From Sphingomonas sp. So64.6b (GTDB lineage Bacteria; Pseudomonadota; Alphaproteobacteria; Sphingomonadales; Sphingomonadaceae): a stretch of 64,000 bases of DNA. Every line of letters starts with the position of its first letter. The first letter of the stretch is position 1. The notes beneath the pieces were generated by a model. That model did not search any database and had not been told where the DNA came from. It worked only from the letters and a program-made list of their open reading frames with translations. Made by a program: the position numbers and the translations under genes. The stretch is taken from assembly GCF_014171475.1 (NCBI RefSeq), contig NZ_CP048817.1:2480001-2544000 (forward strand). Direction: 5' to 3'. Positions 1 through 64,000 of this stretch are shown in pieces.

Positions 1-157
1 TCGTCCGCTGCAGATCTGGAACCGCGAGAGCACGACCATGGTCAGGAACGCGCTCGCCAGCGACTATCGCCTGGTGTTCAGCACGCCCCGCAGCAATTAT
101 CGGACACTCGTCTATCTGCGCCGCGACCGGCCGTTCAGGCGTGGAACGCCAGAATGA
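1..157 (+). CDS. C-terminal fragment of an unidentified protein (5' end outside the window)
   Basis: An open frame enters from the left edge (first full codon at base 2) and ends at TGA 155-157, giving about 51 residues. The fragment is basic and hydrophilic and ends RRGTPE; mid-fragment it reads SDYRLVFSTPRSNY. I do not recognise the family. Its last 23 bases overlap the end of the convergent small membrane gene. Amino-acid composition looks like genuine protein, but only the tail is visible, so no function is assigned. Confidence 0.5.
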   Translation, partial: RPLQIWNRESTTMVRNALASDYRLVFSTPRSNYRTLVYLRRDRPFRRGTPE

Positions 158-323
158 CAAGGATGGCGGCGGCGATCAGCGCGAGCATCTGAAGCGTCGG
201 CCAATTGATCAAGCCGACCCGATCGAGATCGACCCGGCGCTTGCGGCGATGATCGCCCAGGCCCGCCAATATGGCGGCGAGCACGGCAATGGCCGCAGCG
301 ACCCAAAAGGGCGCGCCCGGCAA
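135..323 (-). CDS. Small hypothetical membrane protein, two TM segments
   Basis: A 62-residue protein with two hydrophobic segments (about residues 6-22 and 45-61) separated by a very basic linker (HRRKRRVDLDR), giving a helical hairpin in the inner membrane with the linker probably cytoplasmic. It lies 17 bp downstream of phaR on the same strand and is probably co-transcribed with it. The alternating hydrophobic and charged layout argues for a real gene rather than a chance frame. The function is unknown. The 3' end overlaps the convergent partial gene at the left edge. Confidence 0.6.
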   Translation of the reverse strand: MPGAPFWVAAAIAVLAAILAGLGDHRRKRRVDLDRVGLINWPTLQMLALIAAAILVILAFHA

Positions 324-340
324 ATCGAAAAAATCGCCGA

Positions 341-925
341 TCAGGTGTCGAGCTTTTCGATCTTCTCGTTGAGCCGGGTCAGTTCGGCCTTCAGCGCAGC
401 GATCTCGTCATCCTTGCTCGTCGCAGCTGCGGCTGCCGCGGCAGGCTCCTCGTCGGCCGGCTTGGCCGATGCGGGCCCCGAACCGGGCTTGAATGCAGCG
501 GTCGCGGCCTCGAACATCGCCATGTTGCGCTTGGCGATTTCGGCAAAAGGCGAATTTGCAAACGCGCCCTCGACCGCGGTCTTGAACTGTTCGTGATTGC
601 GGCGAAAGCTGTCCATCGACGCTTCGAGATAACCCGGCACCATCGCTTGCATCGAATCGCCGTACATCGCGATCAACTGCCGCAGAAAAGGCACCGGCAG
701 CATCGTCTGGCCGCGCGATTCCTCTTCCATGATGATCTGGGTCAGAACGTTGTGTGTGATATCTTCATCGGTCTTGGCATCGACGACCTTGAAATCACGG
801 CCTTCGCGCGTCATCGCGGCAAGATGCTCGAGCGTGATGTAAGACGACGTCTCGGTGTTATAGAGTCGGCGGTTCGCGTATTTCTTGATGATGACGGGGC
901 CGTCGCCCGGAGTCTGCTTCTTCAT
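341..925 (-). CDS. phaR: Polyhydroxyalkanoate synthesis regulator PhaR
   Basis: A 194-residue protein whose N-terminal part (about residues 10-70) carries the PHB/PHA accumulation regulator DNA-binding domain, with the hallmark IKKYANRRLYNTETS and the following YITLEHLA region. The middle (about 75-115) matches the second PhaR domain (LTQIIMEEESRGQ, LPVPFLRQLI). The C-terminus is Ala/Pro-rich and ends in a short coiled coil (ALKAELTRLNEKIEKL). Known PhaR proteins repress phasin and PHA genes and are released by binding PHA polymer. The gene is divergent from the PhaC-like hydrolase and thiolase, fitting a role in polyester storage. Confidence 0.95.
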   Translation of the reverse strand: MKKQTPGDGPVIIKKYANRRLYNTETSSYITLEHLAAMTREGRDFKVVDAKTDEDITHNVLTQIIMEEESRGQTMLPVPFLRQLIAMYGDSMQAMVPGYLEASMDSFRRNHEQFKTAVEGAFANSPFAEIAKRNMAMFEAATAAFKPGSGPASAKPADEEPAAAAAAATSKDDEIAALKAELTRLNEKIEKLDT

Positions 926-944
926 GGGAAAGGTCCCCGCCCAA

Positions 945-2024
945 GTGGTTGGCCCGGCTGTAACACCATTTCATGCCGCACCGCAACACGGTCCACGGCC
1001 GTTACCCTTGTTTCTGGACATGTTGCGCAGCGAGACCGCAGCATCGCCGGCCCGACGCGCTGCGGCACTGGCCGGATTGCGTGCATACCAGACGGCGAAT
1101 CGAGGCATAGCGCGAAAGGCGGCGCCGGCACGCTTTCGTAAAGGCCGTTCGCGGTTGCGGGATTACGGCAGAAGCGAAAGAGGTGGACGGCCGATCATCG
1201 TCGTGCCGTCGCTGATCAATCCGCCTTTCATCCTCGATCTCGCGCCCGATATGTCTCTGCTCCACTGGCTCGCGGCGCAAGGTTTTCACCCCTATTTACT
1301 CGACTGGGGAACGCCGGGGCCGGAGGCCCGCGCAATGGATGTGACCGCGCATGTCGAACAACTATTGTTGCCGCTGATCGCCAAATTCGCCGAACCGCCC
1401 ATATTGGCCGGGTATTGCCTGGGCGGAACGATCGCGCTCGCCGCTGCCTGCGCCGTGCCCCTGGCCGGCCTCGCGTTGATCGCGGCGCCGTGGCACTTCG
1501 ATGGCTTCAGCGAGAAGGCCCGTACCGACATCCTCGATTTGTGGAAAGCAGCGCGGCCAGCGTGCGAAGCGATGGGCCTGGTGCCCATGGAGGTGTTGCA
1601 ATCGGGCTTCTGGCGGCTCGATCCTGCCCGCACAATCGCGAAATACGAGGCATTCGCGGCGATGGAGCCGGGCAGCGCCGAAGCCCGGATGTTCGTCGCG
1701 ATGGAAGATTGGGCCAATGCGGGCGCGCCCCTGCCCTTTGCGGCGGCCGAGCAGATGTTCGAGCAGTTCATCGGCGGCAATCTCACCGGGCGCGGCGAAT
1801 GGCATGTCGCGGGCGAGGTCGTCGATCCCAAGGCCTTGGGCTGCCCGGCGATCGATTTCGTATCGCTCAGCGACCGCATCGTACCGGCGGCAAGCGCAGC
1901 CGACCTGCCCAACCGGCGCGATCTGGGCGCGGGGCATGTCGGGATGATCGTCGGACGTGGCGCGCGAACCCAGTTATGGGAACCGCTGGCGGACTGGATT
2001 AGCGCGCTTCCTGTCCCTAGATAG
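945..2024 (+). CDS. PhaC-like alpha/beta hydrolase (class III PHA synthase-like)
   Basis: An alpha/beta-hydrolase of about 359 residues, the size of class III PHA synthase catalytic subunits. The nucleophile elbow is GYCLGG, with Cys (about residue 158 from the GTG start) in place of the lipase Ser, as in PHA synthases. A late SLSDRIVP supplies the catalytic Asp and [10 protein letters not shown] the His. The N-terminal [13 protein letters not shown] is typical of the sphingomonad relatives. The start is uncertain: GTG 945 has a GGGAAAGG run upstream, but ATG 924 and ATG 1020 are in frame. It faces phaR and precedes a biosynthetic thiolase. It could be a polymerase or a depolymerase/esterase; the Cys nucleophile favours polymerase chemistry. 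Confidence 0.75.
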
Positions 2025-2058
2025 CGCGCATAGTCCAGAGACCAGCCGAGGAAATTCC

Positions 2059-3231
2059 ATGACCGACATCGTCATCACCGCAGCCAAGCGCACGCCTGTG
2101 GGTAGCTTTCTCGGCGCGTTCGGTTCGGTTCCGGCGCACGAACTGGGCCGCATCGCGATCGAGGCGGCGCTGGAGCAGGCGGGTGTGGATGGCGCCGATG
2201 TTTCCGAGGTGATTCTGGGGCAGGTATTGACCGCGGCACAGGGCCAAAACCCGGCGCGACAAGCATCGATGGCGGCCGGCGTGCCCAAGGAAATCCCGGC
2301 CTGGGGCGTTAACCAGGTGTGCGGATCGGGCCTGCGCGCGGTGGCGCTGGCGGCACAGGCGATCGCCACGGGCGACGCGACGATCGTCGTTGCGGGCGGA
2401 CAGGAATCAATGTCGCTGAGCGCTCACGCGCAGAATCTGCGCGGCGGGCAGAAAATGGGCAATCTCGCACTGGTCGACACAATGGTCAGCGACGGGCTGA
2501 CCGATGTGTTCAACAATTATCATATGGGCATCACCGCAGAGAATCTCGCCGAGCAGTATCAGGTGACGCGCGGACAGCAGGACGAATTCTCGGTCCGCTC
2601 ACAGAATCTTGCCGATGCGGCGCGCTCGTCGGGCCGCTTCAAGGATGAGATCGCGCCGGTCACGGTCAAGGGCCGCAAGGGCGACACTATCGTGTCCGAC
2701 GACGAATATATCCGCAGCGGCGTGACGCTGGAGAGCGTGTCGGGCGTGAAACCCGCCTTCAAGAAGGACGGCACGGTGACCGCCGCCAATGCCAGCGGAT
2801 TGAACGACGGCGCCGCCGCGCTGGTATTGATGAGCCGCGAAGAAGCCGAGAAGCGCGGTTCGACCATTCTCGCCACGATCAGGAGTTGGGCATCGGCCGG
2901 TGTCGATCCGTCGATCATGGGCATCGGCCCCGTGCCGGCGACACGCCGCGCACTGGAAAAGGCCGGCTGGACGATCGGCGACCTTGACCTGATCGAGGCG
3001 AACGAAGCCTTTGCGGCGCAGGCATTGTCGGTGGGCAAGGAACTTGGCTGGGACGCGGACAAGGTAAACGTCAATGGCGGAGCGATCGCCATCGGTCACC
3101 CGATCGGCGCAAGCGGCGCGCGTGTGCTGACTACGTTGATCTACGAGATGCAGAAGCGCGATGCCAGGAAGGGCCTGGCGACGCTGTGCATCGGAGGCGG
3201 CATGGGCATCGCCATGTGCATCGAGCGGTAA
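2059..3231 (+). CDS. phaA: Acetyl-CoA C-acetyltransferase (biosynthetic thiolase)
   Basis: A 390-residue thiolase that condenses two acetyl-CoA to acetoacetyl-CoA, the first step towards hydroxybutyrate polymers. Catalytic residues sit where expected for the family: nucleophilic Cys88 in NQVCGSG, His347 in IGHPIGASG and Cys377 in [11 protein letters not shown] 2059 is chosen because it follows a GAGG-type ribosome site and begins the canonical [15 protein letters not shown]; an in-frame upstream start would add 34 unrelated residues. It lies 34 bp after the PhaC-like gene and is probably in its operon. The same enzyme type also serves butanoate breakdown (AtoB), so the pathway is inferred from neighbours. 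Confidence 0.93.
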
Positions 3232-3262
3232 TGTAAGTCGTTATCCTTGCCGATGCGATGTT

Positions 3263-3292
3263 GCATTTTCGCTACACTTTCGCCGAAAATGC
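3263..3292 (+). terminator. Possible weak terminator hairpin after the thiolase gene
   Basis: A 9-bp perfect inverted repeat (GCATTTTCG, 3263-3271 / 3284-3292) with a 12-base loop, followed by GTTTTGCC. The T-run is short, so termination is only a possibility. Confidence 0.35.
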
Positions 3293-3404
3293 GTTTTGCC
3301 GGTACCTGAACCGCGGATTAACATTGTGAAAATCTGACACGTCGGCAAAACAAACCCCATGCTGCGCGAGCGAACGTTCGCGCTATCTTGGGGATTTAGA
3401 TAAC
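3293..3404 (+). promoter_or_regulatory. Upstream region of TonB receptor with palindromic operator candidate
   Basis: A 12-bp perfect palindrome GCGAACGTTCGC lies at 3370-3381, 24 bp before the TonB receptor start, within a longer region of partial symmetry. Its size and position fit an operator for a LacI- or TetR-type repressor, but no such regulator gene is nearby. GGGGAT at 3390-3395 is the likely ribosome site. A promoter must lie in this interval, but I cannot place the -35 and -10 with confidence. Confidence 0.35.
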
Positions 3405-6400
3405 ATGTTGAAAACTCGCCTTCTGGCGGCCAGCGCGCTTGCCGCCGGCACTTTCATGGTTCCGACGGGTGCTTTCGCACAAACCGCTCCGGCTGGTGCT
3501 GAGCAGTCTGCAGCTACTGACGTGGCAGCCACGGACGACGATTCCATCATCGTGACCGGGTCCCGCATCCGCCGCCCGAACGACGATTCGCCGGTGCCGA
3601 TCACGACCGTCAGCAAGGAAGAGATTTTCCAGAGCGGTCGTATCTCGGTTGGTGACGTGCTCAACGACCTTCCGCAATTGCGTAGCTCGCTCGGCTCGCA
3701 GAACTCGACCTCGGGCCTCGGCACGCGCGGCGTCAACTTCCTCGATCTCCGGGGCTTGGGGCGTTCGCGCACGCTCGTGCTGATCAACGGCCGCCGCCAG
3801 GTGTCGGCTGACATCATCAACAACGGCAACGCGGTCGACATCAACACGCTGCCGACCGACCTGATTGACCGGGTCGACATCGTGACCGGCGGCAACTCGT
3901 CGATCTATGGTTCCGATGCCATCGCAGGCGTGGTCAACTTCGTCCTCAAGGACAATTTCGAAGGCCTGCAGTTCCACGCCCAGAACGGCATCAGCCGCTA
4001 TGGCGATGCAGGTAACCAATATGCATCGATCGTCGCCGGCACCAATTTCGCCGAAGGCCGCGGCAATATCGCACTCAATGTCGAATTTGCCCATCAGGAA
4101 GATTATTACGCATCGGGCCGGCCCAATTTGCGCCAGAACGACGCCTTCGTCGTGGTCGATACCGACAGCACCCCGGGTGACGATGTAAGCGATCGCGCTT
4201 TTTATCGTGACCTGCGCAGCTCGACCATCTCGCTCGGTGGCCAGGTTGGCATTCGCTACTCCGCTGCGGCCGCGCCATGCGGCAGGGACGCTACCGGATC
4301 GACTAACGCGGCCTACACCTGCGGCTTCCTGTTCCAGCCCGATGGCAGCCTCGTAAATCAGACCGGCCTGCGCGTTGGCTTGGGGCCGAACGGCAACTTT
4401 GTCGGCGGCAACGGAACGACCAGCCGCGAAGGCAGGCTCGTGGTGCTTTCGCCGGACATCAAGCGCTACGTCGCGAACGCCGTCGGTCATTTCGAAATAT
4501 CGCCTGCATTCGTGCCGTTCTTTGAAGCGAAATATGTTCGCACCGATGCTCGTGGTTCGCAGAGCGGCCCGTTCTTCTCGCAGGGCCAGACCCTTCAGGA
4601 CGGCATCGACGCCGGCTTTGATGATCGTTCTTATTCGAACGGCGGTGTTGCGGGTACGAACCGTGAGGGCATTCGTCTCGACAACCCCTATCTGTCGGCT
4701 GCGAATCGCAATATCCTCGCTGCACAGCTGAGCGCCGCGATCAACTCGGGCGTCAACCCCAACACCGGTACGGCATTCGCCGCAACTCCGGCGGGCTTGG
4801 CCAACCGTGCCGCAGCATTGGCGCAAGTCGCGGCCGGAACCTATCGCTTCTCGTTGCGTCGTAACTGGCTCGACCTCGGAACTCGCGACGAGCAGATTCG
4901 GCGTGAACTGTATCGCGCTGTGGTCGGTGTTCGCGGCGATCTCGGGAGCGACTGGAACTATGAAGTCTCGGCGAACTATGGCCAGCACAGCGAGCGCAAC
5001 GTCATCACCGGCAACATCAACACGCAGCGTTACCTGCTGGCGGTTGATACCACCCGAAACGCTTCCGGGCAGATCGTCTGCCGTTCGCAGGTAGATGCGG
5101 TTTACGGCGGCAGCGACCTCGCCGGCAACGCGGCGGTGCTCGCGCGCGATATCGCCGCTTGCGTCCCGCTCAACCCGTTCGGCCAGGGCAATGTCAGCGA
5201 TGCCGCCAAGGCTTATCTGACGACGCCGACCGTAGCGACCGGCAAGGCGAAGCAGTTCGTCGCAAGCGGCTTCGTTTCGGGCAAGTTGTTCGAACTGCCC
5301 GGCGGCCCGCTCGCGGTCTCGGTCGGTGGCGAATATCGTCGTGAGACACTGACCTATGATCTGGATCCAGTGACTCAGGCTGGCTATGCATTCTACAATG
5401 CCATCCCGTCGTTCAAGGCACCTGCCTTCGAAGTGAAGGAAGCGTTCGGCGAATTGTCGGTGCCGATCATCAAGGACGTTCCTTTCTTCAAGGAACTGAC
5501 GCTTCATGGTTCGGGCCGCGTCGCCGACTATAAGGGTTCGGTTGGTACCGTTTACGCGTATAGCGGCGATGTCACCTGGCGCCCGATCAGCGACTTGCTG
5601 CTGCGCGGTTCCTACTCGAAGTCGGTGCGCTCGCCCTATCTCGGCGATCTCTACTCGGTTCCGGGGCAGAACTACACACCGGCGCCGAACGATCCGTGCT
5701 CGGCACGTAACATCAACACCGGTTCGTCCACCCGTGCAGCCAATTGCGCTGCTGCCGGCCGCCCCGCAGGTTACGACTATGCGTATACCGCGTCGCTCGA
5801 AATCCTTAGCGGGGGCAACACGAACTTGAAGGCTGAGACCTCCAAGTCGAAGACCCTGGGCGCTGTGTTCCAGCCCAGCTTCTTCCGCGGATTGACGCTG
5901 TCGGTCGACTATTACGACATCGCTGTCGATGGTGTGATCACCTCACCAACAGTGCAGGCAGCGTTGAACGCGTGCTACGATTCGCCGACGTTGAGCAATC
6001 AGTTCTGCGCTCTGTTCGAGCGTGCGGGCGCCAGCGGTGGACCCAACGGTGAAGAGCCGTTCCGGATCATCGAAGGTTCCTACAAGGATAGCCCGCAGAA
6101 CTATGCAAAGCTGAAGACCCGCGGTTTCGATACGAACATTTCGTTCATTCGTGACTTCGGCTTCATGAAGGCGAGCCTGAAAGGCGTTTGGACTCATATC
6201 GTCCAGAATGACGCCTTCACCGATCCGTCGCGTCCCAACTTCAAGAACGTGATCAATGGTGAGCTGGGCGATCCGTCCGACGCGTTCAACATCAGCACTG
6301 ACCTGAAGTTTGGCAAATTCACCGTCGGTCACACCTTCCGCTGGCTGGACAAGATGTATCTGAACACGTTCGAGGACTATAATTCGGTCAATGGCGGTCC

Positions 6401-6623
6401 TCCGCAGAACCCGGATTATGCGCCGCTCGTGCAGTATCCGGTCACCACCTACAATGATGTGCGCGTTGCCTATGACGTGAACGAGAAGTTCAAGATCGAC
6501 CTGGGTGTCAACAATATCGGCGACACCAAGCCCCCATACGGCTTGACCGGCGTCGGCGCGAACAACGGTATCTACGACAATCGTGGCCGCTTCTTCTACA
6601 CGGGTGTCACCGCGAAGTTCTGA
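3405..6623 (+). CDS. TonB-dependent outer-membrane receptor
   Basis: A 1072-residue receptor. A Sec signal peptide ends near AFAQ (about residue 26). A short TonB-box-like stretch DDSIIVTGSRIRR precedes the plug domain (about residues 50-180, with GGNSSIYGSDAIAGVVN). The rest is a 22-strand barrel rich in alternating aromatic strands and ends in Phe (YTGVTAKF), as needed for BAM recognition. It is longer than siderophore receptors (about 700) and of the size of oligosaccharide or peptide receptors in sphingomonads and Caulobacter. The substrate is unknown. It is followed by a strong terminator, then by a 2OG oxygenase gene. An operator-like palindrome lies just upstream. Confidence 0.93.
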   Translation: MLKTRLLAASALAAGTFMVPTGAFAQTAPAGAEQSAATDVAATDDDSIIVTGSRIRRPNDDSPVPITTVSKEEIFQSGRISVGDVLNDLPQLRSSLGSQNSTSGLGTRGVNFLDLRGLGRSRTLVLINGRRQVSADIINNGNAVDINTLPTDLIDRVDIVTGGNSSIYGSDAIAGVVNFVLKDNFEGLQFHAQNGISRYGDAGNQYASIVAGTNFAEGRGNIALNVEFAHQEDYYASGRPNLRQNDAFVVVDTDSTPGDDVSDRAFYRDLRSSTISLGGQVGIRYSAAAAPCGRDATGSTNAAYTCGFLFQPDGSLVNQTGLRVGLGPNGNFVGGNGTTSREGRLVVLSPDIKRYVANAVGHFEISPAFVPFFEAKYVRTDARGSQSGPFFSQGQTLQDGIDAGFDDRSYSNGGVAGTNREGIRLDNPYLSAANRNILAAQLSAAINSGVNPNTGTAFAATPAGLANRAAALAQVAAGTYRFSLRRNWLDLGTRDEQIRRELYRAVVGVRGDLGSDWNYEVSANYGQHSERNVITGNINTQRYLLAVDTTRNASGQIVCRSQVDAVYGGSDLAGNAAVLARDIAACVPLNPFGQGNVSDAAKAYLTTPTVATGKAKQFVASGFVSGKLFELPGGPLAVSVGGEYRRETLTYDLDPVTQAGYAFYNAIPSFKAPAFEVKEAFGELSVPIIKDVPFFKELTLHGSGRVADYKGSVGTVYAYSGDVTWRPISDLLLRGSYSKSVRSPYLGDLYSVPGQNYTPAPNDPCSARNINTGSSTRAANCAAAGRPAGYDYAYTASLEILSGGNTNLKAETSKSKTLGAVFQPSFFRGLTLSVDYYDIAVDGVITSPTVQAALNACYDSPTLSNQFCALFERAGASGGPNGEEPFRIIEGSYKDSPQNYAKLKTRGFDTNISFIRDFGFMKASLKGVWTHIVQNDAFTDPSRPNFKNVINGELGDPSDAFNISTDLKFGKFTVGHTFRWLDKMYLNTFEDYNSVNGGPPQNPDYAPLVQYPVTTYNDVRVAYDVNEKFKIDLGVNNIGDTKPPYGLTGVGANNGIYDNRGRFFYTGVTAKF

Positions 6624-6647
6624 TCGTTAGATCGGATCAAAAAAAGA

Positions 6648-6678
6648 AAGGCCGGGGATCATCCCCGGCCTTTTTTTT
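6648..6678 (+). terminator. Rho-independent terminator of the TonB receptor gene
   Basis: The stem AAGGCCGGGG / CCCCGGCCTT (6648-6657 / 6663-6672) with a 5-base loop runs into eight T residues (6671-6678). A run of A before the stem makes it potentially bidirectional. Confidence 0.92.
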
Positions 6679-6716
6679 ATTCTTTTTCACTGGGCAATGA
6701 CCCCTGATATGGAGGT

Positions 6717-7691
6717 ATGATGTTTGATGCAGCGATCACCCGTGCCAATCAGCTCGTTGCTTCAGGCGCGACCGCAGATGCCGTTGCCTTACTTACCAAG
6801 GCGGCGGACGCCGGCGATGTCGATGCGCTGATGCAATTGGCGGTCTGGCGGTTGGTCGGGCAAGTCCTGCCACGCGATCTGATCGAGGCCCGTGCGCTAT
6901 TGCGACGGGCGGTCGCGATCGGCCATGTCGACGCCGCGCTGATGGAAGTGGCGCTGACCGCCAATGGCAGCGGCGGGCCACCGAGTTGGGCCATGGCCCT
7001 GTCTCTTCTCCGAACTGCCGCCGTTCACGATCCGATCGCGATGGCGCAGCTCAAGTTGCTCGATATGATGGCAATCGATGCCAACGGTATACCCATGCGA
7101 CTGCCGACCCCCGAAGTGCTGAGCACCGCGCCACGGATTGTTCGCTTTGCAAAGCTGCTCACTCAACAGGAGTGCGCTCATATTGCTGAAGTCGCGGCGC
7201 CCATGCTTGAAGCGGCGCGGATCATCCACCCACAGACCGGCCAATGGATTGCAAACCCGATCCGCACCTCGGATGACGCGGCGATCGGGCCGACCAACGA
7301 GAATTTGGTTGTTCGCGCACTCAATCAGCGGATCGCTGCCGCGAGCGGAACGGAGGTCGACCAGGGCGAACCGCTCACCGTGTTGCGCTATCGGCCGGGG
7401 CAGCAGTATCGACCCCATCTCGACACCATCCAGGGCGCCCAGAACCAGCGCATCAAGACGCTACTGGTCTATCTCAATGAAGGGTTCGGCGGCGGCGAGA
7501 CTGTGTTTCCTGGCGTCGGCCTGACCGTGATACCACGCGGCGGTGATGCCATCCTGTTCGACAATGTCCTGGCGACCGGCGACCCCGACCCTGTGGCGCG
7601 CCATGCCGGCCTGCCCGTCCGGCAGGGCGCGAAATGGCTGGCCACGCGATGGATTCGCGCTAAGCCGATCGACCCCTGGACGATCAGCTGA
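6717..7691 (+). CDS. Prolyl 4-hydroxylase-like 2OG-Fe(II) oxygenase with N-terminal helical repeats
   Basis: A 324-residue protein. The first about 120 residues are Ala/Leu-rich helical pairs resembling Sel1/TPR repeats (ALLTKAADAGDVDALMQLA). The C-terminal about 190 residues are a P4Hc-type 2-oxoglutarate oxygenase: Fe ligands His234 and Asp236 (YRPHLD), a GGGETVFP loop, distal His296, and Lys303 in QGAKWLATRW for 2-oxoglutarate. All catalytic residues are present. It has no signal peptide, so it acts in the cytoplasm. It lies 93 bp after the TonB receptor behind a strong terminator, so it probably has its own promoter. The substrate is unknown; peptidyl proline is the default for the fold but unproven. 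Confidence 0.85.
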   Translation: MMFDAAITRANQLVASGATADAVALLTKAADAGDVDALMQLAVWRLVGQVLPRDLIEARALLRRAVAIGHVDAALMEVALTANGSGGPPSWAMALSLLRTAAVHDPIAMAQLKLLDMMAIDANGIPMRLPTPEVLSTAPRIVRFAKLLTQQECAHIAEVAAPMLEAARIIHPQTGQWIANPIRTSDDAAIGPTNENLVVRALNQRIAAASGTEVDQGEPLTVLRYRPGQQYRPHLDTIQGAQNQRIKTLLVYLNEGFGGGETVFPGVGLTVIPRGGDAILFDNVLATGDPDPVARHAGLPVRQGAKWLATRWIRAKPIDPWTIS

Positions 7692-8128
7692 CGGTCCAGC
7701 GACGGTCGAACCGCCTGCCAAGCCCAGTCGGCAATTCATATTGCGACATGCCCGACAGCGCGGGCGCTGGTGTCGGCCGATGAGGCCGCGGTCTACGGCG
7801 CGCCGCCATTCTCGACGCTACATGACATCGCCCACAAGCAGCGCCGATCATCACCGGAAAAATCACCTCCCAAACGCTGCGCGCAACCAATCTCCATCTG
7901 ACGAATTAACAAGCCGGACCTGTTTCGCAGAGGAAACCCTTTTGCGAGAGAGTGTCGGGTCGGCCATGCCCCCGGCATGGTCTGAACAGCGTGGGACGCT
8001 GTTCACCCGACACTGGAGGAACGAAGCGACGGAAGGGCGAGGGGGACAAACGCCGATGATGCGCGCGCCACTCCCCTTCATCCGACCTCGCTGCGCTCGG
8101 CCATTTTCTTCCACAGGGGGAGAAGGAA
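7692..8128. other. Gene-free interval containing a structured repeat element
   Basis: 437 bp between the oxygenase and the convergent TauD gene. I see no credible protein gene. The interval contains the branched palindrome at 7951-8014, followed by degenerate text of the intergenic-repeat type (CTCGCTGCGCTCGG near 8089, CACAGGGGGAGAAGG near 8114). Confidence 0.6.
7951..8014. repeat. Branched palindromic element (three-way junction)
   Basis: A 10-bp perfect closing stem AGTGTCGGGT / ACCCGACACT (7951-7960 / 8005-8014) encloses two perfect hairpins: CCATGCC/GGCATGG (7964-7970 / 7974-7980, loop CCC) and GAACAGCGT/ACGCTGTTC (7984-7992 / 7996-8004, loop GGG). All 52 paired bases are Watson-Crick matches. 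It resembles a REP/BIME-like mobile palindrome or a small structured RNA; nothing in the sequence decides between them. Confidence 0.7.
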
Positions 8129-9025
8129 TTAGCGCGTCACCACATCCCCCGCCACCGTCACCCGTTCCAGCACGCGCTCCGCCGGCCAGTAATCCCCCAC
8201 CGCATAATGCTGCGTCGAACGATTATCCCAGACGCCGATCGCATTCGGACTCCAGCGAAAACGCACATGATATTCGGGCACCTTGATGCGGTCGAACAGC
8301 AGCTTGAGCAGCGCATCGCTCTCCTCTTCCGGAATGCCCAGGATACGCGTCGTGAAAGTGTGGTTGACGTAGAGGATCTTCTCGCCCGTTTCGGGATGCA
8401 CGCGCACCACCGGGTGCGTCGCCGCCGGGAAATCGCGGGCGAGTTGCGCGCGCTTCTCTTCCGTGACACGCCCGCCGAAGCTGCGCACGATGTCATGTTC
8501 GGCGTCCAGTCCCTCGATGCGCTCCTTCACGCCCTGCGGCAGGCCCTGATAGGCGGCCGCGGTATCGGCCCAGATCGTGTCGCCCCCGACCGGCGGGATA
8601 ATCCGCGCACGCAGCACCGAGGCGATCGACGGGCGTTGCCGGAAGGTCACGTCGGTGTGCCATTTGTTGAACGCCTTGAACGGCTCGAAGCTCTCCGGCG
8701 TCAGCTGAACGCCCTCGACGCCCTTGATCAGCAGCACTTCCGGGTGGCCGTCGATATGCGGAATGACCGGATGCCCCTCGAGCTCGCCGAACAGCCGGCC
8801 GAGCCGCAAATGGCTCTCGTAACCAATGTCCTGATCGCGGAAGAAGATCACCTTGTAGAGCAGCCAGGCGTCGCGAACGATCTCGGCATCGGTGTCCGAC
8901 AAGGGCTGGTCGAGATCCACGCCGGACAGCTCAGCGCCAAGCGTCAGCGTGGAGCGTTCGATCCTGATCCTGCGCGCCGCAGCGCGATCGATCAGGCCCG
9001 ATTCAAGCTTCACGGCTGTTGCCAT
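8129..9025 (-). CDS. TauD/TfdA-family 2-oxoglutarate dioxygenase
   Basis: A 298-residue Fe(II)/2-oxoglutarate dioxygenase of the TauD/TfdA family, which usually releases sulfite from taurine or alkyl sulfonates or cleaves aryloxy acids. Fe ligands are visible as HTDVTF (His-x-Asp) and the distal His in RSTQHYAV; the Arg of RVLERV near the C-terminus binds 2-oxoglutarate. ATG 9025 is chosen over GTG 9031 because AGGAG sits 7 bases upstream of it. It lies 45 bp downstream of a serine acetyltransferase gene on the same strand, suggesting a sulfur-assimilation operon. The exact sulfonate substrate cannot be read from sequence. Confidence 0.85.
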   Translation of the reverse strand: MATAVKLESGLIDRAAARRIRIERSTLTLGAELSGVDLDQPLSDTDAEIVRDAWLLYKVIFFRDQDIGYESHLRLGRLFGELEGHPVIPHIDGHPEVLLIKGVEGVQLTPESFEPFKAFNKWHTDVTFRQRPSIASVLRARIIPPVGGDTIWADTAAAYQGLPQGVKERIEGLDAEHDIVRSFGGRVTEEKRAQLARDFPAATHPVVRVHPETGEKILYVNHTFTTRILGIPEEESDALLKLLFDRIKVPEYHVRFRWSPNAIGVWDNRSTQHYAVGDYWPAERVLERVTVAGDVVTR

Positions 9026-9070
9026 TATCACTCTCCTATGGATGGAATGTCGGCCCGACGTGGCTTCGCG

Positions 9071-10042
9071 TCAATCGTCGCCGGGAAACAGCGGCAAATG
9101 CGGCTGGCCGGGGCCGAACAGCAAGGCGGGCGGCTGCATCACCAGGCTGCCCCGCGGTATGTCGTCGGTCACCCAGACATTGCCGCCGATCGTCGATCCG
9201 GCGCCGATCGTCACGCGGCCAAGGATCGTCGCGCCGGCATAGACCACGACATCGTCCTCGACGATCGGGTGGCGGGCGAAGCGCTCGCGCACCGTCTCCC
9301 CGCCTTCGACCGGCAAGCGCCGCGCGCCGAGCGTGACGTGCTGGTAGAGCCGCACGCGTGCGCCGATGATCGTGGTCTCGCCGATCACCACGCCGGTGCC
9401 ATGATCGATGAAGAAGCTCGGCCCGATCGTCGCGCCGGGGTGAATGTCGATCCCGGTGCGGGTATTGGCGATCTCGGAAATGACCCGCGCGACGAGCGGC
9501 GCGCCAAGTTGATAGAGTTGATGCGCAAGCCGGTGATACATCACCGCCAGCGCACACGGGTAACAGATCAGGATCTCGTCGATGCTGCGCGCGGCGGGAT
9601 CGCCCTGGAACGCGGCGGCGATATCGCTGTCGATCAGGCGGCGGATTTCGGGCAGCGCGGCGGCGAACAGGCGGACGATCGTCTCGCCATGTCCCGCCTC
9701 GAAAACATCTGCGCTTTCCGCTTCCCAATAGCGCAGTTCGCGATCCACCTCGGCGCGCAGGATCGCCAGCGCCTGTTCGAGCCGCAGCGCGACGAACAGA
9801 TCTTCGGTCGTGCCTTCATAATGGCCGAGCCGCAGCGGGAACAGAGCCGCCTCGAGATGTTCGAGCATAAAGCCGACCGCGGTACGGCCGGGGAAACGCC
9901 CCGACCCAGCGGTAGCGTATTGCTGATGCGCCTTGCGCCAGTCGTCGCGCGCGGCACGCAGGCCCGTCACGATCGGCGCGATCGTATCGGCGCTTTCGCT
10001 TCGGTCGAGGACAAGGTCGTTTACCGGCATCGCCAATTCCAT
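9071..10042 (-). CDS. epsC: Serine O-acetyltransferase, EpsC/SrpH type
   Basis: A 323-residue acetyltransferase that makes O-acetylserine from serine and acetyl-CoA for cysteine synthesis. The N-terminal about 170 residues are helical; the C-terminal part is a left-handed beta-helix of hexapeptide repeats (IHPGATIG, VVIGETTIIGARV, GATILGRVTIGAGSTIGG). The active-site stretch is FFIDHGTGVVIGE. Length and an N-terminal extension fit the long EpsC subgroup rather than enteric CysE (about 270). ATG 10042 and ATG 10030 are both possible starts; neither has a strong ribosome site. It is probably co-transcribed with the TauD-type gene downstream, linking sulfonate-derived sulfite to cysteine. Confidence 0.88.
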   Translation of the reverse strand: MELAMPVNDLVLDRSESADTIAPIVTGLRAARDDWRKAHQQYATAGSGRFPGRTAVGFMLEHLEAALFPLRLGHYEGTTEDLFVALRLEQALAILRAEVDRELRYWEAESADVFEAGHGETIVRLFAAALPEIRRLIDSDIAAAFQGDPAARSIDEILICYPCALAVMYHRLAHQLYQLGAPLVARVISEIANTRTGIDIHPGATIGPSFFIDHGTGVVIGETTIIGARVRLYQHVTLGARRLPVEGGETVRERFARHPIVEDDVVVYAGATILGRVTIGAGSTIGGNVWVTDDIPRGSLVMQPPALLFGPGQPHLPLFPGDD

Positions 10043-10198
10043 CGTGTCGTTGATTGCCCAATCTCCACTTAATCAGTAGGATTTCAACTGTGGATAGGTT
10101 TTCGCAGGCCAAGCCGAACTTTACGCGCGGTCTTTCGGACCTTTCCCCCGCCCCGCTTCCCGCCTAGCATTACGCAAAAGAGCGAGGAGCGGCGTCAC

Positions 10199-11503
10199 GT
10201 GCATCATATCGCGATCATCGGTTCGGGACCTGCAGGATATTATACGGCGGAGGGATGCCAGAAGACTTTCGGCGCGGACGTGCGCGTCGACATCATCGAC
10301 CGGCTGCCCGTTCCCTATGGCCTGATCCGCACCGGTGTCGCGCCCGATCATCAATCGATCAAGGGCGTATCGCGCCGCTACGAAGCGGTGGCGCTGTCCG
10401 ACACGGTGCGCTTTGTCGGCAATGTCAGCGTCGGCAAGGATGTCAGTATCGAGGAGTTGCGCGGCCTGTACGACGCGGTCGTGCTGGCCACCGGCGCGCC
10501 GTCCGACCGGCCGCTCGGCGTGCCGGGCGACGATTTGCCCGGCGTGATCGGATCGGCGGCGTTCGTCGGCTGGTATAACGGCCATCCCGATTTCGCGGTG
10601 CTCGGCCCGCCACTCCACGGCCCCGGCGCGGTCGTGGTCGGCAACGGCAATGTCGCGCTCGACGTGGCGCGGATCCTGGCCAAGACCGGTGACGAATTCA
10701 TCGGCTCGGACATTGTCGAACATGCGCTTGGCGAGCTTGGCGAAGCGCGGTTGCAGACCGTCACCCTGCTCGGCCGGCGCGGGCCGCATCAGATCGCGAT
10801 GACACCCAAGGAACTGGGCGAACTCGGCCATCTTTCGCGCGCCGCGCCGCACGTCGACCCCGCCGATTTGCCGCCGATCGAGGCGGATGCCGCGCTCGAT
10901 CCGGGGCAGCGCAAGTCGGTCACGCATCTGCGCGATTTCGCCGCACACCCGCAGGACAAGCCGATCGGTATTGTGTTCGATTTCTTCGCCATGCCGGTGC
11001 GGATCGAAGGCGACGGCAAGGCCGAGCGGATCATCGTCGAACGCACCGCGCTCGATGCCGAGGGGCGCGCGTCGGGCACCGGCGAGACCTATGCGATTCC
11101 CGCCAGCCTGGTGGTCAGTTGCATCGGCTATCGCACCCCGCCGATCGAGGGCGTACCCTATGACGAAAGCCTTGGCCGCTTCGCCAATCAGGACGGCCGC
11201 ATCGCACCGGGCCTTTACGCGGTAGGCTGGGCACGGCGCGGGCCTACCGGCACGATCGGCACCAACCGCCCGGACGGGTTCCTCGCAGCGGAGAATATCG
11301 CCGCCGATCTGCCGGGCAGTAGCGGCAAGACCGGCCGCGCCGGCCTCGACGCGTTGCTGGCGGAGCGCGGCGTGGAGGTCGTCACCTTCCGCGACTGGCA
11401 GAAGATCGAAGCCGCCGAGGTTGCCGCCGCCCGCGACGGCGCGCCACGCGAGAAGTTCGTCCATGTCGACGCGATGATGGCCGCGCGGAATGGCGGCGGC
11501 TGA
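10199..11503 (+). CDS. fprA: Ferredoxin/adrenodoxin-type NADP+ reductase (FprA-like)
   Basis: A 434-residue FAD flavoprotein related to mitochondrial adrenodoxin reductase and mycobacterial FprA, passing electrons between NADPH and ferredoxins. The N-terminal FAD-binding motif is IIGSGPAGYYTAEG, followed by the family signature VPYGLIRTGVAPDHQ. The NADP-binding glycine motif is VVGNGNVALDVARIL and the C-terminal FAD contact is GWARRGPTGTIGTNR. Start is GTG 10199, preceded by GAGGAG about 10 bases upstream. It is divergent from epsC. No ferredoxin gene is next to it, so its partner is unknown. Confidence 0.92.
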   Translation: MHHIAIIGSGPAGYYTAEGCQKTFGADVRVDIIDRLPVPYGLIRTGVAPDHQSIKGVSRRYEAVALSDTVRFVGNVSVGKDVSIEELRGLYDAVVLATGAPSDRPLGVPGDDLPGVIGSAAFVGWYNGHPDFAVLGPPLHGPGAVVVGNGNVALDVARILAKTGDEFIGSDIVEHALGELGEARLQTVTLLGRRGPHQIAMTPKELGELGHLSRAAPHVDPADLPPIEADAALDPGQRKSVTHLRDFAAHPQDKPIGIVFDFFAMPVRIEGDGKAERIIVERTALDAEGRASGTGETYAIPASLVVSCIGYRTPPIEGVPYDESLGRFANQDGRIAPGLYAVGWARRGPTGTIGTNRPDGFLAAENIAADLPGSSGKTGRAGLDALLAERGVEVVTFRDWQKIEAAEVAAARDGAPREKFVHVDAMMAARNGGG

Positions 11504-11539
11504 ATCTTTGCGAAGCCGCTCTTTCCGATCTGGAAAGCG

Positions 11540-12025
11540 ATGCGCCTGGTGAGCATCGGACGGCTGATCGTGGGCGCTGGAATGCTGGCGCTGGCGGCGT
11601 GCGGCGGCGGCGATGGCGCTCGGCAGTCCGCCACCCCCGAAGGCGTTGCGAAGGTCACCACCATCGACTTCGCAAACATCGCCAATTATTCCGCGCCGAC
11701 GCTTCCCGCCTATTTCGACCGGACGGTGACAGCGCTTGACCACAGCCCGGCGTCTAACCCGATCAATGATCGAGTGGCGACACTTGGACGGGTGCTGTTC
11801 TACGACCTGCGGCTGAGCACCAATGATCGAGCCTCATGCGCTTCCTGCCATCAGCAGGCGCTTGGCTTTACCGACTCGATGCGGTTCAGCAACGGGATCA
11901 GCAGCGCCGCCACCGCCGACTTCCACGCGATGCGGCTGGGCAATCTGCGTTACTGGAAGCCCGGCTCCACCTTCTGGGACAGGCGCAGCGCGCTGCGACG
12001 CGAAAGAAGAGTGTTGGGAAGCTGA
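11540..12025 (+). pseudogene. Truncated MauG/CcpA-type di-heme cytochrome c peroxidase lipoprotein
   Basis: A 161-residue frame. A lipoprotein signal with lipobox LAAC (about residue 21) is followed by the N-terminal part of a di-heme cytochrome c peroxidase: the first heme site CASCH, then [12 protein letters not shown] and [18 protein letters not shown]. Family members run 330-600 residues and carry a second heme site; here the homology stops right after the FWDRR motif and the frame ends in unrelated RRERRVLGS. The protein therefore lacks the second heme domain and is probably inactive. The break lies 230 bp before tRNA-Pro, suggesting an insertion or deletion scar. It begins 36 bp after the reductase gene. 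Confidence 0.75.
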
Positions 12026-12252
12026 CCGGGGGGACGGGATCGTGGCTCATAAGGGCGAGGATACGCTTAAGTCTTACGAAATAAACCGCTTCCTATCTGA
12101 TGCATCTTCGGGGCTCGATCCGTGATCGCGGGTCGACCGTCGGATGGCCGAGCCATGCCCAATGTCGACGGCCCGCTCACCAATCTCCTTACCGGCACTT
12201 TTAACTTGATCGACGCACGTCGCCCCGCTACGCGCTCGCCCCTGCAATGTGT
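12026..12252. other. Gene-free junction between truncated peroxidase and tRNA-Pro
   Basis: No gene is recognised here. The first part (to about 12110) is less GC-rich than its surroundings, consistent with a fragment left by the event that truncated the peroxidase gene. Confidence 0.4.
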
Positions 12253-12329
12253 CGGGGCGTGGCGCAGTCTGGTAGCGCACTGGTCTCGGGGTCCAGGGGT
12301 CGTAGGTTCGAATCCTATCGCCCCGACCA
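12253..12329 (+). tRNA. tRNA-Pro (anticodon CGG)
   Basis: 77 bases with encoded CCA. The acceptor stem CGGGGCG / CGCCCCG closes perfectly, the D arm is GGCGCAGTCTGGTAGCGC, and the T arm is GTAGG-TTCGAAT-CCTAT. The anticodon loop reads CTCGGGG, putting U33 before anticodon CGG, which reads CCG codons. One anticodon-stem pair (31-39) is T-T. The overall sequence matches bacterial proline tRNAs. Confidence 0.95.
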
Positions 12330-12511
12330 TTGCAGGATTGGCGCAGCGGGCAAAAACGCGCCGAAAAAGAGATCGCAGCATGCCAGTTGCTGCCGGATGA
12401 GCTCTCCACCCTGCGGCGCTCCGGGAAAGGTCCGGAATCCTTCCCGACCCCTTACCTTCTCATCCTTGATGATCCGTTTGCGCTAGGTCACGCCGGAAGT
12501 GATAATCCGTA

Positions 12512-12967
12512 TTATTTCTTGTCTGCCGGTGCCGCGGCGGGTCGCTTGCCGACAGTCCGCGCGTCGGTGAAAATCGCGGTCAAGACGAGCTTTCGGTCGG
12601 CCACGGGCAAAGATTTGATCATCGCGAAAGTCGAAGAGCGAATCGAGGCCGTTGCTGCAGCCTCGGCTTGCTTGCGTTGATCGATCAGCCGCGCGGCCGC
12701 GTCGACATCCAGCGTCGGTGCCGCGACGAGGCCGCGCAGAGCCTCACGATATTTCTTCTCGACTTCGCCCTCGGCGCGCGCCTGAGGCAGCAATATCTGA
12801 TTCAGATAGCGCTGAAAGATCGGGCGTCCTTCGGGCGACATGCGTTGAAGGACGACGGTGAACAGCGAAGGCGCCTGAGCCGGTGCATTCGCCGTCGAAC
12901 CGGCCTGAGCAACCGCCTTGGTCGATGGGAGATCCACAGCAGCGGCGAACAGAAGCAATGACAGCAT
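12512..12967 (-). CDS. Exported helical protein, possibly metal-resistance/Spy-like
   Basis: A 151-residue protein. ATG 12967 is chosen because it begins a signal peptide (MLSLLLFAAAVDLPSTKAVAQA); longer in-frame starts add a charged tail ahead of it. The mature part is helical: FQRYLNQILLPQARAEGEVEKK, a REALRGLVAAPTLDVDAAARLI segment, and a C-terminal AVMI-like helix ending before a basic tail. This pattern (short helices, D-x-x-A-A after a Pro, Gln/Arg-rich) resembles periplasmic Metal_resist/Spy/CpxP proteins, but the match is by eye only. It is likely periplasmic. Function is unproven. Confidence 0.6.
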   Translation of the reverse strand: MLSLLLFAAAVDLPSTKAVAQAGSTANAPAQAPSLFTVVLQRMSPEGRPIFQRYLNQILLPQARAEGEVEKKYREALRGLVAAPTLDVDAAARLIDQRKQAEAAATASIRSSTFAMIKSLPVADRKLVLTAIFTDARTVGKRPAAAPADKK

Positions 12968-13168
12968 TTTTCCAGAACCTTTTTTTCTCGAGCGGCTCTG
13001 CGCCGACATCCAACGCTCGCAAAGCCGCAATATCATGACGCGGAAGCTTGTGAAGCGTCTCGGGTCGAGGCCGCTTATTCAACAGAACAATCTCGTAAGT
13101 CTATGTTTGACGAACGATTTTTTGCTGATAATAAATGAACAACAGGGTCAAAATCAGGGGTCGTCACT

Positions 13169-16100
13169 ATGAGAACGTTTTCACGCGGTGGGCGGAGCAT
13201 TGCGCGCAAACTGCTGACGGGCACCGCACTGGCCGGCGTCGCCGCGAGCGCGCTGATCGCGACGCCAGCTTTCGCCGACAATGAATGCGGCGTGACGACA
13301 CTCGGTACCGTGACCTGCACCGCCGCCGGCAACCCCTTCCCGGGCGGGATTACCTATTCGACCCCGCCGGTCGATCCTGCCGACGACCCTGCCCTCGACC
13401 CGACGGCGCCGGTCTACGACCTGACCGTGAATCTCGGCGATGGCGTGGCTATCGACAGCGGCGCCAATACAGGCGTGGCGATCTTCGGCTTCAACGATGG
13501 CGCGGCGACGCTCAACTCGTTCGGCAACACCAGCATTTCCGTAACCGGAGTCGGCGCGACAGGGGTGATCGGAAACACCAATTATGGTGACCTGACGATC
13601 AATACCGATAGCATCGTGACGGACGGTCGCGCGTCGCAGGGAATCAACGCGGTCAGCAATACGGGCGACATCACGATCGATGCCACCTCAATCGTGACCA
13701 ACGGCAACAGCTCGCTCGGCATCAGCGTCAATGCTTATGCTGGCGACATCGGCATCACTGCCGGTTCGGTCGCGGCCAATGGCTATTATGTCGGCGGTAT
13801 CTACGCTTATGCCGGCAACGGCAACGTCACGATTGACGCAGGCACTGTCACGACGGCGGGCGGCAGCGTCGCCGGTATCGGTTCGGACGCGATCAGCGTT
13901 CGCGCGATCGGCGGTTCGATCGACATCAACGCGGACACCGTTTCGACAGAGGCTGATTATTCGACCGGCATTCGCGCCGTTTCGTTCGGTACCGATGCAC
14001 CGGTTACTGTCACGGCCGGTGATATCACGACCAATGGCTATGCTTCGAACGGCGCAGTGGTCCAGGGCGACACCGCCTCGCTGACGGTTGATAACATCAC
14101 GACATCGGGCGATTACAGCTACGGCGCGGTGATGTTCAGCACCGGCGCGGGCGGCGCGACGTTCGTCTCGACCGGCACAATCTCGACCAGCGGCGTCGAC
14201 GCGAATGGCGTTTTCGTAAAATCCTATGGCGGCGGCGATGCGAATATTACCGTCAACGACGTCGCGACCACCGGCGATTCGTCGCCGGCGGTTTATGCTT
14301 ATGGCTATAACGCCTCGGTCACGGTCAATGGCGATGTATCGACCGAAGGCACCGCTTCGCGCGGCGTCGATGTTTTTGCCTATGGTGGCGTTGCGACAGT
14401 GACCAACAATGGCAGCGTCAGCACATCGGGCGACGGCAGCATCGGCATCAACGCTACCGGCATTTATGGGGCGGTCGTGAACGGCGCAGGATCGGTAACG
14501 ACCAGCGGCGCGAACTCCATCGGCGTTCTGGCGCGCGCGGTCTATGGCGATGTGGACGTGACCGTGGGTGATGTGACCACCACCGGCGACAACTCGCGCG
14601 GCGTCGTTGCGATCAGCTATTATGGCAACGCGTCGGCGACCTCGACCGGCACTGTTTCGACCGCCGGCGCGAATTCTACCGGCGTCTATGCCGGATCGTT
14701 CTTCGGCGTTGGCGACGCGAGCGCGACGGTCAACAATGTGTCGACGACGGGCGACAATTCGGCCGGCGTCGCGGTTTATGGCTATAATGCCGCGGCAACG
14801 GTCAATGGCGATGTGGCCACCGCCGGCGCCAATTCGACCGGTGTCTCGGTCTTCGCGATCGGCGGAACCGTCGACGTTGCAAACAACGGTTCGATCACGA
14901 CCACCGGCGCCGGCAGCGGCGGCATCAGTGCGATCGGGTATGGCGACGTCACGATTACCGGCGCGGGATCGGTCTCATCGACCAGCACGGGCATCGACGC
15001 CTATAGCCTGATCGGCAATATCGACATCACGCAGGGCGATATCGCGACCAGCGAAGCGGGTGCCGATGGCGTTCATGCAGAAACCGCCAACGCCCTTTAC
15101 ACGGCCGGTGACATCACCGTGAACGTCGGCGCGGTCGACACCGCCGGCGATTTCGCCGACGGCATCGACGCTTCCGCGATGAACGGCGGCAATATCGCGA
15201 TAACGCATGGCGCGATCACGACGGCCGGGGAGCAGTCCTTCGGTGTATCGGCGGTCGGCCTTGACGATGTCAGCGTCACCGGCACCTCGGTCGCCACGAC
15301 CGGCTATAATGCGGCCGGCGTCTATGCCGTCAGCATCTTCGGCGACGTGAATGTCGATGAAGGCACGGTCAGCACGGTGGGCGATTATTCGCCCGGCATC
15401 GTCGGCGCGTCCTATTTCGGCAATGTCTCGATCACGGCCGACAACGTTTCCACATCGGGCTATTCTTCGGACGGCGTATTCGGCATCGCATTCTACGCTG
15501 GCAATACCGACATCACCGTTGGCAATGTCACGACGACCGGCGACAATTCGATCGGCGTTCGCGCCCAGGCCTATTATGATGCCTCGGTCGCGGTTACCGG
15601 CACGGTACGCACCAGCGGCTACGCATCGGATGGCGTCAACGTCTATGCACTGGGCGCGGGTTCGGTGAACAATACCGGCGCGATCATCACCAGCGGTGAG
15701 GATTCGAACGGCATCGACATCCAGACCATCTATGGCGACGTCACGGTGACCGGCAGCGGATCGGTGGCGACCTCGGGCGATTTCTCGACCGGCATTCTCG
15801 CGCGGACCTATTATGGCGAGATCGACATCGCCGCAGGCACCGTCACAACTTCGGGCCAGGGCAGCGGCGGCATCGATGCCTATGCGTCGGCCGGCGTCAC
15901 GGTGAATGCCGGAACGGTCCGCACGACCGGTGCCAATTCCACGGCGATCAGCGCCGGCGGCTTCTACAGCGTCGGTGTGACCGTCGGCACCGTGTCGACC
16001 ACGGGCGCGAACTCGAACGGCATCAACGCCGCCAGCTTTGGCGGTGATGTCATCGTCAATGCGGGATCGGTCCAGGTGTCGGGCACCGGATCGACCGCGA

Positions 16101-17908
16101 TCAGGGCGTTCGGCTTTGGTGGTGGCGCCAATATCAACGTCACGGGAGCCGTTCGTTCGACCAGCGGCACCGCGATCAACATCATCGCCGGTGGCGCCGG
16201 GGGCGGCGGCGGTGCCGCTGTGGGTGATCCCGCGCTCGATGGTATCGCGCGCCTGACGGTCGGCTCGGCAGGGTCGGTGCAGGGCGGCAACAATGCGGTG
16301 ACCGTCTCCTCACTGAACGGTACCTTGATCACCAACAATGGCTCGATCACCGGTGGGACCGGCTATGCCATCCAGGCATCGGGTGGTGCCGCGACGGTCA
16401 ACAACAATGGCAATCTGACTGGCCGTTTGCTGCTGACCGGCAATGCCGACCGATTGACCAATGCCGGCACCTTCACGCTGATCGGCGACAGCGACTTCGG
16501 CGCGGGCAGCGATACGCTGACCAATAGCGGTACGGTGCGCCTCGGCACCGCGGCGGCCACGCAAGCGGTGTCGTTGCTCGGACTGGAAAGCTTCACCAAC
16601 TCCGGCCTGGTCGACCTGCGTAACGGGCGTGCCGGCGATACGTTGACGATCGCCAATTATGCGGGTTCCGGTGCCGCAACGCTTGGACTGGATATCGCCT
16701 TCGGCACGACGACGGCAACGGTGGATCGCCTGAACCTGACGACCGCGACCGGCAGCACCTCCGTCGTGCTCGCGCCGCTCAACTCGCCGGCGATCCTGAT
16801 CCCGGCAACCACGATCGTCCAGGCGACCACGGCATCCTCGCCGACTGCTTTCACGATCGGCGCGGGGTCGCAGACCATCGGCCTGATCCAGTTCGGTGTG
16901 GTCTACAACCCGACCGCCCTCGCCTATCAGTTGATCAGCGCACCCAGCGCCACAGTCTATCGCCAAGCGAAGCTGGGTGAAGGTCTGGCCTCCGTCTGGA
17001 ACCGTTCCGGTGACGCGGTGACTGCCCATATGGCGGCCGGCCGCGACGCCGGCTGGGGCACGCCGACCTCGGATTCGACCGGGCGGGTGTGGCTGCAGAT
17101 GTTCGGTGAGGTCAATACGCGTGATGAAACGGGGAGCTTCTCCTTCAACGGCCTGGCGCAGAACAATGTCGATCTCGGCTACAAGCAGGATGCTTTCGGC
17201 GGACAGATCGGCGTCGATATGCTGGGATCGGCCAGCGACGATGGCGGCTTCAGCATCGGTGTCGCGGGCGGTTATCTGAGCTCGACGATGAACTTCCGCG
17301 GCTATGGCGATCGCTTCGATATCGAAGCCGTCAACGGCACGGTCTACGGCGCCTATCAGGCTGGTGGGTTCTTCATCAACGGCCTCGCCAAATACGACCA
17401 TGCGTGGATCAACACGCGCGGCAATTTTGCCGGCTTCAAACTCGACACTTCGGCCAATACCTGGGGCGGCAAGCTCGAAACCGGCTTCCGGCTGGGTTCG
17501 GACAGCTTCTTCTTCGAGCCGGCAATCAGTGCCGCCTATACCAGCAGCGACATCAAGGATTACGGCACGCTTGGCGGCAGCTTCGACTTCGACAATTTCA
17601 CCGGGTTCCGCGGCAAGGCCGGTGCGCGGATCGGTGGTTCCACCGGTCTGAGCGAAACCTCCAAGCTGGTATTCTATGCCGGCGCCGCGGCGGTGCACGA
17701 GTTCAAGGGTGACGATCAGGTACGCTTCACCAGCGGTGCGCAGACGATCGCCTTCTCCAACAATCGCCTTGGCACCTATGGCCAGGGCACGCTCGGCATC
17801 AACATCGTGACAGCCGGCGGCGTCACTGGCTTCCTCGAAGCGCATGGCGAATATGGTGACGATTATAAGGGCGGCGGTGGTCGCGCCGGTATCCGCATCA
17901 AGTTCTGA
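13169..17908 (+). CDS. Autotransporter adhesin-like protein, 1579 residues
   Basis: A type V-secreted surface protein. An extended basic signal region (residues 1-36) ends at TPAFA. Residues about 60-1270 are a beta-solenoid passenger made of roughly 32-residue repeats built on TTGDNSxGV and GDVxITxG phrases, rich in Gly, Thr, Ser and Val and almost without Lys or Cys. The C-terminal about 275 residues (from RVWLQMFGEVNTRD, about 1305) form the autotransporter barrel and end in Phe (IRIKF). No protease triad was noticed, so adhesion or autoaggregation is the likely role. A terminator follows. A second, larger autotransporter lies 3.2 kb away on the other strand. Confidence 0.9.
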   Translation: MRTFSRGGRSIARKLLTGTALAGVAASALIATPAFADNECGVTTLGTVTCTAAGNPFPGGITYSTPPVDPADDPALDPTAPVYDLTVNLGDGVAIDSGANTGVAIFGFNDGAATLNSFGNTSISVTGVGATGVIGNTNYGDLTINTDSIVTDGRASQGINAVSNTGDITIDATSIVTNGNSSLGISVNAYAGDIGITAGSVAANGYYVGGIYAYAGNGNVTIDAGTVTTAGGSVAGIGSDAISVRAIGGSIDINADTVSTEADYSTGIRAVSFGTDAPVTVTAGDITTNGYASNGAVVQGDTASLTVDNITTSGDYSYGAVMFSTGAGGATFVSTGTISTSGVDANGVFVKSYGGGDANITVNDVATTGDSSPAVYAYGYNASVTVNGDVSTEGTASRGVDVFAYGGVATVTNNGSVSTSGDGSIGINATGIYGAVVNGAGSVTTSGANSIGVLARAVYGDVDVTVGDVTTTGDNSRGVVAISYYGNASATSTGTVSTAGANSTGVYAGSFFGVGDASATVNNVSTTGDNSAGVAVYGYNAAATVNGDVATAGANSTGVSVFAIGGTVDVANNGSITTTGAGSGGISAIGYGDVTITGAGSVSSTSTGIDAYSLIGNIDITQGDIATSEAGADGVHAETANALYTAGDITVNVGAVDTAGDFADGIDASAMNGGNIAITHGAITTAGEQSFGVSAVGLDDVSVTGTSVATTGYNAAGVYAVSIFGDVNVDEGTVSTVGDYSPGIVGASYFGNVSITADNVSTSGYSSDGVFGIAFYAGNTDITVGNVTTTGDNSIGVRAQAYYDASVAVTGTVRTSGYASDGVNVYALGAGSVNNTGAIITSGEDSNGIDIQTIYGDVTVTGSGSVATSGDFSTGILARTYYGEIDIAAGTVTTSGQGSGGIDAYASAGVTVNAGTVRTTGANSTAISAGGFYSVGVTVGTVSTTGANSNGINAASFGGDVIVNAGSVQVSGTGSTAIRAFGFGGGANINVTGAVRSTSGTAINIIAGGAGGGGGAAVGDPALDGIARLTVGSAGSVQGGNNAVTVSSLNGTLITNNGSITGGTGYAIQASGGAATVNNNGNLTGRLLLTGNADRLTNAGTFTLIGDSDFGAGSDTLTNSGTVRLGTAAATQAVSLLGLESFTNSGLVDLRNGRAGDTLTIANYAGSGAATLGLDIAFGTTTATVDRLNLTTATGSTSVVLAPLNSPAILIPATTIVQATTASSPTAFTIGAGSQTIGLIQFGVVYNPTALAYQLISAPSATVYRQAKLGEGLASVWNRSGDAVTAHMAAGRDAGWGTPTSDSTGRVWLQMFGEVNTRDETGSFSFNGLAQNNVDLGYKQDAFGGQIGVDMLGSASDDGGFSIGVAGGYLSSTMNFRGYGDRFDIEAVNGTVYGAYQAGGFFINGLAKYDHAWINTRGNFAGFKLDTSANTWGGKLETGFRLGSDSFFFEPAISAAYTSSDIKDYGTLGGSFDFDNFTGFRGKAGARIGGSTGLSETSKLVFYAGAAAVHEFKGDDQVRFTSGAQTIAFSNNRLGTYGQGTLGINIVTAGGVTGFLEAHGEYGDDYKGGGGRAGIRIKF

Positions 17909-17940
17909 TAATTTGGATATGTAGGGCTCACCCCCTAGTG

Positions 17941-17978
17941 AATGGGCTCGCGGCTTCCACGTCGCGGGCCCATTTTTT
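17941..17978 (+). terminator. Rho-independent terminator after the first autotransporter
   Basis: The stem AATGGGCTCGCG / CGCGGGCCCATT (one G-T pair) with a loop of about 10 bases is followed by a run of T (to 17978). It lies 33 bp after the stop codon. Confidence 0.88.
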
Positions 17979-18025
17979 ACAGGTCCATTTTTGTATAGAT
18001 AGCGGCCAATGAACTGGAACCCGTC

Positions 18026-19174
18026 ATGAGCAAGAAGCCCATCGCCAGCGCGACCGAGAATATGCCGCCACCCTCTGGGCCGGCAGGCGGCGCGGCCAAA
18101 GCCAAGACAGCCGCGGCACCGGCGTCGAAGCAGCCCAATACGAATATCTCGGTATCGCGTGGTTTTGCCGACTGGCTGCGTGCGAACAAGTTGAGCTTCG
18201 CTTTCACCTCGTATCAGACCGGCCAGCTGTTCCTGGTCGGTGTGACGCCGGCCGGTACTGTCTCATTCAATCAGCAGAATTTCACGCGCGCGATGGGCGT
18301 CTGTTATCAGCCAGGCCGGCTTTATCTCGGCGCGCTGCATCAGGTCTGGCGCCTGGAGAATGTGCTCCGGCCCGGGGAGCTTGGCAACAAGAGCTTCGAC
18401 ATGGTGCTGGTGCCGCGCAATGCGCAAACCACCGGCGATGTCGATGTGCATGAAGTCGGCACCGACTCTGCCGGACGAGTTATCTTCGTCAACACAAAAT
18501 ATAGCTGCCTGGCGACGCTCGACCTCAACCATAGTTTCCGCCCGATCTGGAAACCCAAATTCATCTCCAAGCTCGCGCCCGAAGATCGCTGTCATCTGAA
18601 CGGCATGGCGATGGACAATGGCAAACCTCGCTATGTCACCGCCGTCAGCCGCAGCGACATCCTGACCGGGTGGCGTGAGCGACGCCACGAGGGCGGTGTT
18701 CTGATCGAGGTCGAGACCGATCGCGTGGTGACCGATCAGCTGTCGATGCCGCACAGCCCACGGGTTTACGGCGACAGCGTCCTCGCGCTCGATTCGGGGC
18801 GGGGGCAGATCATCCGCATCGATCCAAAGACCGGAGATCGTACCGACATCGCCTTCTGCCCGGGTTTCCTGCGCGGCATGTCGATCCATAATGGCCATGC
18901 CCTGGTCACCGTGTCGAAGCCGCGCAACGGCACCTTTGCCGGCCTTGCGCTGGACGATGCGATGAAGGAGCGTGACGCGGAACCATGGTGCGGCGTTCTG
19001 GTCGTCAATCTCGCTACCGGCGATATCGTCGAATGGGTGAAGCTTGAGGGTTTCATCACGGAATTGTTCGATGTGGCCGCGATGCCAAGTGTGGTCTGCC
19101 CGATGTCGATCGGCCCGGACACGCTGGAAATTCGCTCGACCATCACGTTCGATCCGGTGATTACCAAGGCCTGA
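18026..19174 (+). CDS. TIGR03032 family protein (uncharacterised, beta-propeller-like)
   Basis: A 382-residue protein with a low-complexity Ala/Pro/Lys N-terminus (to about residue 45), then a conserved domain I recognise as TIGR03032. Key stretches are LSFAFTSYQTGQLFLVG, TTGDVDVHEVGTD, VNTKYSCLATL, EDRCHLNGMAMDNGKPRYVTA, DILTGWRERRHEGG, LSMPHSPRVYG and PGFLRGMSI. The alternation of short strands and loops suggests a propeller fold. No signal peptide is present. Family members are known only from sequence, and no reaction has been assigned that I can name. It lies 117 bp after the autotransporter on the same strand, behind a terminator. Confidence 0.8.
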   Translation: MSKKPIASATENMPPPSGPAGGAAKAKTAAAPASKQPNTNISVSRGFADWLRANKLSFAFTSYQTGQLFLVGVTPAGTVSFNQQNFTRAMGVCYQPGRLYLGALHQVWRLENVLRPGELGNKSFDMVLVPRNAQTTGDVDVHEVGTDSAGRVIFVNTKYSCLATLDLNHSFRPIWKPKFISKLAPEDRCHLNGMAMDNGKPRYVTAVSRSDILTGWRERRHEGGVLIEVETDRVVTDQLSMPHSPRVYGDSVLALDSGRGQIIRIDPKTGDRTDIAFCPGFLRGMSIHNGHALVTVSKPRNGTFAGLALDDAMKERDAEPWCGVLVVNLATGDIVEWVKLEGFITELFDVAAMPSVVCPMSIGPDTLEIRSTITFDPVITKA

Positions 19175-19310
19175 CAACCGCGGCGACCAGCGCCGCGCAC
19201 GATCGCCATCAGTTTCGGATTCGATTTGAGTGGCATTAGCGACTCGCCGGGAATCCGTGCTTTTGGAATAGACGGATTCCTCTACCTGCTATAACTTCGC
19301 GGTAACCATA

Positions 19311-20471
19311 ATGGTCACCACGAATATGTCGAACGAGCCCTGGTTCATCTTTGCCATCGTCTGCAGTCTTGCGGGCTATGGCGTCTATCTGACCGGGATC
19401 AGGCGTCAGCTGGTGCAGCCGAACCGCGCGTCCTGGCTGGTCTGGAGCGCGGCGACGGCGGTCGAGGCGGGCACCTATGCCGCGGTCAATCCCGGTGCGC
19501 CACAGGCATGGATCTTCGGCATTTCGGCAGTCGCCTGCATCGCGATCACGCTCGGCATATGGCGGCGGTCGAGTTGGGAAGCGCCGTCGCAAAGCGAAGT
19601 TTTCTGCATGGCGGCGTGCCTCGCCTCGCTGATCCTGTGGCTCGCGTTCCAGAACGCCTTCTGGGCGCATATGCTGGTGGTGGTCGCAGTGCCGATCAGC
19701 TTCTGGCCGACCTGGCAGAGCGTGTGGCAGGACCGCAATCGCGAACGATCGCCGGCCTGGGGGCTATGGACGCTGGGCGACCTCGCCACCTTGCTCGTCG
19801 CGACGCGCGCGGAAGGGCAGATCGTCGGCGAGTACGCCTATATCTTCGTCGAACTGCTATGCCATGCAAGCATCTGGTTCATGGTCGGGCTGGCGACGAT
19901 CAATCCGCTACGCTCGCTTGGTTATCGCAACGGCCGCTTTTATGTGCTCGACGCTTATCGTCCCGCCGCAAACCTGTTCGCGGTCGGCGAGACGCATCTC
20001 GGCAAGGCGGTCTATGCCGCCGAAGGTTTTGCCGAGGGCGACACGATCATCCGTTTCACCGGCCGCCGCATCCGCGCCGACAAGGTGCCGAGCCTGATGC
20101 GCGGATCGAGAGACCGTTTCGTGCAGGTCACGCCGCAGCATTATATGGGCCCGTCGGGGCGGATCGACGATTTGATCAATCATAGCTGCAGCCCCAATGC
20201 GGGCCTGCGTTTCACCGCCGATGGCGTGTTCCTGGTCGCGGTCCGAACCATCGCCCCGGGCGAGGAAATCGCCTGGGATTATTCGACCACCTTGAGGGAA
20301 TCGAACTGGCACATGATCTGCCAGTGCCGCAGCGACGATTGCCGCCGCGTGATCGGCAATTTCGAGACGCTGAGCGAGGAACGTCAGGAGTGGTTCCGCG
20401 CCCGCAACCTGGTCGCGCCCTATCTGCGGCGCAAGGACGATGTCGTGCCGAAGCGCGAGCGGGCTGCCTAG
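19311..20471 (+). CDS. Membrane-anchored SET-domain protein (putative protein lysine methyltransferase)
   Basis: A 386-residue fusion. Residues about 1-205 hold roughly seven hydrophobic segments (FIFAIVCSLAGYGVYL, WIFGISAVACIAITLGIW, VFCMAACLASLILWLAF, AYIFVELLCHASIWFMVGL). Residues about 220-350 are a SET domain: GKAVYAAEGF, INHSCSPNAGLRF (about 286-298, the NHSC S-adenosylmethionine-pocket motif), GEEIAWDY with the catalytic Tyr, and a post-SET Cys cluster CQCRSDDCRR that would bind zinc with the NHSC Cys. All SET hallmarks are intact. The SET part would face the cytoplasm if the TM count is odd. ATG 19326 is an alternative start. The substrate is unknown; the TM fusion is unusual. Confidence 0.82.
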   Translation: MVTTNMSNEPWFIFAIVCSLAGYGVYLTGIRRQLVQPNRASWLVWSAATAVEAGTYAAVNPGAPQAWIFGISAVACIAITLGIWRRSSWEAPSQSEVFCMAACLASLILWLAFQNAFWAHMLVVVAVPISFWPTWQSVWQDRNRERSPAWGLWTLGDLATLLVATRAEGQIVGEYAYIFVELLCHASIWFMVGLATINPLRSLGYRNGRFYVLDAYRPAANLFAVGETHLGKAVYAAEGFAEGDTIIRFTGRRIRADKVPSLMRGSRDRFVQVTPQHYMGPSGRIDDLINHSCSPNAGLRFTADGVFLVAVRTIAPGEEIAWDYSTTLRESNWHMICQCRSDDCRRVIGNFETLSEERQEWFRARNLVAPYLRRKDDVVPKRERAA

Positions 20472-20509
20472 AGCGGGCTGCGTTTCTACGGAAACGCAGC
20501 CCGCTCTAG
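20468..20509 (+). terminator. Long perfect hairpin at the end of the SET gene
   Basis: 19-bp perfect arms (20468-20486 / 20491-20509) with loop TACG include the stop codon of the SET gene. No clear T-run follows (ATTCCTTG), so it may be a REP-like palindrome, an RNA-stabilising structure or a weak terminator. Confidence 0.6.
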
Positions 20510-20581
20510 ATTCCTTGTGGTCGCGTGCTTGATTGCGAATAGCCGGATTCCACCTATTCGCAGCATGCTCTCGCCCCTAGC

Positions 20582-21037
20582 CTATCTGCGGCAGGCGGGC
20601 GCGGTGCGCGTCGCCGTCTGGTCGACCACGATGCGCGACGCGCCCTTGGGGGTTTGCCCGGACATCGTCATGCGCGCGGTAAAACCCGCCGCGCTATAGC
20701 TGCCCTGCCGCACGACGCGGAACGTGCCGCCTTCCTTTTGCGGACACACCATCACTTGCGCGATTCTGCCATCGGCGATGTGTGAGCTTTCGACCCGGCA
20801 TTTGGACTTCGGATCGGGGGCGAGCAGAGCGGATATCCCGGCCCTTGCCTGATCCGGCGCGACGCATTTGTGCTCGGTCTTCGACTTGCCCTTCATCATG
20901 CGCAGCAGGAAACCGGCAGTGCCCGGAACGACCAGATCGACCGCGGTCGATTTCACGTCCCAATTGCCGGGCTGGATGGCCTGCGCCGTAGCCAGGCCGG
21001 GATAGAGAAGGATTAGCGGAGCGAGAAAACGGATCAT
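20582..21037 (-). CDS. DUF3617-type exported protein
   Basis: A 151-residue protein. ATG 21037 starts a signal peptide (MIRFLAPLILLYPGLATAQA); a longer in-frame start only adds basic residues. The mature protein has the DUF3617 pattern: IQPGNWDVKST near the start, a conserved Cys in EHKCVAPDQA, a second Cys in SKCRVESS, VMVCPQKEGG and a final strand GFTARMTMSG. DUF3617 proteins are small periplasmic proteins of unknown function common in sphingomonads. It sits just downstream of the giant autotransporter on the same strand but 96 bp away across a hairpin, so co-transcription is uncertain. Confidence 0.75.
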   Translation of the reverse strand: MIRFLAPLILLYPGLATAQAIQPGNWDVKSTAVDLVVPGTAGFLLRMMKGKSKTEHKCVAPDQARAGISALLAPDPKSKCRVESSHIADGRIAQVMVCPQKEGGTFRVVRQGSYSAAGFTARMTMSGQTPKGASRIVVDQTATRTAPACRR

Positions 21038-21079
21038 GTCCGCGCCATGCCCGGCTCGCGGCCTTCGCACAATCCCGCA

Positions 21080-21109
21080 CGGTGGACGATCGCATTCGAT
21101 CGCCCACCG
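21080..21109 (-). terminator. Hairpin downstream of the giant autotransporter
   Basis: CGGTGGACGATCG / CGATCGCCCACCG (21080-21092 / 21097-21109) pairs with one mismatch and a 4-base loop. No T-run is present on either side. It is a possible terminator or mRNA 3'-end structure for the minus-strand autotransporter gene. Confidence 0.4.
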
Positions 21110-21133
21110 CGTAGAGAGTCAGCCGGTGCCGGT

Positions 21134-24100
21134 TCAGAAGTTGAACCGGATCCCGCCATTGACGGTGAAGGCACGCAGGCCCGAACCGTCGTCGATATTG
21201 CCGACCACAAAGGCCGACAGGCGTCCGCCCCGGGCATGGGCCATGACGCCCGCCGAGTAACGCATCGCATCATCCCAGGTGCGCGTGTTGAGCGAGAAGC
21301 TCGTCGCCGGCGTACCGAAGGTGAAGGTGCCGTTGTCGCCACGCGACCAGTTCTTCATCCCCGCAGCGCTGGCGAACGGCTCGACCACGACCTTGTCCGC
21401 GTCGCCCGCGCGATACGACACGCGCAGCCCGGCCTGGCCGACCTTGGTCTTGTCGCCGCCCGGCGAGTAGAAGCTGTCCGCGTCGATCGTCATATTGTCG
21501 ATCCGGCTGTCGGCATAGTTGAAGCCGACGAACGGCGTTGCCGCGAAGCCACTGCTGCCGCCAACGCGGTAGGAAGCGTGGATCGACCCGGCGGTCGCCC
21601 GGCCGTCGACGTCCTTCTTGGTGTTGCCGAACAAGGTCGGCAGAACCACGTCGTATTTGCGCCATTCGCGACGGAGCTGGCCGTCGATGGTGAGCGCGCC
21701 GTTGCTGATCGCGACATAACCACCGACAAAGCCCGTATCGACCGCCAGCCTTTCGCTCGCGGACGGATGAGCAACGCCGTCGTACCAGCCGCCGGTGACA
21801 CCCAGATGCGCGACCCAGTTGCCGCCGAAGTAAAGGCCCAAATCGGCGCCCATCTGGATCGCCTCATGGTTGGTGCGCAACCGGTTGACCGAGTTAAACG
21901 TGACCCCGCCGCCGCTGATCGACGATGCGATGGTCTGTTTGGTATGCCCGCCCGAACCGCGCATCCACAGGCTGAACCTCTTGTCGCCCGCCGCCGCGTC
22001 GGTCCGTGGCGTGATATAGGGGCTGATCGGCGCGTCGAGCAGCATCGAGGCGGATTCGGCGACATAGGTCAGGCCGCCCAGCGCCGTCGAGGACGGGTTG
22101 ATCTGCTGGATCAGGCCGAACTGGGTATTGCTCGCCGGGTTGCGCCCGAAGCTTTCGAGGATGAACCCGGTGTTCGGGAAGATCGTGTTCGAGGTGAAGG
22201 TACCGACCGCGGCGCCCGGCGTCACCGTCACCACCGGCAGGAAGCCGCCGGCGACAAAGCTGCGTGCGCCGACGCGGTTCATCGTCACATTGGTATTGCC
22301 CGAGGCTGCGCCACCAATGTTCAGGCGATCCGCGGTCGCGGTGACGGTGCTGTAATCGGCGAAGAACTGCCCGCCGCCGACATAGGCGCCGCCGACCGTG
22401 ACGACGTTGCTGGTCAAATTGTTCCGCGCGTTGATGATCCCGGTGTTGGTCATCGCCCCGTTGGTGGTGAAGGTGCCCGCCCCGGCGAAGTTGATCCGGT
22501 TCGAGTTGTTGGTGTTGCCGAGGAACAGGATCGTTCCGCCGGCACCGATATTGGCGGTGCCCGCATTGACGAAGCTGCCCGAGACGCTGGATGCGCCCGA
22601 CCCGAAGTTCGCGATTCCGCCGGCCGCATTGGTTACGGTCGAGGTCGCGACAGCCGAACCGGTCACATTGAGCGCGCCGTTCATCGTGCCGGTGTTAGTC
22701 AGCGTGAAGCTGCCGCCGTTCAGCGTCGCCAGCACCGCGCCGCCGGTGCCGGTCAGCGTACCGCCGTTGACGACGCTGGCATTGCCGGTCCCGGTTGCGG
22801 TCATCCTGATACCCGCCGTGCCCGAGATCGACCCGGCATTGTTGACCGCAAGCGCAGCGTCGACACCGGCAAGATCGATGCCGATGATGCCGGCGATCGT
22901 GCCACTGCTGACCTGGTTGACGGTGAGCGCACCGACTGCGCCGGCACCGGTCGAGGTCAACCGCACGCCGATATTATCGCCTTCCACCAGACCGGCATTG
23001 TTGACGGTGATCGCACCAGAGACAGTCGACTGGTCGATGCCGATCAACGGATCGATCACGCCGGTTGCGCTGATATTGGTGACAATGTCGCCAACGGTCG
23101 AGATGCTGGCGACACCCGCCGCCGCGGCATTGATCGTGCCGTCCACATTGATGGTCGTGGTGCCCGAGGACTGACCGCTATCGGTGAAGATGCCGTAGGC
23201 GCCCACCGCGTTGGCGGTCACGGTATGGCCGGCGGTCAGCGTGACGTCGATCGTACCGGTATTGGCCGCCGCAGCCGTGTTGAGTGCGACGATCGCCGTC
23301 GTACCGGTCGAGCTCACATCGCCCGCCATTACGACGATGTTGCCGCCATTCGCTTGCGCCAGGATGCCGTTGCCGGTGGTTGCGGTGACGGGGCCAAGTG
23401 CCGCCACCGTGGTCGAGCCGGTGCCGCGATTGGTCGCGATGATGCCGGTCGTGCCGGAGGTGGCACCGGCGGTCACGTTGACCGCGCCAGTTCCGGCGGC
23501 CGAGCTTTGCTCGGCAATAATCGCCGCATTGCCGGTCGATGTCACCGCACCGGTATTGACGGTGACAGCGCCGCCGGTCGAGAGCGCGTAGACGCCAATG
23601 CCGGTGGTCACATTGACCGCGCCGACCGTGGTCACTCGGGTCGCGCCGGTGCCGAAATTCTCGGCATCGATGCCGAACCGGGCATTGACCGCGCCGTTGG
23701 TGGTTACGTCGATGTTACCAGTCGCAGCGGCCGGGAAGACCGCAGCGACAACGGCCGCATTGCCCGCCCCGATATTGCCATTGGCGACCACGGTGACATC
23801 GGCGCTGGTCGACTGGGTCCGGATGTCGATGCCGTTCTGGCCTGCCGCCAGCGCGCTGACCGCACCGGTGGTGACGCTGATGTCGCCGCCGAGCGCAGTA
23901 TCGCCCACCACAATGCCGTTGCCGGCAGTGGAACTGCTCGCACCCGAGATATCGACCGTGACCGTTCCCGCACCATTGTTGAGGATGTTCGCCGCATCGC
24001 CGGTCCCGCCGACAAAGCCGCCAGCGCCAGTGACCGAGATGTTGCCCGCGCCGCCGGTTCCGCCGATCAAGGTCAGGCCGCGCGTCGCGCCGGTCACCGT

Positions 24101-27100
24101 ATTGGCCACCGCTACGGTCACCGCGGCGTTGCCGTTTGCCAGGATGCCCTCGGCGGCAGTGCCGGTCACCGTACCGTTGGCGGTCACGTTGATTGCGCCA
24201 GTGCCGGCATTGAGCGCGAAGATACCCGTCGTACCCGAGACATTGCCGGCGGTCACATCGATCACGCCCGCGCCAGCGGCCGAAGTCTGCTGAGCGACGA
24301 TCGCCCCCGCGCCGGTCGATGTGACGTCGCCCGCATTGACCGTGACGTTGCCGCCGGTGGTCAGCGCGAAGATGCCATTGCCAGTGGTCGTGTTGACCGG
24401 GCCGACCGTGGTCACGCTGGTCGAACCGGTGCCGAAATTCTCCGCATCGATGCCGAACCGGGCATTGACCGCGCCGTTGGTGGTCACGTCGATGTTGCCA
24501 GTCGCAGCGGCCGGGAAGACCGCAGCGACGATAGCGGCATTGCCCGCCCCGACGTCGCCATTGGCGACCACGGTGATATCGGCGCTGGTCGACAGGGTCC
24601 GAACGTCGATGCCGTTCTGCCCTCCCGCCAACGCGCTGACCGCACCGGTGGTCACGCTGATGTCGCCGCCGAGCGCGGTATCGAGCACGACGATGCCGTT
24701 GCCGGCGGTGGAGCTGCTCGCGCCCGAGATATCGACCGTGACCGTGCCAGCGCCGTTGTTGAGGATGTTCGCCGCATCGCCGGTCCCGCCGACAAAGCCG
24801 CCAGCGCCAGTGACCGATATGTTGCCCGTGCCGCCAGTGCCGCCGATCAAGGTCAGGCCGCGCGTCGCGCCGGTCACCGTGTCGGCGACGCTCACGCTCA
24901 CCGCGGCGTTGCCGCTGACGTTGATGCCCTCCGCGCCGGTGCCGGTGACCGTGCCGTTGGCGGTCACGCTGACCGCCCCGGTGCCGGCATTGTTCGCAAA
25001 GATACCGGTCGTGCCAGAGACATTGCCCGCGGTCACATCGACAACGCCCGCACCAGCGGCCGAGTTTTGCTGGGCAACGATTGCTGCGGCGCCGGTGGAT
25101 GTGACGTCACCGGCATTGACCGTGACATTGCCGCCATTGGTCTGTGCGTAGATGCCGTTGCCGGTCGTCGTGTTGATCGGGCCGACCGTGGTCACGCTGG
25201 TCGAACCGGTGCCGAAATTCTCCGCATCGATGCCGAACCGCGCATTGACCGCGCCATTGGTGGTTACGTCGATGTTGCCAGTCGCAGCGGCCGGGAAGAC
25301 CGCAGCGACGATAGCGGCATTGCCCGCCCCGACGTCGCCATTGGCGACCACGGTGATATCGGCGCTGGTCGACAGGGTTCGAACGTCGATGCCGTTCTGC
25401 CCTCCCGCCAACGCGCTGACCGCACCGGTGGTGACGCTGATGTCGCCGCCGAGCGCGGTATCGAGCACGACGATGCCGTTGCCGGCGGTGGAGCTGCTCG
25501 CGCCCGAGATATCGACCGTGACCGTGCCCGCGCCATTGTTGAGGATGTTCGCCGCATCGCCGGTTCCGCCGACAAAGCCGCCAGCGCCAGTGACCGATAT
25601 GTTGCCCGTGCCGCCAGTGCCGCCGATCAAGGTCAGGCCGCGCGTCGCGCCGGTCACCGTGTCGGCGACGTTTACCGTTACCGCGCCGTTGCCATTGGCG
25701 TTGATGCCCTCTGCGCCGGTGCCAGTGACCGTGCCGTTGGCGGTCACGGTGATCGCGCCGGTGCCGGAGTTGGTGGCTTCGATGCCGGTCGTGCCCGAGA
25801 CATTGCCCGCGGTCACGTCGATCGCTCCCGCTCCGGCTGCCGAGGTCTGCCGTGCGATGATCGCGGTATTGGCAGTAGCCGTCACATCACCCGCATTGAC
25901 GGTGATGTTGCCGCCAAGCGTGCGCGCGAAGATGCCGTTGCCGGTGGTCGCATTGACCGGACCAACCGTGGTGACGCTGGTCGAGCCGGTGCCGAAGTTT
26001 TCAGCATCGATACCGAACCGCGCATCGATCGCGCCGTTGGCGGTCACGTTGACATTGCCCGTCGCGCCACCCTGGAGGATCGCGCCGACGATGCCGGCAT
26101 TGCCTGCCCCGATATCGCCATTGGCGACCACCGTGACGTCGCCGGTCAGCGACTGAGTCTGGATGTCGATCCCGTCCTGGCCACCCGCCAGCGCGGTCAC
26201 TGCGCCGGTGGTCACGCTGATGTCGCCGCCGATTGCGGTGTCACGCACCACGATGCCCTCGCCGCTGGTCGAACCGCTTGCACCGGAGATGTTGACCGTG
26301 ACCGTGCCAGCACCATTGTTCTGAATGTTCGCCCCGTTACCGGTGCCACCGACGAACCCGCCGGTGCCGGTGACCGATATGTCGCCCGTGCCGCCAGTGC
26401 CGCCGACCAGGTTGAGGCCGCGCGTCGCGCCAGTCACCGTATCGGCGACGTTCACCGTTACCGCGCCATTGCCATTGGCGTTGATACCTTCGGCAAGTGT
26501 GCCGGTGACCGTGCCGTTGGCGGTCACGGTGATCGCGCCGGTGCCGCTGTTGGTGGCTTCAATACCGGTCGCGCCCGAGACATTGCCCGCCGTCACATCG
26601 ATCGTGCCCGCGCCAGCGGCCGAAGTCTGGCGCGCGACGATCGCGGTCTCGTCGATTGAGCTCACATCACCCGCGTTGACCGTGACGTTGCCGCCACCCG
26701 TTCGTGCGAAGATGCCATTGCCGCTGGTCGCGGTGACCGGCCCGACCGTGGTGACACTGGTCGAACCACTGCCGAAGTTCTCGGCATCGATCCCGAAGCG
26801 TCCCGTGATCGCACCATTGGCGGTCACATCGACATTGCCCGTCGCGCCACCCTGGAGGATCGCGCCGACGATGCCGGCATTGCCCGCATTGATGTCACCA
26901 TTGGCGACGATCGTCACATTACCGGTCAGCGATTGCGTCTGAACATCGATACCGTCACGGCCCGCCGACAGCGCGGTGACCGCGCCGGTGGTGACATCGA
27001 CATTGCCGCCCGCGACGGTGTCACGAACGACGATACCTTCGCCGCCCGCCGAACTGCTCGCGCCCGAGATATCGACCAGGACATTGCCCGAGCCGTTATT

Positions 27101-29188
27101 CTGGATGTTCGCCGCATTACCGGTGCCGCCGACAAAGCCGCCGGTGCCGGTGACCGATATATCGCCCGTGCCGCCAGTGCCGCCGACCAGGTTGAGGCCG
27201 CGCGTCGCGCCAGTCACCGTATCGGCGATGTTCACCGTTACCGCGCCGTTGCCGTTCGCATTGATACCTTCGGCAAGTGTGCCGGTGACCGTGCCGTTGG
27301 CGGTCACGGTGATCGCGCCGGTGCCGGCGTTGGTGGCTTCAATACCGGTCGCGCCCGAGACATTGCCCGCCGTCACATCGATCGTGCCCGCGCCAGCGGC
27401 CGAAGTCTGGCGCGCGACGATCGCGGTCTCGTCGATTGAGCTCACATCACCCGCATTGACCGTGACGTTGCCGCCACCCGTTCGTGCGAAGATGCCATTG
27501 CCGCTGGTCGCGGTGACCGGCCCGACCGTGGTGACACTGGTCGAACCACTGCCGAAGTTCTCGGCATCGATCCCGAAGCGTCCCGTGATCGCACCATTGG
27601 CGGTCACATCGACATTGCCCGTCGCGCCACCCTGGAGGATCGCGCCGACGATGCCGGCATTGCCCGCATTGATGTCACCATTGGCGACGATCGTCACATT
27701 ACCGGTCAGCGATTGCGTCTGGACATCGATACCGTCACGGCCCGCCGACAGCGCGGTGACCGCGCCGGTGGTGACATCGACATTGCCGCCCGCGACGGTG
27801 TCACGAACGACGATACCTTCGCCGCCCGCCGAACTGCTCGCGCCCGAGATATCGACCAGGACATTGCCCGAGCCGTTATTCTGGATGTTCGCCGCATTAC
27901 CGGTGCCGCCGACAAAGCCGCCGGTGCCGGTGACCGATATATCGCCCGTGCCGCCAGTGCCGCCGACCAGGTTGAGGCCGCGCGTCGCGCCAGTCACCGT
28001 ATCGGCGACGTTCACCGTTACCGCGCCATTGCCATTGGCGTTGATACCTTCGGCAAGTGTGCCGGTGACCGTGCCGTTGGCGGTCACGGTGATCGCGCCG
28101 GTGCCGCTGTTGGTGGCTTCAATACCGGTCGTGCCCGAGACATTGCCCGCCGTCACATCGATCGCGCCCGCTCCGGCCGCCGAAGTCTGGCGCGCGATGA
28201 TCGCGGTATTGCCGGTTGAGCCCACATCACCCGCGTTGACCGTGACGTTGCCCCCAGCCGTTCGTGCGAAGATGCCGTTGCCGCTGGTCGCGGTGACCGG
28301 ACCAACCGTGGTCACACTGGTCGAGCCAGTGCCGAAATTCTCCGCATCGACGCCGAATCGTGCGTCGATCGCACCATTGGCGGTCACGTCGATATTGCCG
28401 GTTCCCGCAGCCGGGAAGATCGCGCCCACAATGCCGGCATTACCCGCCTGGATATTGCCATTGGCAACGATCGTGACATCGCCGGTCAGCGACAGGCTCT
28501 GCGCGTCGATGCCGTCGCGACCACCGCTCAGCGCAGTGACATCGTTGGTCGTCACCGAAATGCCGGTGCTGGTCGCCACGTCGCGGACGGTGATGCCTTC
28601 GCCGGTCGCCGCGGTGACATTGCCGGTGATGTTGATATTGACCGAACCGGCACCGCCGGTCTGCACCGCGTCGAAGCCGTTGCCGGTGCCGTTGTTGGTG
28701 ATGCTGCCGCCTGTATAGGCGATCGTGCCGCCAGCCGTCGAAAGCGACAGCGCAGCAGTGCCGCCGGCCGTCGGCGTGTTGCCGGCATCGACGCTGATCG
28801 AGCCATTATTGGTCACGGTGACGCCGCCGCCAGCGGTGTTGACGAGCGAAAGGCCGTTGCCGCTGACCGCTGCGCCCGCATCGACGTTGAGGATGATCGG
28901 CGTGGCGATCGGGCCGGTATATCCGCGATCGGTGGGTGGGCTGGCGGGAAAAGTCGTGTCGGTGGTGACGGTGGTGTCGCACGTCACGGTGACGCCGCCG
29001 ACGAGGCAATCCGCCCAGGCCTGTCCGGGAGCCAGCAGGCTCACGCCCGCAAGGGCGGCCATGCCGATGGTCGACCGAAGTGCAAGCCGACTTGCCTGCG
29101 ACCGCAGGTTCCTGCGGAGTGCCGATTTCGTGGAAGTCCGTGCGGGAATCGCGGTCGAACGACCGGCGGAATTGAAAAAGCACACCAT
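21134..29188 (-). CDS. Giant autotransporter adhesin-like protein, 2684 residues
   Basis: A very large type V-secreted protein. ATG 29188 is chosen because it follows AGGGGCAGG and starts a long basic signal region (MVCFFNSAGRST...) ending at PGQAWA; an upstream in-frame ATG adds 44 unrelated residues. The passenger (about residues 65-2150) is a Gly/Thr/Ala/Val beta-solenoid without Lys-rich stretches, containing nearly seven copies of a 260-residue unit (GTGAITVTANGTVTGT, GNGIFARTxGGNVTVNAGDV, SGASSSxxGxGIVVxDT). The last about 280 residues (from FSLWMRGSGGHTK) are the autotransporter barrel, ending in Phe (GGIRFNF). Its high GC opens long spurious frames on the opposite strand. The likely role is cell-surface adhesion. 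Confidence 0.9.
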   Translation of the reverse strand: MVCFFNSAGRSTAIPARTSTKSALRRNLRSQASRLALRSTIGMAALAGVSLLAPGQAWADCLVGGVTVTCDTTVTTDTTFPASPPTDRGYTGPIATPIILNVDAGAAVSGNGLSLVNTAGGGVTVTNNGSISVDAGNTPTAGGTAALSLSTAGGTIAYTGGSITNNGTGNGFDAVQTGGAGSVNINITGNVTAATGEGITVRDVATSTGISVTTNDVTALSGGRDGIDAQSLSLTGDVTIVANGNIQAGNAGIVGAIFPAAGTGNIDVTANGAIDARFGVDAENFGTGSTSVTTVGPVTATSGNGIFARTAGGNVTVNAGDVGSTGNTAIIARQTSAAGAGAIDVTAGNVSGTTGIEATNSGTGAITVTANGTVTGTLAEGINANGNGAVTVNVADTVTGATRGLNLVGGTGGTGDISVTGTGGFVGGTGNAANIQNNGSGNVLVDISGASSSAGGEGIVVRDTVAGGNVDVTTGAVTALSAGRDGIDVQTQSLTGNVTIVANGDINAGNAGIVGAILQGGATGNVDVTANGAITGRFGIDAENFGSGSTSVTTVGPVTATSGNGIFARTGGGNVTVNAGDVSSIDETAIVARQTSAAGAGTIDVTAGNVSGATGIEATNAGTGAITVTANGTVTGTLAEGINANGNGAVTVNIADTVTGATRGLNLVGGTGGTGDISVTGTGGFVGGTGNAANIQNNGSGNVLVDISGASSSAGGEGIVVRDTVAGGNVDVTTGAVTALSAGRDGIDVQTQSLTGNVTIVANGDINAGNAGIVGAILQGGATGNVDVTANGAITGRFGIDAENFGSGSTSVTTVGPVTATSGNGIFARTGGGNVTVNAGDVSSIDETAIVARQTSAAGAGTIDVTAGNVSGATGIEATNSGTGAITVTANGTVTGTLAEGINANGNGAVTVNVADTVTGATRGLNLVGGTGGTGDISVTGTGGFVGGTGNGANIQNNGAGTVTVNISGASGSTSGEGIVVRDTAIGGDISVTTGAVTALAGGQDGIDIQTQSLTGDVTVVANGDIGAGNAGIVGAILQGGATGNVNVTANGAIDARFGIDAENFGTGSTSVTTVGPVNATTGNGIFARTLGGNITVNAGDVTATANTAIIARQTSAAGAGAIDVTAGNVSGTTGIEATNSGTGAITVTANGTVTGTGAEGINANGNGAVTVNVADTVTGATRGLTLIGGTGGTGNISVTGAGGFVGGTGDAANILNNGAGTVTVDISGASSSTAGNGIVVLDTALGGDISVTTGAVSALAGGQNGIDVRTLSTSADITVVANGDVGAGNAAIVAAVFPAAATGNIDVTTNGAVNARFGIDAENFGTGSTSVTTVGPINTTTGNGIYAQTNGGNVTVNAGDVTSTGAAAIVAQQNSAAGAGVVDVTAGNVSGTTGIFANNAGTGAVSVTANGTVTGTGAEGINVSGNAAVSVSVADTVTGATRGLTLIGGTGGTGNISVTGAGGFVGGTGDAANILNNGAGTVTVDISGASSSTAGNGIVVLDTALGGDISVTTGAVSALAGGQNGIDVRTLSTSADITVVANGDVGAGNAAIVAAVFPAAATGNIDVTTNGAVNARFGIDAENFGTGSTSVTTVGPVNTTTGNGIFALTTGGNVTVNAGDVTSTGAGAIVAQQTSAAGAGVIDVTAGNVSGTTGIFALNAGTGAINVTANGTVTGTAAEGILANGNAAVTVAVANTVTGATRGLTLIGGTGGAGNISVTGAGGFVGGTGDAANILNNGAGTVTVDISGASSSTAGNGIVVGDTALGGDISVTTGAVSALAAGQNGIDIRTQSTSADVTVVANGNIGAGNAAVVAAVFPAAATGNIDVTTNGAVNARFGIDAENFGTGATRVTTVGAVNVTTGIGVYALSTGGAVTVNTGAVTSTGNAAIIAEQSSAAGTGAVNVTAGATSGTTGIIATNRGTGSTTVAALGPVTATTGNGILAQANGGNIVVMAGDVSSTGTTAIVALNTAAAANTGTIDVTLTAGHTVTANAVGAYGIFTDSGQSSGTTTINVDGTINAAAAGVASISTVGDIVTNISATGVIDPLIGIDQSTVSGAITVNNAGLVEGDNIGVRLTSTGAGAVGALTVNQVSSGTIAGIIGIDLAGVDAALAVNNAGSISGTAGIRMTATGTGNASVVNGGTLTGTGGAVLATLNGGSFTLTNTGTMNGALNVTGSAVATSTVTNAAGGIANFGSGASSVSGSFVNAGTANIGAGGTILFLGNTNNSNRINFAGAGTFTTNGAMTNTGIINARNNLTSNVVTVGGAYVGGGQFFADYSTVTATADRLNIGGAASGNTNVTMNRVGARSFVAGGFLPVVTVTPGAAVGTFTSNTIFPNTGFILESFGRNPASNTQFGLIQQINPSSTALGGLTYVAESASMLLDAPISPYITPRTDAAAGDKRFSLWMRGSGGHTKQTIASSISGGGVTFNSVNRLRTNHEAIQMGADLGLYFGGNWVAHLGVTGGWYDGVAHPSASERLAVDTGFVGGYVAISNGALTIDGQLRREWRKYDVVLPTLFGNTKKDVDGRATAGSIHASYRVGGSSGFAATPFVGFNYADSRIDNMTIDADSFYSPGGDKTKVGQAGLRVSYRAGDADKVVVEPFASAAGMKNWSRGDNGTFTFGTPATSFSLNTRTWDDAMRYSAGVMAHARGGRLSAFVVGNIDDGSGLRAFTVNGGIRFNF
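23400..28690 (-). repeat. Tandem repeat array, about 6.8 units of exactly 780 bp
   Basis: Matching landmarks recur at an exact 780-bp step: the segment around TGCCGAAATTCTC is found at about 23651, 24431, 25211, 25991, 26771, 27551 and 28331. Each unit encodes 260 residues in frame. Units at 26641-27420 and 27421-28200 are almost identical (only scattered single-base differences), so that duplication is recent; outer units have diverged more. Such an array allows passenger length to change by recombination. Confidence 0.9.
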
Positions 29189-29350
29189 GAACCTGCCCCT
29201 TTTAGTGCAGCGAATTGGTGCGACCCCCCGGATTATCCCGGGTTTTTTAATTGGCGCCTCTATGTCCCGGGCCTTGGTGGGAGTCAACCGGTGCCGTTTC
29301 CAGCAGATGTGCAGGAACAATACGGATCGGAAGCGACGTTCAAGCCGGCC

Positions 29351-31225
29351 CTAGGCGGCGATGCCCACAGTGCCGGCTTCCATGGAGGCCGCCTTCAGCG
29401 TCAGGATCGCATTCGCGCCCCTGCCCTGACCTTCGCTTTCCAGCCGCAGCGCACCCTCCATCGCGTTCATCGAATTGGCGCACCAATGCAGGCCAAGTCC
29501 GCCCGATTTGTGCCCGCGCGTCGAATAGCCGCGCTGGAACAGGGTCGCGCCGGCCTGCGGTTCGAAGCCCTCGCCATCGTCGCGAATCGCGACTCGGGTC
29601 TGACCGTTCGCTTCGTCGATCGTCACCGTCACGGCACCGCTATTGGTGCCCTTGGCCGCGACCGCCTCCGCCGCGTTGGCGAAGAGGTTACCGATCACCT
29701 GGCTCAGGATCAGGCGGTTGGCCATGACGTGATGCGGCTGTGCGGGGAAGTTGAACATGATCGACACCTCGCCCGAATAACGCGCGATCGTCGCGTTCTG
29801 GGCGACGATGTCGGTCACGTTGCACGGTTCGAGCACCGGGCGTTCGTGCGCGGCATGCTGCTGCGCGCCGATGATCTCGAGCACCTGGCTCATCGCCTCG
29901 CGCCCGTCGTTGAGCTGCGCGCGGCGTTCATCGCGGTCGCGCGCTTCCGCCTCGACCGCGGCGGCGACGAATGCGACGAGCTTTTCGCGGCGCGGCTGCG
30001 GCAAATCGCTCCGCGCCAGTTCGGCGACGGCCCGGTCGAGCGTCGCGCGGTCGATCGGTGGCGGCTGAGCGATGCCCTTCGAGATGATCGTGCTGATCGG
30101 GTTGAGCGCGTTGCGGACGTTGTGCATCACCGCGACCGCACTTTCGTTGCGGCCTAGCGCAAAGCTCTGCACTTCGAGCCGCTCGCGCAAATCCTTCAGC
30201 TGGCGCAACATCGAATTGAAGCTGGTGCCAAGCGAGCCGATTTCGTCGCGCCGCCCCTCATCATCGAGCAGGCCGAGCGAGCCCGACTGACGCACGATCT
30301 GCATATGGCTTTCGACGCGGTGCAACGGGCGCAGCACGAGCCGGGTGAATATGCGCCGCAACACGACCAGCAGGATGACCAGCAACATGGTCGACCCGCC
30401 GATCGCCAGCATCAGCATGTGCTGGCCAAGGATCGAGATTTCCCGCGGCACGCTGAACACGGTATTGGCGACCGCATGGCCGTTCACGCCACGCACCGGC
30501 ACGGCGATCTTCATCGAACTGGGCGTGGTCGAGATTGTCTCCGCATCCGACGCATCGGCAAGGTCGAGCCGGGCGGGCAGCTGCAGCAATTCGGAAATCT
30601 GGCCCGAGCTGATCTGGCGCGCCATCAGGACATAACCGCGCGGTGCGCCGGTGCCGTCGCTGCGACGGACCTGCGCGACGCCGACCGCCGCGACGCTCGA
30701 CCCGAGCCGCGTGTAGAAGCTCGCCGAATTATTCCTGCCCACCGCACGAGCGAGGTCGATGTCCCGGATTGCCGCGATCAGCCGGGCACGCATGCCGGAC
30801 TGATCGGCGCCCGTCTTCGGATCGAGCCAGCGTGCGATGACGATGCGGCCGTCCTCGGCGACATAGGCCATGCCGTTGACGTCGAGATTGGTCATCGCCA
30901 GCGGCGAAAAGGATTCCTGTTCGAATTTGGCCGATGGGGCGGCCATGTAATCATAGCTCGAAGTCCAGTCACCATAGTCGCGTACCGCGCTTTCGACCTT
31001 GGAAGCATATTCACCCAAAGCCGCGCGCGTGCGTTCGACATGCTGGTCGATCGATTTATTCTCGAGCTGATTGAAGCTTGGCGTGATGACGCTGGCCAGC
31101 AACAGGGTGAGCGCGACCGAGCCGGCCAGGCCGACCGCGGTCAGGATCAGGACCAGCTTTGCGCCCAGCGACGCCGGGCTGCGCAACGCACCGATCCGGC
31201 CGATCGCGGCGCGAAAGGACGCCAT
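29351..31225 (-). CDS. CHASE4-type membrane sensor histidine kinase
   Basis: A 624-residue kinase. TM1 (about 22-48) and TM2 (about 278-300) flank a periplasmic domain with the CHASE4 pattern (RDYGDWTSSYDYM, DVNGMAYVAEDG). A HAMP linker follows (RLVLRPLHRVESHM). The phosphoacceptor region is HNVRNALNPI with His368, and the ATPase domain has an N box (NLFANAAEAV), DDGEGF and GGLGLHWC. All catalytic boxes are present. Its start codon shares one base (TAATG) with the stop of the upstream REC-GGDEF-EAL gene, so the two are translationally coupled and probably form a kinase/response pair controlling c-di-GMP. Confidence 0.88.
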   Translation of the reverse strand: MASFRAAIGRIGALRSPASLGAKLVLILTAVGLAGSVALTLLLASVITPSFNQLENKSIDQHVERTRAALGEYASKVESAVRDYGDWTSSYDYMAAPSAKFEQESFSPLAMTNLDVNGMAYVAEDGRIVIARWLDPKTGADQSGMRARLIAAIRDIDLARAVGRNNSASFYTRLGSSVAAVGVAQVRRSDGTGAPRGYVLMARQISSGQISELLQLPARLDLADASDAETISTTPSSMKIAVPVRGVNGHAVANTVFSVPREISILGQHMLMLAIGGSTMLLVILLVVLRRIFTRLVLRPLHRVESHMQIVRQSGSLGLLDDEGRRDEIGSLGTSFNSMLRQLKDLRERLEVQSFALGRNESAVAVMHNVRNALNPISTIISKGIAQPPPIDRATLDRAVAELARSDLPQPRREKLVAFVAAAVEAEARDRDERRAQLNDGREAMSQVLEIIGAQQHAAHERPVLEPCNVTDIVAQNATIARYSGEVSIMFNFPAQPHHVMANRLILSQVIGNLFANAAEAVAAKGTNSGAVTVTIDEANGQTRVAIRDDGEGFEPQAGATLFQRGYSTRGHKSGGLGLHWCANSMNAMEGALRLESEGQGRGANAILTLKAASMEAGTVGIAA

Positions 31226-33132
31226 TAGCCGTGCGTCCCGTTGCCCAACAGCGGTTCCGCATCATCCTCGACCGCATCGGTTTCGGGTTCGGCCATGAAG
31301 CGGCGATGCGCGATTTCGGTGGCGATCTCGAGATCGACCGGGCGCGAGAAGAAATAGCCCTGGAGATGCGAACAACCCGCGACGCGCAGCGCCTGGACCT
31401 GCGCTTCGGTCTCGACCCCTTCGGCGATCACGCCGAGACCGAGCGAGCGGCCGAGATGGACGATCGACTGGACGATCGCCGCGCTTTCACGCTCGCGGCC
31501 CATGCCGTCGATGAAGCTGCGGTCGATCTTCAGGCAATCGAGCGCGAATTTGCGGATATTGTAGAGCGACGAATAGCCCGTGCCGAAATCGTCGAGCGCG
31601 ATGCGGAAGCCCATCTGGCGCAATTTGTAGAGCGTCTCGGCCGCGCGATCGGCATCATCGAAGATCGCGGTTTCGGTGATCTCGATCTGCACGCGATTGG
31701 GCTCGATCCCGGCGCGCTGCACGCTTTCCATGATGCGGCCGACGAAATTGTGGCGGCGGAACTGACGCGGCGAGAAATTGACCGAGACATATTGCCCTGG
31801 CCATTCACCGAGCACGGCGAGCGATTCCGCGAGCACCCAGTCGCCCAGTTCGTGGATGAGATTACTTTCCTCCGCGATCGGGATGAACACTGCGGGTGAA
31901 ATCGGGCCGTGATCATCGGTATTCCAGCGCAGCAGCGCTTCGAACCCGACCACTTCCAGGCCTTCGCGCGCGACGATCGGCTGATAGACCAGCTTGAGTT
32001 CGCCCTTCTCGATCGACCTGGACAGGCCGCCTTCGATCCGGCGGCGCAGCTTGATATTCTCGTCCATGCTTTCATCGAACACGCGGACGATGCCGCGCCC
32101 TTCGCGCTTGGCATCGTTGAGTGCGAGATCGGCGCGACGCATCAGGTCGGTCGGGTCGCGCAATTCGGTCGGCGCGGAGGCGATCACGCCGATCGACGCG
32201 CCGCCCTGAACCGAATGGCCGAGCACCTTGAAGGTGCCGCAACAGCCGCGCAGGATGCGTTCGCACTCCATTGCCGCAGCTTCGGCGCCGGGTGAATCGA
32301 AGATGATGCCGAATTCGTCGCCACCGAGACGCGCGACCATGCCGCCCGCCGGCACCGAGTCCTGAAGATGCGTGCAGATGATGCGGATCAGCTCATCGCC
32401 GGCAAGATGACCGAGCGTGTCGTTGACCAGCTTGAACCGGTCGAGATCGACCATCGCCACCGCAAAGGTCGCGTCGCTGCGCGCGCGATCGGTCAGGGCG
32501 CGGCGGAAGGCGAGACGATTGGGCGCCTCGGTCAGCGGATCGTGATTGGCGATATGGATCGCGCGGCTTTCGTTGGCGGCGAGTTCGTGGCTCTGTTCCT
32601 TGAGCGTGACAATCTGCGCGGCGAGCGCTTCACGCGCGGCGGCGAGTTCCAGATCGACTTGCCAGCGATGCGCCAGCGCGGTCGCGGTCTGCGTCACTTC
32701 GGCGACTTCGAACGGCTTGGCGATGTAGAAGATCTTGTCCGCCGGGCCGGCCGCGCGGCTGATTTCGAGCGGCGAGAAATCGGAATAGCCGGTAACGATG
32801 ACCAGGTTGATGTCGGGATCGAGTGCGCGGATGCGCTTTGCGGTTTCCTTGCCGTCGATGCCGGGCGGCATGCGCACGTCGATGAACGCGACGGCGTATT
32901 TCTCGCCCCTGGCGATCGATGCCTCGACCGCGGTGACGCCTTCGATCCCCTGCATCGCATGCGTGAGGGTGAAAGCCATGGCCGGCGCGGCGTCGGCATC
33001 CCCGTCATCATTGTCGCCGAACAGTTCGACCGCCATCGCGTCGAGCGCGCCGGCATGACCAGCGGCCGGCGCAAAACTGCGCCGGTAGCTGTCGTGCATC
33101 CCTGGTTCGTCGTCGATGATCAGAATGCGCAT
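31225..33132 (-). CDS. Response regulator with GGDEF and EAL domains (REC-GGDEF-EAL)
   Basis: A 635-residue c-di-GMP protein. REC domain at about 1-155 has acidic DDEP, phospho-acceptor Asp in AFIDVRMPPG and Lys in AKPF; it has an insertion of about 30 acidic and Ala-rich residues (FGDNDDGDADA) after the first helix. GGDEF domain at about 195-355 has intact GGDEF (270-274) but no RxxD inhibitory site five residues before it. EAL domain at about 370-620 has EALLRW, ITETAIFDD, DDFGTGYSSL and KIDRSFI, consistent with active phosphodiesterase. It is encoded first in the operon with the CHASE4 kinase. Net direction of turnover cannot be told from sequence. Confidence 0.92.
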   Translation of the reverse strand: MRILIIDDEPGMHDSYRRSFAPAAGHAGALDAMAVELFGDNDDGDADAAPAMAFTLTHAMQGIEGVTAVEASIARGEKYAVAFIDVRMPPGIDGKETAKRIRALDPDINLVIVTGYSDFSPLEISRAAGPADKIFYIAKPFEVAEVTQTATALAHRWQVDLELAAAREALAAQIVTLKEQSHELAANESRAIHIANHDPLTEAPNRLAFRRALTDRARSDATFAVAMVDLDRFKLVNDTLGHLAGDELIRIICTHLQDSVPAGGMVARLGGDEFGIIFDSPGAEAAAMECERILRGCCGTFKVLGHSVQGGASIGVIASAPTELRDPTDLMRRADLALNDAKREGRGIVRVFDESMDENIKLRRRIEGGLSRSIEKGELKLVYQPIVAREGLEVVGFEALLRWNTDDHGPISPAVFIPIAEESNLIHELGDWVLAESLAVLGEWPGQYVSVNFSPRQFRRHNFVGRIMESVQRAGIEPNRVQIEITETAIFDDADRAAETLYKLRQMGFRIALDDFGTGYSSLYNIRKFALDCLKIDRSFIDGMGRERESAAIVQSIVHLGRSLGLGVIAEGVETEAQVQALRVAGCSHLQGYFFSRPVDLEIATEIAHRRFMAEPETDAVEDDAEPLLGNGTHG

Positions 33133-33398
33133 GGAGCACCGCCATTCGTTTCCGGCGACAGTGCTGATGCCGGAATGGAAAATAAAAGGTTCAATTTGTT
33201 GGTGACCGGGCCCTTGGGGATATTTGAGTCGATCGCTGGCCGGGGACGCCAGCGGGGAACGCAGGGTAAAGGTGCGCCGCCCAACGGGCTGGCGAGCAGT
33301 ATCGCGTCATAATGTGCCGGGCGTGCCATACGCCGTTCCCCTTCACCGAAATCACGGTTGATCCGGCGTAAGCAGACAGGGTTAAGGCGCCGTAAACG

Positions 33399-34289
33399 CT
33401 ATTTCGAAGCGGCGGCGTCCAGTGCGTGATGGCCGAGCACGATTGCGCCCAGCGGCCCGGCATTATTGCCCAGTTGCGGCGCGACGATAAATGCATCCAG
33501 ATCGGACAATTCGGCCAATGCGGCATAGCCGCCAAGGCTGCCCGCGAGCAGCGTCCGGATCCGCGGGAAGAGATGTGGCACACCGGTCATCACCCCGCCG
33601 CCCATGACGATGCGGCGCGGCACACCGGTCAGCACCAGGGTGTGGAGCAATTGCGCGAGCGTGTGTGCGACGCTGTCCCAGGCCGGATGATCGGCAGGCA
33701 GATCGGCTGCGGGCCGCCCCGCGCGCGCGGCGATCGCCGGACCCGAGGCAAGGCCCTCGACGCAATCGCCGTGGAACACGCAAATGCCCGGCCAGGCATC
33801 GCCCGCCATGCGCACCGGGCGGACATGGCCGAGTTCGCCCGCGATCGGCAGGCCATCGGCGACCAGGCCGATGCCGACGCCAGTGCCGACGGTGATATAG
33901 GCATAATCCGACAGCCCGCGCGCGGCGCCCCAGTGCCCCTCCCCCAAGGCTGCGCCGACGACATCGGTCTGGAACGCCATCGGCACGCCGGTGTGGCGGG
34001 CGAGGCGCAGGCCGACATCGGTGTCGGACCAGCCGGGCTTGGTCGTCGCGGTGATGAAGCCGTAATTGGCCGCCGACCGGTCAAGCGAGACCGGACCAAA
34101 GCTGGCGATGCCCAATGCTTCGAAGCCCGTCCAGCGCGCCAGCACCGCCTCGATCGCGGCGAGCGTCTCTTCCGGCGTGGTGGTCGGCACGCGCACCGTT
34201 TCGCGGATATCGTCGGGGCCGGTGGCGAGGATGCAATTGCACTTCGTCCCGCCCAGTTCGACGCCGGCGATGAGGGGCGTGGACGTCAT
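33399..34289 (-). CDS. ROK-family sugar kinase (fructokinase/glucokinase type)
   Basis: A 296-residue kinase of the ROK family phosphorylating a hexose, most likely fructose or glucose. ATG 34289 begins [18 protein letters not shown] with the phosphate-1 ATP motif; a longer frame adds a very basic implausible leader. The phosphate-2 region is [13 protein letters not shown] and the zinc site is [11 protein letters not shown]...[10 protein letters not shown] with His and three Cys in the ROK pattern. The catalytic Asp is in [13 protein letters not shown]. The start overlaps the stop of the FAD reductase gene by 4 bp (ATGA), so it is the last gene of the fghA operon. What links it to formaldehyde detoxification is unclear. 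Confidence 0.85.
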
Positions 34290-35536
34290 GCGAGATCCTT
34301 CAGCGGCGTCGCGGCGTCGGCGATGCGCGCGGCGTCGGGCGCTGCGCCGGCAAGCACGAGCGCACGTCCCTGGACATAGTCGCGCGTCGCGTTGACGCAA
34401 TCGAGCGCGATGACCTTGCCGCCCTTCAGATAGACCAAGGAGAAGCTGCGCGCAGCCGGGTCGCCGCGCAGTACCACCGCGTCATAACCGACCGACAGGC
34501 CGACGGTCTGCAGCTTCAAATCATATTGGTTCGACCAGAACCACGGGATCGCCTGATAAGGCCGATCATCGCCCATGATCCCCTTGGCGACGAGCGTCGC
34601 CATGTCATTGGCGTTCTGCACGGATTCGACGCGCATCACGGTGCCCGCGGCAAAGCCGTTGGCGTGCAGCGCGCAATCGCCGACCGCGAAGATATCGGCC
34701 AGGCTGGTGCGGCAGCGATCGTCGACCGCGACGCCATTTCCGCCCTCGGCGCCGGCCGCGATCAGCGGGGCGACTTCGGGGATGATGCCGATGCCGACAA
34801 TGACCATGTCGGCGGGCACGACTTCTCCGTCGGCGAGTTGCACGCCGGTGACGCGGTCCTGCCCGAGGATGCAATCGACCGTCTCGTTCAGGCGCACGAC
34901 CACGCCGTGGGCGCGGTGTTCCGCTTCGTAGAAGCGCGACAAGGGTTCGCCCGCGACGCGCGCGAGGACGCGGTCGAGCGCTTCGAGCACGGTGACATGC
35001 TTGCCGAGCTTGGTCAGCACCGCCGCCGCCTCCAGCCCGATATACCCGCCGCCGATCACCACGACGTGTGCCGTACTGTCGAGTTCGGTCATCAGCCGGT
35101 CGACATCGGCGCGGGTGCGCACGGCATGGACTCCGGTATAGTCGTGCCCGCTGCAGCTCAGCCGGCGCGGGGTGCCGCCGGCGGCCCAGATCAGCTTGCC
35201 ATAGCCGGTCGAGTTGGAGCCGATCGTGCCCGCCCCGGTCGTCACATTGTGCGCGGCCGGGTCGATTGCCGTCACGCGCTGTCCAAGCAGCATCGTGACG
35301 TTGCGTTCCTGCCAGAAGGCGGGCGGGCGGATCAGCAGCCGTTCGAAGGCTTTCTCGCCGGCGAGATAATCCTTCGACAGCGGCGGGCGTTCATAGGGTA
35401 GTTCGGGCTCTTCGCCGATCACCGCGATGGTCCCGTCGAACTTCGCCTGGCGCAGCGCGATCGCGGCCTGTGCGCCGGCATGTCCCGCGCCGACGATGAC
35501 GATGTCGTAGCGGTCGATCACCCCACCCGCTTCCAT
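34286..35536 (-). CDS. FAD-dependent ferredoxin reductase-like oxidoreductase
   Basis: A 416-residue flavoprotein of the BphA4/ThcD ferredoxin reductase type. N-terminal FAD motif [12 protein letters not shown], then [14 protein letters not shown], the NAD(P) motif [16 protein letters not shown], the second FAD contact DIFAVGDCA, and a C-terminal reductase domain with [17 protein letters not shown]. It transfers electrons from NADH to a ferredoxin or rubredoxin in oxygenase systems. ATG 35536 overlaps the stop of fghA (TGATG), so the genes are translationally coupled. No ferredoxin or oxygenase gene is in this operon. Confidence 0.88.
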
Positions 35537-36375
35537 CAAACGAGCCTTTCCGCGTGCCAGCGGACATGATCCGCCATGAAAGTGGAGATGAAATAATAGC
35601 TGTGGTCGTAGCCCGGCTGCATGCGCAAGTTCAGGTCGATCCCGGCGGCGTCGCACGCCGCGCGCAGCAAGTCGGGTTTCAATTGTTCGGCCAGGAATTG
35701 ATCGGCGTCGCCCTGATCGACCAGCAGATCGGGCACGCGCGCGCCGTCCGCGATCAGCGCGCAGGCGTCATAGGTGCGCCATTCACTGCGATCGTTTCCG
35801 AGGTAACCGCCCAGCGCCTTTTCACCCCAGGGGCAATCGAGCGGCGACACGATCGGCGCGAAGGCCGAGATGCTCTTGAAGCGGCCGGCGTTGCGCAAGC
35901 CGATGGTCAGCGCGCCATGCCCGCCCATCGAATGGCCGGTGATCCCCTGACGCATCATATCGACGGGGAATTCCGCCGCGATCAGCGCGGGCAGTTCATC
36001 CTCGATATAGGAGCGCATGCGGAAATGCGGCGCCCAGGGTTCCTCGGTCGCATCGACATAGAAGCCCGCGCCCTGACCGAAATCATAGGCGTCGTCATCG
36101 GCCACGCCCTCTCCGCGCGGCGAGGTGTCGGGCGCGATGAAGATGATCCCCGCATCGGCACAGGCGCGGTGATAGTCGCCCTTGTCGGTGACATTGGCAT
36201 GAGTGCAGGTCAGGCCGGAAAGATACCAGAGCACGGGCAAGGTCGCGCCCGTTTCATGCTCCGGCACGAAGACCGAGAAGGTCATCGGCGTGCCGGTGGC
36301 TTCGGACTGATGGCGATAGACGCCCTGGACGCCACCGAATGCCTTGTTGGTCGATACCGTCTGAAGTTCTGACAT
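35536..36375 (-). CDS. fghA: S-formylglutathione hydrolase
   Basis: A 279-residue serine hydrolase releasing formate and glutathione from S-formylglutathione, the second step of glutathione-dependent formaldehyde oxidation. Family features are [22 protein letters not shown], the nucleophile [10 protein letters not shown] (Ser about 147), [12 protein letters not shown] with the Asp, and [12 protein letters not shown] with the His. Length is normal. It is the first gene of a three-gene operon with the FAD reductase and ROK kinase. The usual partner, glutathione-dependent formaldehyde dehydrogenase, is not in the window. Confidence 0.95.
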
Positions 36376-36958
36376 GCTTCACTCACCCCGGCCGCGTTCG
36401 GCTTTTGCGATATCCGAACCGTGACTGCCCTGACACTTTCGGCGGGTTGAGTGCAAGGTCAACGGACGGCGGGTGGCGCGAAAGTTGGGGTGTCCGGCAG
36501 TGTCCCGGATTGGTGCGTGAAAGCGTGTGGACCATCAGCGTGAATTACAGCGTCCGGGAGCAATGTGAATCGACGCGATCAATAGGCGATTATTCGGGTT
36601 CGGCGGGGCGGTCGGTTGCGCGATAGAGGAGATATGGGACACCCATTGTGTTGTATCTTCGGGCTTGCCCGGGGATGGTGAGGGACGATCCGATCGGGGA
36701 CATTTCCGGACGGCCGGGCAGGATGGGCGGGGGAGATATGGGACACCCTTAGTTGTATATCTTTGGAGCCGGGCCGGCGCGCCAGAGTGAGATATATCAC
36801 TTATTTATCAATTAGATATGTAATATATCTCGCGAACCATCGCATGCGACATCGTGTTTTTTTGGAACCGAGTCGCTTGAATCGAACTAAGCTTGAGATT
36901 GACGGCCAGAGCGTTGCGTTGAGACCGGTTCTTCAGGCACCCAACTGCACGATCGCCG
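36376..36958. other. 583-bp gene-free interval with direct repeats and an AT-rich block
   Basis: Holds the fghA upstream region, a pair of 17-bp direct repeats (36628 and 36732) and an AT-rich block (about 36787-36890) containing an inverted pair GAGATATAT / ATATATCTC (36789-36797 / 36833-36841). Local GC is far below the surroundings in the AT-rich block. No credible protein gene is present. Confidence 0.6.
36628..36748. repeat. 17-bp direct repeats spaced 104 bp
   Basis: GGAGATATGGGACACCC occurs exactly at 36628-36644 and 36732-36748, each followed a few bases later by TTGTAT. They may be binding sites or remnants of an intergenic repeat family. Confidence 0.7.
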
Positions 36959-37963
36959 TCATTCCATCGATTGTTCAAAATCGACAACGACGATCTCATT
37001 TCCAGTCACGGCCGCGAAGCGGCGGGCGGTTGGGTGCGCCGCAAACAATGGACAATCATGCTTTATGCCCGTTCGTGACTCCGCGTCTGGCGCGGCGGCG
37101 ACCGCGATCTCCGGCCACGCCAGCGCCGTATCCAACCCCGGTGCCCACCAATGCGGATGCCCGTGTTCGACATAGGCCACGCCGCCGGCACAGGGAAACA
37201 ACGTCGCTTGCGGGTTCCAGTCGCTGGTCCGGCTGATCCACCGCCCGTCGCGCGCAGACCAGATGCCGGATTGCGGCGGCCCGTCGGATGGGTCGCCGTC
37301 GTCCTCATCTGCCGTGACGACTACCCGATCGGCATCCAGCCAACATGCCGCATGAACCTCGCACCCGGGTGCCGCCCCTTCCAGGGCGCCGTAATGTGCC
37401 TCCTCCCGATCCAGCGATGCCGGATCGCGCAACGCGTGCTCGACGTCGAAAGCGCAAAAGACGTTAAATGGATGCCATATCCAACCGGCCGATAACAGAA
37501 AGCGCCCGTCGGGGCTGAAACTCAGGCGGGAATGAAAGACATCCTGCGCTTCGCCTTTCCTGCTGGTGAGCCGCTCGCCCTCGGCCAGCGTCTCTATCTC
37601 GATAACATTGTAGGCGTCGGGGCAATGCGCGAGCACCTCGCGCCCGTCGGGCAACCGACCGAGCGCGATCGGATAGGCATATTTGCTGGCCTGATAATAA
37701 CTGCGGCCGATTTCCCGGATGAGCCGACCTTGATCGAGAATGATGCCCTTCGTCTGCCGTTCGCAGAACAGGACGGAAAACCGCCCCGATGGCGAAACGA
37801 GCGCGCGGTCGAAACCATAGGCGTAGTGTGTGTCGCCCGCGACCTCGGTGCCATCGGCCAGCCATTGCCAGCCGCCGACCCCATCCACCAATGCCCCGTC
37901 CTGCCACGCAAGCGATTGCGGCGGATTAGAGAAGGGGAATCGGGTGATGTGGGATTTGAACAT
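36959..37963 (-). CDS. Hypothetical cytoplasmic protein, beta-propeller-like
   Basis: A 334-residue protein, start taken at ATG 37963 (MFKSHITRFPF); longer in-frame starts add a basic leader, and no strong ribosome site separates them. It has no signal peptide or TM segment. Repeating blocks of the form SPxGRFxVLFxER, LPDGREVLAHC, SPDGRFLLSAG and LDADRVVVTADE look like WD40/YVTN-type propeller blades. Trp and acidic residues are frequent. I recognise no named family. It stands alone between two non-coding intervals rich in repeats; neighbours give no clue to its job. Confidence 0.65.
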   Translation of the reverse strand: MFKSHITRFPFSNPPQSLAWQDGALVDGVGGWQWLADGTEVAGDTHYAYGFDRALVSPSGRFSVLFCERQTKGIILDQGRLIREIGRSYYQASKYAYPIALGRLPDGREVLAHCPDAYNVIEIETLAEGERLTSRKGEAQDVFHSRLSFSPDGRFLLSAGWIWHPFNVFCAFDVEHALRDPASLDREEAHYGALEGAAPGCEVHAACWLDADRVVVTADEDDGDPSDGPPQSGIWSARDGRWISRTSDWNPQATLFPCAGGVAYVEHGHPHWWAPGLDTALAWPEIAVAAAPDAESRTGIKHDCPLFAAHPTARRFAAVTGNEIVVVDFEQSME

Positions 37964-38295
37964 GCTCCATGATCTACGATGCCGATTCGCGAAGCGCACC
38001 ACTTATCCGCTCACCGAGCGGCGCCGTGATTGCAGTTATCGTCGTTTGTCACCCACGAAACACACGCCGTCACCGCCTTGTGCCTTCTTCTCGGCCATCC
38101 ACGCAAAGACGGCTTGCTCGGCGATCACTTAGCCAAGTACGTCATGCTGAACTCGTTTCAGCATCCATGCACGGTCATCCGCCCCTCGGGTGTCGTATTT
38201 TTTGCCCACTGACCGCGCCTGGATGCTGAAACAAGTTCAGCATGACGGCGGTACTTGGCTCAACGACATAGCGGCCGACTACGCTCAGTCAGCCC
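37964..38295. other. 332-bp gene-free interval
   Basis: Contains the upstream region of the hypothetical propeller-like gene and the large inverted repeat at 38131-38260. No gene recognised. Confidence 0.5.
38131..38260. repeat. Large imperfect inverted repeat (sphingomonad intergenic repeat)
   Basis: Left arm 38131-38169 and right arm 38219-38260 are complementary over about 40 bases with few differences; core phrases are AGCCAAGTAC, GTCATGCTGAACT and GTTTCAGCATCCA. The 49-base spacer has no gene. The CATGCTGAAC...TTTCAGCATCC core is a phrase I have met in intergenic DNA of sphingomonads, consistent with a dispersed palindromic repeat. Confidence 0.8.
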
Positions 38296-38757
38296 TTACG
38301 CCGCGCCGATCCGCTGCAACTTGGCCAGCAGCATCTTCTGGTCGAACGGCTTGGTGACATATTCGTCGGCGCCGGCGCCGATGCCCTGGTAAATGTCGAT
38401 GCTCTCTGCCTTGGAGGTGCAGAACACCACTTTCGGGGTCACGCCGCCGTCGATCCGGCGCAGCGCGGCGACGAATTCGACGCCGGTCATCACCGGCATT
38501 TCCCAGTCGAGCAGGATCAGGTCGGGCATCGCCACCTTGCAGCGGGCGAGCGCCTCCTCGCCATTCTCGGCCTCGATCACCTGGTAACCGAGATCGGCAA
38601 TGATGCGATGGGCGACCCGGCGCATGACGCGCGAATCGTCGACCAGCAGGCAGCGCCGCTGGCGTGGCGGCGCGGCGGCCACCGGCGCGGGGATGGTCAC
38701 CGGTGCGGGGGCGCGTACGGGCGCCGGGGCGACAGCCATGGGTGCGGGCGCAGCCAT
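38296..38757 (-). CDS. Single-domain response regulator with Ala/Pro-rich N-terminal tail
   Basis: A 153-residue protein. Residues 1-33 are an Ala/Pro/Val tail (MAAPAPMAVAPAPVRAPAP) without a visible ribosome site before the ATG. Residues 34-153 are a CheY-like REC domain: LLVDDSRVMRR, phospho-acceptor Asp in LILLDWEMPVMTG, Ser/Thr in FCTSKAE and Lys in VTKPF. No output domain is present, so it acts through protein contacts. It lies 55 bp after the TTG-start gene. The Ala/Pro coding continues upstream of the ATG to within a few codons of that gene's stop, so the true start or a frame junction is uncertain. Confidence 0.8.
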   Translation of the reverse strand: MAAPAPMAVAPAPVRAPAPVTIPAPVAAAPPRQRRCLLVDDSRVMRRVAHRIIADLGYQVIEAENGEEALARCKVAMPDLILLDWEMPVMTGVEFVAALRRIDGGVTPKVVFCTSKAESIDIYQGIGAGADEYVTKPFDQKMLLAKLQRIGAA

Positions 38758-38812
38758 TGGTGCGGGGGCGGCCGGCTGCGGGGGTCCGCGGGGAGGCTCC
38801 GCAGGCGCTTGA

Positions 38813-39085
38813 TCAGGCCCTTAATGACTGCGGCTCCTTGTGGCTCAGGACCTGGCTGGTCGCGGCGACGACGGCCTGGTCCGCATCGGTCATGCGGACA
38901 TGGATGAACGGCACCCAGATGTCGCCGAATTCGGCCTTTTGATACCAGACGTCGATGATGTCGTACGAGGCCCAGAAGCCGTCCGGCTCACGCAGCCGCA
39001 GCCCCTCCCCGATCCGCGGCACCGCGGCGAAGCGCAGCCCGACCTGTGTCTGATGCGTTTCGTTCTGGACTTCGATTTCGATCAA
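38813..39085 (-). CDS. Small conserved-looking protein, TTG start
   Basis: A 90-residue soluble protein read from TTG 39085, which has a perfect GGAGGA six bases upstream; no in-frame ATG gives a sensible N-terminus. It begins MIEIEVQNETHQTQVGLRF and continues RIGEGLRLREPDGFWASYDIID, VWYQKAEFGDIWVPFIHVRM, a compact beta-rich sequence. I do not recognise the family. It is co-directional with the response regulator downstream and probably co-transcribed, so it may take part in the same signalling path. Confidence 0.7.
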   Translation of the reverse strand: MIEIEVQNETHQTQVGLRFAAVPRIGEGLRLREPDGFWASYDIIDVWYQKAEFGDIWVPFIHVRMTDADQAVVAATSQVLSHKEPQSLRA

Positions 39086-39294
39086 GGACGGTCCTCCGGC
39101 GTACGGGGACACCTTAGCCGGGTAATTCTTGCTGAAATGCGAATGGCGGGGTGAGCGGGATGTGGCGCGAGAGGAAAAGCGTTTTTTCCACACGCGCCGT
39201 CCGACATGATCGCCGATGCGGCGACTACGTGGCCGATATTTTACGGGCCGTTAGCATCCATCGTTTAGGCCTGAGAGGCGTCAAGGAAAATACC

Positions 39295-40062
39295 ATGCAG
39301 TTGGGATGTCAGGGTTGCCGGTCCGAGGGTCATGCATTTGATATTGCGATGGCTTTCCAGCCCATCGTCGACGTCGAGACAGGACGCACCTTCGCGTTCG
39401 AGGCGCTGGTGCGCGGCAGTAACGGCGAGGGCGCAGGGGAAGTCCTTGCCCGCGTCACGCCGGAGAATCGCTATGCGTTCGATCAGCAATGCCGAGTGGC
39501 CGCAATCGAGGGGGCCGTTGCGGCGGGCATTCTGGAAACCGACGCCCGGCTCTCGATCAATTTCCTCCCCAATGCAGTCTATTCGCCGGTTGCCTGCATT
39601 CAACTGACGTTGAAGACGGCGCGTGCGACCGGCTTTCCTTCTGATCGGCTGATCTTCGAATTCACCGAGAATGAGCAGATCGCCGACACCGATCATGTCG
39701 AGAATATCATCAACACCTATCGACAGATGGGCTTCGCAACGGCGATCGATGACTTTGGTGCAGGGCACGCCGGGCTAGGGCTTCTGGCCAAGTTTCAAAC
39801 CGACTTCATCAAGCTGGATATGGAACTGGTCCGCGGGATCGATGCGAGCCTGCCCCGCCGGATGATCGTCGCGGGGGTCATTCGCATCGCGGAATCGCTG
39901 GGTATCACGGTCATTGCCGAAGGCATCGAGACTTGCGCGGAGTTCGATGCGCTGCGTGATATCGGCGTTCGCTACATCCAGGGGTATCTGCTTGCCCGTC
40001 CGGGTTTCAAAAGCCTGCCCGGTATTACGTTGCCCAATGAGCGCTACACGGCAGTTGCTTGA
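39295..40062 (+). CDS. EAL-domain c-di-GMP phosphodiesterase
   Basis: A 255-residue stand-alone EAL protein. ATG 39295 is preceded by AAGGA, and begins MQLGCQGCRSEGHAFD; the two Cys pairs at the N-terminus may bind metal or sense redox. Catalytic motifs are FEALVRG, FTENEQIAD, DDFGAGHAGLGLL, KLDMELV, and AEGIETCAEFDAL; the family's metal-binding acidic residues are present. It would hydrolyse c-di-GMP to pGpG in the cytoplasm. It is divergent from the small TTG-start gene and response regulator. Upstream frames start earlier but lack plausible sequence. Confidence 0.9.
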   Translation: MQLGCQGCRSEGHAFDIAMAFQPIVDVETGRTFAFEALVRGSNGEGAGEVLARVTPENRYAFDQQCRVAAIEGAVAAGILETDARLSINFLPNAVYSPVACIQLTLKTARATGFPSDRLIFEFTENEQIADTDHVENIINTYRQMGFATAIDDFGAGHAGLGLLAKFQTDFIKLDMELVRGIDASLPRRMIVAGVIRIAESLGITVIAEGIETCAEFDALRDIGVRYIQGYLLARPGFKSLPGITLPNERYTAVA

Positions 40063-40147
40063 GATATAAGTTACTTGGCACGGCGCTAATTGCGAAAGAG
40101 CCTTTTGGTCCAGCCTGCCGAGGTTACCCGCTGATAGTTTGGGGGTT

Positions 40148-40174
40148 ATTGCACGTGGCACCGTAATTCCGAGT
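40148..40174. repeat. 27-bp direct repeat, left copy
   Basis: The core GCACGTGGCACCGTAATTCC followed by GAGT recurs 2200 bp away at 42348-42374 with one difference (GCGCCG instead of GCACCG). The two copies bracket the amidohydrolase gene. Confidence 0.85.
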
Positions 40175-40198
40175 GAAGCGCTGTGACCAAGGCCTCCT

Positions 40199-42250
40199 CT
40201 ATTTCGGCATCCCGCTAAGCCCGCTCGCCTTGCGCAGCGCGCTCCCATCCAGCCGGTACCCATCGAGGAACACCGTTTCGACATGGCGCAGATTGGTGAT
40301 GTCCTGCGAGACATCGCCATCGACCAGGATGATGTCCGCGGTTTTGCCCTCCGCGATCGATCCAGTGCGGCCGTCCATGCCGGTCATGCGCGCGGGCACG
40401 ATGGTTGCGGTCTGCAGCGCCTCCGCATTGGTCAGGCCCGCTTCCTGATAGAGTTCAAGTTCGCGGACCAGTTCAAGCCCATAGCCGTCGGTGCCGGCGA
40501 CGATGCGCACGCCCGCCTTGTGCAGCCGGCCGACCAGGCCGACCATCTTGGCGAAGCTTTTGCGGAAATCGTCGCGGGTCAGGCCGCCGAACAAGGGATA
40601 GCCGCCGATCCGCCACCCGCGCACGACCGAGGGCGGTGCGACATCGGCGAAGGGCGCATATTCGGGCGACAGCGCGGTGCCGTCAGACGTCATCAGCGGC
40701 TCCCACACGGTCAGAGTCGGGTCGATGATGGTCTTGCGCTTTGCCAGTTCCGCATAGAAGGTCTTCATCGCGGGGGAGTCGAGATCGACATCCTTGCCGT
40801 ATTTCGCCGGCCCTTCGAGCCGCGCGGCGGTGTTGGCCTTGTCGACCACATCCTGAGGCATTGCCTGCATCATGATGAAATTGATGTGCGTGACTTCATC
40901 ATAGCCGGCGCGGACGGCGTCGATCGGGCGCATGCCGGCGGGGATATGGCCGTGGACGTGCAGGCCGAGCTTGTGCGCCTCGGCCGCGCCCGGCGCGATC
41001 CAGGCGGGAGTCATCGAGGTGTAGAATTTGACGCCCCACAGGCCCGCCGCCTTGATCTTGTGCACCGCGGCAATCGTTTCCGCCGCCGATGAAACGGTGA
41101 GCGCGCCCTGTGCGGCGAGCGGGTCCTTGCGGTCGATGATCACGGAAATCTTGCCGTCGGGCGCAAGCAGGTCGCCGGCGGCGCGACGCTTGTAAATGCT
41201 CAGCGCTTCGTCGATCATCGTGCCGGGGCTGCGATAATTGGTCATGCCGGTGGCGAGATTCTGCAGCAGGTTCCAGTCGTCGCCGACATGCTGATGCGCA
41301 TCCCACAGGCCAGGCAGCAGCGTCTTGCCGCGCCCGTCGATGACGGTAGCGTTCAGCGGCGTCTTGATCGATCCGGCGGCGCCGACCGCGGCGACCTTGC
41401 CGCCCGCGATCAACACCGCGCGGTTGGGGAGATAACGGCCGGCGACCGAATCGAACATCAGTACATTGTCGACCAAAGTCGCCGTGCGGTTGGCGGGCGT
41501 CAGGAAGCGGTGCGCGACATCGCGGACCATGTCCGCAGTCGCCTTGTCCTGAATGTCCTTCAGCCGGGGCCCTTCAGCCTCATAGCCCGCCGGGAGCAGC
41601 GAGATTCCGCCGGCATTGCCGAAGAAACGATTGTCGCCATCGAGCCAGACCGGCGACGGGGCGAAGCCATAACCCGTGATGAAGGCAAGCTTGACGGCCT
41701 TCTTGCCTTGCGGGCCAGCGATCTCCACCGGCCGGCCAATGGCGATGCTGGCATGGCCGGTCGGCAGCAGATCGATGCCCTTGGCACCCGCGGCGACGAG
41801 CGCAGCGACATCCATTTCGCCGGCAAGCCAGGGACCGCCATAGGTGTTGTAGCGCTTGGTCCCGAACGGGGCCGAGCCGGAATCGACCACCGTCTTCCAA
41901 TGCGCGAGGCCGCCGGTGTCGACGGTGAAGTCCTCAGTCGCCTCGCCTGAATCTGTATAGCCGCGGATGGCGATCGCGGAGGGGCGCTGGTCGGGGCCAA
42001 CCGTCACCAGCTCATCGGTTTCGGTGACCCAGCCGCGCAGCGACATCGACATGCGATAGGCGACCCGGCCGTCCGGCATCTTCCACGACCAAATGTCGCC
42101 ATGTTTTCCGGCGGTCGAGCTGATCGTGTAATGCCGCGCGTCCGCGGGCGGCTTCATCAGCTGCTCTTTCGGGGTCGATGCACTGGCGATTGATATGGGG
42201 GCGATCGACGCGGTGGCGGCAAGCAGTGACGCTAATATCGTTCGGTACAT
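40199..42250 (-). CDS. Exported metal-dependent amidohydrolase
   Basis: A 683-residue protein. ATG 42250 is chosen for GGGGAG nine bases upstream and the signal peptide it starts (MYRTILASLLAATASIAP, cut near ASAS). Residues about 30-270 form an N-terminal domain of unknown type; about 280-670 are an amidohydrolase TIM barrel flanked by a small beta domain (FDSVAGRYLPNRAVLIAGG; EGKTADIILVDGD). Metal ligands are HxH in LWDAHQH, Lys in GVKFYTS, His in LHVHGH and EVTHINF, and Asp in AGTDGYG. It resembles imidazolonepropionase/prolidase relatives of the periplasm. Substrate unknown. It is bracketed by 27-bp direct repeats. Confidence 0.85.
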   Translation of the reverse strand: MYRTILASLLAATASIAPISIASASTPKEQLMKPPADARHYTISSTAGKHGDIWSWKMPDGRVAYRMSMSLRGWVTETDELVTVGPDQRPSAIAIRGYTDSGEATEDFTVDTGGLAHWKTVVDSGSAPFGTKRYNTYGGPWLAGEMDVAALVAAGAKGIDLLPTGHASIAIGRPVEIAGPQGKKAVKLAFITGYGFAPSPVWLDGDNRFFGNAGGISLLPAGYEAEGPRLKDIQDKATADMVRDVAHRFLTPANRTATLVDNVLMFDSVAGRYLPNRAVLIAGGKVAAVGAAGSIKTPLNATVIDGRGKTLLPGLWDAHQHVGDDWNLLQNLATGMTNYRSPGTMIDEALSIYKRRAAGDLLAPDGKISVIIDRKDPLAAQGALTVSSAAETIAAVHKIKAAGLWGVKFYTSMTPAWIAPGAAEAHKLGLHVHGHIPAGMRPIDAVRAGYDEVTHINFIMMQAMPQDVVDKANTAARLEGPAKYGKDVDLDSPAMKTFYAELAKRKTIIDPTLTVWEPLMTSDGTALSPEYAPFADVAPPSVVRGWRIGGYPLFGGLTRDDFRKSFAKMVGLVGRLHKAGVRIVAGTDGYGLELVRELELYQEAGLTNAEALQTATIVPARMTGMDGRTGSIAEGKTADIILVDGDVSQDITNLRHVETVFLDGYRLDGSALRKASGLSGMPK

Positions 42251-42347
42251 GGTGATCGCTCCCCGCGGGGTAGGAATTGGTGCGAGATTGGCGGGGCGGG
42301 TGCGGTGATGCAACTGGGGATTGTGTGGTGCGGGTGTTGGGGGGGCG

Positions 42348-42374
42348 ATTGCACGTGGCGCCGTAATTCCGAGT
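42348..42374. repeat. 27-bp direct repeat, right copy
   Basis: Second copy of the repeat at 40148-40174, exactly 2200 bp downstream, lying 98 bp upstream of the amidohydrolase start. Confidence 0.85.
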
Positions 42375-42429
42375 CCTTTAAGGAGGGGCTCGGAAGACCG
42401 GTGGAGCACAAGCCGATGGAGAAGACGGA

Positions 42430-42627
42430 GTGAGCTTTCCAAGCGGTCTGTGGGTCGATGTACACATTTTCGTTGGCGGGGTTTTGGGCGCAATAATTTG
42501 GCTGCTGCAAAGACCCGCCCCAGATCCAACTTGGTTCATGGTTGGCGGTGTGGTTTCTGGATTAGCGATGGCGCATGCTACTCACCAATTTCGGATTTAT
42601 CGCGCCAAATCCAGGTCGGGTTTGTAG
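42430..42627 (+). CDS. Small hypothetical membrane protein (GTG start)
   Basis: A 65-residue protein from GTG 42430 with GGAG about 10 bases upstream. Two hydrophobic segments (VHIFVGGVLGAIIWLL and WFMVGGVVSGLAMAH) are linked by a short Pro-rich loop, and the C-terminus is basic (YRAKSRSG). The pattern of a TM hairpin with a positive cytoplasmic tail supports a real gene; small size and lower GC keep confidence modest. It is the first gene of the AT-richer island. Confidence 0.5.
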   Translation: MSFPSGLWVDVHIFVGGVLGAIIWLLQRPAPDPTWFMVGGVVSGLAMAHATHQFRIYRAKSRSGL

Positions 42628-42963
42628 GCTATACAGTCGCGCCAATTAACTAAGGTATTGTGTCCCAAAAATTAGATCGGGGATTAAGTAACTGTCACCG
42701 TAATAGCCTCAATTACGGCGGCTAGTGCAATTGATATAGCGGCAGCGCGTGTTTTGGAATTAAGTAAAGTGTCGCGGTAATGCCAGTTCGTTACAAGTTA
42801 TTCGCAGACTCAAAGTGGTAGATCGCCACTGCAAAAAAATGCAATAAAAGCGCCTCTTCGGTAATTACGTCCAGACTGGATCAAAAAAATATTACCCCTT
42901 GGTGCATTTTAAATGACAAGAATATGATATAATTCTCGGAACACTTAATTGGGGATGGGCATA
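42628..42963. other. AT-rich gene-free interval with CCGTAAT-type repeats
   Basis: Two related stretches, ATTAAGTAACTGTCACCGTAAT (42683-42704, shown here in outline) and ATTAAGTAA...GTGTCGCGGTAAT (42759-42781), plus an inverted CAATTACGGCG (42710-42720), share the GTGTCACCGTAAT theme of the 27-bp direct repeats. The remainder is AT-rich upstream sequence of the lipoprotein gene. No protein gene is seen. Confidence 0.55.
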
Positions 42964-44037
42964 ATGATAGGTAGACTGGCGCTTTGTATCGCATTCTCAA
43001 CCCCATTGACAGGCTGCATCAATCCTTCGATGCCGAAGCCCTCGGACGGCAAGGCTGTAGCCAATGGAGAGAAACAGGTATTCGAAACCATCGACGCACT
43101 CTCTAGGCAGCAAGCACAAGACGTTGTTTTCCGCATGGGGTGGATCGACGATGGCAATAAGCCTTACGATGACTACGATGTGAAAGTATACTACGGAGGG
43201 CCGGTGCTCGGCTCACTTATAGAAGGTCAGCTTGGCAACCTGATCAACAGTACGGCATGTAAGCCAGCCGCCGTTGAAGAAACTGCAATCAACGCGTTCA
43301 GCTCATATGAAGTTACCGGCCAGTTGGCCCTTCAGCTTGGCTTACCCATTCCGAATTTTCCATTGGGAATGAAGGCCGGCAGGGAGCTCACCTCTTCCTA
43401 TTCCCTCGAAGGTGCACATCTCAAGCTGCTAACGCGTGACGAACTTGACAATGTTCTCGCTAACCCCGCCTGCCAGAAGCGCGTCGCGCAAGCAAAAGGG
43501 CGCGTCTGGATCGTACGAGGTTTAATTACTGCCAAGCGATCGTACAGTTTCTACACGAAAAATAGTGCGAGTTTGACGCTATCTATACCTAACTCGAATA
43601 ACAGCCTGAGCAACGATTCATCTGTGAAAGGCGCCGGACAGGACAGCGAGGCTCGCGTCTATTTCATGGTCCTCAAGCCGGTACGACTTGAGACACAAAC
43701 TTCTCTAGTCGATACGAACCCGCTTAACATCTGCATGGGCTACTCTGGTAATAAAATTTATCTCCAGAGAGACGCGGCCGATGCCACGACTGCCGGCGTC
43801 AACGTGCGAGACGCGCTCGACTCGAAATTCAACGTCGTACGCCAGATTCAGGCAATCGATCACGACCGCATGCCCTCGATTTCTCAGGTCCGGTATTTTT
43901 CTGCAGCGGATAAGGCCGCCGCTGAATGCGCTGTCTCGGTCTTGAAGTCAAATGGCCATAAAAACTCAAGGGCAGTTATGCTCAATTTGGCCTCACCGCC
44001 AAAGCAGCTTGAGATCTGGCTTACAAAAATAAACTGA
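42964..44037 (+). CDS. Hypothetical lipoprotein of the AT-rich island
   Basis: A 357-residue protein. ATG 42964 lies seven bases after GGGGATGGG and starts a lipoprotein signal (MIGRLALCIAFSTPLTGC, Cys18); in-frame ATG 42955 and TTG 42949 are alternatives. The mature protein has no TM segment and is mixed alpha/beta, with a polar stretch (LSIPNSNNSLSNDSSVKG). I recognise no family. Codon use is clearly more AT-rich than core genes around it, suggesting horizontal origin. It faces the same way as the one-TM protein 102 bp downstream, and the two may act together. Confidence 0.75.
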   Translation: MIGRLALCIAFSTPLTGCINPSMPKPSDGKAVANGEKQVFETIDALSRQQAQDVVFRMGWIDDGNKPYDDYDVKVYYGGPVLGSLIEGQLGNLINSTACKPAAVEETAINAFSSYEVTGQLALQLGLPIPNFPLGMKAGRELTSSYSLEGAHLKLLTRDELDNVLANPACQKRVAQAKGRVWIVRGLITAKRSYSFYTKNSASLTLSIPNSNNSLSNDSSVKGAGQDSEARVYFMVLKPVRLETQTSLVDTNPLNICMGYSGNKIYLQRDAADATTAGVNVRDALDSKFNVVRQIQAIDHDRMPSISQVRYFSAADKAAAECAVSVLKSNGHKNSRAVMLNLASPPKQLEIWLTKIN

Positions 44038-44139
44038 CTTCTTAATTTCGGCAGCAATTCATTCAGTTTTCGTGCATTGTTAATCATTCTTTGCTCTGAA
44101 ATAATACAATTTTACGATAGTTTGAACCGGAAATGGATA

Positions 44140-44661
44140 ATGAAAGACTTAACCTCCTGGCTTGAGGCACATGACAAGCTTGCTGGATGGGCTCAGTTTT
44201 TAGGAGCGATGCTGGCTCTAGTGGTAATATATTTCACAGCATTCACACCGATTTGGCACCGTAAGCGCCAACTTCGAAAGGCGGCGGTTCGTCTACTCGC
44301 CAACGGATATGAGGTGCTGGAAAACTATCATCGAACCACTCCTAACTTCTTACCCGTGTCGCTGACGCTACGAGGGGCGGCCCTTTCGGTGGGAGGAGTA
44401 ATCGAAGAGATCGGTCGTTTTCCAATCTATGAACTCGATGATCAGGGTAGCAGGTCTGTTGCGCGCCACCTTATTGCGCTCAATGGGAATTTGGCAGCGA
44501 CGCGTCTAATTTTGGAGGACACCGCCGCAAATATCGAGGGTCGAGCAGCAACGGAGGGTGAAAGGGATACATTAGTCGAATTTCTTGGAGAGCGCTTGGA
44601 GTTTGTGCGAAATATGATAGCTGGTGGGGAAATGATCCGGCCCGAATGGCAGAATCTGTAG
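44140..44661 (+). CDS. Hypothetical one-TM protein of the AT-rich island
   Basis: A 173-residue protein from ATG 44140 (MKDLTSWLEAHDKL), with a longer frame adding 21 residues without better features. One TM segment (WAQFLGAMLALVVIYFTAF, about 17-35) is followed by a basic stop-transfer stretch (WHRKRQLRKA) and a helical cytoplasmic domain of about 130 residues (LLANGYEVLENYH, ERDTLVEFLGERLEFVRNM). No known family is recognised. It converges on the KAP NTPase gene. Island location and base composition suggest a role in an accessory, possibly defence, function, which is unproven. Confidence 0.65.
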   Translation: MKDLTSWLEAHDKLAGWAQFLGAMLALVVIYFTAFTPIWHRKRQLRKAAVRLLANGYEVLENYHRTTPNFLPVSLTLRGAALSVGGVIEEIGRFPIYELDDQGSRSVARHLIALNGNLAATRLILEDTAANIEGRAATEGERDTLVEFLGERLEFVRNMIAGGEMIRPEWQNL

Positions 44662-44785
44662 TTTATCCATAGAAGATTAAGAAATTTCTCCATTTTTTTA
44701 CCCAGAAAGGCGTATTTGAAAGTTGGCTAGCACCGAACAAATAGCAGCCATTAAGCGTATTTTTACTTGTCATCTTATGCGGACT

Positions 44786-46231
44786 CTACTCGAAACAAGC
44801 GACAGTGCGCACCAGCTCATGATAATTCTGTAAAAGATAGTAAGATTTCTTACCGTTCCTAAATCCGTAGTCGACGACGATCCTCGCCCCGAAATCCCCA
44901 TTATTTAGGGCGTCGGACAGTTGCCGATCATCCATATGCGCCGCTGAGTGAATGCTTCGAATTGCTTCAGAAACTGAAAGCGTTTGCCATTCTCGGCCGA
45001 AGTGGTCGGTCGCGCGAGCAATTTGCCACATTGGAATGTTCGTTGGTTCGAGCGGGCTATCGCTACCTAGGTGATGAGCGATAAGTAGCGGCATGAGATA
45101 GCCCAACTGAAGACGCGCCCCCTTGGTCAATGCCAGTGCAGTTTGCAGCGACTCCATAACAGCGAAAGCATCACGCGCCGACAGCCCGTACATGCGAATA
45201 TAGTCCGCGATGAGCGACGCGGGATCGAGCGACACTGGATTGTGGCCATCCTCCCGCTGGACGCTATGATGATCCAGCCTCGCAGTATCCACAGCCAACA
45301 GAGATATCAGATGCTGAACGATCGGCAGCAGCGACGCCTTCCGCAAGTTGTATCGGCGATTGAAGAATCTACGAAGATAGGCAGCGCTATCAAAATTGAC
45401 GCCATAAGCTGCATTGATCGAATGCGTCAATTGAGCGCCATGCAGGCCGAGGACAAATGCTACTCCGGCCACGTCGAAAAGGTGCTTGATCTCCTCAAGC
45501 AATTTAACAGCATAGGTTGGACGGCATCGATCCAACTCGTCGATCACGATAACGATCGGCGTCTTAATCTGAAGGTCAGCCAAGCTAGCTACCACATCCG
45601 CCAAGCCGGCCTTCATCTGCTCGATTGCTTTTTGACCCTCACGAAAGCTCGTTATACGTTTTGCCATGCTGGGAGTGGCGACGTTGGCTATCGTCGCTGA
45701 CGCATCATCTACAATAGCTTGGCCCACGGTCTTTGCCGCATCCTGATTGACATCCTTGACCGTCTCAGTACCAATTTCCAGAACGTTGCCAATCGCTGCC
45801 ACAGCCCCTTGTGTGATTAGCAATCCAAGACCGCGTTTAGCCACACCAGCGGCTACGATAGCGCTTACCTTGCCGGCGCGACGCGTGAATTCCGTAACCC
45901 GCTCGCGTACTTTGACGTGTTTTTGCGTGTAAGGCTCTAACGCGAGTTCAAGCGTCGCTGCAAGAGCAACGAGTGGTTCGTTTTCTAGGTCGTCCACCCA
46001 TGCATCGACGAACGCAACCGGGTGATCGGATGCCGCCATGTGTCGCACGAAACGCCGAAGGAAGTAGGTCTTGCCCTCCCCATAGCGGGCATCGACTGCG
46101 AGCACATGGGCTCGGCCGTCTTCTCTCACTACCGGTCTGGCTGCGATACTCTCTAGATAGCCAAGCAGGTCTTCCGCCTCTAGCCGACGATCTAAGAGAT
46201 CATCCTTCCAGATTTCATCCAAGCTCTCCAT
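44786..46231 (-). CDS. KAP-family P-loop NTPase
   Basis: A 481-residue membrane-associated NTPase. Walker A is DARYGEGKT (about 47-55). Between it and Walker B lies a long hydrophobic/helical insertion (about 125-160: VSAIVAAGVAKRGLGLLITQ) that is a hallmark of KAP NTPases. Walker B is IVIVIDELDRCRP (about 225-237), with the family's conserved Asp-Arg-Cys-Arg. A helical domain follows (LLEEIKHLFDVAGVAFVLG, YLRRFFNRRYNL). Known KAP proteins include phage-exclusion factor PifA; the family is linked to membrane-associated, often defence-related, functions. It ends 93 bp before glmS on the same strand, with its own start. Confidence 0.85.
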   Translation of the reverse strand: MESLDEIWKDDLLDRRLEAEDLLGYLESIAARPVVREDGRAHVLAVDARYGEGKTYFLRRFVRHMAASDHPVAFVDAWVDDLENEPLVALAATLELALEPYTQKHVKVRERVTEFTRRAGKVSAIVAAGVAKRGLGLLITQGAVAAIGNVLEIGTETVKDVNQDAAKTVGQAIVDDASATIANVATPSMAKRITSFREGQKAIEQMKAGLADVVASLADLQIKTPIVIVIDELDRCRPTYAVKLLEEIKHLFDVAGVAFVLGLHGAQLTHSINAAYGVNFDSAAYLRRFFNRRYNLRKASLLPIVQHLISLLAVDTARLDHHSVQREDGHNPVSLDPASLIADYIRMYGLSARDAFAVMESLQTALALTKGARLQLGYLMPLLIAHHLGSDSPLEPTNIPMWQIARATDHFGREWQTLSVSEAIRSIHSAAHMDDRQLSDALNNGDFGARIVVDYGFRNGKKSYYLLQNYHELVRTVACFE

Positions 46232-46324
46232 TTCTGTACCCTATAAACACCGCCTATAACCAAAGCAGCTAGCCGTAATCCAATAGATCACAAACTCTTG
46301 TCGACGCTCTCCCCGCCCGTCCTA

Positions 46325-48148
46325 TCACTCCACCGTAACCGACTTCGCCAAGTTCCGCGGCTGATCCACATCGGTGCCCTTGAACACCGCCACATGGTAC
46401 GCCAGCAACTGCACCGGCACCGCATACACCAAAGGCGCGATCAGCGGGTGGACCTTGGGCATCTCGATCGTCGCGATGGTGTTCTCGCCGGCCTGGGCGA
46501 TGCCGTCGGCGTCGGAGATCAGCACGACCTGCGCGCCGCGCGCCTGCGCCTCCTGCATGTTGCTGACCGTCTTGTCGAACAGCGGGCCTGAGGGCGCGAG
46601 CACGATCAGCGGTACGCTGTCGTCGATCAGCGCGATCGGGCCGTGCTTCATTTCGCCCGAGGCATAACCCTCGGCGTGGATATAGCTGATTTCCTTGAGC
46701 TTCAGCGCGCCTTCCAGGGCGAGCGGGTAATCCGGGCCGCGGCCGAGATAGAGTACGTCGCGGGCCGCGGCGATCTTCGGCGCCATCGCCTCGATCTCTC
46801 CGTCATGGGCGAGCGCGTTGCTCATCGCCTGCGGTACTTCCTGCAAGTGATGGACGATGTCGCGCTCTTCCTCCGGTGTGAGCTTACCCTTGGCGCGGGC
46901 GAGGTTGACCGCGAGCGCGGCCATCACCGCGAGCTGGCAGGTGAAGGCCTTGGTCGAGGCGACGCCGATCTCCGGCCCGGCATGCGTCGGCAGCAGCAGG
47001 TCGACTTCGCGCGCCATCGAGCTGGTCGGCACGTTGATGATGCCCGCGGTGGTCAGGCCGGCCGCCTTCATGTGGCGGAGCGCTGCGAGCGTGTCGGCGG
47101 TCTCGCCGCTTTGCGAGATGACGATGCCGAGCATGTTCGGGGTGAGGACGGGGTCGCGGTAGCGGAACTCGCTGGCGACATCGACCTCTACCTGGACGCG
47201 GGCGAGCTGTTCGATCCAGTATTTGCCGATCATGCCGACATAGGATGCGGTGCCGCACGCGACGATCGCGACGCGTTCGACCGAGCCCAAGTCGAATTCC
47301 ATATCGGGCAGCGCGACCTGTTCCTCCAGCGGGCGGAGGTACGAGCGCAGCGTCTGCGCGACGACCACCGGCTGTTCGTAGATCTCCTTCTGCATGAAGT
47401 GGCGGTGATTGCCCTTGTCCATCAACTGGCCGGAGGCGCCGGAATTGACGATCGGGCGCGTGACGGGTTCGTTGTCGCGGTCATAGACCTGTACGCCGGC
47501 GCGGGTGATGACCGCCCAATCGCCTTCCTCGAGATAGGCGATACGCTGCGTCATCGGCGCGAGCGCGAGCGCGTCGGAGCCGAGATAATTCTCGCCGTCG
47601 CCATAGCCGACCGTCAGCGGCGCGCCGAGCCGGGCGCCGATCAGCAGGTCGGGTTCGGATTTGAACATCACGCCCAATGCGAAGGCGCCGTGCAGTTTGG
47701 GCAGGACGTTGGCGACCGCCTCGCGCGGTTTGAAGCCGCGGGCGAGTTCGCGGTCGATCAAATGCGCGACGACTTCGGTATCGGTCTGGCTCTGGAACTG
47801 GCGGCCTTCGGCGATCAATTCGTCGCGCAGCGGTTTGAAATTCTCGATGATGCCGTTGTGGACCAGCACGACGTCGCCGACGATGTGCGGATGGGCATTG
47901 TCGACGGTCGGCGCGCCGTGCGTCGCCCAGCGCGTGTGGGCGATGCCGCTGGTGCCGGGCAAAGGGTGCGCGGCGAGCTCGGCGGCGAGGTTGACCAGCT
48001 TGCCCGGCGCGCGGCGGCGGTCGAATTCGCCGTCATGCACGGTGCAGATGCCGGCCGAGTCATAGCCGCGATATTCGAGCCGTTTGAGGCCGTCGAGCAG
48101 GCGGTCTGCGACTGGGCCCTGGCCGAGAATTCCTACGATACCGCACAT
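46325..48148 (-). CDS. glmS: Glutamine-fructose-6-phosphate aminotransferase
   Basis: A 607-residue enzyme making glucosamine-6-phosphate for peptidoglycan and LPS. N-terminal glutaminase begins MCGIVGILG with catalytic Cys2, followed by HTRWATHGAPT and a GN-type domain. Two SIS domains follow (GTASYVGMIGKY, ISQSGETADTLAAL; LGRGPDYPLALEGALKLKE). The C-terminal end VFKGTDVDQPRNLAKSVTVE is the highly conserved tail whose coding DNA is the Tn7 target site. glmU lies upstream on the same strand, 155 bp away, so cell-wall precursor genes are grouped. No glmS ribozyme or GlmZ-type site was seen. Confidence 0.97.
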   Translation of the reverse strand: MCGIVGILGQGPVADRLLDGLKRLEYRGYDSAGICTVHDGEFDRRRAPGKLVNLAAELAAHPLPGTSGIAHTRWATHGAPTVDNAHPHIVGDVVLVHNGIIENFKPLRDELIAEGRQFQSQTDTEVVAHLIDRELARGFKPREAVANVLPKLHGAFALGVMFKSEPDLLIGARLGAPLTVGYGDGENYLGSDALALAPMTQRIAYLEEGDWAVITRAGVQVYDRDNEPVTRPIVNSGASGQLMDKGNHRHFMQKEIYEQPVVVAQTLRSYLRPLEEQVALPDMEFDLGSVERVAIVACGTASYVGMIGKYWIEQLARVQVEVDVASEFRYRDPVLTPNMLGIVISQSGETADTLAALRHMKAAGLTTAGIINVPTSSMAREVDLLLPTHAGPEIGVASTKAFTCQLAVMAALAVNLARAKGKLTPEEERDIVHHLQEVPQAMSNALAHDGEIEAMAPKIAAARDVLYLGRGPDYPLALEGALKLKEISYIHAEGYASGEMKHGPIALIDDSVPLIVLAPSGPLFDKTVSNMQEAQARGAQVVLISDADGIAQAGENTIATIEMPKVHPLIAPLVYAVPVQLLAYHVAVFKGTDVDQPRNLAKSVTVE

Positions 48149-48160
48149 CTTGCTGTCTCC

Positions 48161-48298
48161 CCCCTCCCTGTAAGGGAGGGGCTAGGGGGTGGGTCAGCGG
48201 CTACTGGGCTCGATGCCCCGTCGTCGCTTTAGTGGTGAGGGCGGAGGAGCTCGCTGTGCTCGCTACCCACCCCCTGCCCCCTCCCTTGCAGGGAGGGG
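48161..48298. repeat. Large inverted repeat between glmS and glmU
   Basis: CCCCTCCCTGTAAGGGAGGG (48161-48180) plus GCTAGGGGGTGGGT form the left arm; the right arm (about 48262-48298) is complementary over about 36 bases with few mismatches. Each arm also contains a smaller internal palindrome (CCCTCCCTxxAAGGGAGGG). It is of the dispersed intergenic type common in alphaproteobacteria and could also stop transcription between the genes. Confidence 0.75.
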
Positions 48299-48303
48299 AG
48301 TGG

Positions 48304-49650
48304 TTATTTTTTCTTCGCCGTCATTGCGTCTCGAAAGCGTTTCGCCCAGCCGGGTCGGGTGTCCTGTTTGACGCGAGTCAGGGCGAGCGCGTCGGGCTCG
48401 ACATCGGCGGTGATCACTGAACCCGCGCCGATGATCGCGCCGGCGCCGATATTAACCGGTGCGACCAGCGCGCTGTTCGACCCGATGAATGCGCCCGCGC
48501 CGATCACCGTCTTTGCCTTGAAGAAGCCGTCATAATTGCACGTGATGGTGCCCGCGCCGATATTCGCGCCCGCGCCGATCTCCGCATCGCCGAGATAGGT
48601 CAAATGATTGGCCTTGGCGCCGGGGCCGAGCACCGCCTTTTTCATCTCGACGAAATTGCCGATCTTCGATTTCTCGCCGAGGATCGCGCCGGGGCGCAAG
48701 CGGGCGAACGGGCCGACCTCCGCCCGCGCGCCGATCGTCGCGCCCTCGATATGGGAGAAGGCGTGGATCACCGCGCCGTCGCCGATCGTCACGCCGGGGC
48801 CGAAGAAGACGTTGGGTTCGATCACCACGTCGCGGCCGAGTCTGGTGTCGTGCGCGAACCACACGGTGTCGGGCGCGATCAGGCTGACGCCGTCGGCCAT
48901 TGCCTGGTCGCGACGCTTCGCCTGCCAGCGGGCCTCGGCATAAGCGAGTTCGGCGCGGCTGTTGATGCCGATCACTTCATCGGCGTCGGTTTCGATCACG
49001 ATCGCGCGGTCGCCATCGGCCAGCGCGAGCATGACGATGTCAGGCAAATAATATTCGCCCGCCGCATTGTCGTTGCCGACGCGTTCAAGCAGCGGCCAGA
49101 GATCGGCGGCGCGGATCGCGGTGACCCCCGAATTGCACAGGTCGACCGCGCGTTCGGCTTGCGTCGCGTCCTTATATTCGACCATCTTGGCGATCGATCC
49201 GTCGGCACGCGCGATGATCCGGCCATAGGCCTTGGGATCGTCGGGGCGGAAGCCGAGCACGACGACGCGCGGGGCGTCGGGCGCATCGAGCCGCGTGGCG
49301 AGCCGCGCGATCGTCGCGGTGTCGAGAAAGGGCGTGTCGCCGAAACAGACGATCGCGGTGCCGTCGAACCCGGCCAGCGCGTGCTTTGCCTGCAAAGCGG
49401 CGTGTGCGGTGCCGAGTTGTTCGGCCTGCACCGCCAGCGTCACGGGGTGACCGGCCACCGCGGCCTCGAGCTGTTCGCGGCCCGCGCCCGCCACCACGAC
49501 GCTGCGCGTCGCGCCGGCGCGCTCGAAGCTGTCGATCAGTTGCAGCAGCATCGGCCGCCCCGCGATCGGGTGCAGCACCTTGTGCAGGTCGGATTTCATG
49601 CGTGTACCCTTGCCCGCGGCAAGGATGATCGCGGCGATCGGCTGGGTCAT
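48304..49650 (-). CDS. glmU: Bifunctional UDP-N-acetylglucosamine pyrophosphorylase / glucosamine-1-P acetyltransferase
   Basis: A 448-residue enzyme making UDP-GlcNAc. ATG 49650 starts MTQPIAAIILAAGKGTRM, the nucleotidyltransferase signature; a longer in-frame start is unnatural. The N-terminal domain continues KVLHPIAGRPML and CFGDTPFLD. The C-terminal domain is a left-handed beta-helix acetyltransferase (about 250-420: GPGVTIGDGAVI, IGNFVEMKKAVLGPG, HLTYLGDAEIG, NIGAGTITCNYDG) with catalytic His in KANHLTYLGD. Length is typical. glmS is the next gene on the same strand, so together they supply amino-sugar precursors of the envelope. Confidence 0.97.
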   Translation of the reverse strand: MTQPIAAIILAAGKGTRMKSDLHKVLHPIAGRPMLLQLIDSFERAGATRSVVVAGAGREQLEAAVAGHPVTLAVQAEQLGTAHAALQAKHALAGFDGTAIVCFGDTPFLDTATIARLATRLDAPDAPRVVVLGFRPDDPKAYGRIIARADGSIAKMVEYKDATQAERAVDLCNSGVTAIRAADLWPLLERVGNDNAAGEYYLPDIVMLALADGDRAIVIETDADEVIGINSRAELAYAEARWQAKRRDQAMADGVSLIAPDTVWFAHDTRLGRDVVIEPNVFFGPGVTIGDGAVIHAFSHIEGATIGARAEVGPFARLRPGAILGEKSKIGNFVEMKKAVLGPGAKANHLTYLGDAEIGAGANIGAGTITCNYDGFFKAKTVIGAGAFIGSNSALVAPVNIGAGAIIGAGSVITADVEPDALALTRVKQDTRPGWAKRFRDAMTAKKK

Positions 49651-49712
49651 GCCCCCTGCCCTGCCACGACAATATTGCCATTTCCATAGCGATGCTGTCT
49701 GGCACGCCATTC

Positions 49713-50384
49713 ATGACGAAGATTTCATTCGATATCGTCGGTTTCGACCTCGACGGGACCTTTCTCGACACCAGCGGCGACCTGACCGCGTGCGTCAACC
49801 ATGCGCTTGGCCTGGCGGGCCGGCCGTTGCTCAGCGTCGAGCAGGTCAAGCCGATGATCGGCGGCGGGGCGAAGCATATGCTGACGCAAGGGCTGGACGC
49901 GACCGGCGGGTGCGAACCGGAGGAACTGCACCGGCTCTACAAGCTGATGCTGGGTTATTATGAGGCGCATATCTCGGTCCATACGGCGCCGTTTCCGGGC
50001 GCGATCAAGGCGCTCGACCAGCTTGATGCGCTGGGCGTTAAGAGCGCGATTGTAACCAACAAGTTCGAGAGTTTCGCGCGCAAGCTGCTGAGCGAGCTTG
50101 GCCTGATCGATCGCTTCGCCACGGTGATCGGCGGGGATACGATGGGTCCGGGCCTGTCCAAACCACATCGCGCACCGATCGACGAAATGATCCGCCGCTG
50201 CGGTGGCGGCCGCGCGGCGTTTGTCGGCGATTCGATCTATGACATCATGGCGGCGAAGAATGCCGGTATTGCGAACATCGCGGTCAGTTTCGGGTTCCTG
50301 ATGCAGCCGATCGGGGAACTGGAGGCCGACGCGGTGATCGACGGGTATGACGAACTGATTCCGACGCTAAGCCGACTTGGCTGA
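49713..50384 (+). CDS. gph: HAD phosphatase, phosphoglycolate phosphatase type
   Basis: A 223-residue HAD hydrolase that would clear 2-phosphoglycolate formed during DNA repair. Motif I is GFDLDGTFLDTSGDL with the nucleophile Asp; motif II is AIVTNKFESFA; Lys of motif III is in GPGLSKPHRAP; motif IV is AFVGDSIYDIMAAKNAG. Size fits Gph. ATG 49713 is used because MTKISFDIVGFDLDG is a normal family start; ATG 49692 in frame adds seven residues. It is divergent from glmU and followed by a membrane protein gene 29 bp later. Confidence 0.87.
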   Translation: MTKISFDIVGFDLDGTFLDTSGDLTACVNHALGLAGRPLLSVEQVKPMIGGGAKHMLTQGLDATGGCEPEELHRLYKLMLGYYEAHISVHTAPFPGAIKALDQLDALGVKSAIVTNKFESFARKLLSELGLIDRFATVIGGDTMGPGLSKPHRAPIDEMIRRCGGGRAAFVGDSIYDIMAAKNAGIANIAVSFGFLMQPIGELEADAVIDGYDELIPTLSRLG

Positions 50385-50413
50385 GATCGGGAAGCGCGAA
50401 CAGGAGATCGATT

Positions 50414-50986
50414 ATGAGTCCCAACAATTTGAAATGGTTCATCCTGACGATCATCGCCGCGATCGTCGGCGTGTTGTTCGGTCCGGTGCTTTTTCGAAGC
50501 ATGGGAAGCATGGGCGGAATCGTGGGGATCGCGATCTTCGTCGCGATTATCGGGTACATCGTCTATCTGCTGGCCGCCAATAAGGTCGGCAAGGCGGCCG
50601 ATCCGGCAATGGTGAAGGACGCCCGATCGCTTGTCCCGGCACCAGGCACGGCGCGCATCTATGTCGTACGGCGCGGATTCATGGGCGGCATGGCGGGCAT
50701 GAAAGTCGACATTGCCGGCGTGGCATCGGGGCAGATCCGCATGAACCAGTTCGTGATGGCCGAGGTATCGCCCGGAACCTATATCGTCGAGACGGCGATG
50801 GCCCGTAACGGCATGAAGCCGTCCAATTCCGAGTCCAGCCTGACCCTGGACGAGGGAGAGACCGTGGTGTTGAAGGCGACGCTCGAAGTTCGCGCGACTC
50901 ACGCGATCACCGTGCAGAAGCGGCTCTCGCCAGGCGAAGCGCGCTCTGAGATCGCGAGTGCGAAGATGGTGCAATGGACCAGCTGA
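50414..50986 (+). CDS. Hypothetical membrane protein with C-terminal beta-rich domain
   Basis: A 190-residue protein. Two TM segments near the start (LKWFILTIIAAIVGVLFG; GGIVGIAIFVAIIGYIVYLLAA) are followed by about 120 residues of beta-rich sequence. The part PAPGTARIYVVRRGFMGG...AGVASGQIRMNQFVMAEVSPGTYIVE resembles DUF2846 (small ligand-binding-like beta fold), though only by eye. It follows the HAD gene by 29 bp on the same strand and may share its transcript. Function unknown. Confidence 0.7.
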   Translation: MSPNNLKWFILTIIAAIVGVLFGPVLFRSMGSMGGIVGIAIFVAIIGYIVYLLAANKVGKAADPAMVKDARSLVPAPGTARIYVVRRGFMGGMAGMKVDIAGVASGQIRMNQFVMAEVSPGTYIVETAMARNGMKPSNSESSLTLDEGETVVLKATLEVRATHAITVQKRLSPGEARSEIASAKMVQWTS

Positions 50987-51026
50987 TCAACGGCGCCCAC
51001 ATTGATCAGGCGATCGGCCGACCCGT

Positions 51027-51437
51027 CTAATTATAGATGAGTGCGTTCGAATTAACGTGATAGCCGGCCAACTTCGCCTTGCCGTCATCGGTCCGGTAGT
51101 AGAATTGCTCGTCGGCGGTGCCGCGGGTGTAGGTGGCGCTATAGCCGACGGTCATGAAATGACCGGCCGGGGAATAATTATTGTTCCACCCACCCGTTTT
51201 GCCGGTCTTGAACGGCCCCAGTTTGCGATGGACGACGTCCAGCAGTTTGATGAAATCGGCCTTGCTGCTCACCCCCTTCAAGTCGGCGGCTGAGCCTTCA
51301 TAGATTTGCTCGAAATGGCCGGCATCGATCATCTGGTGGAACTGATCGATCGCCTTGTTGGTCGCCGGCAGATCATCGGCCATCGAACACGCCATCAACG
51401 TCAGCGGCATCACCATCGCAAGACACTGATAACGCAT
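51027..51437 (-). CDS. DUF4019-like lipoprotein
   Basis: A 136-residue lipoprotein. ATG 51437 has GGAGGG eight bases upstream and starts MRYQCLAMVMPLTLMAC with Cys17 in a lipobox. The mature domain has AIDQFHQMIDAGHFEQIYEGSA, KADFIKLLDVVHRKLGPF and VGYSATYTRGTADEQFYY, the pattern of DUF4019/NTF2-like envelope proteins. Function unknown. It is convergent with the membrane protein gene and separated from the next upstream gene by a terminator. Confidence 0.75.
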   Translation of the reverse strand: MRYQCLAMVMPLTLMACSMADDLPATNKAIDQFHQMIDAGHFEQIYEGSAADLKGVSSKADFIKLLDVVHRKLGPFKTGKTGGWNNNYSPAGHFMTVGYSATYTRGTADEQFYYRTDDGKAKLAGYHVNSNALIYN

Positions 51438-51518
51438 ATGACGTCCCTCCAGAGACAAAATGGTCGCACAGGAGTCCGACGAAGTCGAGCCATCGCAAGG
51501 ACGCCGGCACGCGCGCAC

Positions 51519-51551
51519 AAAAAAAGGCCCCACTGTCCAGGAGGGGCCTTT
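51519..51551 (-). terminator. Rho-independent terminator of the small membrane protein gene
   Basis: Read on the minus strand, stem AAAGGCCCC / GGGGCCTTT (arms 51523-51531 and 51543-51551) with an 11-base loop is followed by seven T (51519-51525 complement). It terminates the gene at 51574-51891. Confidence 0.88.
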
Positions 51552-51573
51552 CGAGTCGCATCGAGGGATGGCG

Positions 51574-51891
51574 TTATTTTTCGCCGTTGTCCTTCACGCC
51601 GACAGTCGGCACGTCGATGGTTTCGGTCTCGGTCTTGACCTTGGGCACTTCGACCTCGGTCTTCTTGGTGCCGACGACGACTTCCTTGGAGTCCAGATCG
51701 ACCTGGGGCAGCGCACCGCCCTCGACCGCGACCTTGGGCAGCTCGCCTTCCTTGGTCACGTCGGCGCTCCAGAAGCCGGTCGCGAACAGCAGCCCGACAA
51801 TCGCGACAATCGCAACCAGAATGATTGCGATGGTCGTTCCGCCACTACGGCGCCTGACGACGGTTTCCGTCTCGTTTCGATAATCGCTCAT
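51574..51891 (-). CDS. Small one-TM protein with acidic/Val-rich tail
   Basis: A 105-residue protein. N-terminal cytoplasmic stretch with RRRSGG, one TM segment (TTIAIILVAIVAIVGLLFA, about 19-38), then an extracytoplasmic tail of Val/Glu/Lys/Thr repeats (VEVPKVKTETETIDVPTV). No signal cleavage is evident. The low-complexity tail suggests an envelope spacer protein. It has its own terminator downstream and a normal upstream region. Family not recognised. Confidence 0.7.
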   Translation of the reverse strand: MSDYRNETETVVRRRSGGTTIAIILVAIVAIVGLLFATGFWSADVTKEGELPKVAVEGGALPQVDLDSKEVVVGTKKTEVEVPKVKTETETIDVPTVGVKDNGEK

Positions 51892-51978
51892 GTCACATCC
51901 TCCCGTTTTGAACGGTTCTGTAACCGGAACGTCGATTTATTGTTCCGTGATAATCGATCGATAAGTTTCCGGCGACTC

Positions 51979-52185
51979 TCACGCCATCACATCTTCGGTC
52001 GCCGCGAGTCGCAAACGCTCTCGCTTGAAGCTTCTCGGCGTGGTCAAACCCAGCATTTGCATGCGCGCGCGCGTCGCTTCCTGCGATCGACCGATCGCGC
52101 CGGCGATCACCGGCACGGAGTCACCGCGCGCGACACGTGCGCGTAGATCGACGACATCCTCTTCGGACCAGCGTTTGTTGGGCAT
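51979..52185 (-). CDS. Small SANT/Myb-like helix-turn-helix protein
   Basis: A 68-residue protein with AGGAAGG upstream of ATG 52185. The core RWSEEDVVDLRARVARGDSVPVIAGAIG-type sequence followed by RSQEATRARMQMLGL is a compact three-helix HTH of the SANT/Myb or GcrA N-terminal type. The C-terminus is basic (RSFKRERLR). It is likely a DNA-binding or cell-cycle-type regulator of unknown target. Size alone, without a partner domain, keeps this tentative. Confidence 0.7.
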   Translation of the reverse strand: MPNKRWSEEDVVDLRARVARGDSVPVIAGAIGRSQEATRARMQMLGLTTPRSFKRERLRLAATEDVMA

Positions 52186-52348
52186 TGTTCGACCTTCCTA
52201 CAAATGAAGAAATGAATTCGCGGATTGCCGTATGGATTAAATCGTCTTTCGACGTGCTGAACCCATCTGTCAGCTTAGATAAATCTTTCTATTCGTTCAT
52301 CTTGTGCGATTCGATCGCGATATCTTGACTATATGTACAGGAGTGAAT

Positions 52349-53341
52349 TCAGGCCGGCGTATGCCCATGACGCCATTTGATCCACAGGTGTCGCGCGAGC
52401 ATCATCGGTGGCATGCGCAGCAAGTGCGAACGGATATAGAAACCAAGCCGAGTGAACGGCCGGATCGGCCAGCCCCAGCCATCGCGCGCGGTCAGGCGGC
52501 GAAGATAGAGACGGTCGGCGGCTGAGAGTGTCGCACCATCGCCAAAGAGCGCCGCGGCGAGGCGCAGGGCGCGGCCGACTTCACGTTTCAGGCCGTGATG
52601 CGCCGCGCGCTGAACCAGCCCATCGGTCCCGAATTCACCGACCAGGCAATGCACATCCCACAGGTTGCGCATGCCACCGGCCAGATCGCCATCGGCAAAC
52701 AGATGCGCCGCCGCATGGACCAGCATGTCGTTGGGCGACAGCACGCGCATATCGGTTGCGAGTTCGATACTCGCCTCGAGCAATGCCTGCGCGTCCGGCG
52801 TAATACGCGCGGTCAGCGGCAGGATGGTGTGGTGCACGTCGATCATGCGATCGCGATCGCGGTGGATCAGCGGTGGCAGTTCGTGCATCCAGCGCCGATA
52901 ATAGGCGTCGTCATAGGGATCGGGCTTGACCCATTCCCAGCCGCCGGCGAGCAGCGCCGCCTCCACCACATCGATCCGGTCACGGGCGACGAGAATGTCG
53001 AGATCGCCGATCGAGCGTCCCTGTCCGGCCGCCAGCCCGGCCGCGACGAACGCGGTGCCCTTGAGCAGCACCACCGCCACGCCGAGCGGCGTCAGCACAC
53101 GCCGCGCCATCTCGGCTTCCCACAACGCGGCGATACGTCCTTGCTCCGCCGAGGCACGCGCGTCCCCGAGGATGCGCTGCACCGCGTTCGGGACAGCCAG
53201 CCCCTCCAGCCGATGCGCCAGCGTGCCGATCAACTGTTCGGCGCGCGCAATCGCCAGCAAATCGGTCCAGCCCGCGCCATTGAGCGCGAGCGTGGTTTCG
53301 GGCGTGCGCAGCGCACGCGCGAGCAGCCACCCGTCGTTCAT
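52349..53341 (-). CDS. Nucleotidyltransferase of the HprK-related operon (NTP_transf_5 type)
   Basis: A 330-residue nucleotidyltransferase-fold protein. Active-site features are LLKGTAFVAAG followed by GRSIGDLDILVARD (the Gly-x-Asp-x-Asp metal site) and MIDVHHTI with a further acidic residue. The family (PF14907-like) includes nucleotidyltransferases of lasso-peptide clusters that act on a phosphate made by a kinase. The start overlaps the HprK-related kinase stop by 4 bp (ATGA), so it is last in the four-gene operon. It would add a nucleotide or sugar phosphate to a phosphorylated substrate; that is inference. Confidence 0.8.
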   Translation of the reverse strand: MNDGWLLARALRTPETTLALNGAGWTDLLAIARAEQLIGTLAHRLEGLAVPNAVQRILGDARASAEQGRIAALWEAEMARRVLTPLGVAVVLLKGTAFVAAGLAAGQGRSIGDLDILVARDRIDVVEAALLAGGWEWVKPDPYDDAYYRRWMHELPPLIHRDRDRMIDVHHTILPLTARITPDAQALLEASIELATDMRVLSPNDMLVHAAAHLFADGDLAGGMRNLWDVHCLVGEFGTDGLVQRAAHHGLKREVGRALRLAAALFGDGATLSAADRLYLRRLTARDGWGWPIRPFTRLGFYIRSHLLRMPPMMLARHLWIKWRHGHTPA

Positions 53342-54216
53342 GACGCCGCCTCGAGAGCGAGATCGGACCAGGCGGCTTCGACCTGCGCCAGTGCGCTGTC
53401 GGTATCGGGATAGTCGATCGCCAGGGCGGGGATCGCCTTGACCAGCGAGGTCAGCGCGGTGAAGCCGCGTTCGCCCATCGCGGTGTAATTGGTCGAAGCC
53501 TGAGTGAGGCGCACGAACACTTCGCTGTGCGGCACCGCGCGTGACGCGGCTGCATAACCGAAACTGGGAAACAGCAGCAGCGCCGGCCTGGCGGGTGTCT
53601 CCATCGCCGCAATCGCATCCGCGCCCGGCACGAGATGGCGGATATCGCCCTTGGGCGTGCCCGCGAGAAGCGGGCCGAAGCGTCCCTCCGGCACCGCCTG
53701 TTCGATCACCCCGATCGCCTGATTCTTCAGGCTGACCAGCCGGGGAAAGGCGTGGACCAGCCCGGTCGCCGGATCGAGCAGGGCGAACTCGTCACCCATC
53801 AAGCGCCAGCCTCTCGCGCCGAGCAAAGCCGCCAGCGTCGATTTGCCCGAACCCGACACGCCGGTCATCAGCAACGCGCGCCCGTCGCGTTCGACCACCG
53901 AGGCATGGAGCAGCAGATAGCGCCGCTGCCCCAGCGCCATTTGCAGGTTCATGCCCATTTCGGCGGCGAGCAGCCCTTGCGCGAGCGGCAGGGGTGCTGC
54001 TTCAGGCAACACGAAATCGCCGCCGATCATTACCGACGGGCGCACGACACGCCGCCACGGCCGTGCTGCGAACAACCGGACATTATAGTCCGGCACGCCA
54101 TCCTGTGGTGCTGGATAGTGTGAATAGAGCTCGGCCAATTGTTCGATCGGCGCGCGCCAGTCGGAACCGATGCGAAAACCGATCGGCCCGATGCGTACGG
54201 AGAAGACGTGCCTCAT
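53338..54216 (-). CDS. HprK-related kinase A
   Basis: A 292-residue kinase related to HPr kinase/phosphorylase but distinct from it. HASVVERDG and Walker A GVSGSGKST (119-127) precede GWRLMGDEFALLD and a KLxxK-type region (RLVSLKNQAIG). The N-terminal about 90 residues lack the HprK DRTGG-type domain. I recognise it as the HprK-related kinase A type that accompanies a PqqD-like protein. Lasso-peptide tailoring kinases of the ThcoK/PadeK type belong to the same fold and phosphorylate peptide Ser. Start overlaps the PqqD-like stop by 4 bp (ATGA). Confidence 0.85.
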   Translation of the reverse strand: MRHVFSVRIGPIGFRIGSDWRAPIEQLAELYSHYPAPQDGVPDYNVRLFAARPWRRVVRPSVMIGGDFVLPEAAPLPLAQGLLAAEMGMNLQMALGQRRYLLLHASVVERDGRALLMTGVSGSGKSTLAALLGARGWRLMGDEFALLDPATGLVHAFPRLVSLKNQAIGVIEQAVPEGRFGPLLAGTPKGDIRHLVPGADAIAAMETPARPALLLFPSFGYAAASRAVPHSEVFVRLTQASTNYTAMGERGFTALTSLVKAIPALAIDYPDTDSALAQVEAAWSDLALEAAS

Positions 54217-54485
54217 GCCGCTTCGACCAGCCCGGCGGCCACAAGTTCGTCGAGCCGCGCCGACAAGGCGCCTGCATCGCCATCGGGCATGTCGAAATCG
54301 GCGAAGAGACGCTCGGTCAGCGCGGGCAATGTCATGCCTGCCTCACCCAGCGCCACGAGAATCTCGGGCGCGGGTGCGGTCAGCAAATGGGTGATGCCGG
54401 ACGAGCGATGGTAGAGCAGCGTGAAATCGTCGAGCCAGTCGATACACAGCGTCTCGACGCGCGCGGCGCGAAACAGCGTATCCAA
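54213..54485 (-). CDS. PqqD-like peptide-binding chaperone of the HPr-rel-A system
   Basis: A 90-residue protein with the PqqD/RRE winged-helix pattern: WLDDFTLLYHRSSGITHLL strands, then helices EILVALGEAGMTLPALTERLF and ALSARLDELVAAGLVEA. PqqD-type domains bind leader peptides of modified peptides. It begins two bases after the exported protein gene and overlaps the kinase start by 4 bp, so it belongs to one operon. I recognise it as the PqqD-family partner of HprK-related kinase A. A true leader-binding role here is inference. Confidence 0.82.
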   Translation of the reverse strand: MDTLFRAARVETLCIDWLDDFTLLYHRSSGITHLLTAPAPEILVALGEAGMTLPALTERLFADFDMPDGDAGALSARLDELVAAGLVEAA

Positions 54486-54487
54486 AA

Positions 54488-54904
54488 TCAGCCGCGCGGC
54501 ATCTGCAACGATGCGAAACAGGTGAAACCGCTGGTGCCCGACTGCAAGCGACGGATGTAATTGGTATAGGCACGGTTGGTTTCGTAATCGGTGCCAGGCA
54601 AGCGCCCGCCCGACAATGCCGTTTTCACGTCCTGTCCCTTGAACGGCCTACCGGCGGGCGCGAAGGCGCCGGGTGTTCCGGCCGGGACCAGCGTACCGTC
54701 GGCGGCGATATAGCTGCCCGCGCGGCCGGGATCGGGCACGGGGATCTCACAGGTCAGGATCGAGGCCTGGGTCTGTGCCAGCGCGGGACGGATCGAAATG
54801 ATCGCCGACGCACCGACCGCGCCAAGCATCAGCGCGCGCCGGCGGGTGGTACCCTCCGGTGGCAGTTCGCCTGGCAGTTCGGCTTCTGGAATATCGTCGC
54901 TCAT
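54488..54904 (-). CDS. Exported protein, possible substrate of the HprK-related operon
   Basis: A 138-residue protein. An acidic N-tail (MSDDIPEAELPGELPPEG) leads to a twin-arginine-like signal (TTRRRALMLGAVGASAIISI), cut near PALAQ. The mature part has two Cys (LTCEIPVPDP; FTCFASLQ), a Gly/Pro-rich middle (GTLVPAGTPGAFAPAGRPFKG) and ends QMPRG. It is first in the operon, two bases before the PqqD-like gene. The unusual acidic leader before the signal, plus operon position, makes it the best candidate for a peptide handled by the PqqD-like, kinase and nucleotidyltransferase proteins. No family recognised. Confidence 0.65.
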   Translation of the reverse strand: MSDDIPEAELPGELPPEGTTRRRALMLGAVGASAIISIRPALAQTQASILTCEIPVPDPGRAGSYIAADGTLVPAGTPGAFAPAGRPFKGQDVKTALSGGRLPGTDYETNRAYTNYIRRLQSGTSGFTCFASLQMPRG

Positions 54905-54997
54905 CGCCCACCTTTACCGATCCAGCCCTTTCATATTCGTGAAACACTGGCAAGCAGGCCTATCCCGGTTAAGCATGATTGCGCTACACGACGGCCG

Positions 54998-56239
54998 ATG
55001 TTTACTGGTTTTGGTCCCCGCACATTCACCGCGATCGGCATCGTCCTTGTGGCGACGGCGGCCGTTTACTTCATTGGGCACAGCGCACAGGCGGCGCTGG
55101 TGACGCTGATCGCCGGCGTCGCCGCGGTGCTCGCCGCGGCCGGCACCGGCGAAGTCGCCCATGAACCCGCACCGCCGCCGCCTGCCGAACGCAAGGCCAT
55201 TGCCGTGCCTGACCTGGGCGAAGTGATGGAAGCGATCGTCGAACCGGTGCTGATCGTCACCGATGGCCGGGTCAGCCATGCCAACAGCGCCGCACGCGCG
55301 TTGCTCGGCGGACATATCATCGGCGAAGATGTGCGACTGGCGATCCGCCACCCCGCCGCCGCCGAACGGCTGTCCAACCCGCTCGCGGGTCATTCGTCGC
55401 GGCCGATCGACCTGGTCGGGCTGGGCACGATGGATCAGCGTTGGGAAATGCGCATCGGGCGCGCATCGGGCGGGCAGCGCATCGTTCACCTAATCGACCA
55501 GACCGGCAATTACGCGGCGGAAAAGATGCGCGTCGATTTCGTCGCCAATGCGAGCCACGAACTGCGCACGCCGCTCGCGTCGATCCTTGGATATATCGAG
55601 ACGCTGGGCGACGAGAAGGCGGGCGAAGACGCGCAAGTGCGCAACCGCTTCCTCAAGATCATGTTCGATGAAGCACGCCGCATGCAGCGGCTGGTCGAGG
55701 ACCTCATCTCGCTGAGCCGGATCGAGGCGGAGAAATACCGCCTGCCCGATCGCGCGGTCGATCTTGCCGCGCTGATCGGCGAGGTTCGCACCGAATTCCA
55801 TGATGGACAGGACGGCCGCGGCGACATTATCGCCGAGATCGAAGCGGATGTACCGCCGGTCGCGGGCGATCAGGCACAGTTGAGCCAGGTGCTGCACAAT
55901 CTGATCGGCAATGCGAAAAAATATGGCCGCGCCGGCGCGCCCGTTTCGGTCCGGCTGTGGCGCGATCAGACCAACATGGTGCGAATCAGCGTCGCGGATC
56001 AGGGCGACGGCATCGCGCCCGAACATATCCCGCGCCTGACCGAGCGATTCTACCGCGTCGATCCGGGCCGCAGCCGCGCCGCGGGCGGCACCGGGCTTGG
56101 CCTTGCGATCGTCAAGCATATCGTCGAGCGGCATCGTGGGCGGCTGGATATCGCCAGCACGCTCGGCAAGGGCACGACAGTGACGATTTTGTTACCCGCA
56201 CATCAGGCGCAGGCCGGAGCCGCTGTCACAAAAGCGTAA
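54998..56239 (+). CDS. phoR: Phosphate regulon sensor histidine kinase
   Basis: A 413-residue kinase. Two TM segments (about 8-26 and 31-48) anchor it, then a PAS-like domain (MEAIVEPVLIVTDGRVSHAN), HisKA with His187 in NASHELRTPLAS, and an ATPase domain with NLIGNAKKYG, DQGDGI and GGTGLGLAIV. Domain order and the following pst operon identify it as PhoR, which with PstSCAB-PhoU senses phosphate and phosphorylates PhoB. The last 17 bases overlap the Pho box. It is divergent from the HprK-related operon, 93 bp away. Confidence 0.93.
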   Translation: MFTGFGPRTFTAIGIVLVATAAVYFIGHSAQAALVTLIAGVAAVLAAAGTGEVAHEPAPPPPAERKAIAVPDLGEVMEAIVEPVLIVTDGRVSHANSAARALLGGHIIGEDVRLAIRHPAAAERLSNPLAGHSSRPIDLVGLGTMDQRWEMRIGRASGGQRIVHLIDQTGNYAAEKMRVDFVANASHELRTPLASILGYIETLGDEKAGEDAQVRNRFLKIMFDEARRMQRLVEDLISLSRIEAEKYRLPDRAVDLAALIGEVRTEFHDGQDGRGDIIAEIEADVPPVAGDQAQLSQVLHNLIGNAKKYGRAGAPVSVRLWRDQTNMVRISVADQGDGIAPEHIPRLTERFYRVDPGRSRAAGGTGLGLAIVKHIVERHRGRLDIASTLGKGTTVTILLPAHQAQAGAAVTKA

Positions 56240-56251
56240 CCGTATTGTCAC
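56223..56251 (+). promoter_or_regulatory. Pho box with three half-sites
   Basis: CTGTCAC, GCGTAAC and TTGTCAC lie at 56223-56229, 56234-56240 and 56245-56251, each step 11 bp, the spacing of PhoB half-sites (consensus CTGTCAT). First and third match best. It ends 71 bp before the pstS start and overlaps the phoR 3' end, so PhoB should activate pstS here. Confidence 0.8.
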
Positions 56252-56322
56252 ACAGGCGCCTCCATCACGGTGCTAGCGCGATCCGGCGAGTCGATCCGAC
56301 CTCGCTCTGCCTGAGGGGTTCC

Positions 56323-57372
56323 ATGTTCAAGAACATCGCGCTTATCGCCGTTTCCGCGCTCGCGCTCGCGGCCTGCCAGGATCAGGCCAATGGCGGTGGC
56401 GCCGGATCGCGCGACCAGATCAAGGCGGTCGGGTCGTCGACGGTCTATCCGTTCACGACGATCGTTGCCGAACAGTTCGTCAACAAGAACCCGGGCATGA
56501 AGGCGCCGGTGATCGAATCGACCGGTACGGGCGCCGGCATGAAGCTTTTCTGCGCCGGTGTCGGCGCCGCGCATCCGGATATCGAAGCCGCGTCGCGCCG
56601 CATGAAGGCGTCGGAATATGCCAGCTGCAAAGCGCACGGCGTCAGCGACATCATCGAAATCCAGGTCGGACTGGACGGCATCGCTTTTGCCGAGGCGAAG
56701 AACGGGCCGAAGCTGCAGCTGAGCCCTGCCGATCTCTACAAGGCGCTCGCCGCCAAGCCCGAAGGCAAGACCAACGCGTACAAGACGTGGAAGGACGTCA
56801 ACCCGGCACTGCCGGCGATTCCGATCCAGGTTTACGGCCCGCCCTCGACCAGCGGCACGCGCGATGCGCTGACCGAACTGATCCTCGACAAGGGTTGCGC
56901 CGAGGTGACGCCGAGCGTCAAGGCGCTGAAGGATAGCGACAAGGATGCTTATGCCGCCGCTTGCAACCGCATCCGCGAAGACGGCGCCTATATCGACGCC
57001 GGCGAGAACGACAATCTGATCGTCCAGAAGCTGCAATCGAACCCCAATGCGGTCGGCATCTTCGGTTATTCCTATCTTGAGGAGAATATCGACAACCTCA
57101 ACGGCGTGCCGTTGAACGGGGTCGCGCCGACCTATGAGACGATCGCGCAGAACCAGTATCCCGGTTCGCGGCCGCTCTATATCTACGTCAAGAAGGCGCA
57201 TCTGGCGGCGATCCCTGGCTTGCAGAAATTCCTCGATGAATATGTCGCGGCGTGGAACCCGGGCGGTCCGTTGACCGCCAAGGGCCTGATCGCCTCGCCA
57301 CAGGATGTGCGGACCAGTTCGGCCGCGATCGTCAAGGCGGCGACGCTGCTCGATCCAACCGTACTGAAATAA
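56323..57372 (+). CDS. pstS: Phosphate-binding lipoprotein of the Pst transporter
   Basis: A 349-residue phosphate-binding protein. ATG 56323 starts a lipoprotein signal with lipobox LAAC (about residue 18). Phosphate-contact stretches are AVGSSTVYPF, VIESTGTGAG and STSGTRDALTELI. Length is typical. It collects phosphate in the periplasm for PstCAB. The three-half-site Pho box lies just upstream and pstC starts 58 bp downstream. Confidence 0.95.
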   Translation: MFKNIALIAVSALALAACQDQANGGGAGSRDQIKAVGSSTVYPFTTIVAEQFVNKNPGMKAPVIESTGTGAGMKLFCAGVGAAHPDIEAASRRMKASEYASCKAHGVSDIIEIQVGLDGIAFAEAKNGPKLQLSPADLYKALAAKPEGKTNAYKTWKDVNPALPAIPIQVYGPPSTSGTRDALTELILDKGCAEVTPSVKALKDSDKDAYAAACNRIREDGAYIDAGENDNLIVQKLQSNPNAVGIFGYSYLEENIDNLNGVPLNGVAPTYETIAQNQYPGSRPLYIYVKKAHLAAIPGLQKFLDEYVAAWNPGGPLTAKGLIASPQDVRTSSAAIVKAATLLDPTVLK

Positions 57373-57430
57373 TGATATCGGGCTCCGATCCAATGACCGG
57401 AGCGCATCCTCCGACACGAGACTTTTCGCG

Positions 57431-58807
57431 TTGTCCACGCTTGCCCTTCTATTCCTGATTGCCGGACTTGGCCTGATCGCCTGGTTGTCCGCGCGCGTCC
57501 GCGCGGTCAGTTTCCGCCGCGACAGCAGCGCCCGGTTCAGCTCGCTGCCGTCACATCACGGCACCTATGTCGCGCTGTGGACGCTGCTGCCCGCCGCGCT
57601 GTTCATCGCGGTCTGGTCGTCGGTCTCGCCTGCGCTGGTCACCGATACAGTGCTGACTTCGCCTGCTGCCGCGCAACTGCCGCCGCCGGGCTTCGAGCGC
57701 GCCGCGGTGCTGTCGGAGGCGCGCAACATCGCCAATGGCCGCACTTTCGGATCATTCAATCCGATCGCGCAGCAACTCGCCCCGGCCTATGGCGCTGCGC
57801 AATCGCGCTATGACTGGATCGGCACGGCCGCCGCGCTGCTGCTCGCCTTTGCCGCGGGCGCCTGGGCCTATCTGCGCATCAAGCCCGACTTCCGCGCACG
57901 CACGAGGGTCGAGCGGGTGGTGATGCTGTTGCTGCTTGGCGCGTCGCTGATCGCGATCCTGACCACGGTCGGCATCGTCGCCTCTTTGTTGTTCGAATCC
58001 TGGCGTTTCTTCCAGATCGTGCCGATCGGCGATTTCCTGTTCGGCACGCATTGGAGCCCGCAGGTCATTCCGGCGAACGACCCGGGCAGTGCGCTTGGCG
58101 CGGTGCCGTTGTTCTGGGGTACTTTCTTCATCGGCGCGGTGATCGCGATGATTGTCGCAATCCCGTTCGGCCTGATGAGCGCGATCTATCTGACGCAATA
58201 TGCGGCGCCGCGCGTGCGCCGCTGGATGAAGCCGATCCTCGAGATGCTCGCCGGCGTGCCGACCGTGGTTTATGGATATTTCGCCGCTTTGACCGTTGCC
58301 CCCGCGGTACGCGATCTCGCCGTGTCGCTCGGCGTGACCTGGGCCAGTTCGGAAAGCGCGCTCGCCGCCGGACTGGTGATGGGCGTGATGATCATCCCGT
58401 TCGTGTCGTCGATGGCGGATGATTCGATCGCCGCCGTGCCCTCGTCGATGCGCGACGGCAGCCTGGCGATGGGCGCGACGCCATCGGAGACGATCCGAAA
58501 AGTGCTGCTGCCCGCCGCGCTGCCGGGTGTGGTCGGCGGCGTGCTGCTGGCGATCTCCAGGGCGATCGGCGAAACGATGATCGTGGTGATGGCCGCGTCG
58601 GGCGTCGCCACATTGTCGCTCAATCCATTCGCCAGCGCGACCACCGTAACCAAGCAGATCGTCGATTTGCTGACCGGCGAGGCCGAGTTCGACAGCGCCA
58701 AGACGCTTGCCGCCTTTGCGCTGGGGCTGACCTTGTTCGTCGTCACCCTGCTGCTCAACATCATCGCGCTGACCGTCGTCAAACGGTACCGGGAAGCATA
58801 TGAATAG
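57431..58807 (+). CDS. pstC: Phosphate ABC transporter permease
   Basis: A 458-residue permease with a TTG start at 57431, longer than E. coli PstC (319) because of an N-terminal extension of about 150 residues with extra TM segments (STLALLFLIAGLGLIAWL, YVALWTLLPAALFIAVW). The transporter core has FFIGAVIAMIVAIPFGLM, PTVVYGYFAALTVAP and the EAA loop region AIPSSMRDGSLAMGATPSET-like sequence. pstA starts inside its 3' end (8-bp overlap), so translation is coupled. The weak ribosome site before TTG is noted. Confidence 0.93.
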   Translation: MSTLALLFLIAGLGLIAWLSARVRAVSFRRDSSARFSSLPSHHGTYVALWTLLPAALFIAVWSSVSPALVTDTVLTSPAAAQLPPPGFERAAVLSEARNIANGRTFGSFNPIAQQLAPAYGAAQSRYDWIGTAAALLLAFAAGAWAYLRIKPDFRARTRVERVVMLLLLGASLIAILTTVGIVASLLFESWRFFQIVPIGDFLFGTHWSPQVIPANDPGSALGAVPLFWGTFFIGAVIAMIVAIPFGLMSAIYLTQYAAPRVRRWMKPILEMLAGVPTVVYGYFAALTVAPAVRDLAVSLGVTWASSESALAAGLVMGVMIIPFVSSMADDSIAAVPSSMRDGSLAMGATPSETIRKVLLPAALPGVVGGVLLAISRAIGETMIVVMAASGVATLSLNPFASATTVTKQIVDLLTGEAEFDSAKTLAAFALGLTLFVVTLLLNIIALTVVKRYREAYE

Positions 58808-60098
58808 CGTGTCCTCCACCCTTGCCGGCGGCGCATCGGATCGCGTGCCGGACCGCGCACCGACCGACTGGCGGACCGACGCGATGCAGCGCCGCATCCG
58901 CCGTCGTTACGGTGCCGAGCGTCGCTTCAAGCTGCTTGGGCTGTGCGCGGTGCTGGTCTCGGCGGGATTCCTCGCTTTCCTGCTGGTGACGATGTTCCTC
59001 AACGGCGCAAGCGGTTTTACGCAAAGCGAAATCAAGCTGCCGATCGATTTTCCGCGATCGAGCGTGATGCTCGATCCGGCGCTGCTCACCGGCAAGGATG
59101 CCGATGCCGCGCTGGCCGCAGCGGGCCTGGAAAAAGCCACCGACGACGCGGCGGTCGCCGCGTTCGGCCCCGGCGGCGACAAGCTGTTATCAGACGGCGC
59201 GTGGTTGCGTGTGCGTGACTCGGTGAAGGCCGATCCCACATTGCTGGCCACGCGAGCGGTCATCTCCGTTCCTGCCTCCGCCGCGATCGATATCGCAGTA
59301 AAAGGCGAAGGCGGGGCCGACGCGGAAAAGCTCGCCGCACGGCTTCAGGCGCGCGGGCTGATGACGACCGGCTTCAATCCGTGGTTCCTGACCAATTCGG
59401 ATTCGACCGACCCGACCATGGTCGGCATCTGGGGCGCGCTGAAAGGCTCCTTGTTCACGATGCTCGTGACCTTGTTGCTCGCCTTCCCGATCGGCGTGCT
59501 GTCGGCACTCTATCTCGAGGAATATGCGCCGAGGAATCGCTGGACCGACCTGATCGAAGTGTCGATCAACAACCTCGCCGCGGTGCCGTCGATCATCTTC
59601 GGCTTGCTTGGCCTCGCCGTGTTTCTCGGCACGTTCAACCTGCCGCGTTCGGCGGCGTTGGTCGGCGGGCTGACACTCGCGCTGATGACCATGCCGGTGA
59701 TCGTCATCGCCGGCAGGAACGCGATCAAGTCGGTGCCGCCATCGATCCGCGACGCAGCACTCGCGGTCGGCGCGAGCCCGATCCAGGTCGTATTCCACCA
59801 CGTTCTGCCGCTTGCCCTGCCCGGCATCCTGACCGGCACGATCATCGGCATGGCGCGTGCGCTGGGCGAGACCGCGCCGCTGCTGATGATCGGCATGCGC
59901 GCCTTCATGGTATCGCCGCCCGAACGACTGACCGACCCGTCGACCGTATTGCCGGTGCAGATCTTCCTGTGGTCCGACCAGGTCAATCGCGGCTTTGTCG
60001 AAAAGACCAGCGCGGCGATCATCGTCCTGCTGGTGTTCCTGCTCGCGATGAACGGGCTTGCCATCTACCTCCGCAACAAATTCGAGACCCGCTGGTGA
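58800..60098 (+). CDS. pstA: Phosphate ABC transporter permease
   Basis: A 432-residue permease, longer than E. coli PstA (296) by an N-terminal soluble leader and a periplasmic domain of about 150 residues ([20 protein letters not shown]) after TM1. The core has [41 protein letters not shown] and the EAA motif [20 protein letters not shown] 58800 overlaps pstC by 8 bp; the stop overlaps the pstB start (TGATG). With PstC it forms the membrane channel of the phosphate importer. Confidence 0.94.
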
Positions 60099-60865
60099 TG
60101 ACCGAACAACATCTTAAGATCACCGCCCGCAACGTGAACGTCTTCTATGGCGCGAAACAGGCGATCACCGACGTTTCGATCGATGTCGATCAGGACAATG
60201 TAACCGCCTTTATCGGCCCGTCGGGCTGCGGCAAATCGACCTTTCTGCGCACGCTCAATCGGATGAACGACACCGTCGCCAGCGCACGGGTCGAGGGTGA
60301 TATCCGGCTCGACGGCGAGGACATCTATGCATCCTCGATGGACGTGGTGCAGTTGCGCGCTCGCGTGGGTATGGTGTTCCAGAAGCCCAATCCATTCCCC
60401 AAGTCGATCTACGAGAATGTCGCCTATGGCCCGCGCATCCACGGGCTGGCCGGGAGCAAGACCAATCTCGACGGGATCGTCGAACAGTCGCTGAAGCGTG
60501 CCGGCCTGTGGGATGAGGTCAAGGACCGCCTGACCGAAAGCGGCACCGCGCTATCGGGCGGCCAGCAGCAACGGCTGTGCATCGCGCGCGCGATCGCGGT
60601 CGACCCGGAAGTGATCCTGATGGACGAGCCCTGTTCGGCGCTCGACCCGATCGCGACGGCGAAGATCGAGGAACTGATCCACGAACTGCGCGGCCGTTAT
60701 GCGATCGTCATTGTCACGCACAACATGCAGCAGGCCGCGCGCGTCTCGCAAAAGACCGCCTTCTTCCATCTTGGCACGCTGGTCGAATATGGTGCGACCT
60801 CGGACATCTTCACCAATCCGCGCCAGGAGCGGACCAAGGACTATATCACCGGCCGATACGGCTGA
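60098..60865 (+). CDS. pstB: Phosphate ABC transporter ATP-binding protein
   Basis: A 255-residue ABC ATPase. Walker [11 protein letters not shown]-loop [12 protein letters not shown], signature [16 protein letters not shown], Walker [14 protein letters not shown] and switch His [11 protein letters not shown] are all present. The [15 protein letters not shown] stretch is diagnostic of PstB. ATG 60098 shares one base with the pstA stop. It energises phosphate uptake and passes the phosphate status to PhoR via PhoU. Confidence 0.97.
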
Positions 60866-60881
60866 TCATGGGACCAATGTT

Positions 60882-61577
60882 GTGAGTGACCATACGGTAA
60901 AGGCTTTCGACGAAGATATCGGCGAACTGCGCGGGTTGATCGCGCAGATGGGCGGATTGGCCGAACAGGCGATCGGCGCCGCGATCGACGCGCTGCAACG
61001 CCATGATCTCGCCGCCGCGGCCAAGGTCGTCGCCGGCGACAAGCAGATCGACGCGATCGAAATGCAGGTCGAACAGCTCGCGGTGCGCATCATCGCGCTG
61101 CGCGCGCCGATGGCTGACGATCTGCGCGAGGTCGTCGCCGCGCTGAAGATCGCCAGCGTGGTCGAACGCATCGGTGATTACGCCAAGAACATCGCCAAGC
61201 GCGTGCCCGAGATCGACGCCCATAGCGAGATCGAGCCGCTATCGATCCTGCCCGCCATGGCCAATCTGGCCAAGGCGATGGTCCATGACGTGCTCGACGC
61301 GTTCGCCGCGCGCGACGCCCAGGCCGCCGTGGAAGTGTGCGAACGCGACCGCGCAGTCGACGATTTCTACAACAGCCTGTTCCGGGTGTTCGTCACGCAC
61401 ATGATGGAGAACCCCAAGACGATCGGTCAGGTCGCGCAATTGTTGTTCATCGCCAAAAATCTCGAACGGGTCGGCGATCACGCCACCAATGTTGCCGAGA
61501 TGGTTTATTATGCCGCGACGGGCGAACATATGGCCGAACGGGACCGTAGTTCGCTGATCACGAACGAGGAGGTTTAA
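60882..61577 (+). CDS. phoU: Phosphate signalling protein PhoU
   Basis: A 231-residue all-helical protein from GTG 60882 with GGGA about 15 bases before it. Two related three-helix halves carry the PhoU metal-site patterns DDLREVVAALKIASVVERIGDYAKNIA-type and IAKNLERVGDHATNVAEMVYY (ExxGD). PhoU links PstSCAB to PhoR and holds the regulon off when phosphate is plentiful. It lies 16 bp after pstB and four bases before phoB. Confidence 0.95.
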   Translation: MSDHTVKAFDEDIGELRGLIAQMGGLAEQAIGAAIDALQRHDLAAAAKVVAGDKQIDAIEMQVEQLAVRIIALRAPMADDLREVVAALKIASVVERIGDYAKNIAKRVPEIDAHSEIEPLSILPAMANLAKAMVHDVLDAFAARDAQAAVEVCERDRAVDDFYNSLFRVFVTHMMENPKTIGQVAQLLFIAKNLERVGDHATNVAEMVYYAATGEHMAERDRSSLITNEEV

Positions 61578-61580
61578 GTC

Positions 61581-62273
61581 ATGGCACGAGCCAGGATGTT
61601 GCTGGTCGAAGACGATGCCGCTCTTGCCGAGCTGCTCGTCTGGCATTTCAAGCGCGAAGATTTCGAGATCACGCACACCCCCGATGGCGAGGAAGCGTTG
61701 CTGCTCGCCAAGGAGGCGACTCCCGATATCGTGCTGCTCGACTGGATGGTCGAGGGACTCTCCGGAATCGAAGTGTGCCGCCGCCTGCGTCGCATGCCCG
61801 AAACGCAGAACGTGCCGATCATCATGCTCACCGCGCGCGGTGAGGAAGAGGATCGCGTGCGCGGCCTGGAAACCGGTGCGGACGACTACGTCACCAAACC
61901 CTTCTCGCCGCGCGAACTGGTTGCGCGGGTCGGTGCGGTGCTGCGTCGCGTGCGGCCGGCGCTGGCCGGTGAGCAGCTGACATATGCCGATATCGAAATG
62001 GATACGGTCGGCCACAAGGTACGGCGATCGGGCGACTTCATTCCGCTGGGACCGACCGAATTCCGCCTGCTCAAGCATTTCCTCGAGCATCCCGGCTGGG
62101 TGTTTTCGCGCGAACGCTTGCTCGATGCGGTGTGGGGGCATGACTCCGACATCGAATCACGCACCGTCGACGTGCATATCCGGCGACTGCGCAAGGCGAT
62201 CAACGAAGGCGGCCGCGCCGACATCATCCGCACCGTGCGATCGGCCGGTTACGCGCTGGATTCGGCGGCCTGA
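61581..62273 (+). CDS. phoB: Phosphate regulon response regulator
   Basis: A 230-residue OmpR/PhoB-type regulator with a GAGGAGG ribosome site. REC domain: LLVEDDAALAELL, phospho-acceptor Asp54 in VLLLDWMVEG, TARGEEED and Lys in VTKPFSPRELVAR. Winged-helix domain: LGPTEFRLLKHFLEHPG, FSRERLLDAVWG, SRTVDVHIRRLRKAI and the recognition helix/wing RTVRSAGYAL. It is the last gene of the phoR-pst-phoU-phoB series and should bind the Pho box ahead of pstS. Confidence 0.96.
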   Translation: MARARMLLVEDDAALAELLVWHFKREDFEITHTPDGEEALLLAKEATPDIVLLDWMVEGLSGIEVCRRLRRMPETQNVPIIMLTARGEEEDRVRGLETGADDYVTKPFSPRELVARVGAVLRRVRPALAGEQLTYADIEMDTVGHKVRRSGDFIPLGPTEFRLLKHFLEHPGWVFSRERLLDAVWGHDSDIESRTVDVHIRRLRKAINEGGRADIIRTVRSAGYALDSAA

Positions 62274-62464
62274 TGGCAGGCGCTGCGTCGTGACGGGCCG
62301 AGGGGGCGTGTGCGATCACGAACGAATGTGTCCCGGGTCCTCTGCCATTACGGCGACAATGAGCGATATGCCGTTCAGGGGGTGGTGCTAAGGTCTGGAT
62401 CGGTTGAATCCGTAGATCATACAGTTCGTTAACCAGCGGCGCGTACCTTGGTGGCACGAGGTGC

Positions 62465-63592
62465 GTGCCAGTGTTCCGATCTGCAATCGCTATCCCTGAG
62501 GGGACCTATGTCGAACTCGTCCAGAGCCTGTTCAGGACGCTCCTGACCACGTCCATCATCGCGATTTCGTTCATCGCCGTGGCATTTATCGTGTCTTCTC
62601 AGACACCCGATCCCGCCCTGACCCTGCTTACAATCCTCGGATCGATATCGGTCGTCGCCCGGCTCGTCATCTTGCTGCTCTTCCGGGGGCAGGCTGCAGA
62701 CGCCGGACTGGGCGTGGCCAGGGCATGCCAACTTGAGCGCTTGTTTGCCGTGAGTTACCTGAGCTTCGCCGCGATCTTCGGCATATTCAGCGCGCGGGCC
62801 TTCGTTGTTGCGACGCCAGACGCGCATGTTCTCGTCATCGGACTGCTGGTGGGATACGCGGCGGGAGTTGCGGCGGGGATAGCGTTACGCCCCTGGATTA
62901 GCGTGAGCGCCGTGGTCCTCGGCGTGGTGCCGACGATCCCGGTTGCTCTGGCGAGCGGCAACCCCATTTACTGGGCGCTCGGAGCGCTTCTGACGATCTT
63001 TCTTGCCGGGGGCATCCACAGCATCCTTTCCAACTACCGGCTCTCCTCCGGCGGGATCACGTTGAAGCGGCTTTTCGCCGACATGGCGCGGAGCGATGTC
63101 CTGACCGGCTTGCCGAACCGCTTCGGCCTTGGGGAGCGGTTCAATGAGGTGACGATGTTGGGACGCGACAGCGGTGATGTTGCTGTCCATTGCCTTGATC
63201 TGGACCGTTTCAAGCCGGTCAACGACCGTTACGGGCATCCCGTTGGCGATCTGCTGTTAAAGGCAGTGGCGGATCGCTTGTCTCGCACACTTCGCGGTGG
63301 TGATTTTGCCGCGCGCGTCGGCGGCGACGAATTCGTGATCGTCCAGAGCGGTGTCAGGGACGCCACGGAAGCTGAGTTGCTTGCCCGGCGCGTCGTGCGC
63401 GTGATCTCCGAACCCTATAATATTGGCGATCTCACAATTACCATCGGCACGAGCATCGGATTCGTTCTCGTGTCGGGACATGGGCACGGGCTCGACAAGC
63501 TCATCGAGTCTGCGGACGAGGCACTGTTAAGGGCAAAGGGCGCCGGCGGTGGCTGCGCCAGCCATGCGATCGGCCTGCGACGCACGGCCTGA
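62465..63592 (+). CDS. Membrane diguanylate cyclase
   Basis: A 375-residue protein from GTG 62465 (GAGG eight bases upstream). About six TM segments (residues about 20-190: TTSIIAISFIAVAFIVSS, TLLTILGSISVVARLVILL, VLVIGLLVGYAAGVAAGIAL, SAVVLGVVPTIPVALA, YWALGALLTIFLAGGIHSI) form the sensor. The GGDEF domain at about 205-365 has DVLTGLPNRFGL, DLDRFKPVNDRYGH and RVGGDEF. An RGGD inhibitory site stands exactly five residues before GGDEF, so c-di-GMP product inhibition is expected. It makes c-di-GMP at the membrane and stands alone after the pho genes. Confidence 0.92.
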   Translation: MPVFRSAIAIPEGTYVELVQSLFRTLLTTSIIAISFIAVAFIVSSQTPDPALTLLTILGSISVVARLVILLLFRGQAADAGLGVARACQLERLFAVSYLSFAAIFGIFSARAFVVATPDAHVLVIGLLVGYAAGVAAGIALRPWISVSAVVLGVVPTIPVALASGNPIYWALGALLTIFLAGGIHSILSNYRLSSGGITLKRLFADMARSDVLTGLPNRFGLGERFNEVTMLGRDSGDVAVHCLDLDRFKPVNDRYGHPVGDLLLKAVADRLSRTLRGGDFAARVGGDEFVIVQSGVRDATEAELLARRVVRVISEPYNIGDLTITIGTSIGFVLVSGHGHGLDKLIESADEALLRAKGAGGGCASHAIGLRRTA

Positions 63593-63713
63593 TCTCCGTA
63601 GCGGCGCGCCCAGCTTTATCTGGCAAGAGATCGTCGCGACTCGCCCGACCTGGCTGCCGCACCGGCAGCAACCCCATTGGCTTGATTACTCACCAACCGT
63701 CACACCGGATACC

Positions 63714-64000
63714 TCAGCGGCTCCCGCGCCAGATCTTGAGCCTGGCGTGCCCGGCCAGGCCACCGCTGCCGGCCTTGCAACGTTCGTAGCGATAACGCTT
63801 GTCGAGGCACAGCCAGACCTCGTCGAGCCACCCTTTGGTTCCGGTGACGCGGATCGCCTTGGCCGGCAATCCTGGATTGGCCGCCGCAAGCGCGGAGGCG
63901 AAACGCGCGACGGTCAGCGGCCGGCGCGACAGCCCGTCCATGTCGGGATAGCGTAAGCTGCCGAACATCCGCGTCGAGCGCGCGAAATAATCGACCGGCG
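63714..64000 (-). CDS. Ribonuclease T2-family protein, C-terminal part (runs off the right edge)
   Basis: A minus-strand frame with stop at 63714 that stays open to the window edge. Visible sequence reads VDYFARSTRMFGSLRYPDM, then PLTVARFASALAAANPGL, GWLDEVWLCLDKRYRYERC and a short basic tail. YF near an arginine-rich helix and the EVWLCLD...RC cysteine pair are C-terminal features of RNase T2 enzymes. The catalytic CAS motifs lie upstream, outside the window. Assignment rests on these C-terminal features only. Confidence 0.7.
   Translation of the reverse strand, partial: PVDYFARSTRMFGSLRYPDMDGLSRRPLTVARFASALAAANPGLPAKAIRVTGTKGWLDEVWLCLDKRYRYERCKAGSGGLAGHARLKIWRGSR

Follow-up and report, generated by a model that had tools for sequence, protein, structure and literature searches.

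A Tat-type exported protein as candidate substrate of an HPr-rel-A kinase and nucleotidyltransferase module associated with exosortase-A exopolysaccharide loci

Four genes, A-B-C-D, lie on the minus strand from 54904 to 52349 of the window (the whole stretch of 64,000 nucleotides of Sphingomonas sp. So64.6b that was analysed) and form a real operon with gaps of +2, -4 and -4 bp, so that the place, strand and spacing given in an earlier note on this DNA are borne out. The genes and the features discussed below are as follows.

54488..54904, minus strand: gene A, 138 aa, ATG start; exported-type protein, candidate substrate of the module
54776..54847, minus strand: residues 20-43 of A (TRRRALMLGAVGASAIISIRPALA), the Tat-type signal
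54491..54529, minus strand: residues 126-138 of A (GFTCFASLQMPRG), the C-terminal tail; almost invariant, and unstructured in the structure model
54509..54511, minus strand: Ser132 of A, proposed phospho-acceptor; invariant in 81/81 window-type sequences
54213..54485, minus strand: gene B, 90 aa, TTG start; PqqD-like peptide chaperone, TIGR04353
53338..54216, minus strand: gene C, 292 aa; HprK-related kinase A, TIGR04352
53836..53862, minus strand: Walker A motif of C (GVSGSGKST); G122, G124, K125 and T127 in 39/39 aligned sequences
52349..53341, minus strand: gene D, 330 aa; NTP_transf_5 nucleotidyltransferase
52997..53008, minus strand: GDLD metal site of D; D113 and D115 in 35/35 aligned homologues

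Profile searches matched B to TIGR04353 (58.9 bits, cut-off 35), C to TIGR04352 (243.8 bits, cut-off 200) and D to PF14907 (NTP_transf_5; 165.7 bits, cut-off 31.2), in agreement with the PqqD-like, kinase and nucleotidyltransferase parts named earlier. As B and C exceed both curated NCBIfam cut-offs, the operon belongs to the HPr-rel-A system, which is the recognised pair of kinase A and PqqD partner that the earlier note had mentioned; the module is thus partly recognised by NCBIfam, the two model titles naming the kinase and the chaperone only. The Walker A motif of C is intact, as had been claimed, and H104, K125, D142 and E143 are each conserved in 39/39 aligned sequences, a set that looks like His-Lys-Asp-Glu, whereas passages of two reviews (PMC9266682, PMC8498205) report a His-Lys-Asp-Asp set for lasso kinases. 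The metal site described for the transferase is likewise intact in D, with D168 also conserved in 35/35 aligned homologues. The nucleotidyltransferase fold of MenT1 and ANT(2'')-Ia was compared with D, which has extra helices on both sides and a different gene context, and fold likeness by itself is no proof of function; a Foldseek search with the D model gave no match at E<=0.001. D was found in 11/11 genomes checked, in 8 of which it is not beside the kinase.

Conservation of the four-gene set was examined with tblastn in the 80 related loci retained by a kinase search. B was present in 80/80, A in 79/80 (all except L090) and D in 79/80, the exception (L068) stopping at a contig edge; such recurrence is far beyond chance. 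Within the genus, A is present in all 28 kinase-positive genomes and in 0/9 kinase-negative ones, and in the stretches fetched from the latter remnants, of C and D, survive in G018 alone. A is therefore a constant partner of the kinase, which is a new observation, and the earlier proposal of A as candidate substrate, which depended on the first gene being conserved with the other three, survives.

Homologues of A number 3316 at E<=0.01 and are conserved along the whole mature body in the alignments. Profile searches at E<=1 assigned A to no Pfam or NCBIfam family, including the PEP-CTERM sorting domain, and a fold search with its predicted structure model matched no known fold. The signal of A is predicted to be of the twin-arginine type (TTRRRALMLGAVGA..RPALA), with an RRRALM motif, an h-region and an RPALA site recognisable in the alignments; R22 and S37-I38-P40-A41-L42-A43 are invariant in 56 aligned sequences, and the same layout is present in the A-like proteins of distant loci. 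In profile searches no Tat family model matched the window protein, TIGR01409 included, for which a relative in L164 scores 13.3 (cut-off 16.7). The first protein had been described as exported with an acidic N-tail before its signal; that N-tail is variable in the alignments and not a conserved leader.

A is far more strongly conserved at its C-terminus than in its body, the mean entropy of the last 16 columns being 0.17 bits vs 0.91 in the body (81 sequences). The model has pLDDT values of 85-93 for residues 61-120 and of 61 and 43 for the last two blocks. Ser132 stands three residues after the invariant Cys129 and is followed by six residues, so the earlier remark that the protein ends in QMPRG and not in Ser, correct as to the end, overlooks an invariant Ser inside GFTCFASLQMPRG.

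A similar tail, also a new observation, was found in distant loci, in which the protein bodies differ. The full collection of loci, near and distant, came from 58 of the 61 phylum-wide kinase-positive genomes (not G000, G010 and G232) and from further chosen genomes, three of which lack a full kinase match (G018, G009 and G056, the last with its contig cut); L223, with no kinase ORF, was left out. The distant set comprises the 60 loci L144-L175 and L184-L211, L220 being excluded as a repeat of the genome of L170. A Tat-like ORF, by a strict pattern, lies within 1 kb upstream of the kinase in 49/60 distant loci, and 40 of these 49 carry the motif [S/T]-C-[aromatic/aliphatic]-x-S (W, F, L, Y or I after the Cys) in the last 30 residues, against a mean of 0.3 and a maximum of 4 for shuffled tails. 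This count took the nearest Tat-like ORF, blind to the motif, whereas an earlier count had let the motif choose between two. Of the distant proteins, 43 have at least one Cys among their last 30 residues; in 40 of these 43 a Ser follows the last Cys at +3, and in 36 of them that Cys is 3-13 residues from the protein end. As controls, ORFs taken in any frame from those loci carry the motif in 40/11305 cases and Tat-like control ORFs in 7/341. The distant-locus counts are not independent, because the loci are related to each other, with near-identical pairs (L167/L169, L173/L174, L193/L208). A short form of A in L210 (82 aa) is barely more than a signal and SCLDSFNGL. No A was seen in six distant loci (L160, L162, L186, L196, L202, L204) nor, beyond that set, in L179 and L090; the distant locus L211 is truncated at the end of its contig.

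The module was also found to be associated with exosortase-A (XrtA) exopolysaccharide loci, again a new observation. In the Sphingomonadales, where the kinase is present in 128/296 genomes, XrtA occurs in 122/128 kinase-positive vs 89/168 kinase-negative genomes (Fisher p 1.8e-17, genomes counted without phylogeny correction; thresholds E<=1e-40 for the kinase and E<=1e-50 for XrtA, with 126 and 202 of the 296, respectively, over curated cut-offs). At the genus level, XrtA was found in 22/24 kinase-positive vs 1/7 kinase-negative genomes, the search having covered 24 of the 28 and 7 of the 9 such genomes; G002 and G023 have the kinase with XrtA not above cut-off, and G018 has a broken XrtA along with its kinase remnant. 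Distances were compared, among the matches listed, in 40 genomes, 34 of them with both genes on one contig. The kinase lies 4-15 kb from XrtA in 13/40, and in part of the remainder the module stands among XrtA-type glycosyltransferase genes. For the family to which the window belongs, module and XrtA are more than 100 kb apart in 18/18 genomes compared, among the matches listed; in the window genome (G000), XrtA (TIGR03109, 335 bits) is at G000:C1:1851724-1852500, about 680 kb from the operon. Two distant loci illustrate the shared setting: L168 has the order XrtA deacetylase, FemAB, XrtA, protease and A-B-C-D, and in L144 A adjoins a TIGR03027 exporter, with a PEP-CTERM floc_PepA beyond D. 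Phylum-wide, an exosortase (TIGR02602, E<=1e-15) occurs in 31/61 kinase-positive genomes, comprising 25/25 in seven families and 6/36 in the others, where the exopolysaccharide link rests on neighbouring genes; exosortase is thus not universal in kinase-positive genomes, which speaks against a strict link. The XrtA/PEP-CTERM system shares genomes and, in those 13/40 among the matches listed, loci with the module, but places a sorting domain on exported proteins, whereas no PEP-CTERM match was obtained for A of the window. Haft 2006 (PMC1569441) mentions HPr and PqqD 0 times, and the passages of that paper that were checked do not concern the module.

The gene set, the tail motif, the co-occurrence with XrtA in Sphingomonadales and the shared loci in other families are established, and from them we infer which reactions the enzymes carry out and in what order, as well as the docking, the export by Tat and a role in the matrix. 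The operon would be a case of a widespread protein-tailoring module with A, variable in its body and mostly ending in the tail motif, as its substrate, a reading to which we attach about even confidence. B may bind the A precursor, possibly through the conserved segment of the signal peptide, and deliver it to C; C would phosphorylate the tail Ser (Ser132 in the window); D might then add a nucleotide, or a sugar as in pseudomycoidin, to the phosphoserine; and the folded, modified A would leave by the Tat route and act in the exopolysaccharide matrix of exosortase-A-type loci. The module apparently serves the making of a polysaccharide coat and not of a lasso peptide.

The NCBIfam models seen name no substrate, and literal-term searches of open-licence papers found none on the HPr-rel-A substrate, nucleotidyltransferase or XrtA link. 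Out of the present comparison emerge a concrete candidate substrate (A), one candidate residue (Ser132, or more generally the Ser three residues past the last Cys) and, in exosortase-A exopolysaccharide, a candidate physiological setting, so that an annotation label becomes directly testable. If the proposed tailoring of A is true, lasso-type kinase and nucleotidyltransferase tailoring extends to exported proteins of the Tat type in many Sphingomonadales, and XrtA exopolysaccharide systems would have a protein-modifying branch as an accessory. A bolder and distinctly improbable extension is that the module makes an activated protein anchor: D would cap the phosphoserine to give a Ser-pyrophosphate-nucleoside, and after export a matrix glycan would displace the nucleotide, leaving a protein-polysaccharide phosphodiester; this would be a Gram-negative joining of protein and polysaccharide unlike oligosaccharyltransferase glycosylation.

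Alternatively, B, C and D may act elsewhere, on polysaccharide, lipid or PEP-CTERM proteins, with the tail of A a docking or sorting signal or held by a disulfide. The tail Cys is conserved as strongly as the tail Ser, four Cys follow the signal in most A proteins of the second group, and the Tat-like protein of twelve distant loci (L144, L146, L147, L151-L159) lacks the tail motif. However, relatives among the lasso kinases act on the C-terminal Ser of peptides, according to passages of the reviews (PMC9266682, PMC8498205). B moreover belongs to a peptide-chaperone family and it is A that is found again and again upstream of B-C, and we regard this alternative as unlikely.

HprK is a regulatory kinase, and C could similarly phosphorylate and dephosphorylate A or B to control exopolysaccharide output, with no stable modification of a product. 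In the window the operon has a phoR-like gene and pst genes as immediate neighbours, and phoR/pst-like ORFs, as read from the sequence, stand beside it in related loci. The conserved acceptor-like Ser, however, sits on an exported-type protein and a cytoplasmic switch could therefore not act later, and genomes in which D does not adjoin the kinase still have D; a regulatory switch appears rather improbable.

The earlier note had viewed the operon as a lasso-type (RiPP) system without protease or cyclase. According to passages of the reviews (PMC9266682, PMC8498205), lasso clusters can contain HprK-like kinases, B1/PqqD-type proteins and nucleotidyltransferases; there HprK-like kinases phosphorylate the C-terminal Ser of precursors and PsmN adds hexose to the Ser phosphate, and tailoring by PadeK, ThcoK, SyanK or PsmK with PsmN combines kinase, nucleotidyltransferase and PqqD-like partner as the window operon does. 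Lasso clusters also have a B2 protease and a cyclase, whereas neither is near the operon, as had been claimed: the protease model PF13471 had no match near the kinase in 55 genomes, some fragmented (closest on the same contig 88 kb, in G039), and the cyclase model NF033535 had none above cut-off in G000, the nearest sub-cut-off match being about 237 kb away. The precursors of phosphorylated or glycosylated lasso clusters are short with Ser at the end, whereas A is a 138-aa Tat-type protein, conserved over its whole mature body, that ends in PRG with the Ser inside its tail. A degenerate or protease- and cyclase-free lasso cluster is thus very improbable, C being a TIGR04352 kinase, the module lying close to XrtA in 13/40 genomes among the matches listed, and the same genome having a separate lasso-type cluster about 330 kb away (PF13471 at about 332 kb) with kinase, PqqD, lasso-type protease and sulfotransferase, the kinase of which is weakly similar to TIGR04352 (only 47.6 bits). 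In the suggested check for a co-occurring cyclase, an asparagine-synthetase-like gene did turn up near the module in 15/60 distant loci; the one representative scanned scored 281.5 on the lasso-cyclase model (cut-off 525) and 941.9 bits on TIGR03108, the XrtA amidotransferase.

The window lies on a single 5.06-Mb contig, and the closest named relatives of the exported protein A and of the kinase C are from Sphingomonas. The four-gene minus-strand operon described in the earlier note was confirmed by its open reading frames, by their spacings (+2, -4 and -4 for A-B-C-D) and by the family matches of B, C and D, listed here with the surrounding genes.

54488..54904, minus strand: A, exported protein of 138 aa, without a family name
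within 52349..54904, minus strand: B, PqqD-like chaperone, passes TIGR04353 (NCBIfam 'HPr-rel-A system')
within 52349..54904, minus strand: C, HprK-related kinase A, passes TIGR04352 (NCBIfam 'HPr-rel-A system')
within 52349..54904, minus strand: D, nucleotidyltransferase, PF14907 (NTP_transf_5)
flanks of A-D: on one side, a phoR-like gene and genes of the pstS, pstC and pstA types (PhoR and PstS matches below curated cut-offs); on the other, genes of the gph, glmU and glmS types

The pair B-C thus passes both models of the HPr-rel-A system and is already labelled in NCBIfam, and literal-term matching in the open-licence literature found no study of it. The present analysis adds to this system a substrate rule, an accompanying nucleotidyltransferase and a link to exopolysaccharide. 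The operon is divergent from the adjoining phoR-like gene (window 52349-56239), with the pst genes beside it and the gph-, glmU- and glmS-type genes close by, and such surroundings recur in several Sphingomonadales loci; a link to phosphate regulation is possible from this neighbourhood.

A is the partner of the kinase. Its profile matched 30 of 61 related genomes in a profile search and, within the genus, was found in all 28 kinase-positive and none of the 9 kinase-negative genomes (Fisher p 8e-9, kinship ignored; a few of these genomes are only 79-86% complete), so that the conservation of A with the other genes, on which the earlier note had laid weight, holds in the genus. Beyond the genus, it matched G038, a carrier of the kinase, and otherwise gave just a marginal hit (20 bits) in G047, where the kinase is absent. 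The nine kinase-negative genomes of the genus retain phoR in every case and gph in eight (missing in G028), and among the stretches fetched scraps of C and D occur only in G018. D does not adjoin the kinase in some loci; it was still present in the genome in 11/11 cases checked, eight of them of this kind.

In the window family (81 sequences), mean entropy is 0.17 bits in the last 16 columns of A versus 0.91 in the body, and AlphaFold gives pLDDT 61 and 43 for the last two blocks versus 85-93 at residues 61-120; residues 1-44, signal included, also fall below 50. Near-invariance together with a lack of modelled structure would be expected for a recognition or modification site. Elsewhere, proteins at the A position show no tblastn relation to window A except that of L015 (35%). 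Profile comparison relates A to the other Sphingomonadales type with 98% probability across 132 columns, and to a second large group with 87% over only 46 columns around the signal. Most A-position proteins share a common plan, namely a signal resembling RRR-x-L-K accompanied by a segment resembling [IV]-T-L-x-S-G, a body, and, close to the C terminus, [S/T]-C-[W/F/L/Y/I]-x-S. The protein of L210, 82 aa in all, is made up of an N-terminal stretch followed by the signal, a handful of residues and SCLDSFNGL.

Under a strict pattern, 49 of 60 distant loci, which are not independent since several are close relatives, have a Tat-like ORF at most 1 kb upstream of the kinase gene. The nearest such ORF, chosen blind to the motif, carries the tail motif in 40/49 versus a mean of 0.3 and never more than 4 with shuffled tails (2000 rounds). 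Control ORFs of the same loci carry it in 40/11305 (any frame) and 7/341 (Tat-like), and Ser stands at +3 from the last Cys in 40 of 43 distant proteins. The motif is absent from the Tat-like proteins of 12 distant loci (L144, L146, L147, L151-L159), no A was found in six (L160, L162, L186, L196, L202, L204) nor at L179 and L090, and L211 is truncated by a contig edge. L144, L146, L147 and L151-L158 encode a second type of A protein without the SC-x-x-S tail, several with Cys soon after the signal (CSISG, CSVSG, CSLSG, CTISG) and a stretch of the form [S/T]PG[YWF]W. A gene for an HtrA-like protease is near 8 of these 11 loci, and likewise near eight of the full set of 12 without the tail motif.

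The best-supported reading of the tailoring of A is the order B, C, D, Tat. B would present A to C, C would phosphorylate the tail Ser (Ser132), D would extend the phosphate, and the modified protein may leave via Tat into a matrix of the exosortase A (XrtA) type. The kinase step draws on the conserved Ser and on family precedent, two reviews reporting that HprK-like kinases phosphorylate the C-terminal Ser of lasso precursors (PMC9266682, PMC8498205), and the step of D on the pseudomycoidin precedent. Tat export is read from the sequence pattern only, as the Tat signal model TIGR01409 gave no match in A.

An exopolysaccharide locus may be the constant setting of the module. At L168 (G059) the genes run from the XrtA deacetylase (TIGR03006) through FemAB (TIGR03019), exosortase A (TIGR03109) and an HtrA-like protease to A-B-C-D, followed by gph- and glmS-like genes. 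At L144 (G353) A has the XrtA exporter TIGR03027 as its neighbour, and the PEP-CTERM protein floc_PepA is encoded on the far side of D. Two glycosyltransferase clusters are represented in 23 and 18 of the 60 distant loci and an asparagine-synthetase-like cluster in 15, the one representative scanned per cluster passing TIGR03088, TIGR03087 and the XrtA amidotransferase TIGR03108, respectively. Among 296 Sphingomonadales genomes, the kinase is present in 128 and XrtA in 211 (122 with both, 6 with the kinase only, 89 with XrtA only, 79 with neither). Of 40 genomes compared, 13 have kinase and XrtA at a distance of 4 to 15 kb, two at 46 and 57 kb, and six on separate contigs; distances are larger in the remaining genomes, among them all 18 from the family of the window (>100 kb). 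Within the genus, XrtA exceeds its cut-off in 22/24 kinase-positive versus 1/7 kinase-negative genomes tested. G018 holds remnants of the kinase and D (L221, L234) and an exosortase A with stop codons, an apparent joint decay. Phylum-wide (398 genomes; TIGR02602, E<=1e-15), an exosortase occurs in 31/61 kinase-positive versus 42/337 other genomes; among the former it is found in 25/25 from seven families and in only 6/36 elsewhere, and therefore the exosortase itself is not required for the module.

The lasso or RiPP-like frame proposed in the earlier note is not supported, as no lasso-type protease (PF13471) was found near the kinase in 55 genomes, no cyclase-like match lies within about 237 kb of the operon in the source genome, and a distinct lasso-type cluster, equipped with a kinase, a PqqD protein and a protease of its own, is present on the same chromosome. 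This cluster, outside the window (G000:C1:2197165-2202271; L233, 4166-9272), comprises an HprK-like kinase, a sulfotransferase (PF00685), a PqqD protein (PF05402), the PF13471 protease and an apparent TonB-type receptor; in that genome every cyclase-like match is >90 kb from this cluster.

The window also contains a minus-strand ORF of 2728 aa (21134-29320) with repeats rich in Gly/Thr/Ala and no Pfam match at E<=0.0001, whose terminal part is like an autotransporter barrel, with F as the last residue.
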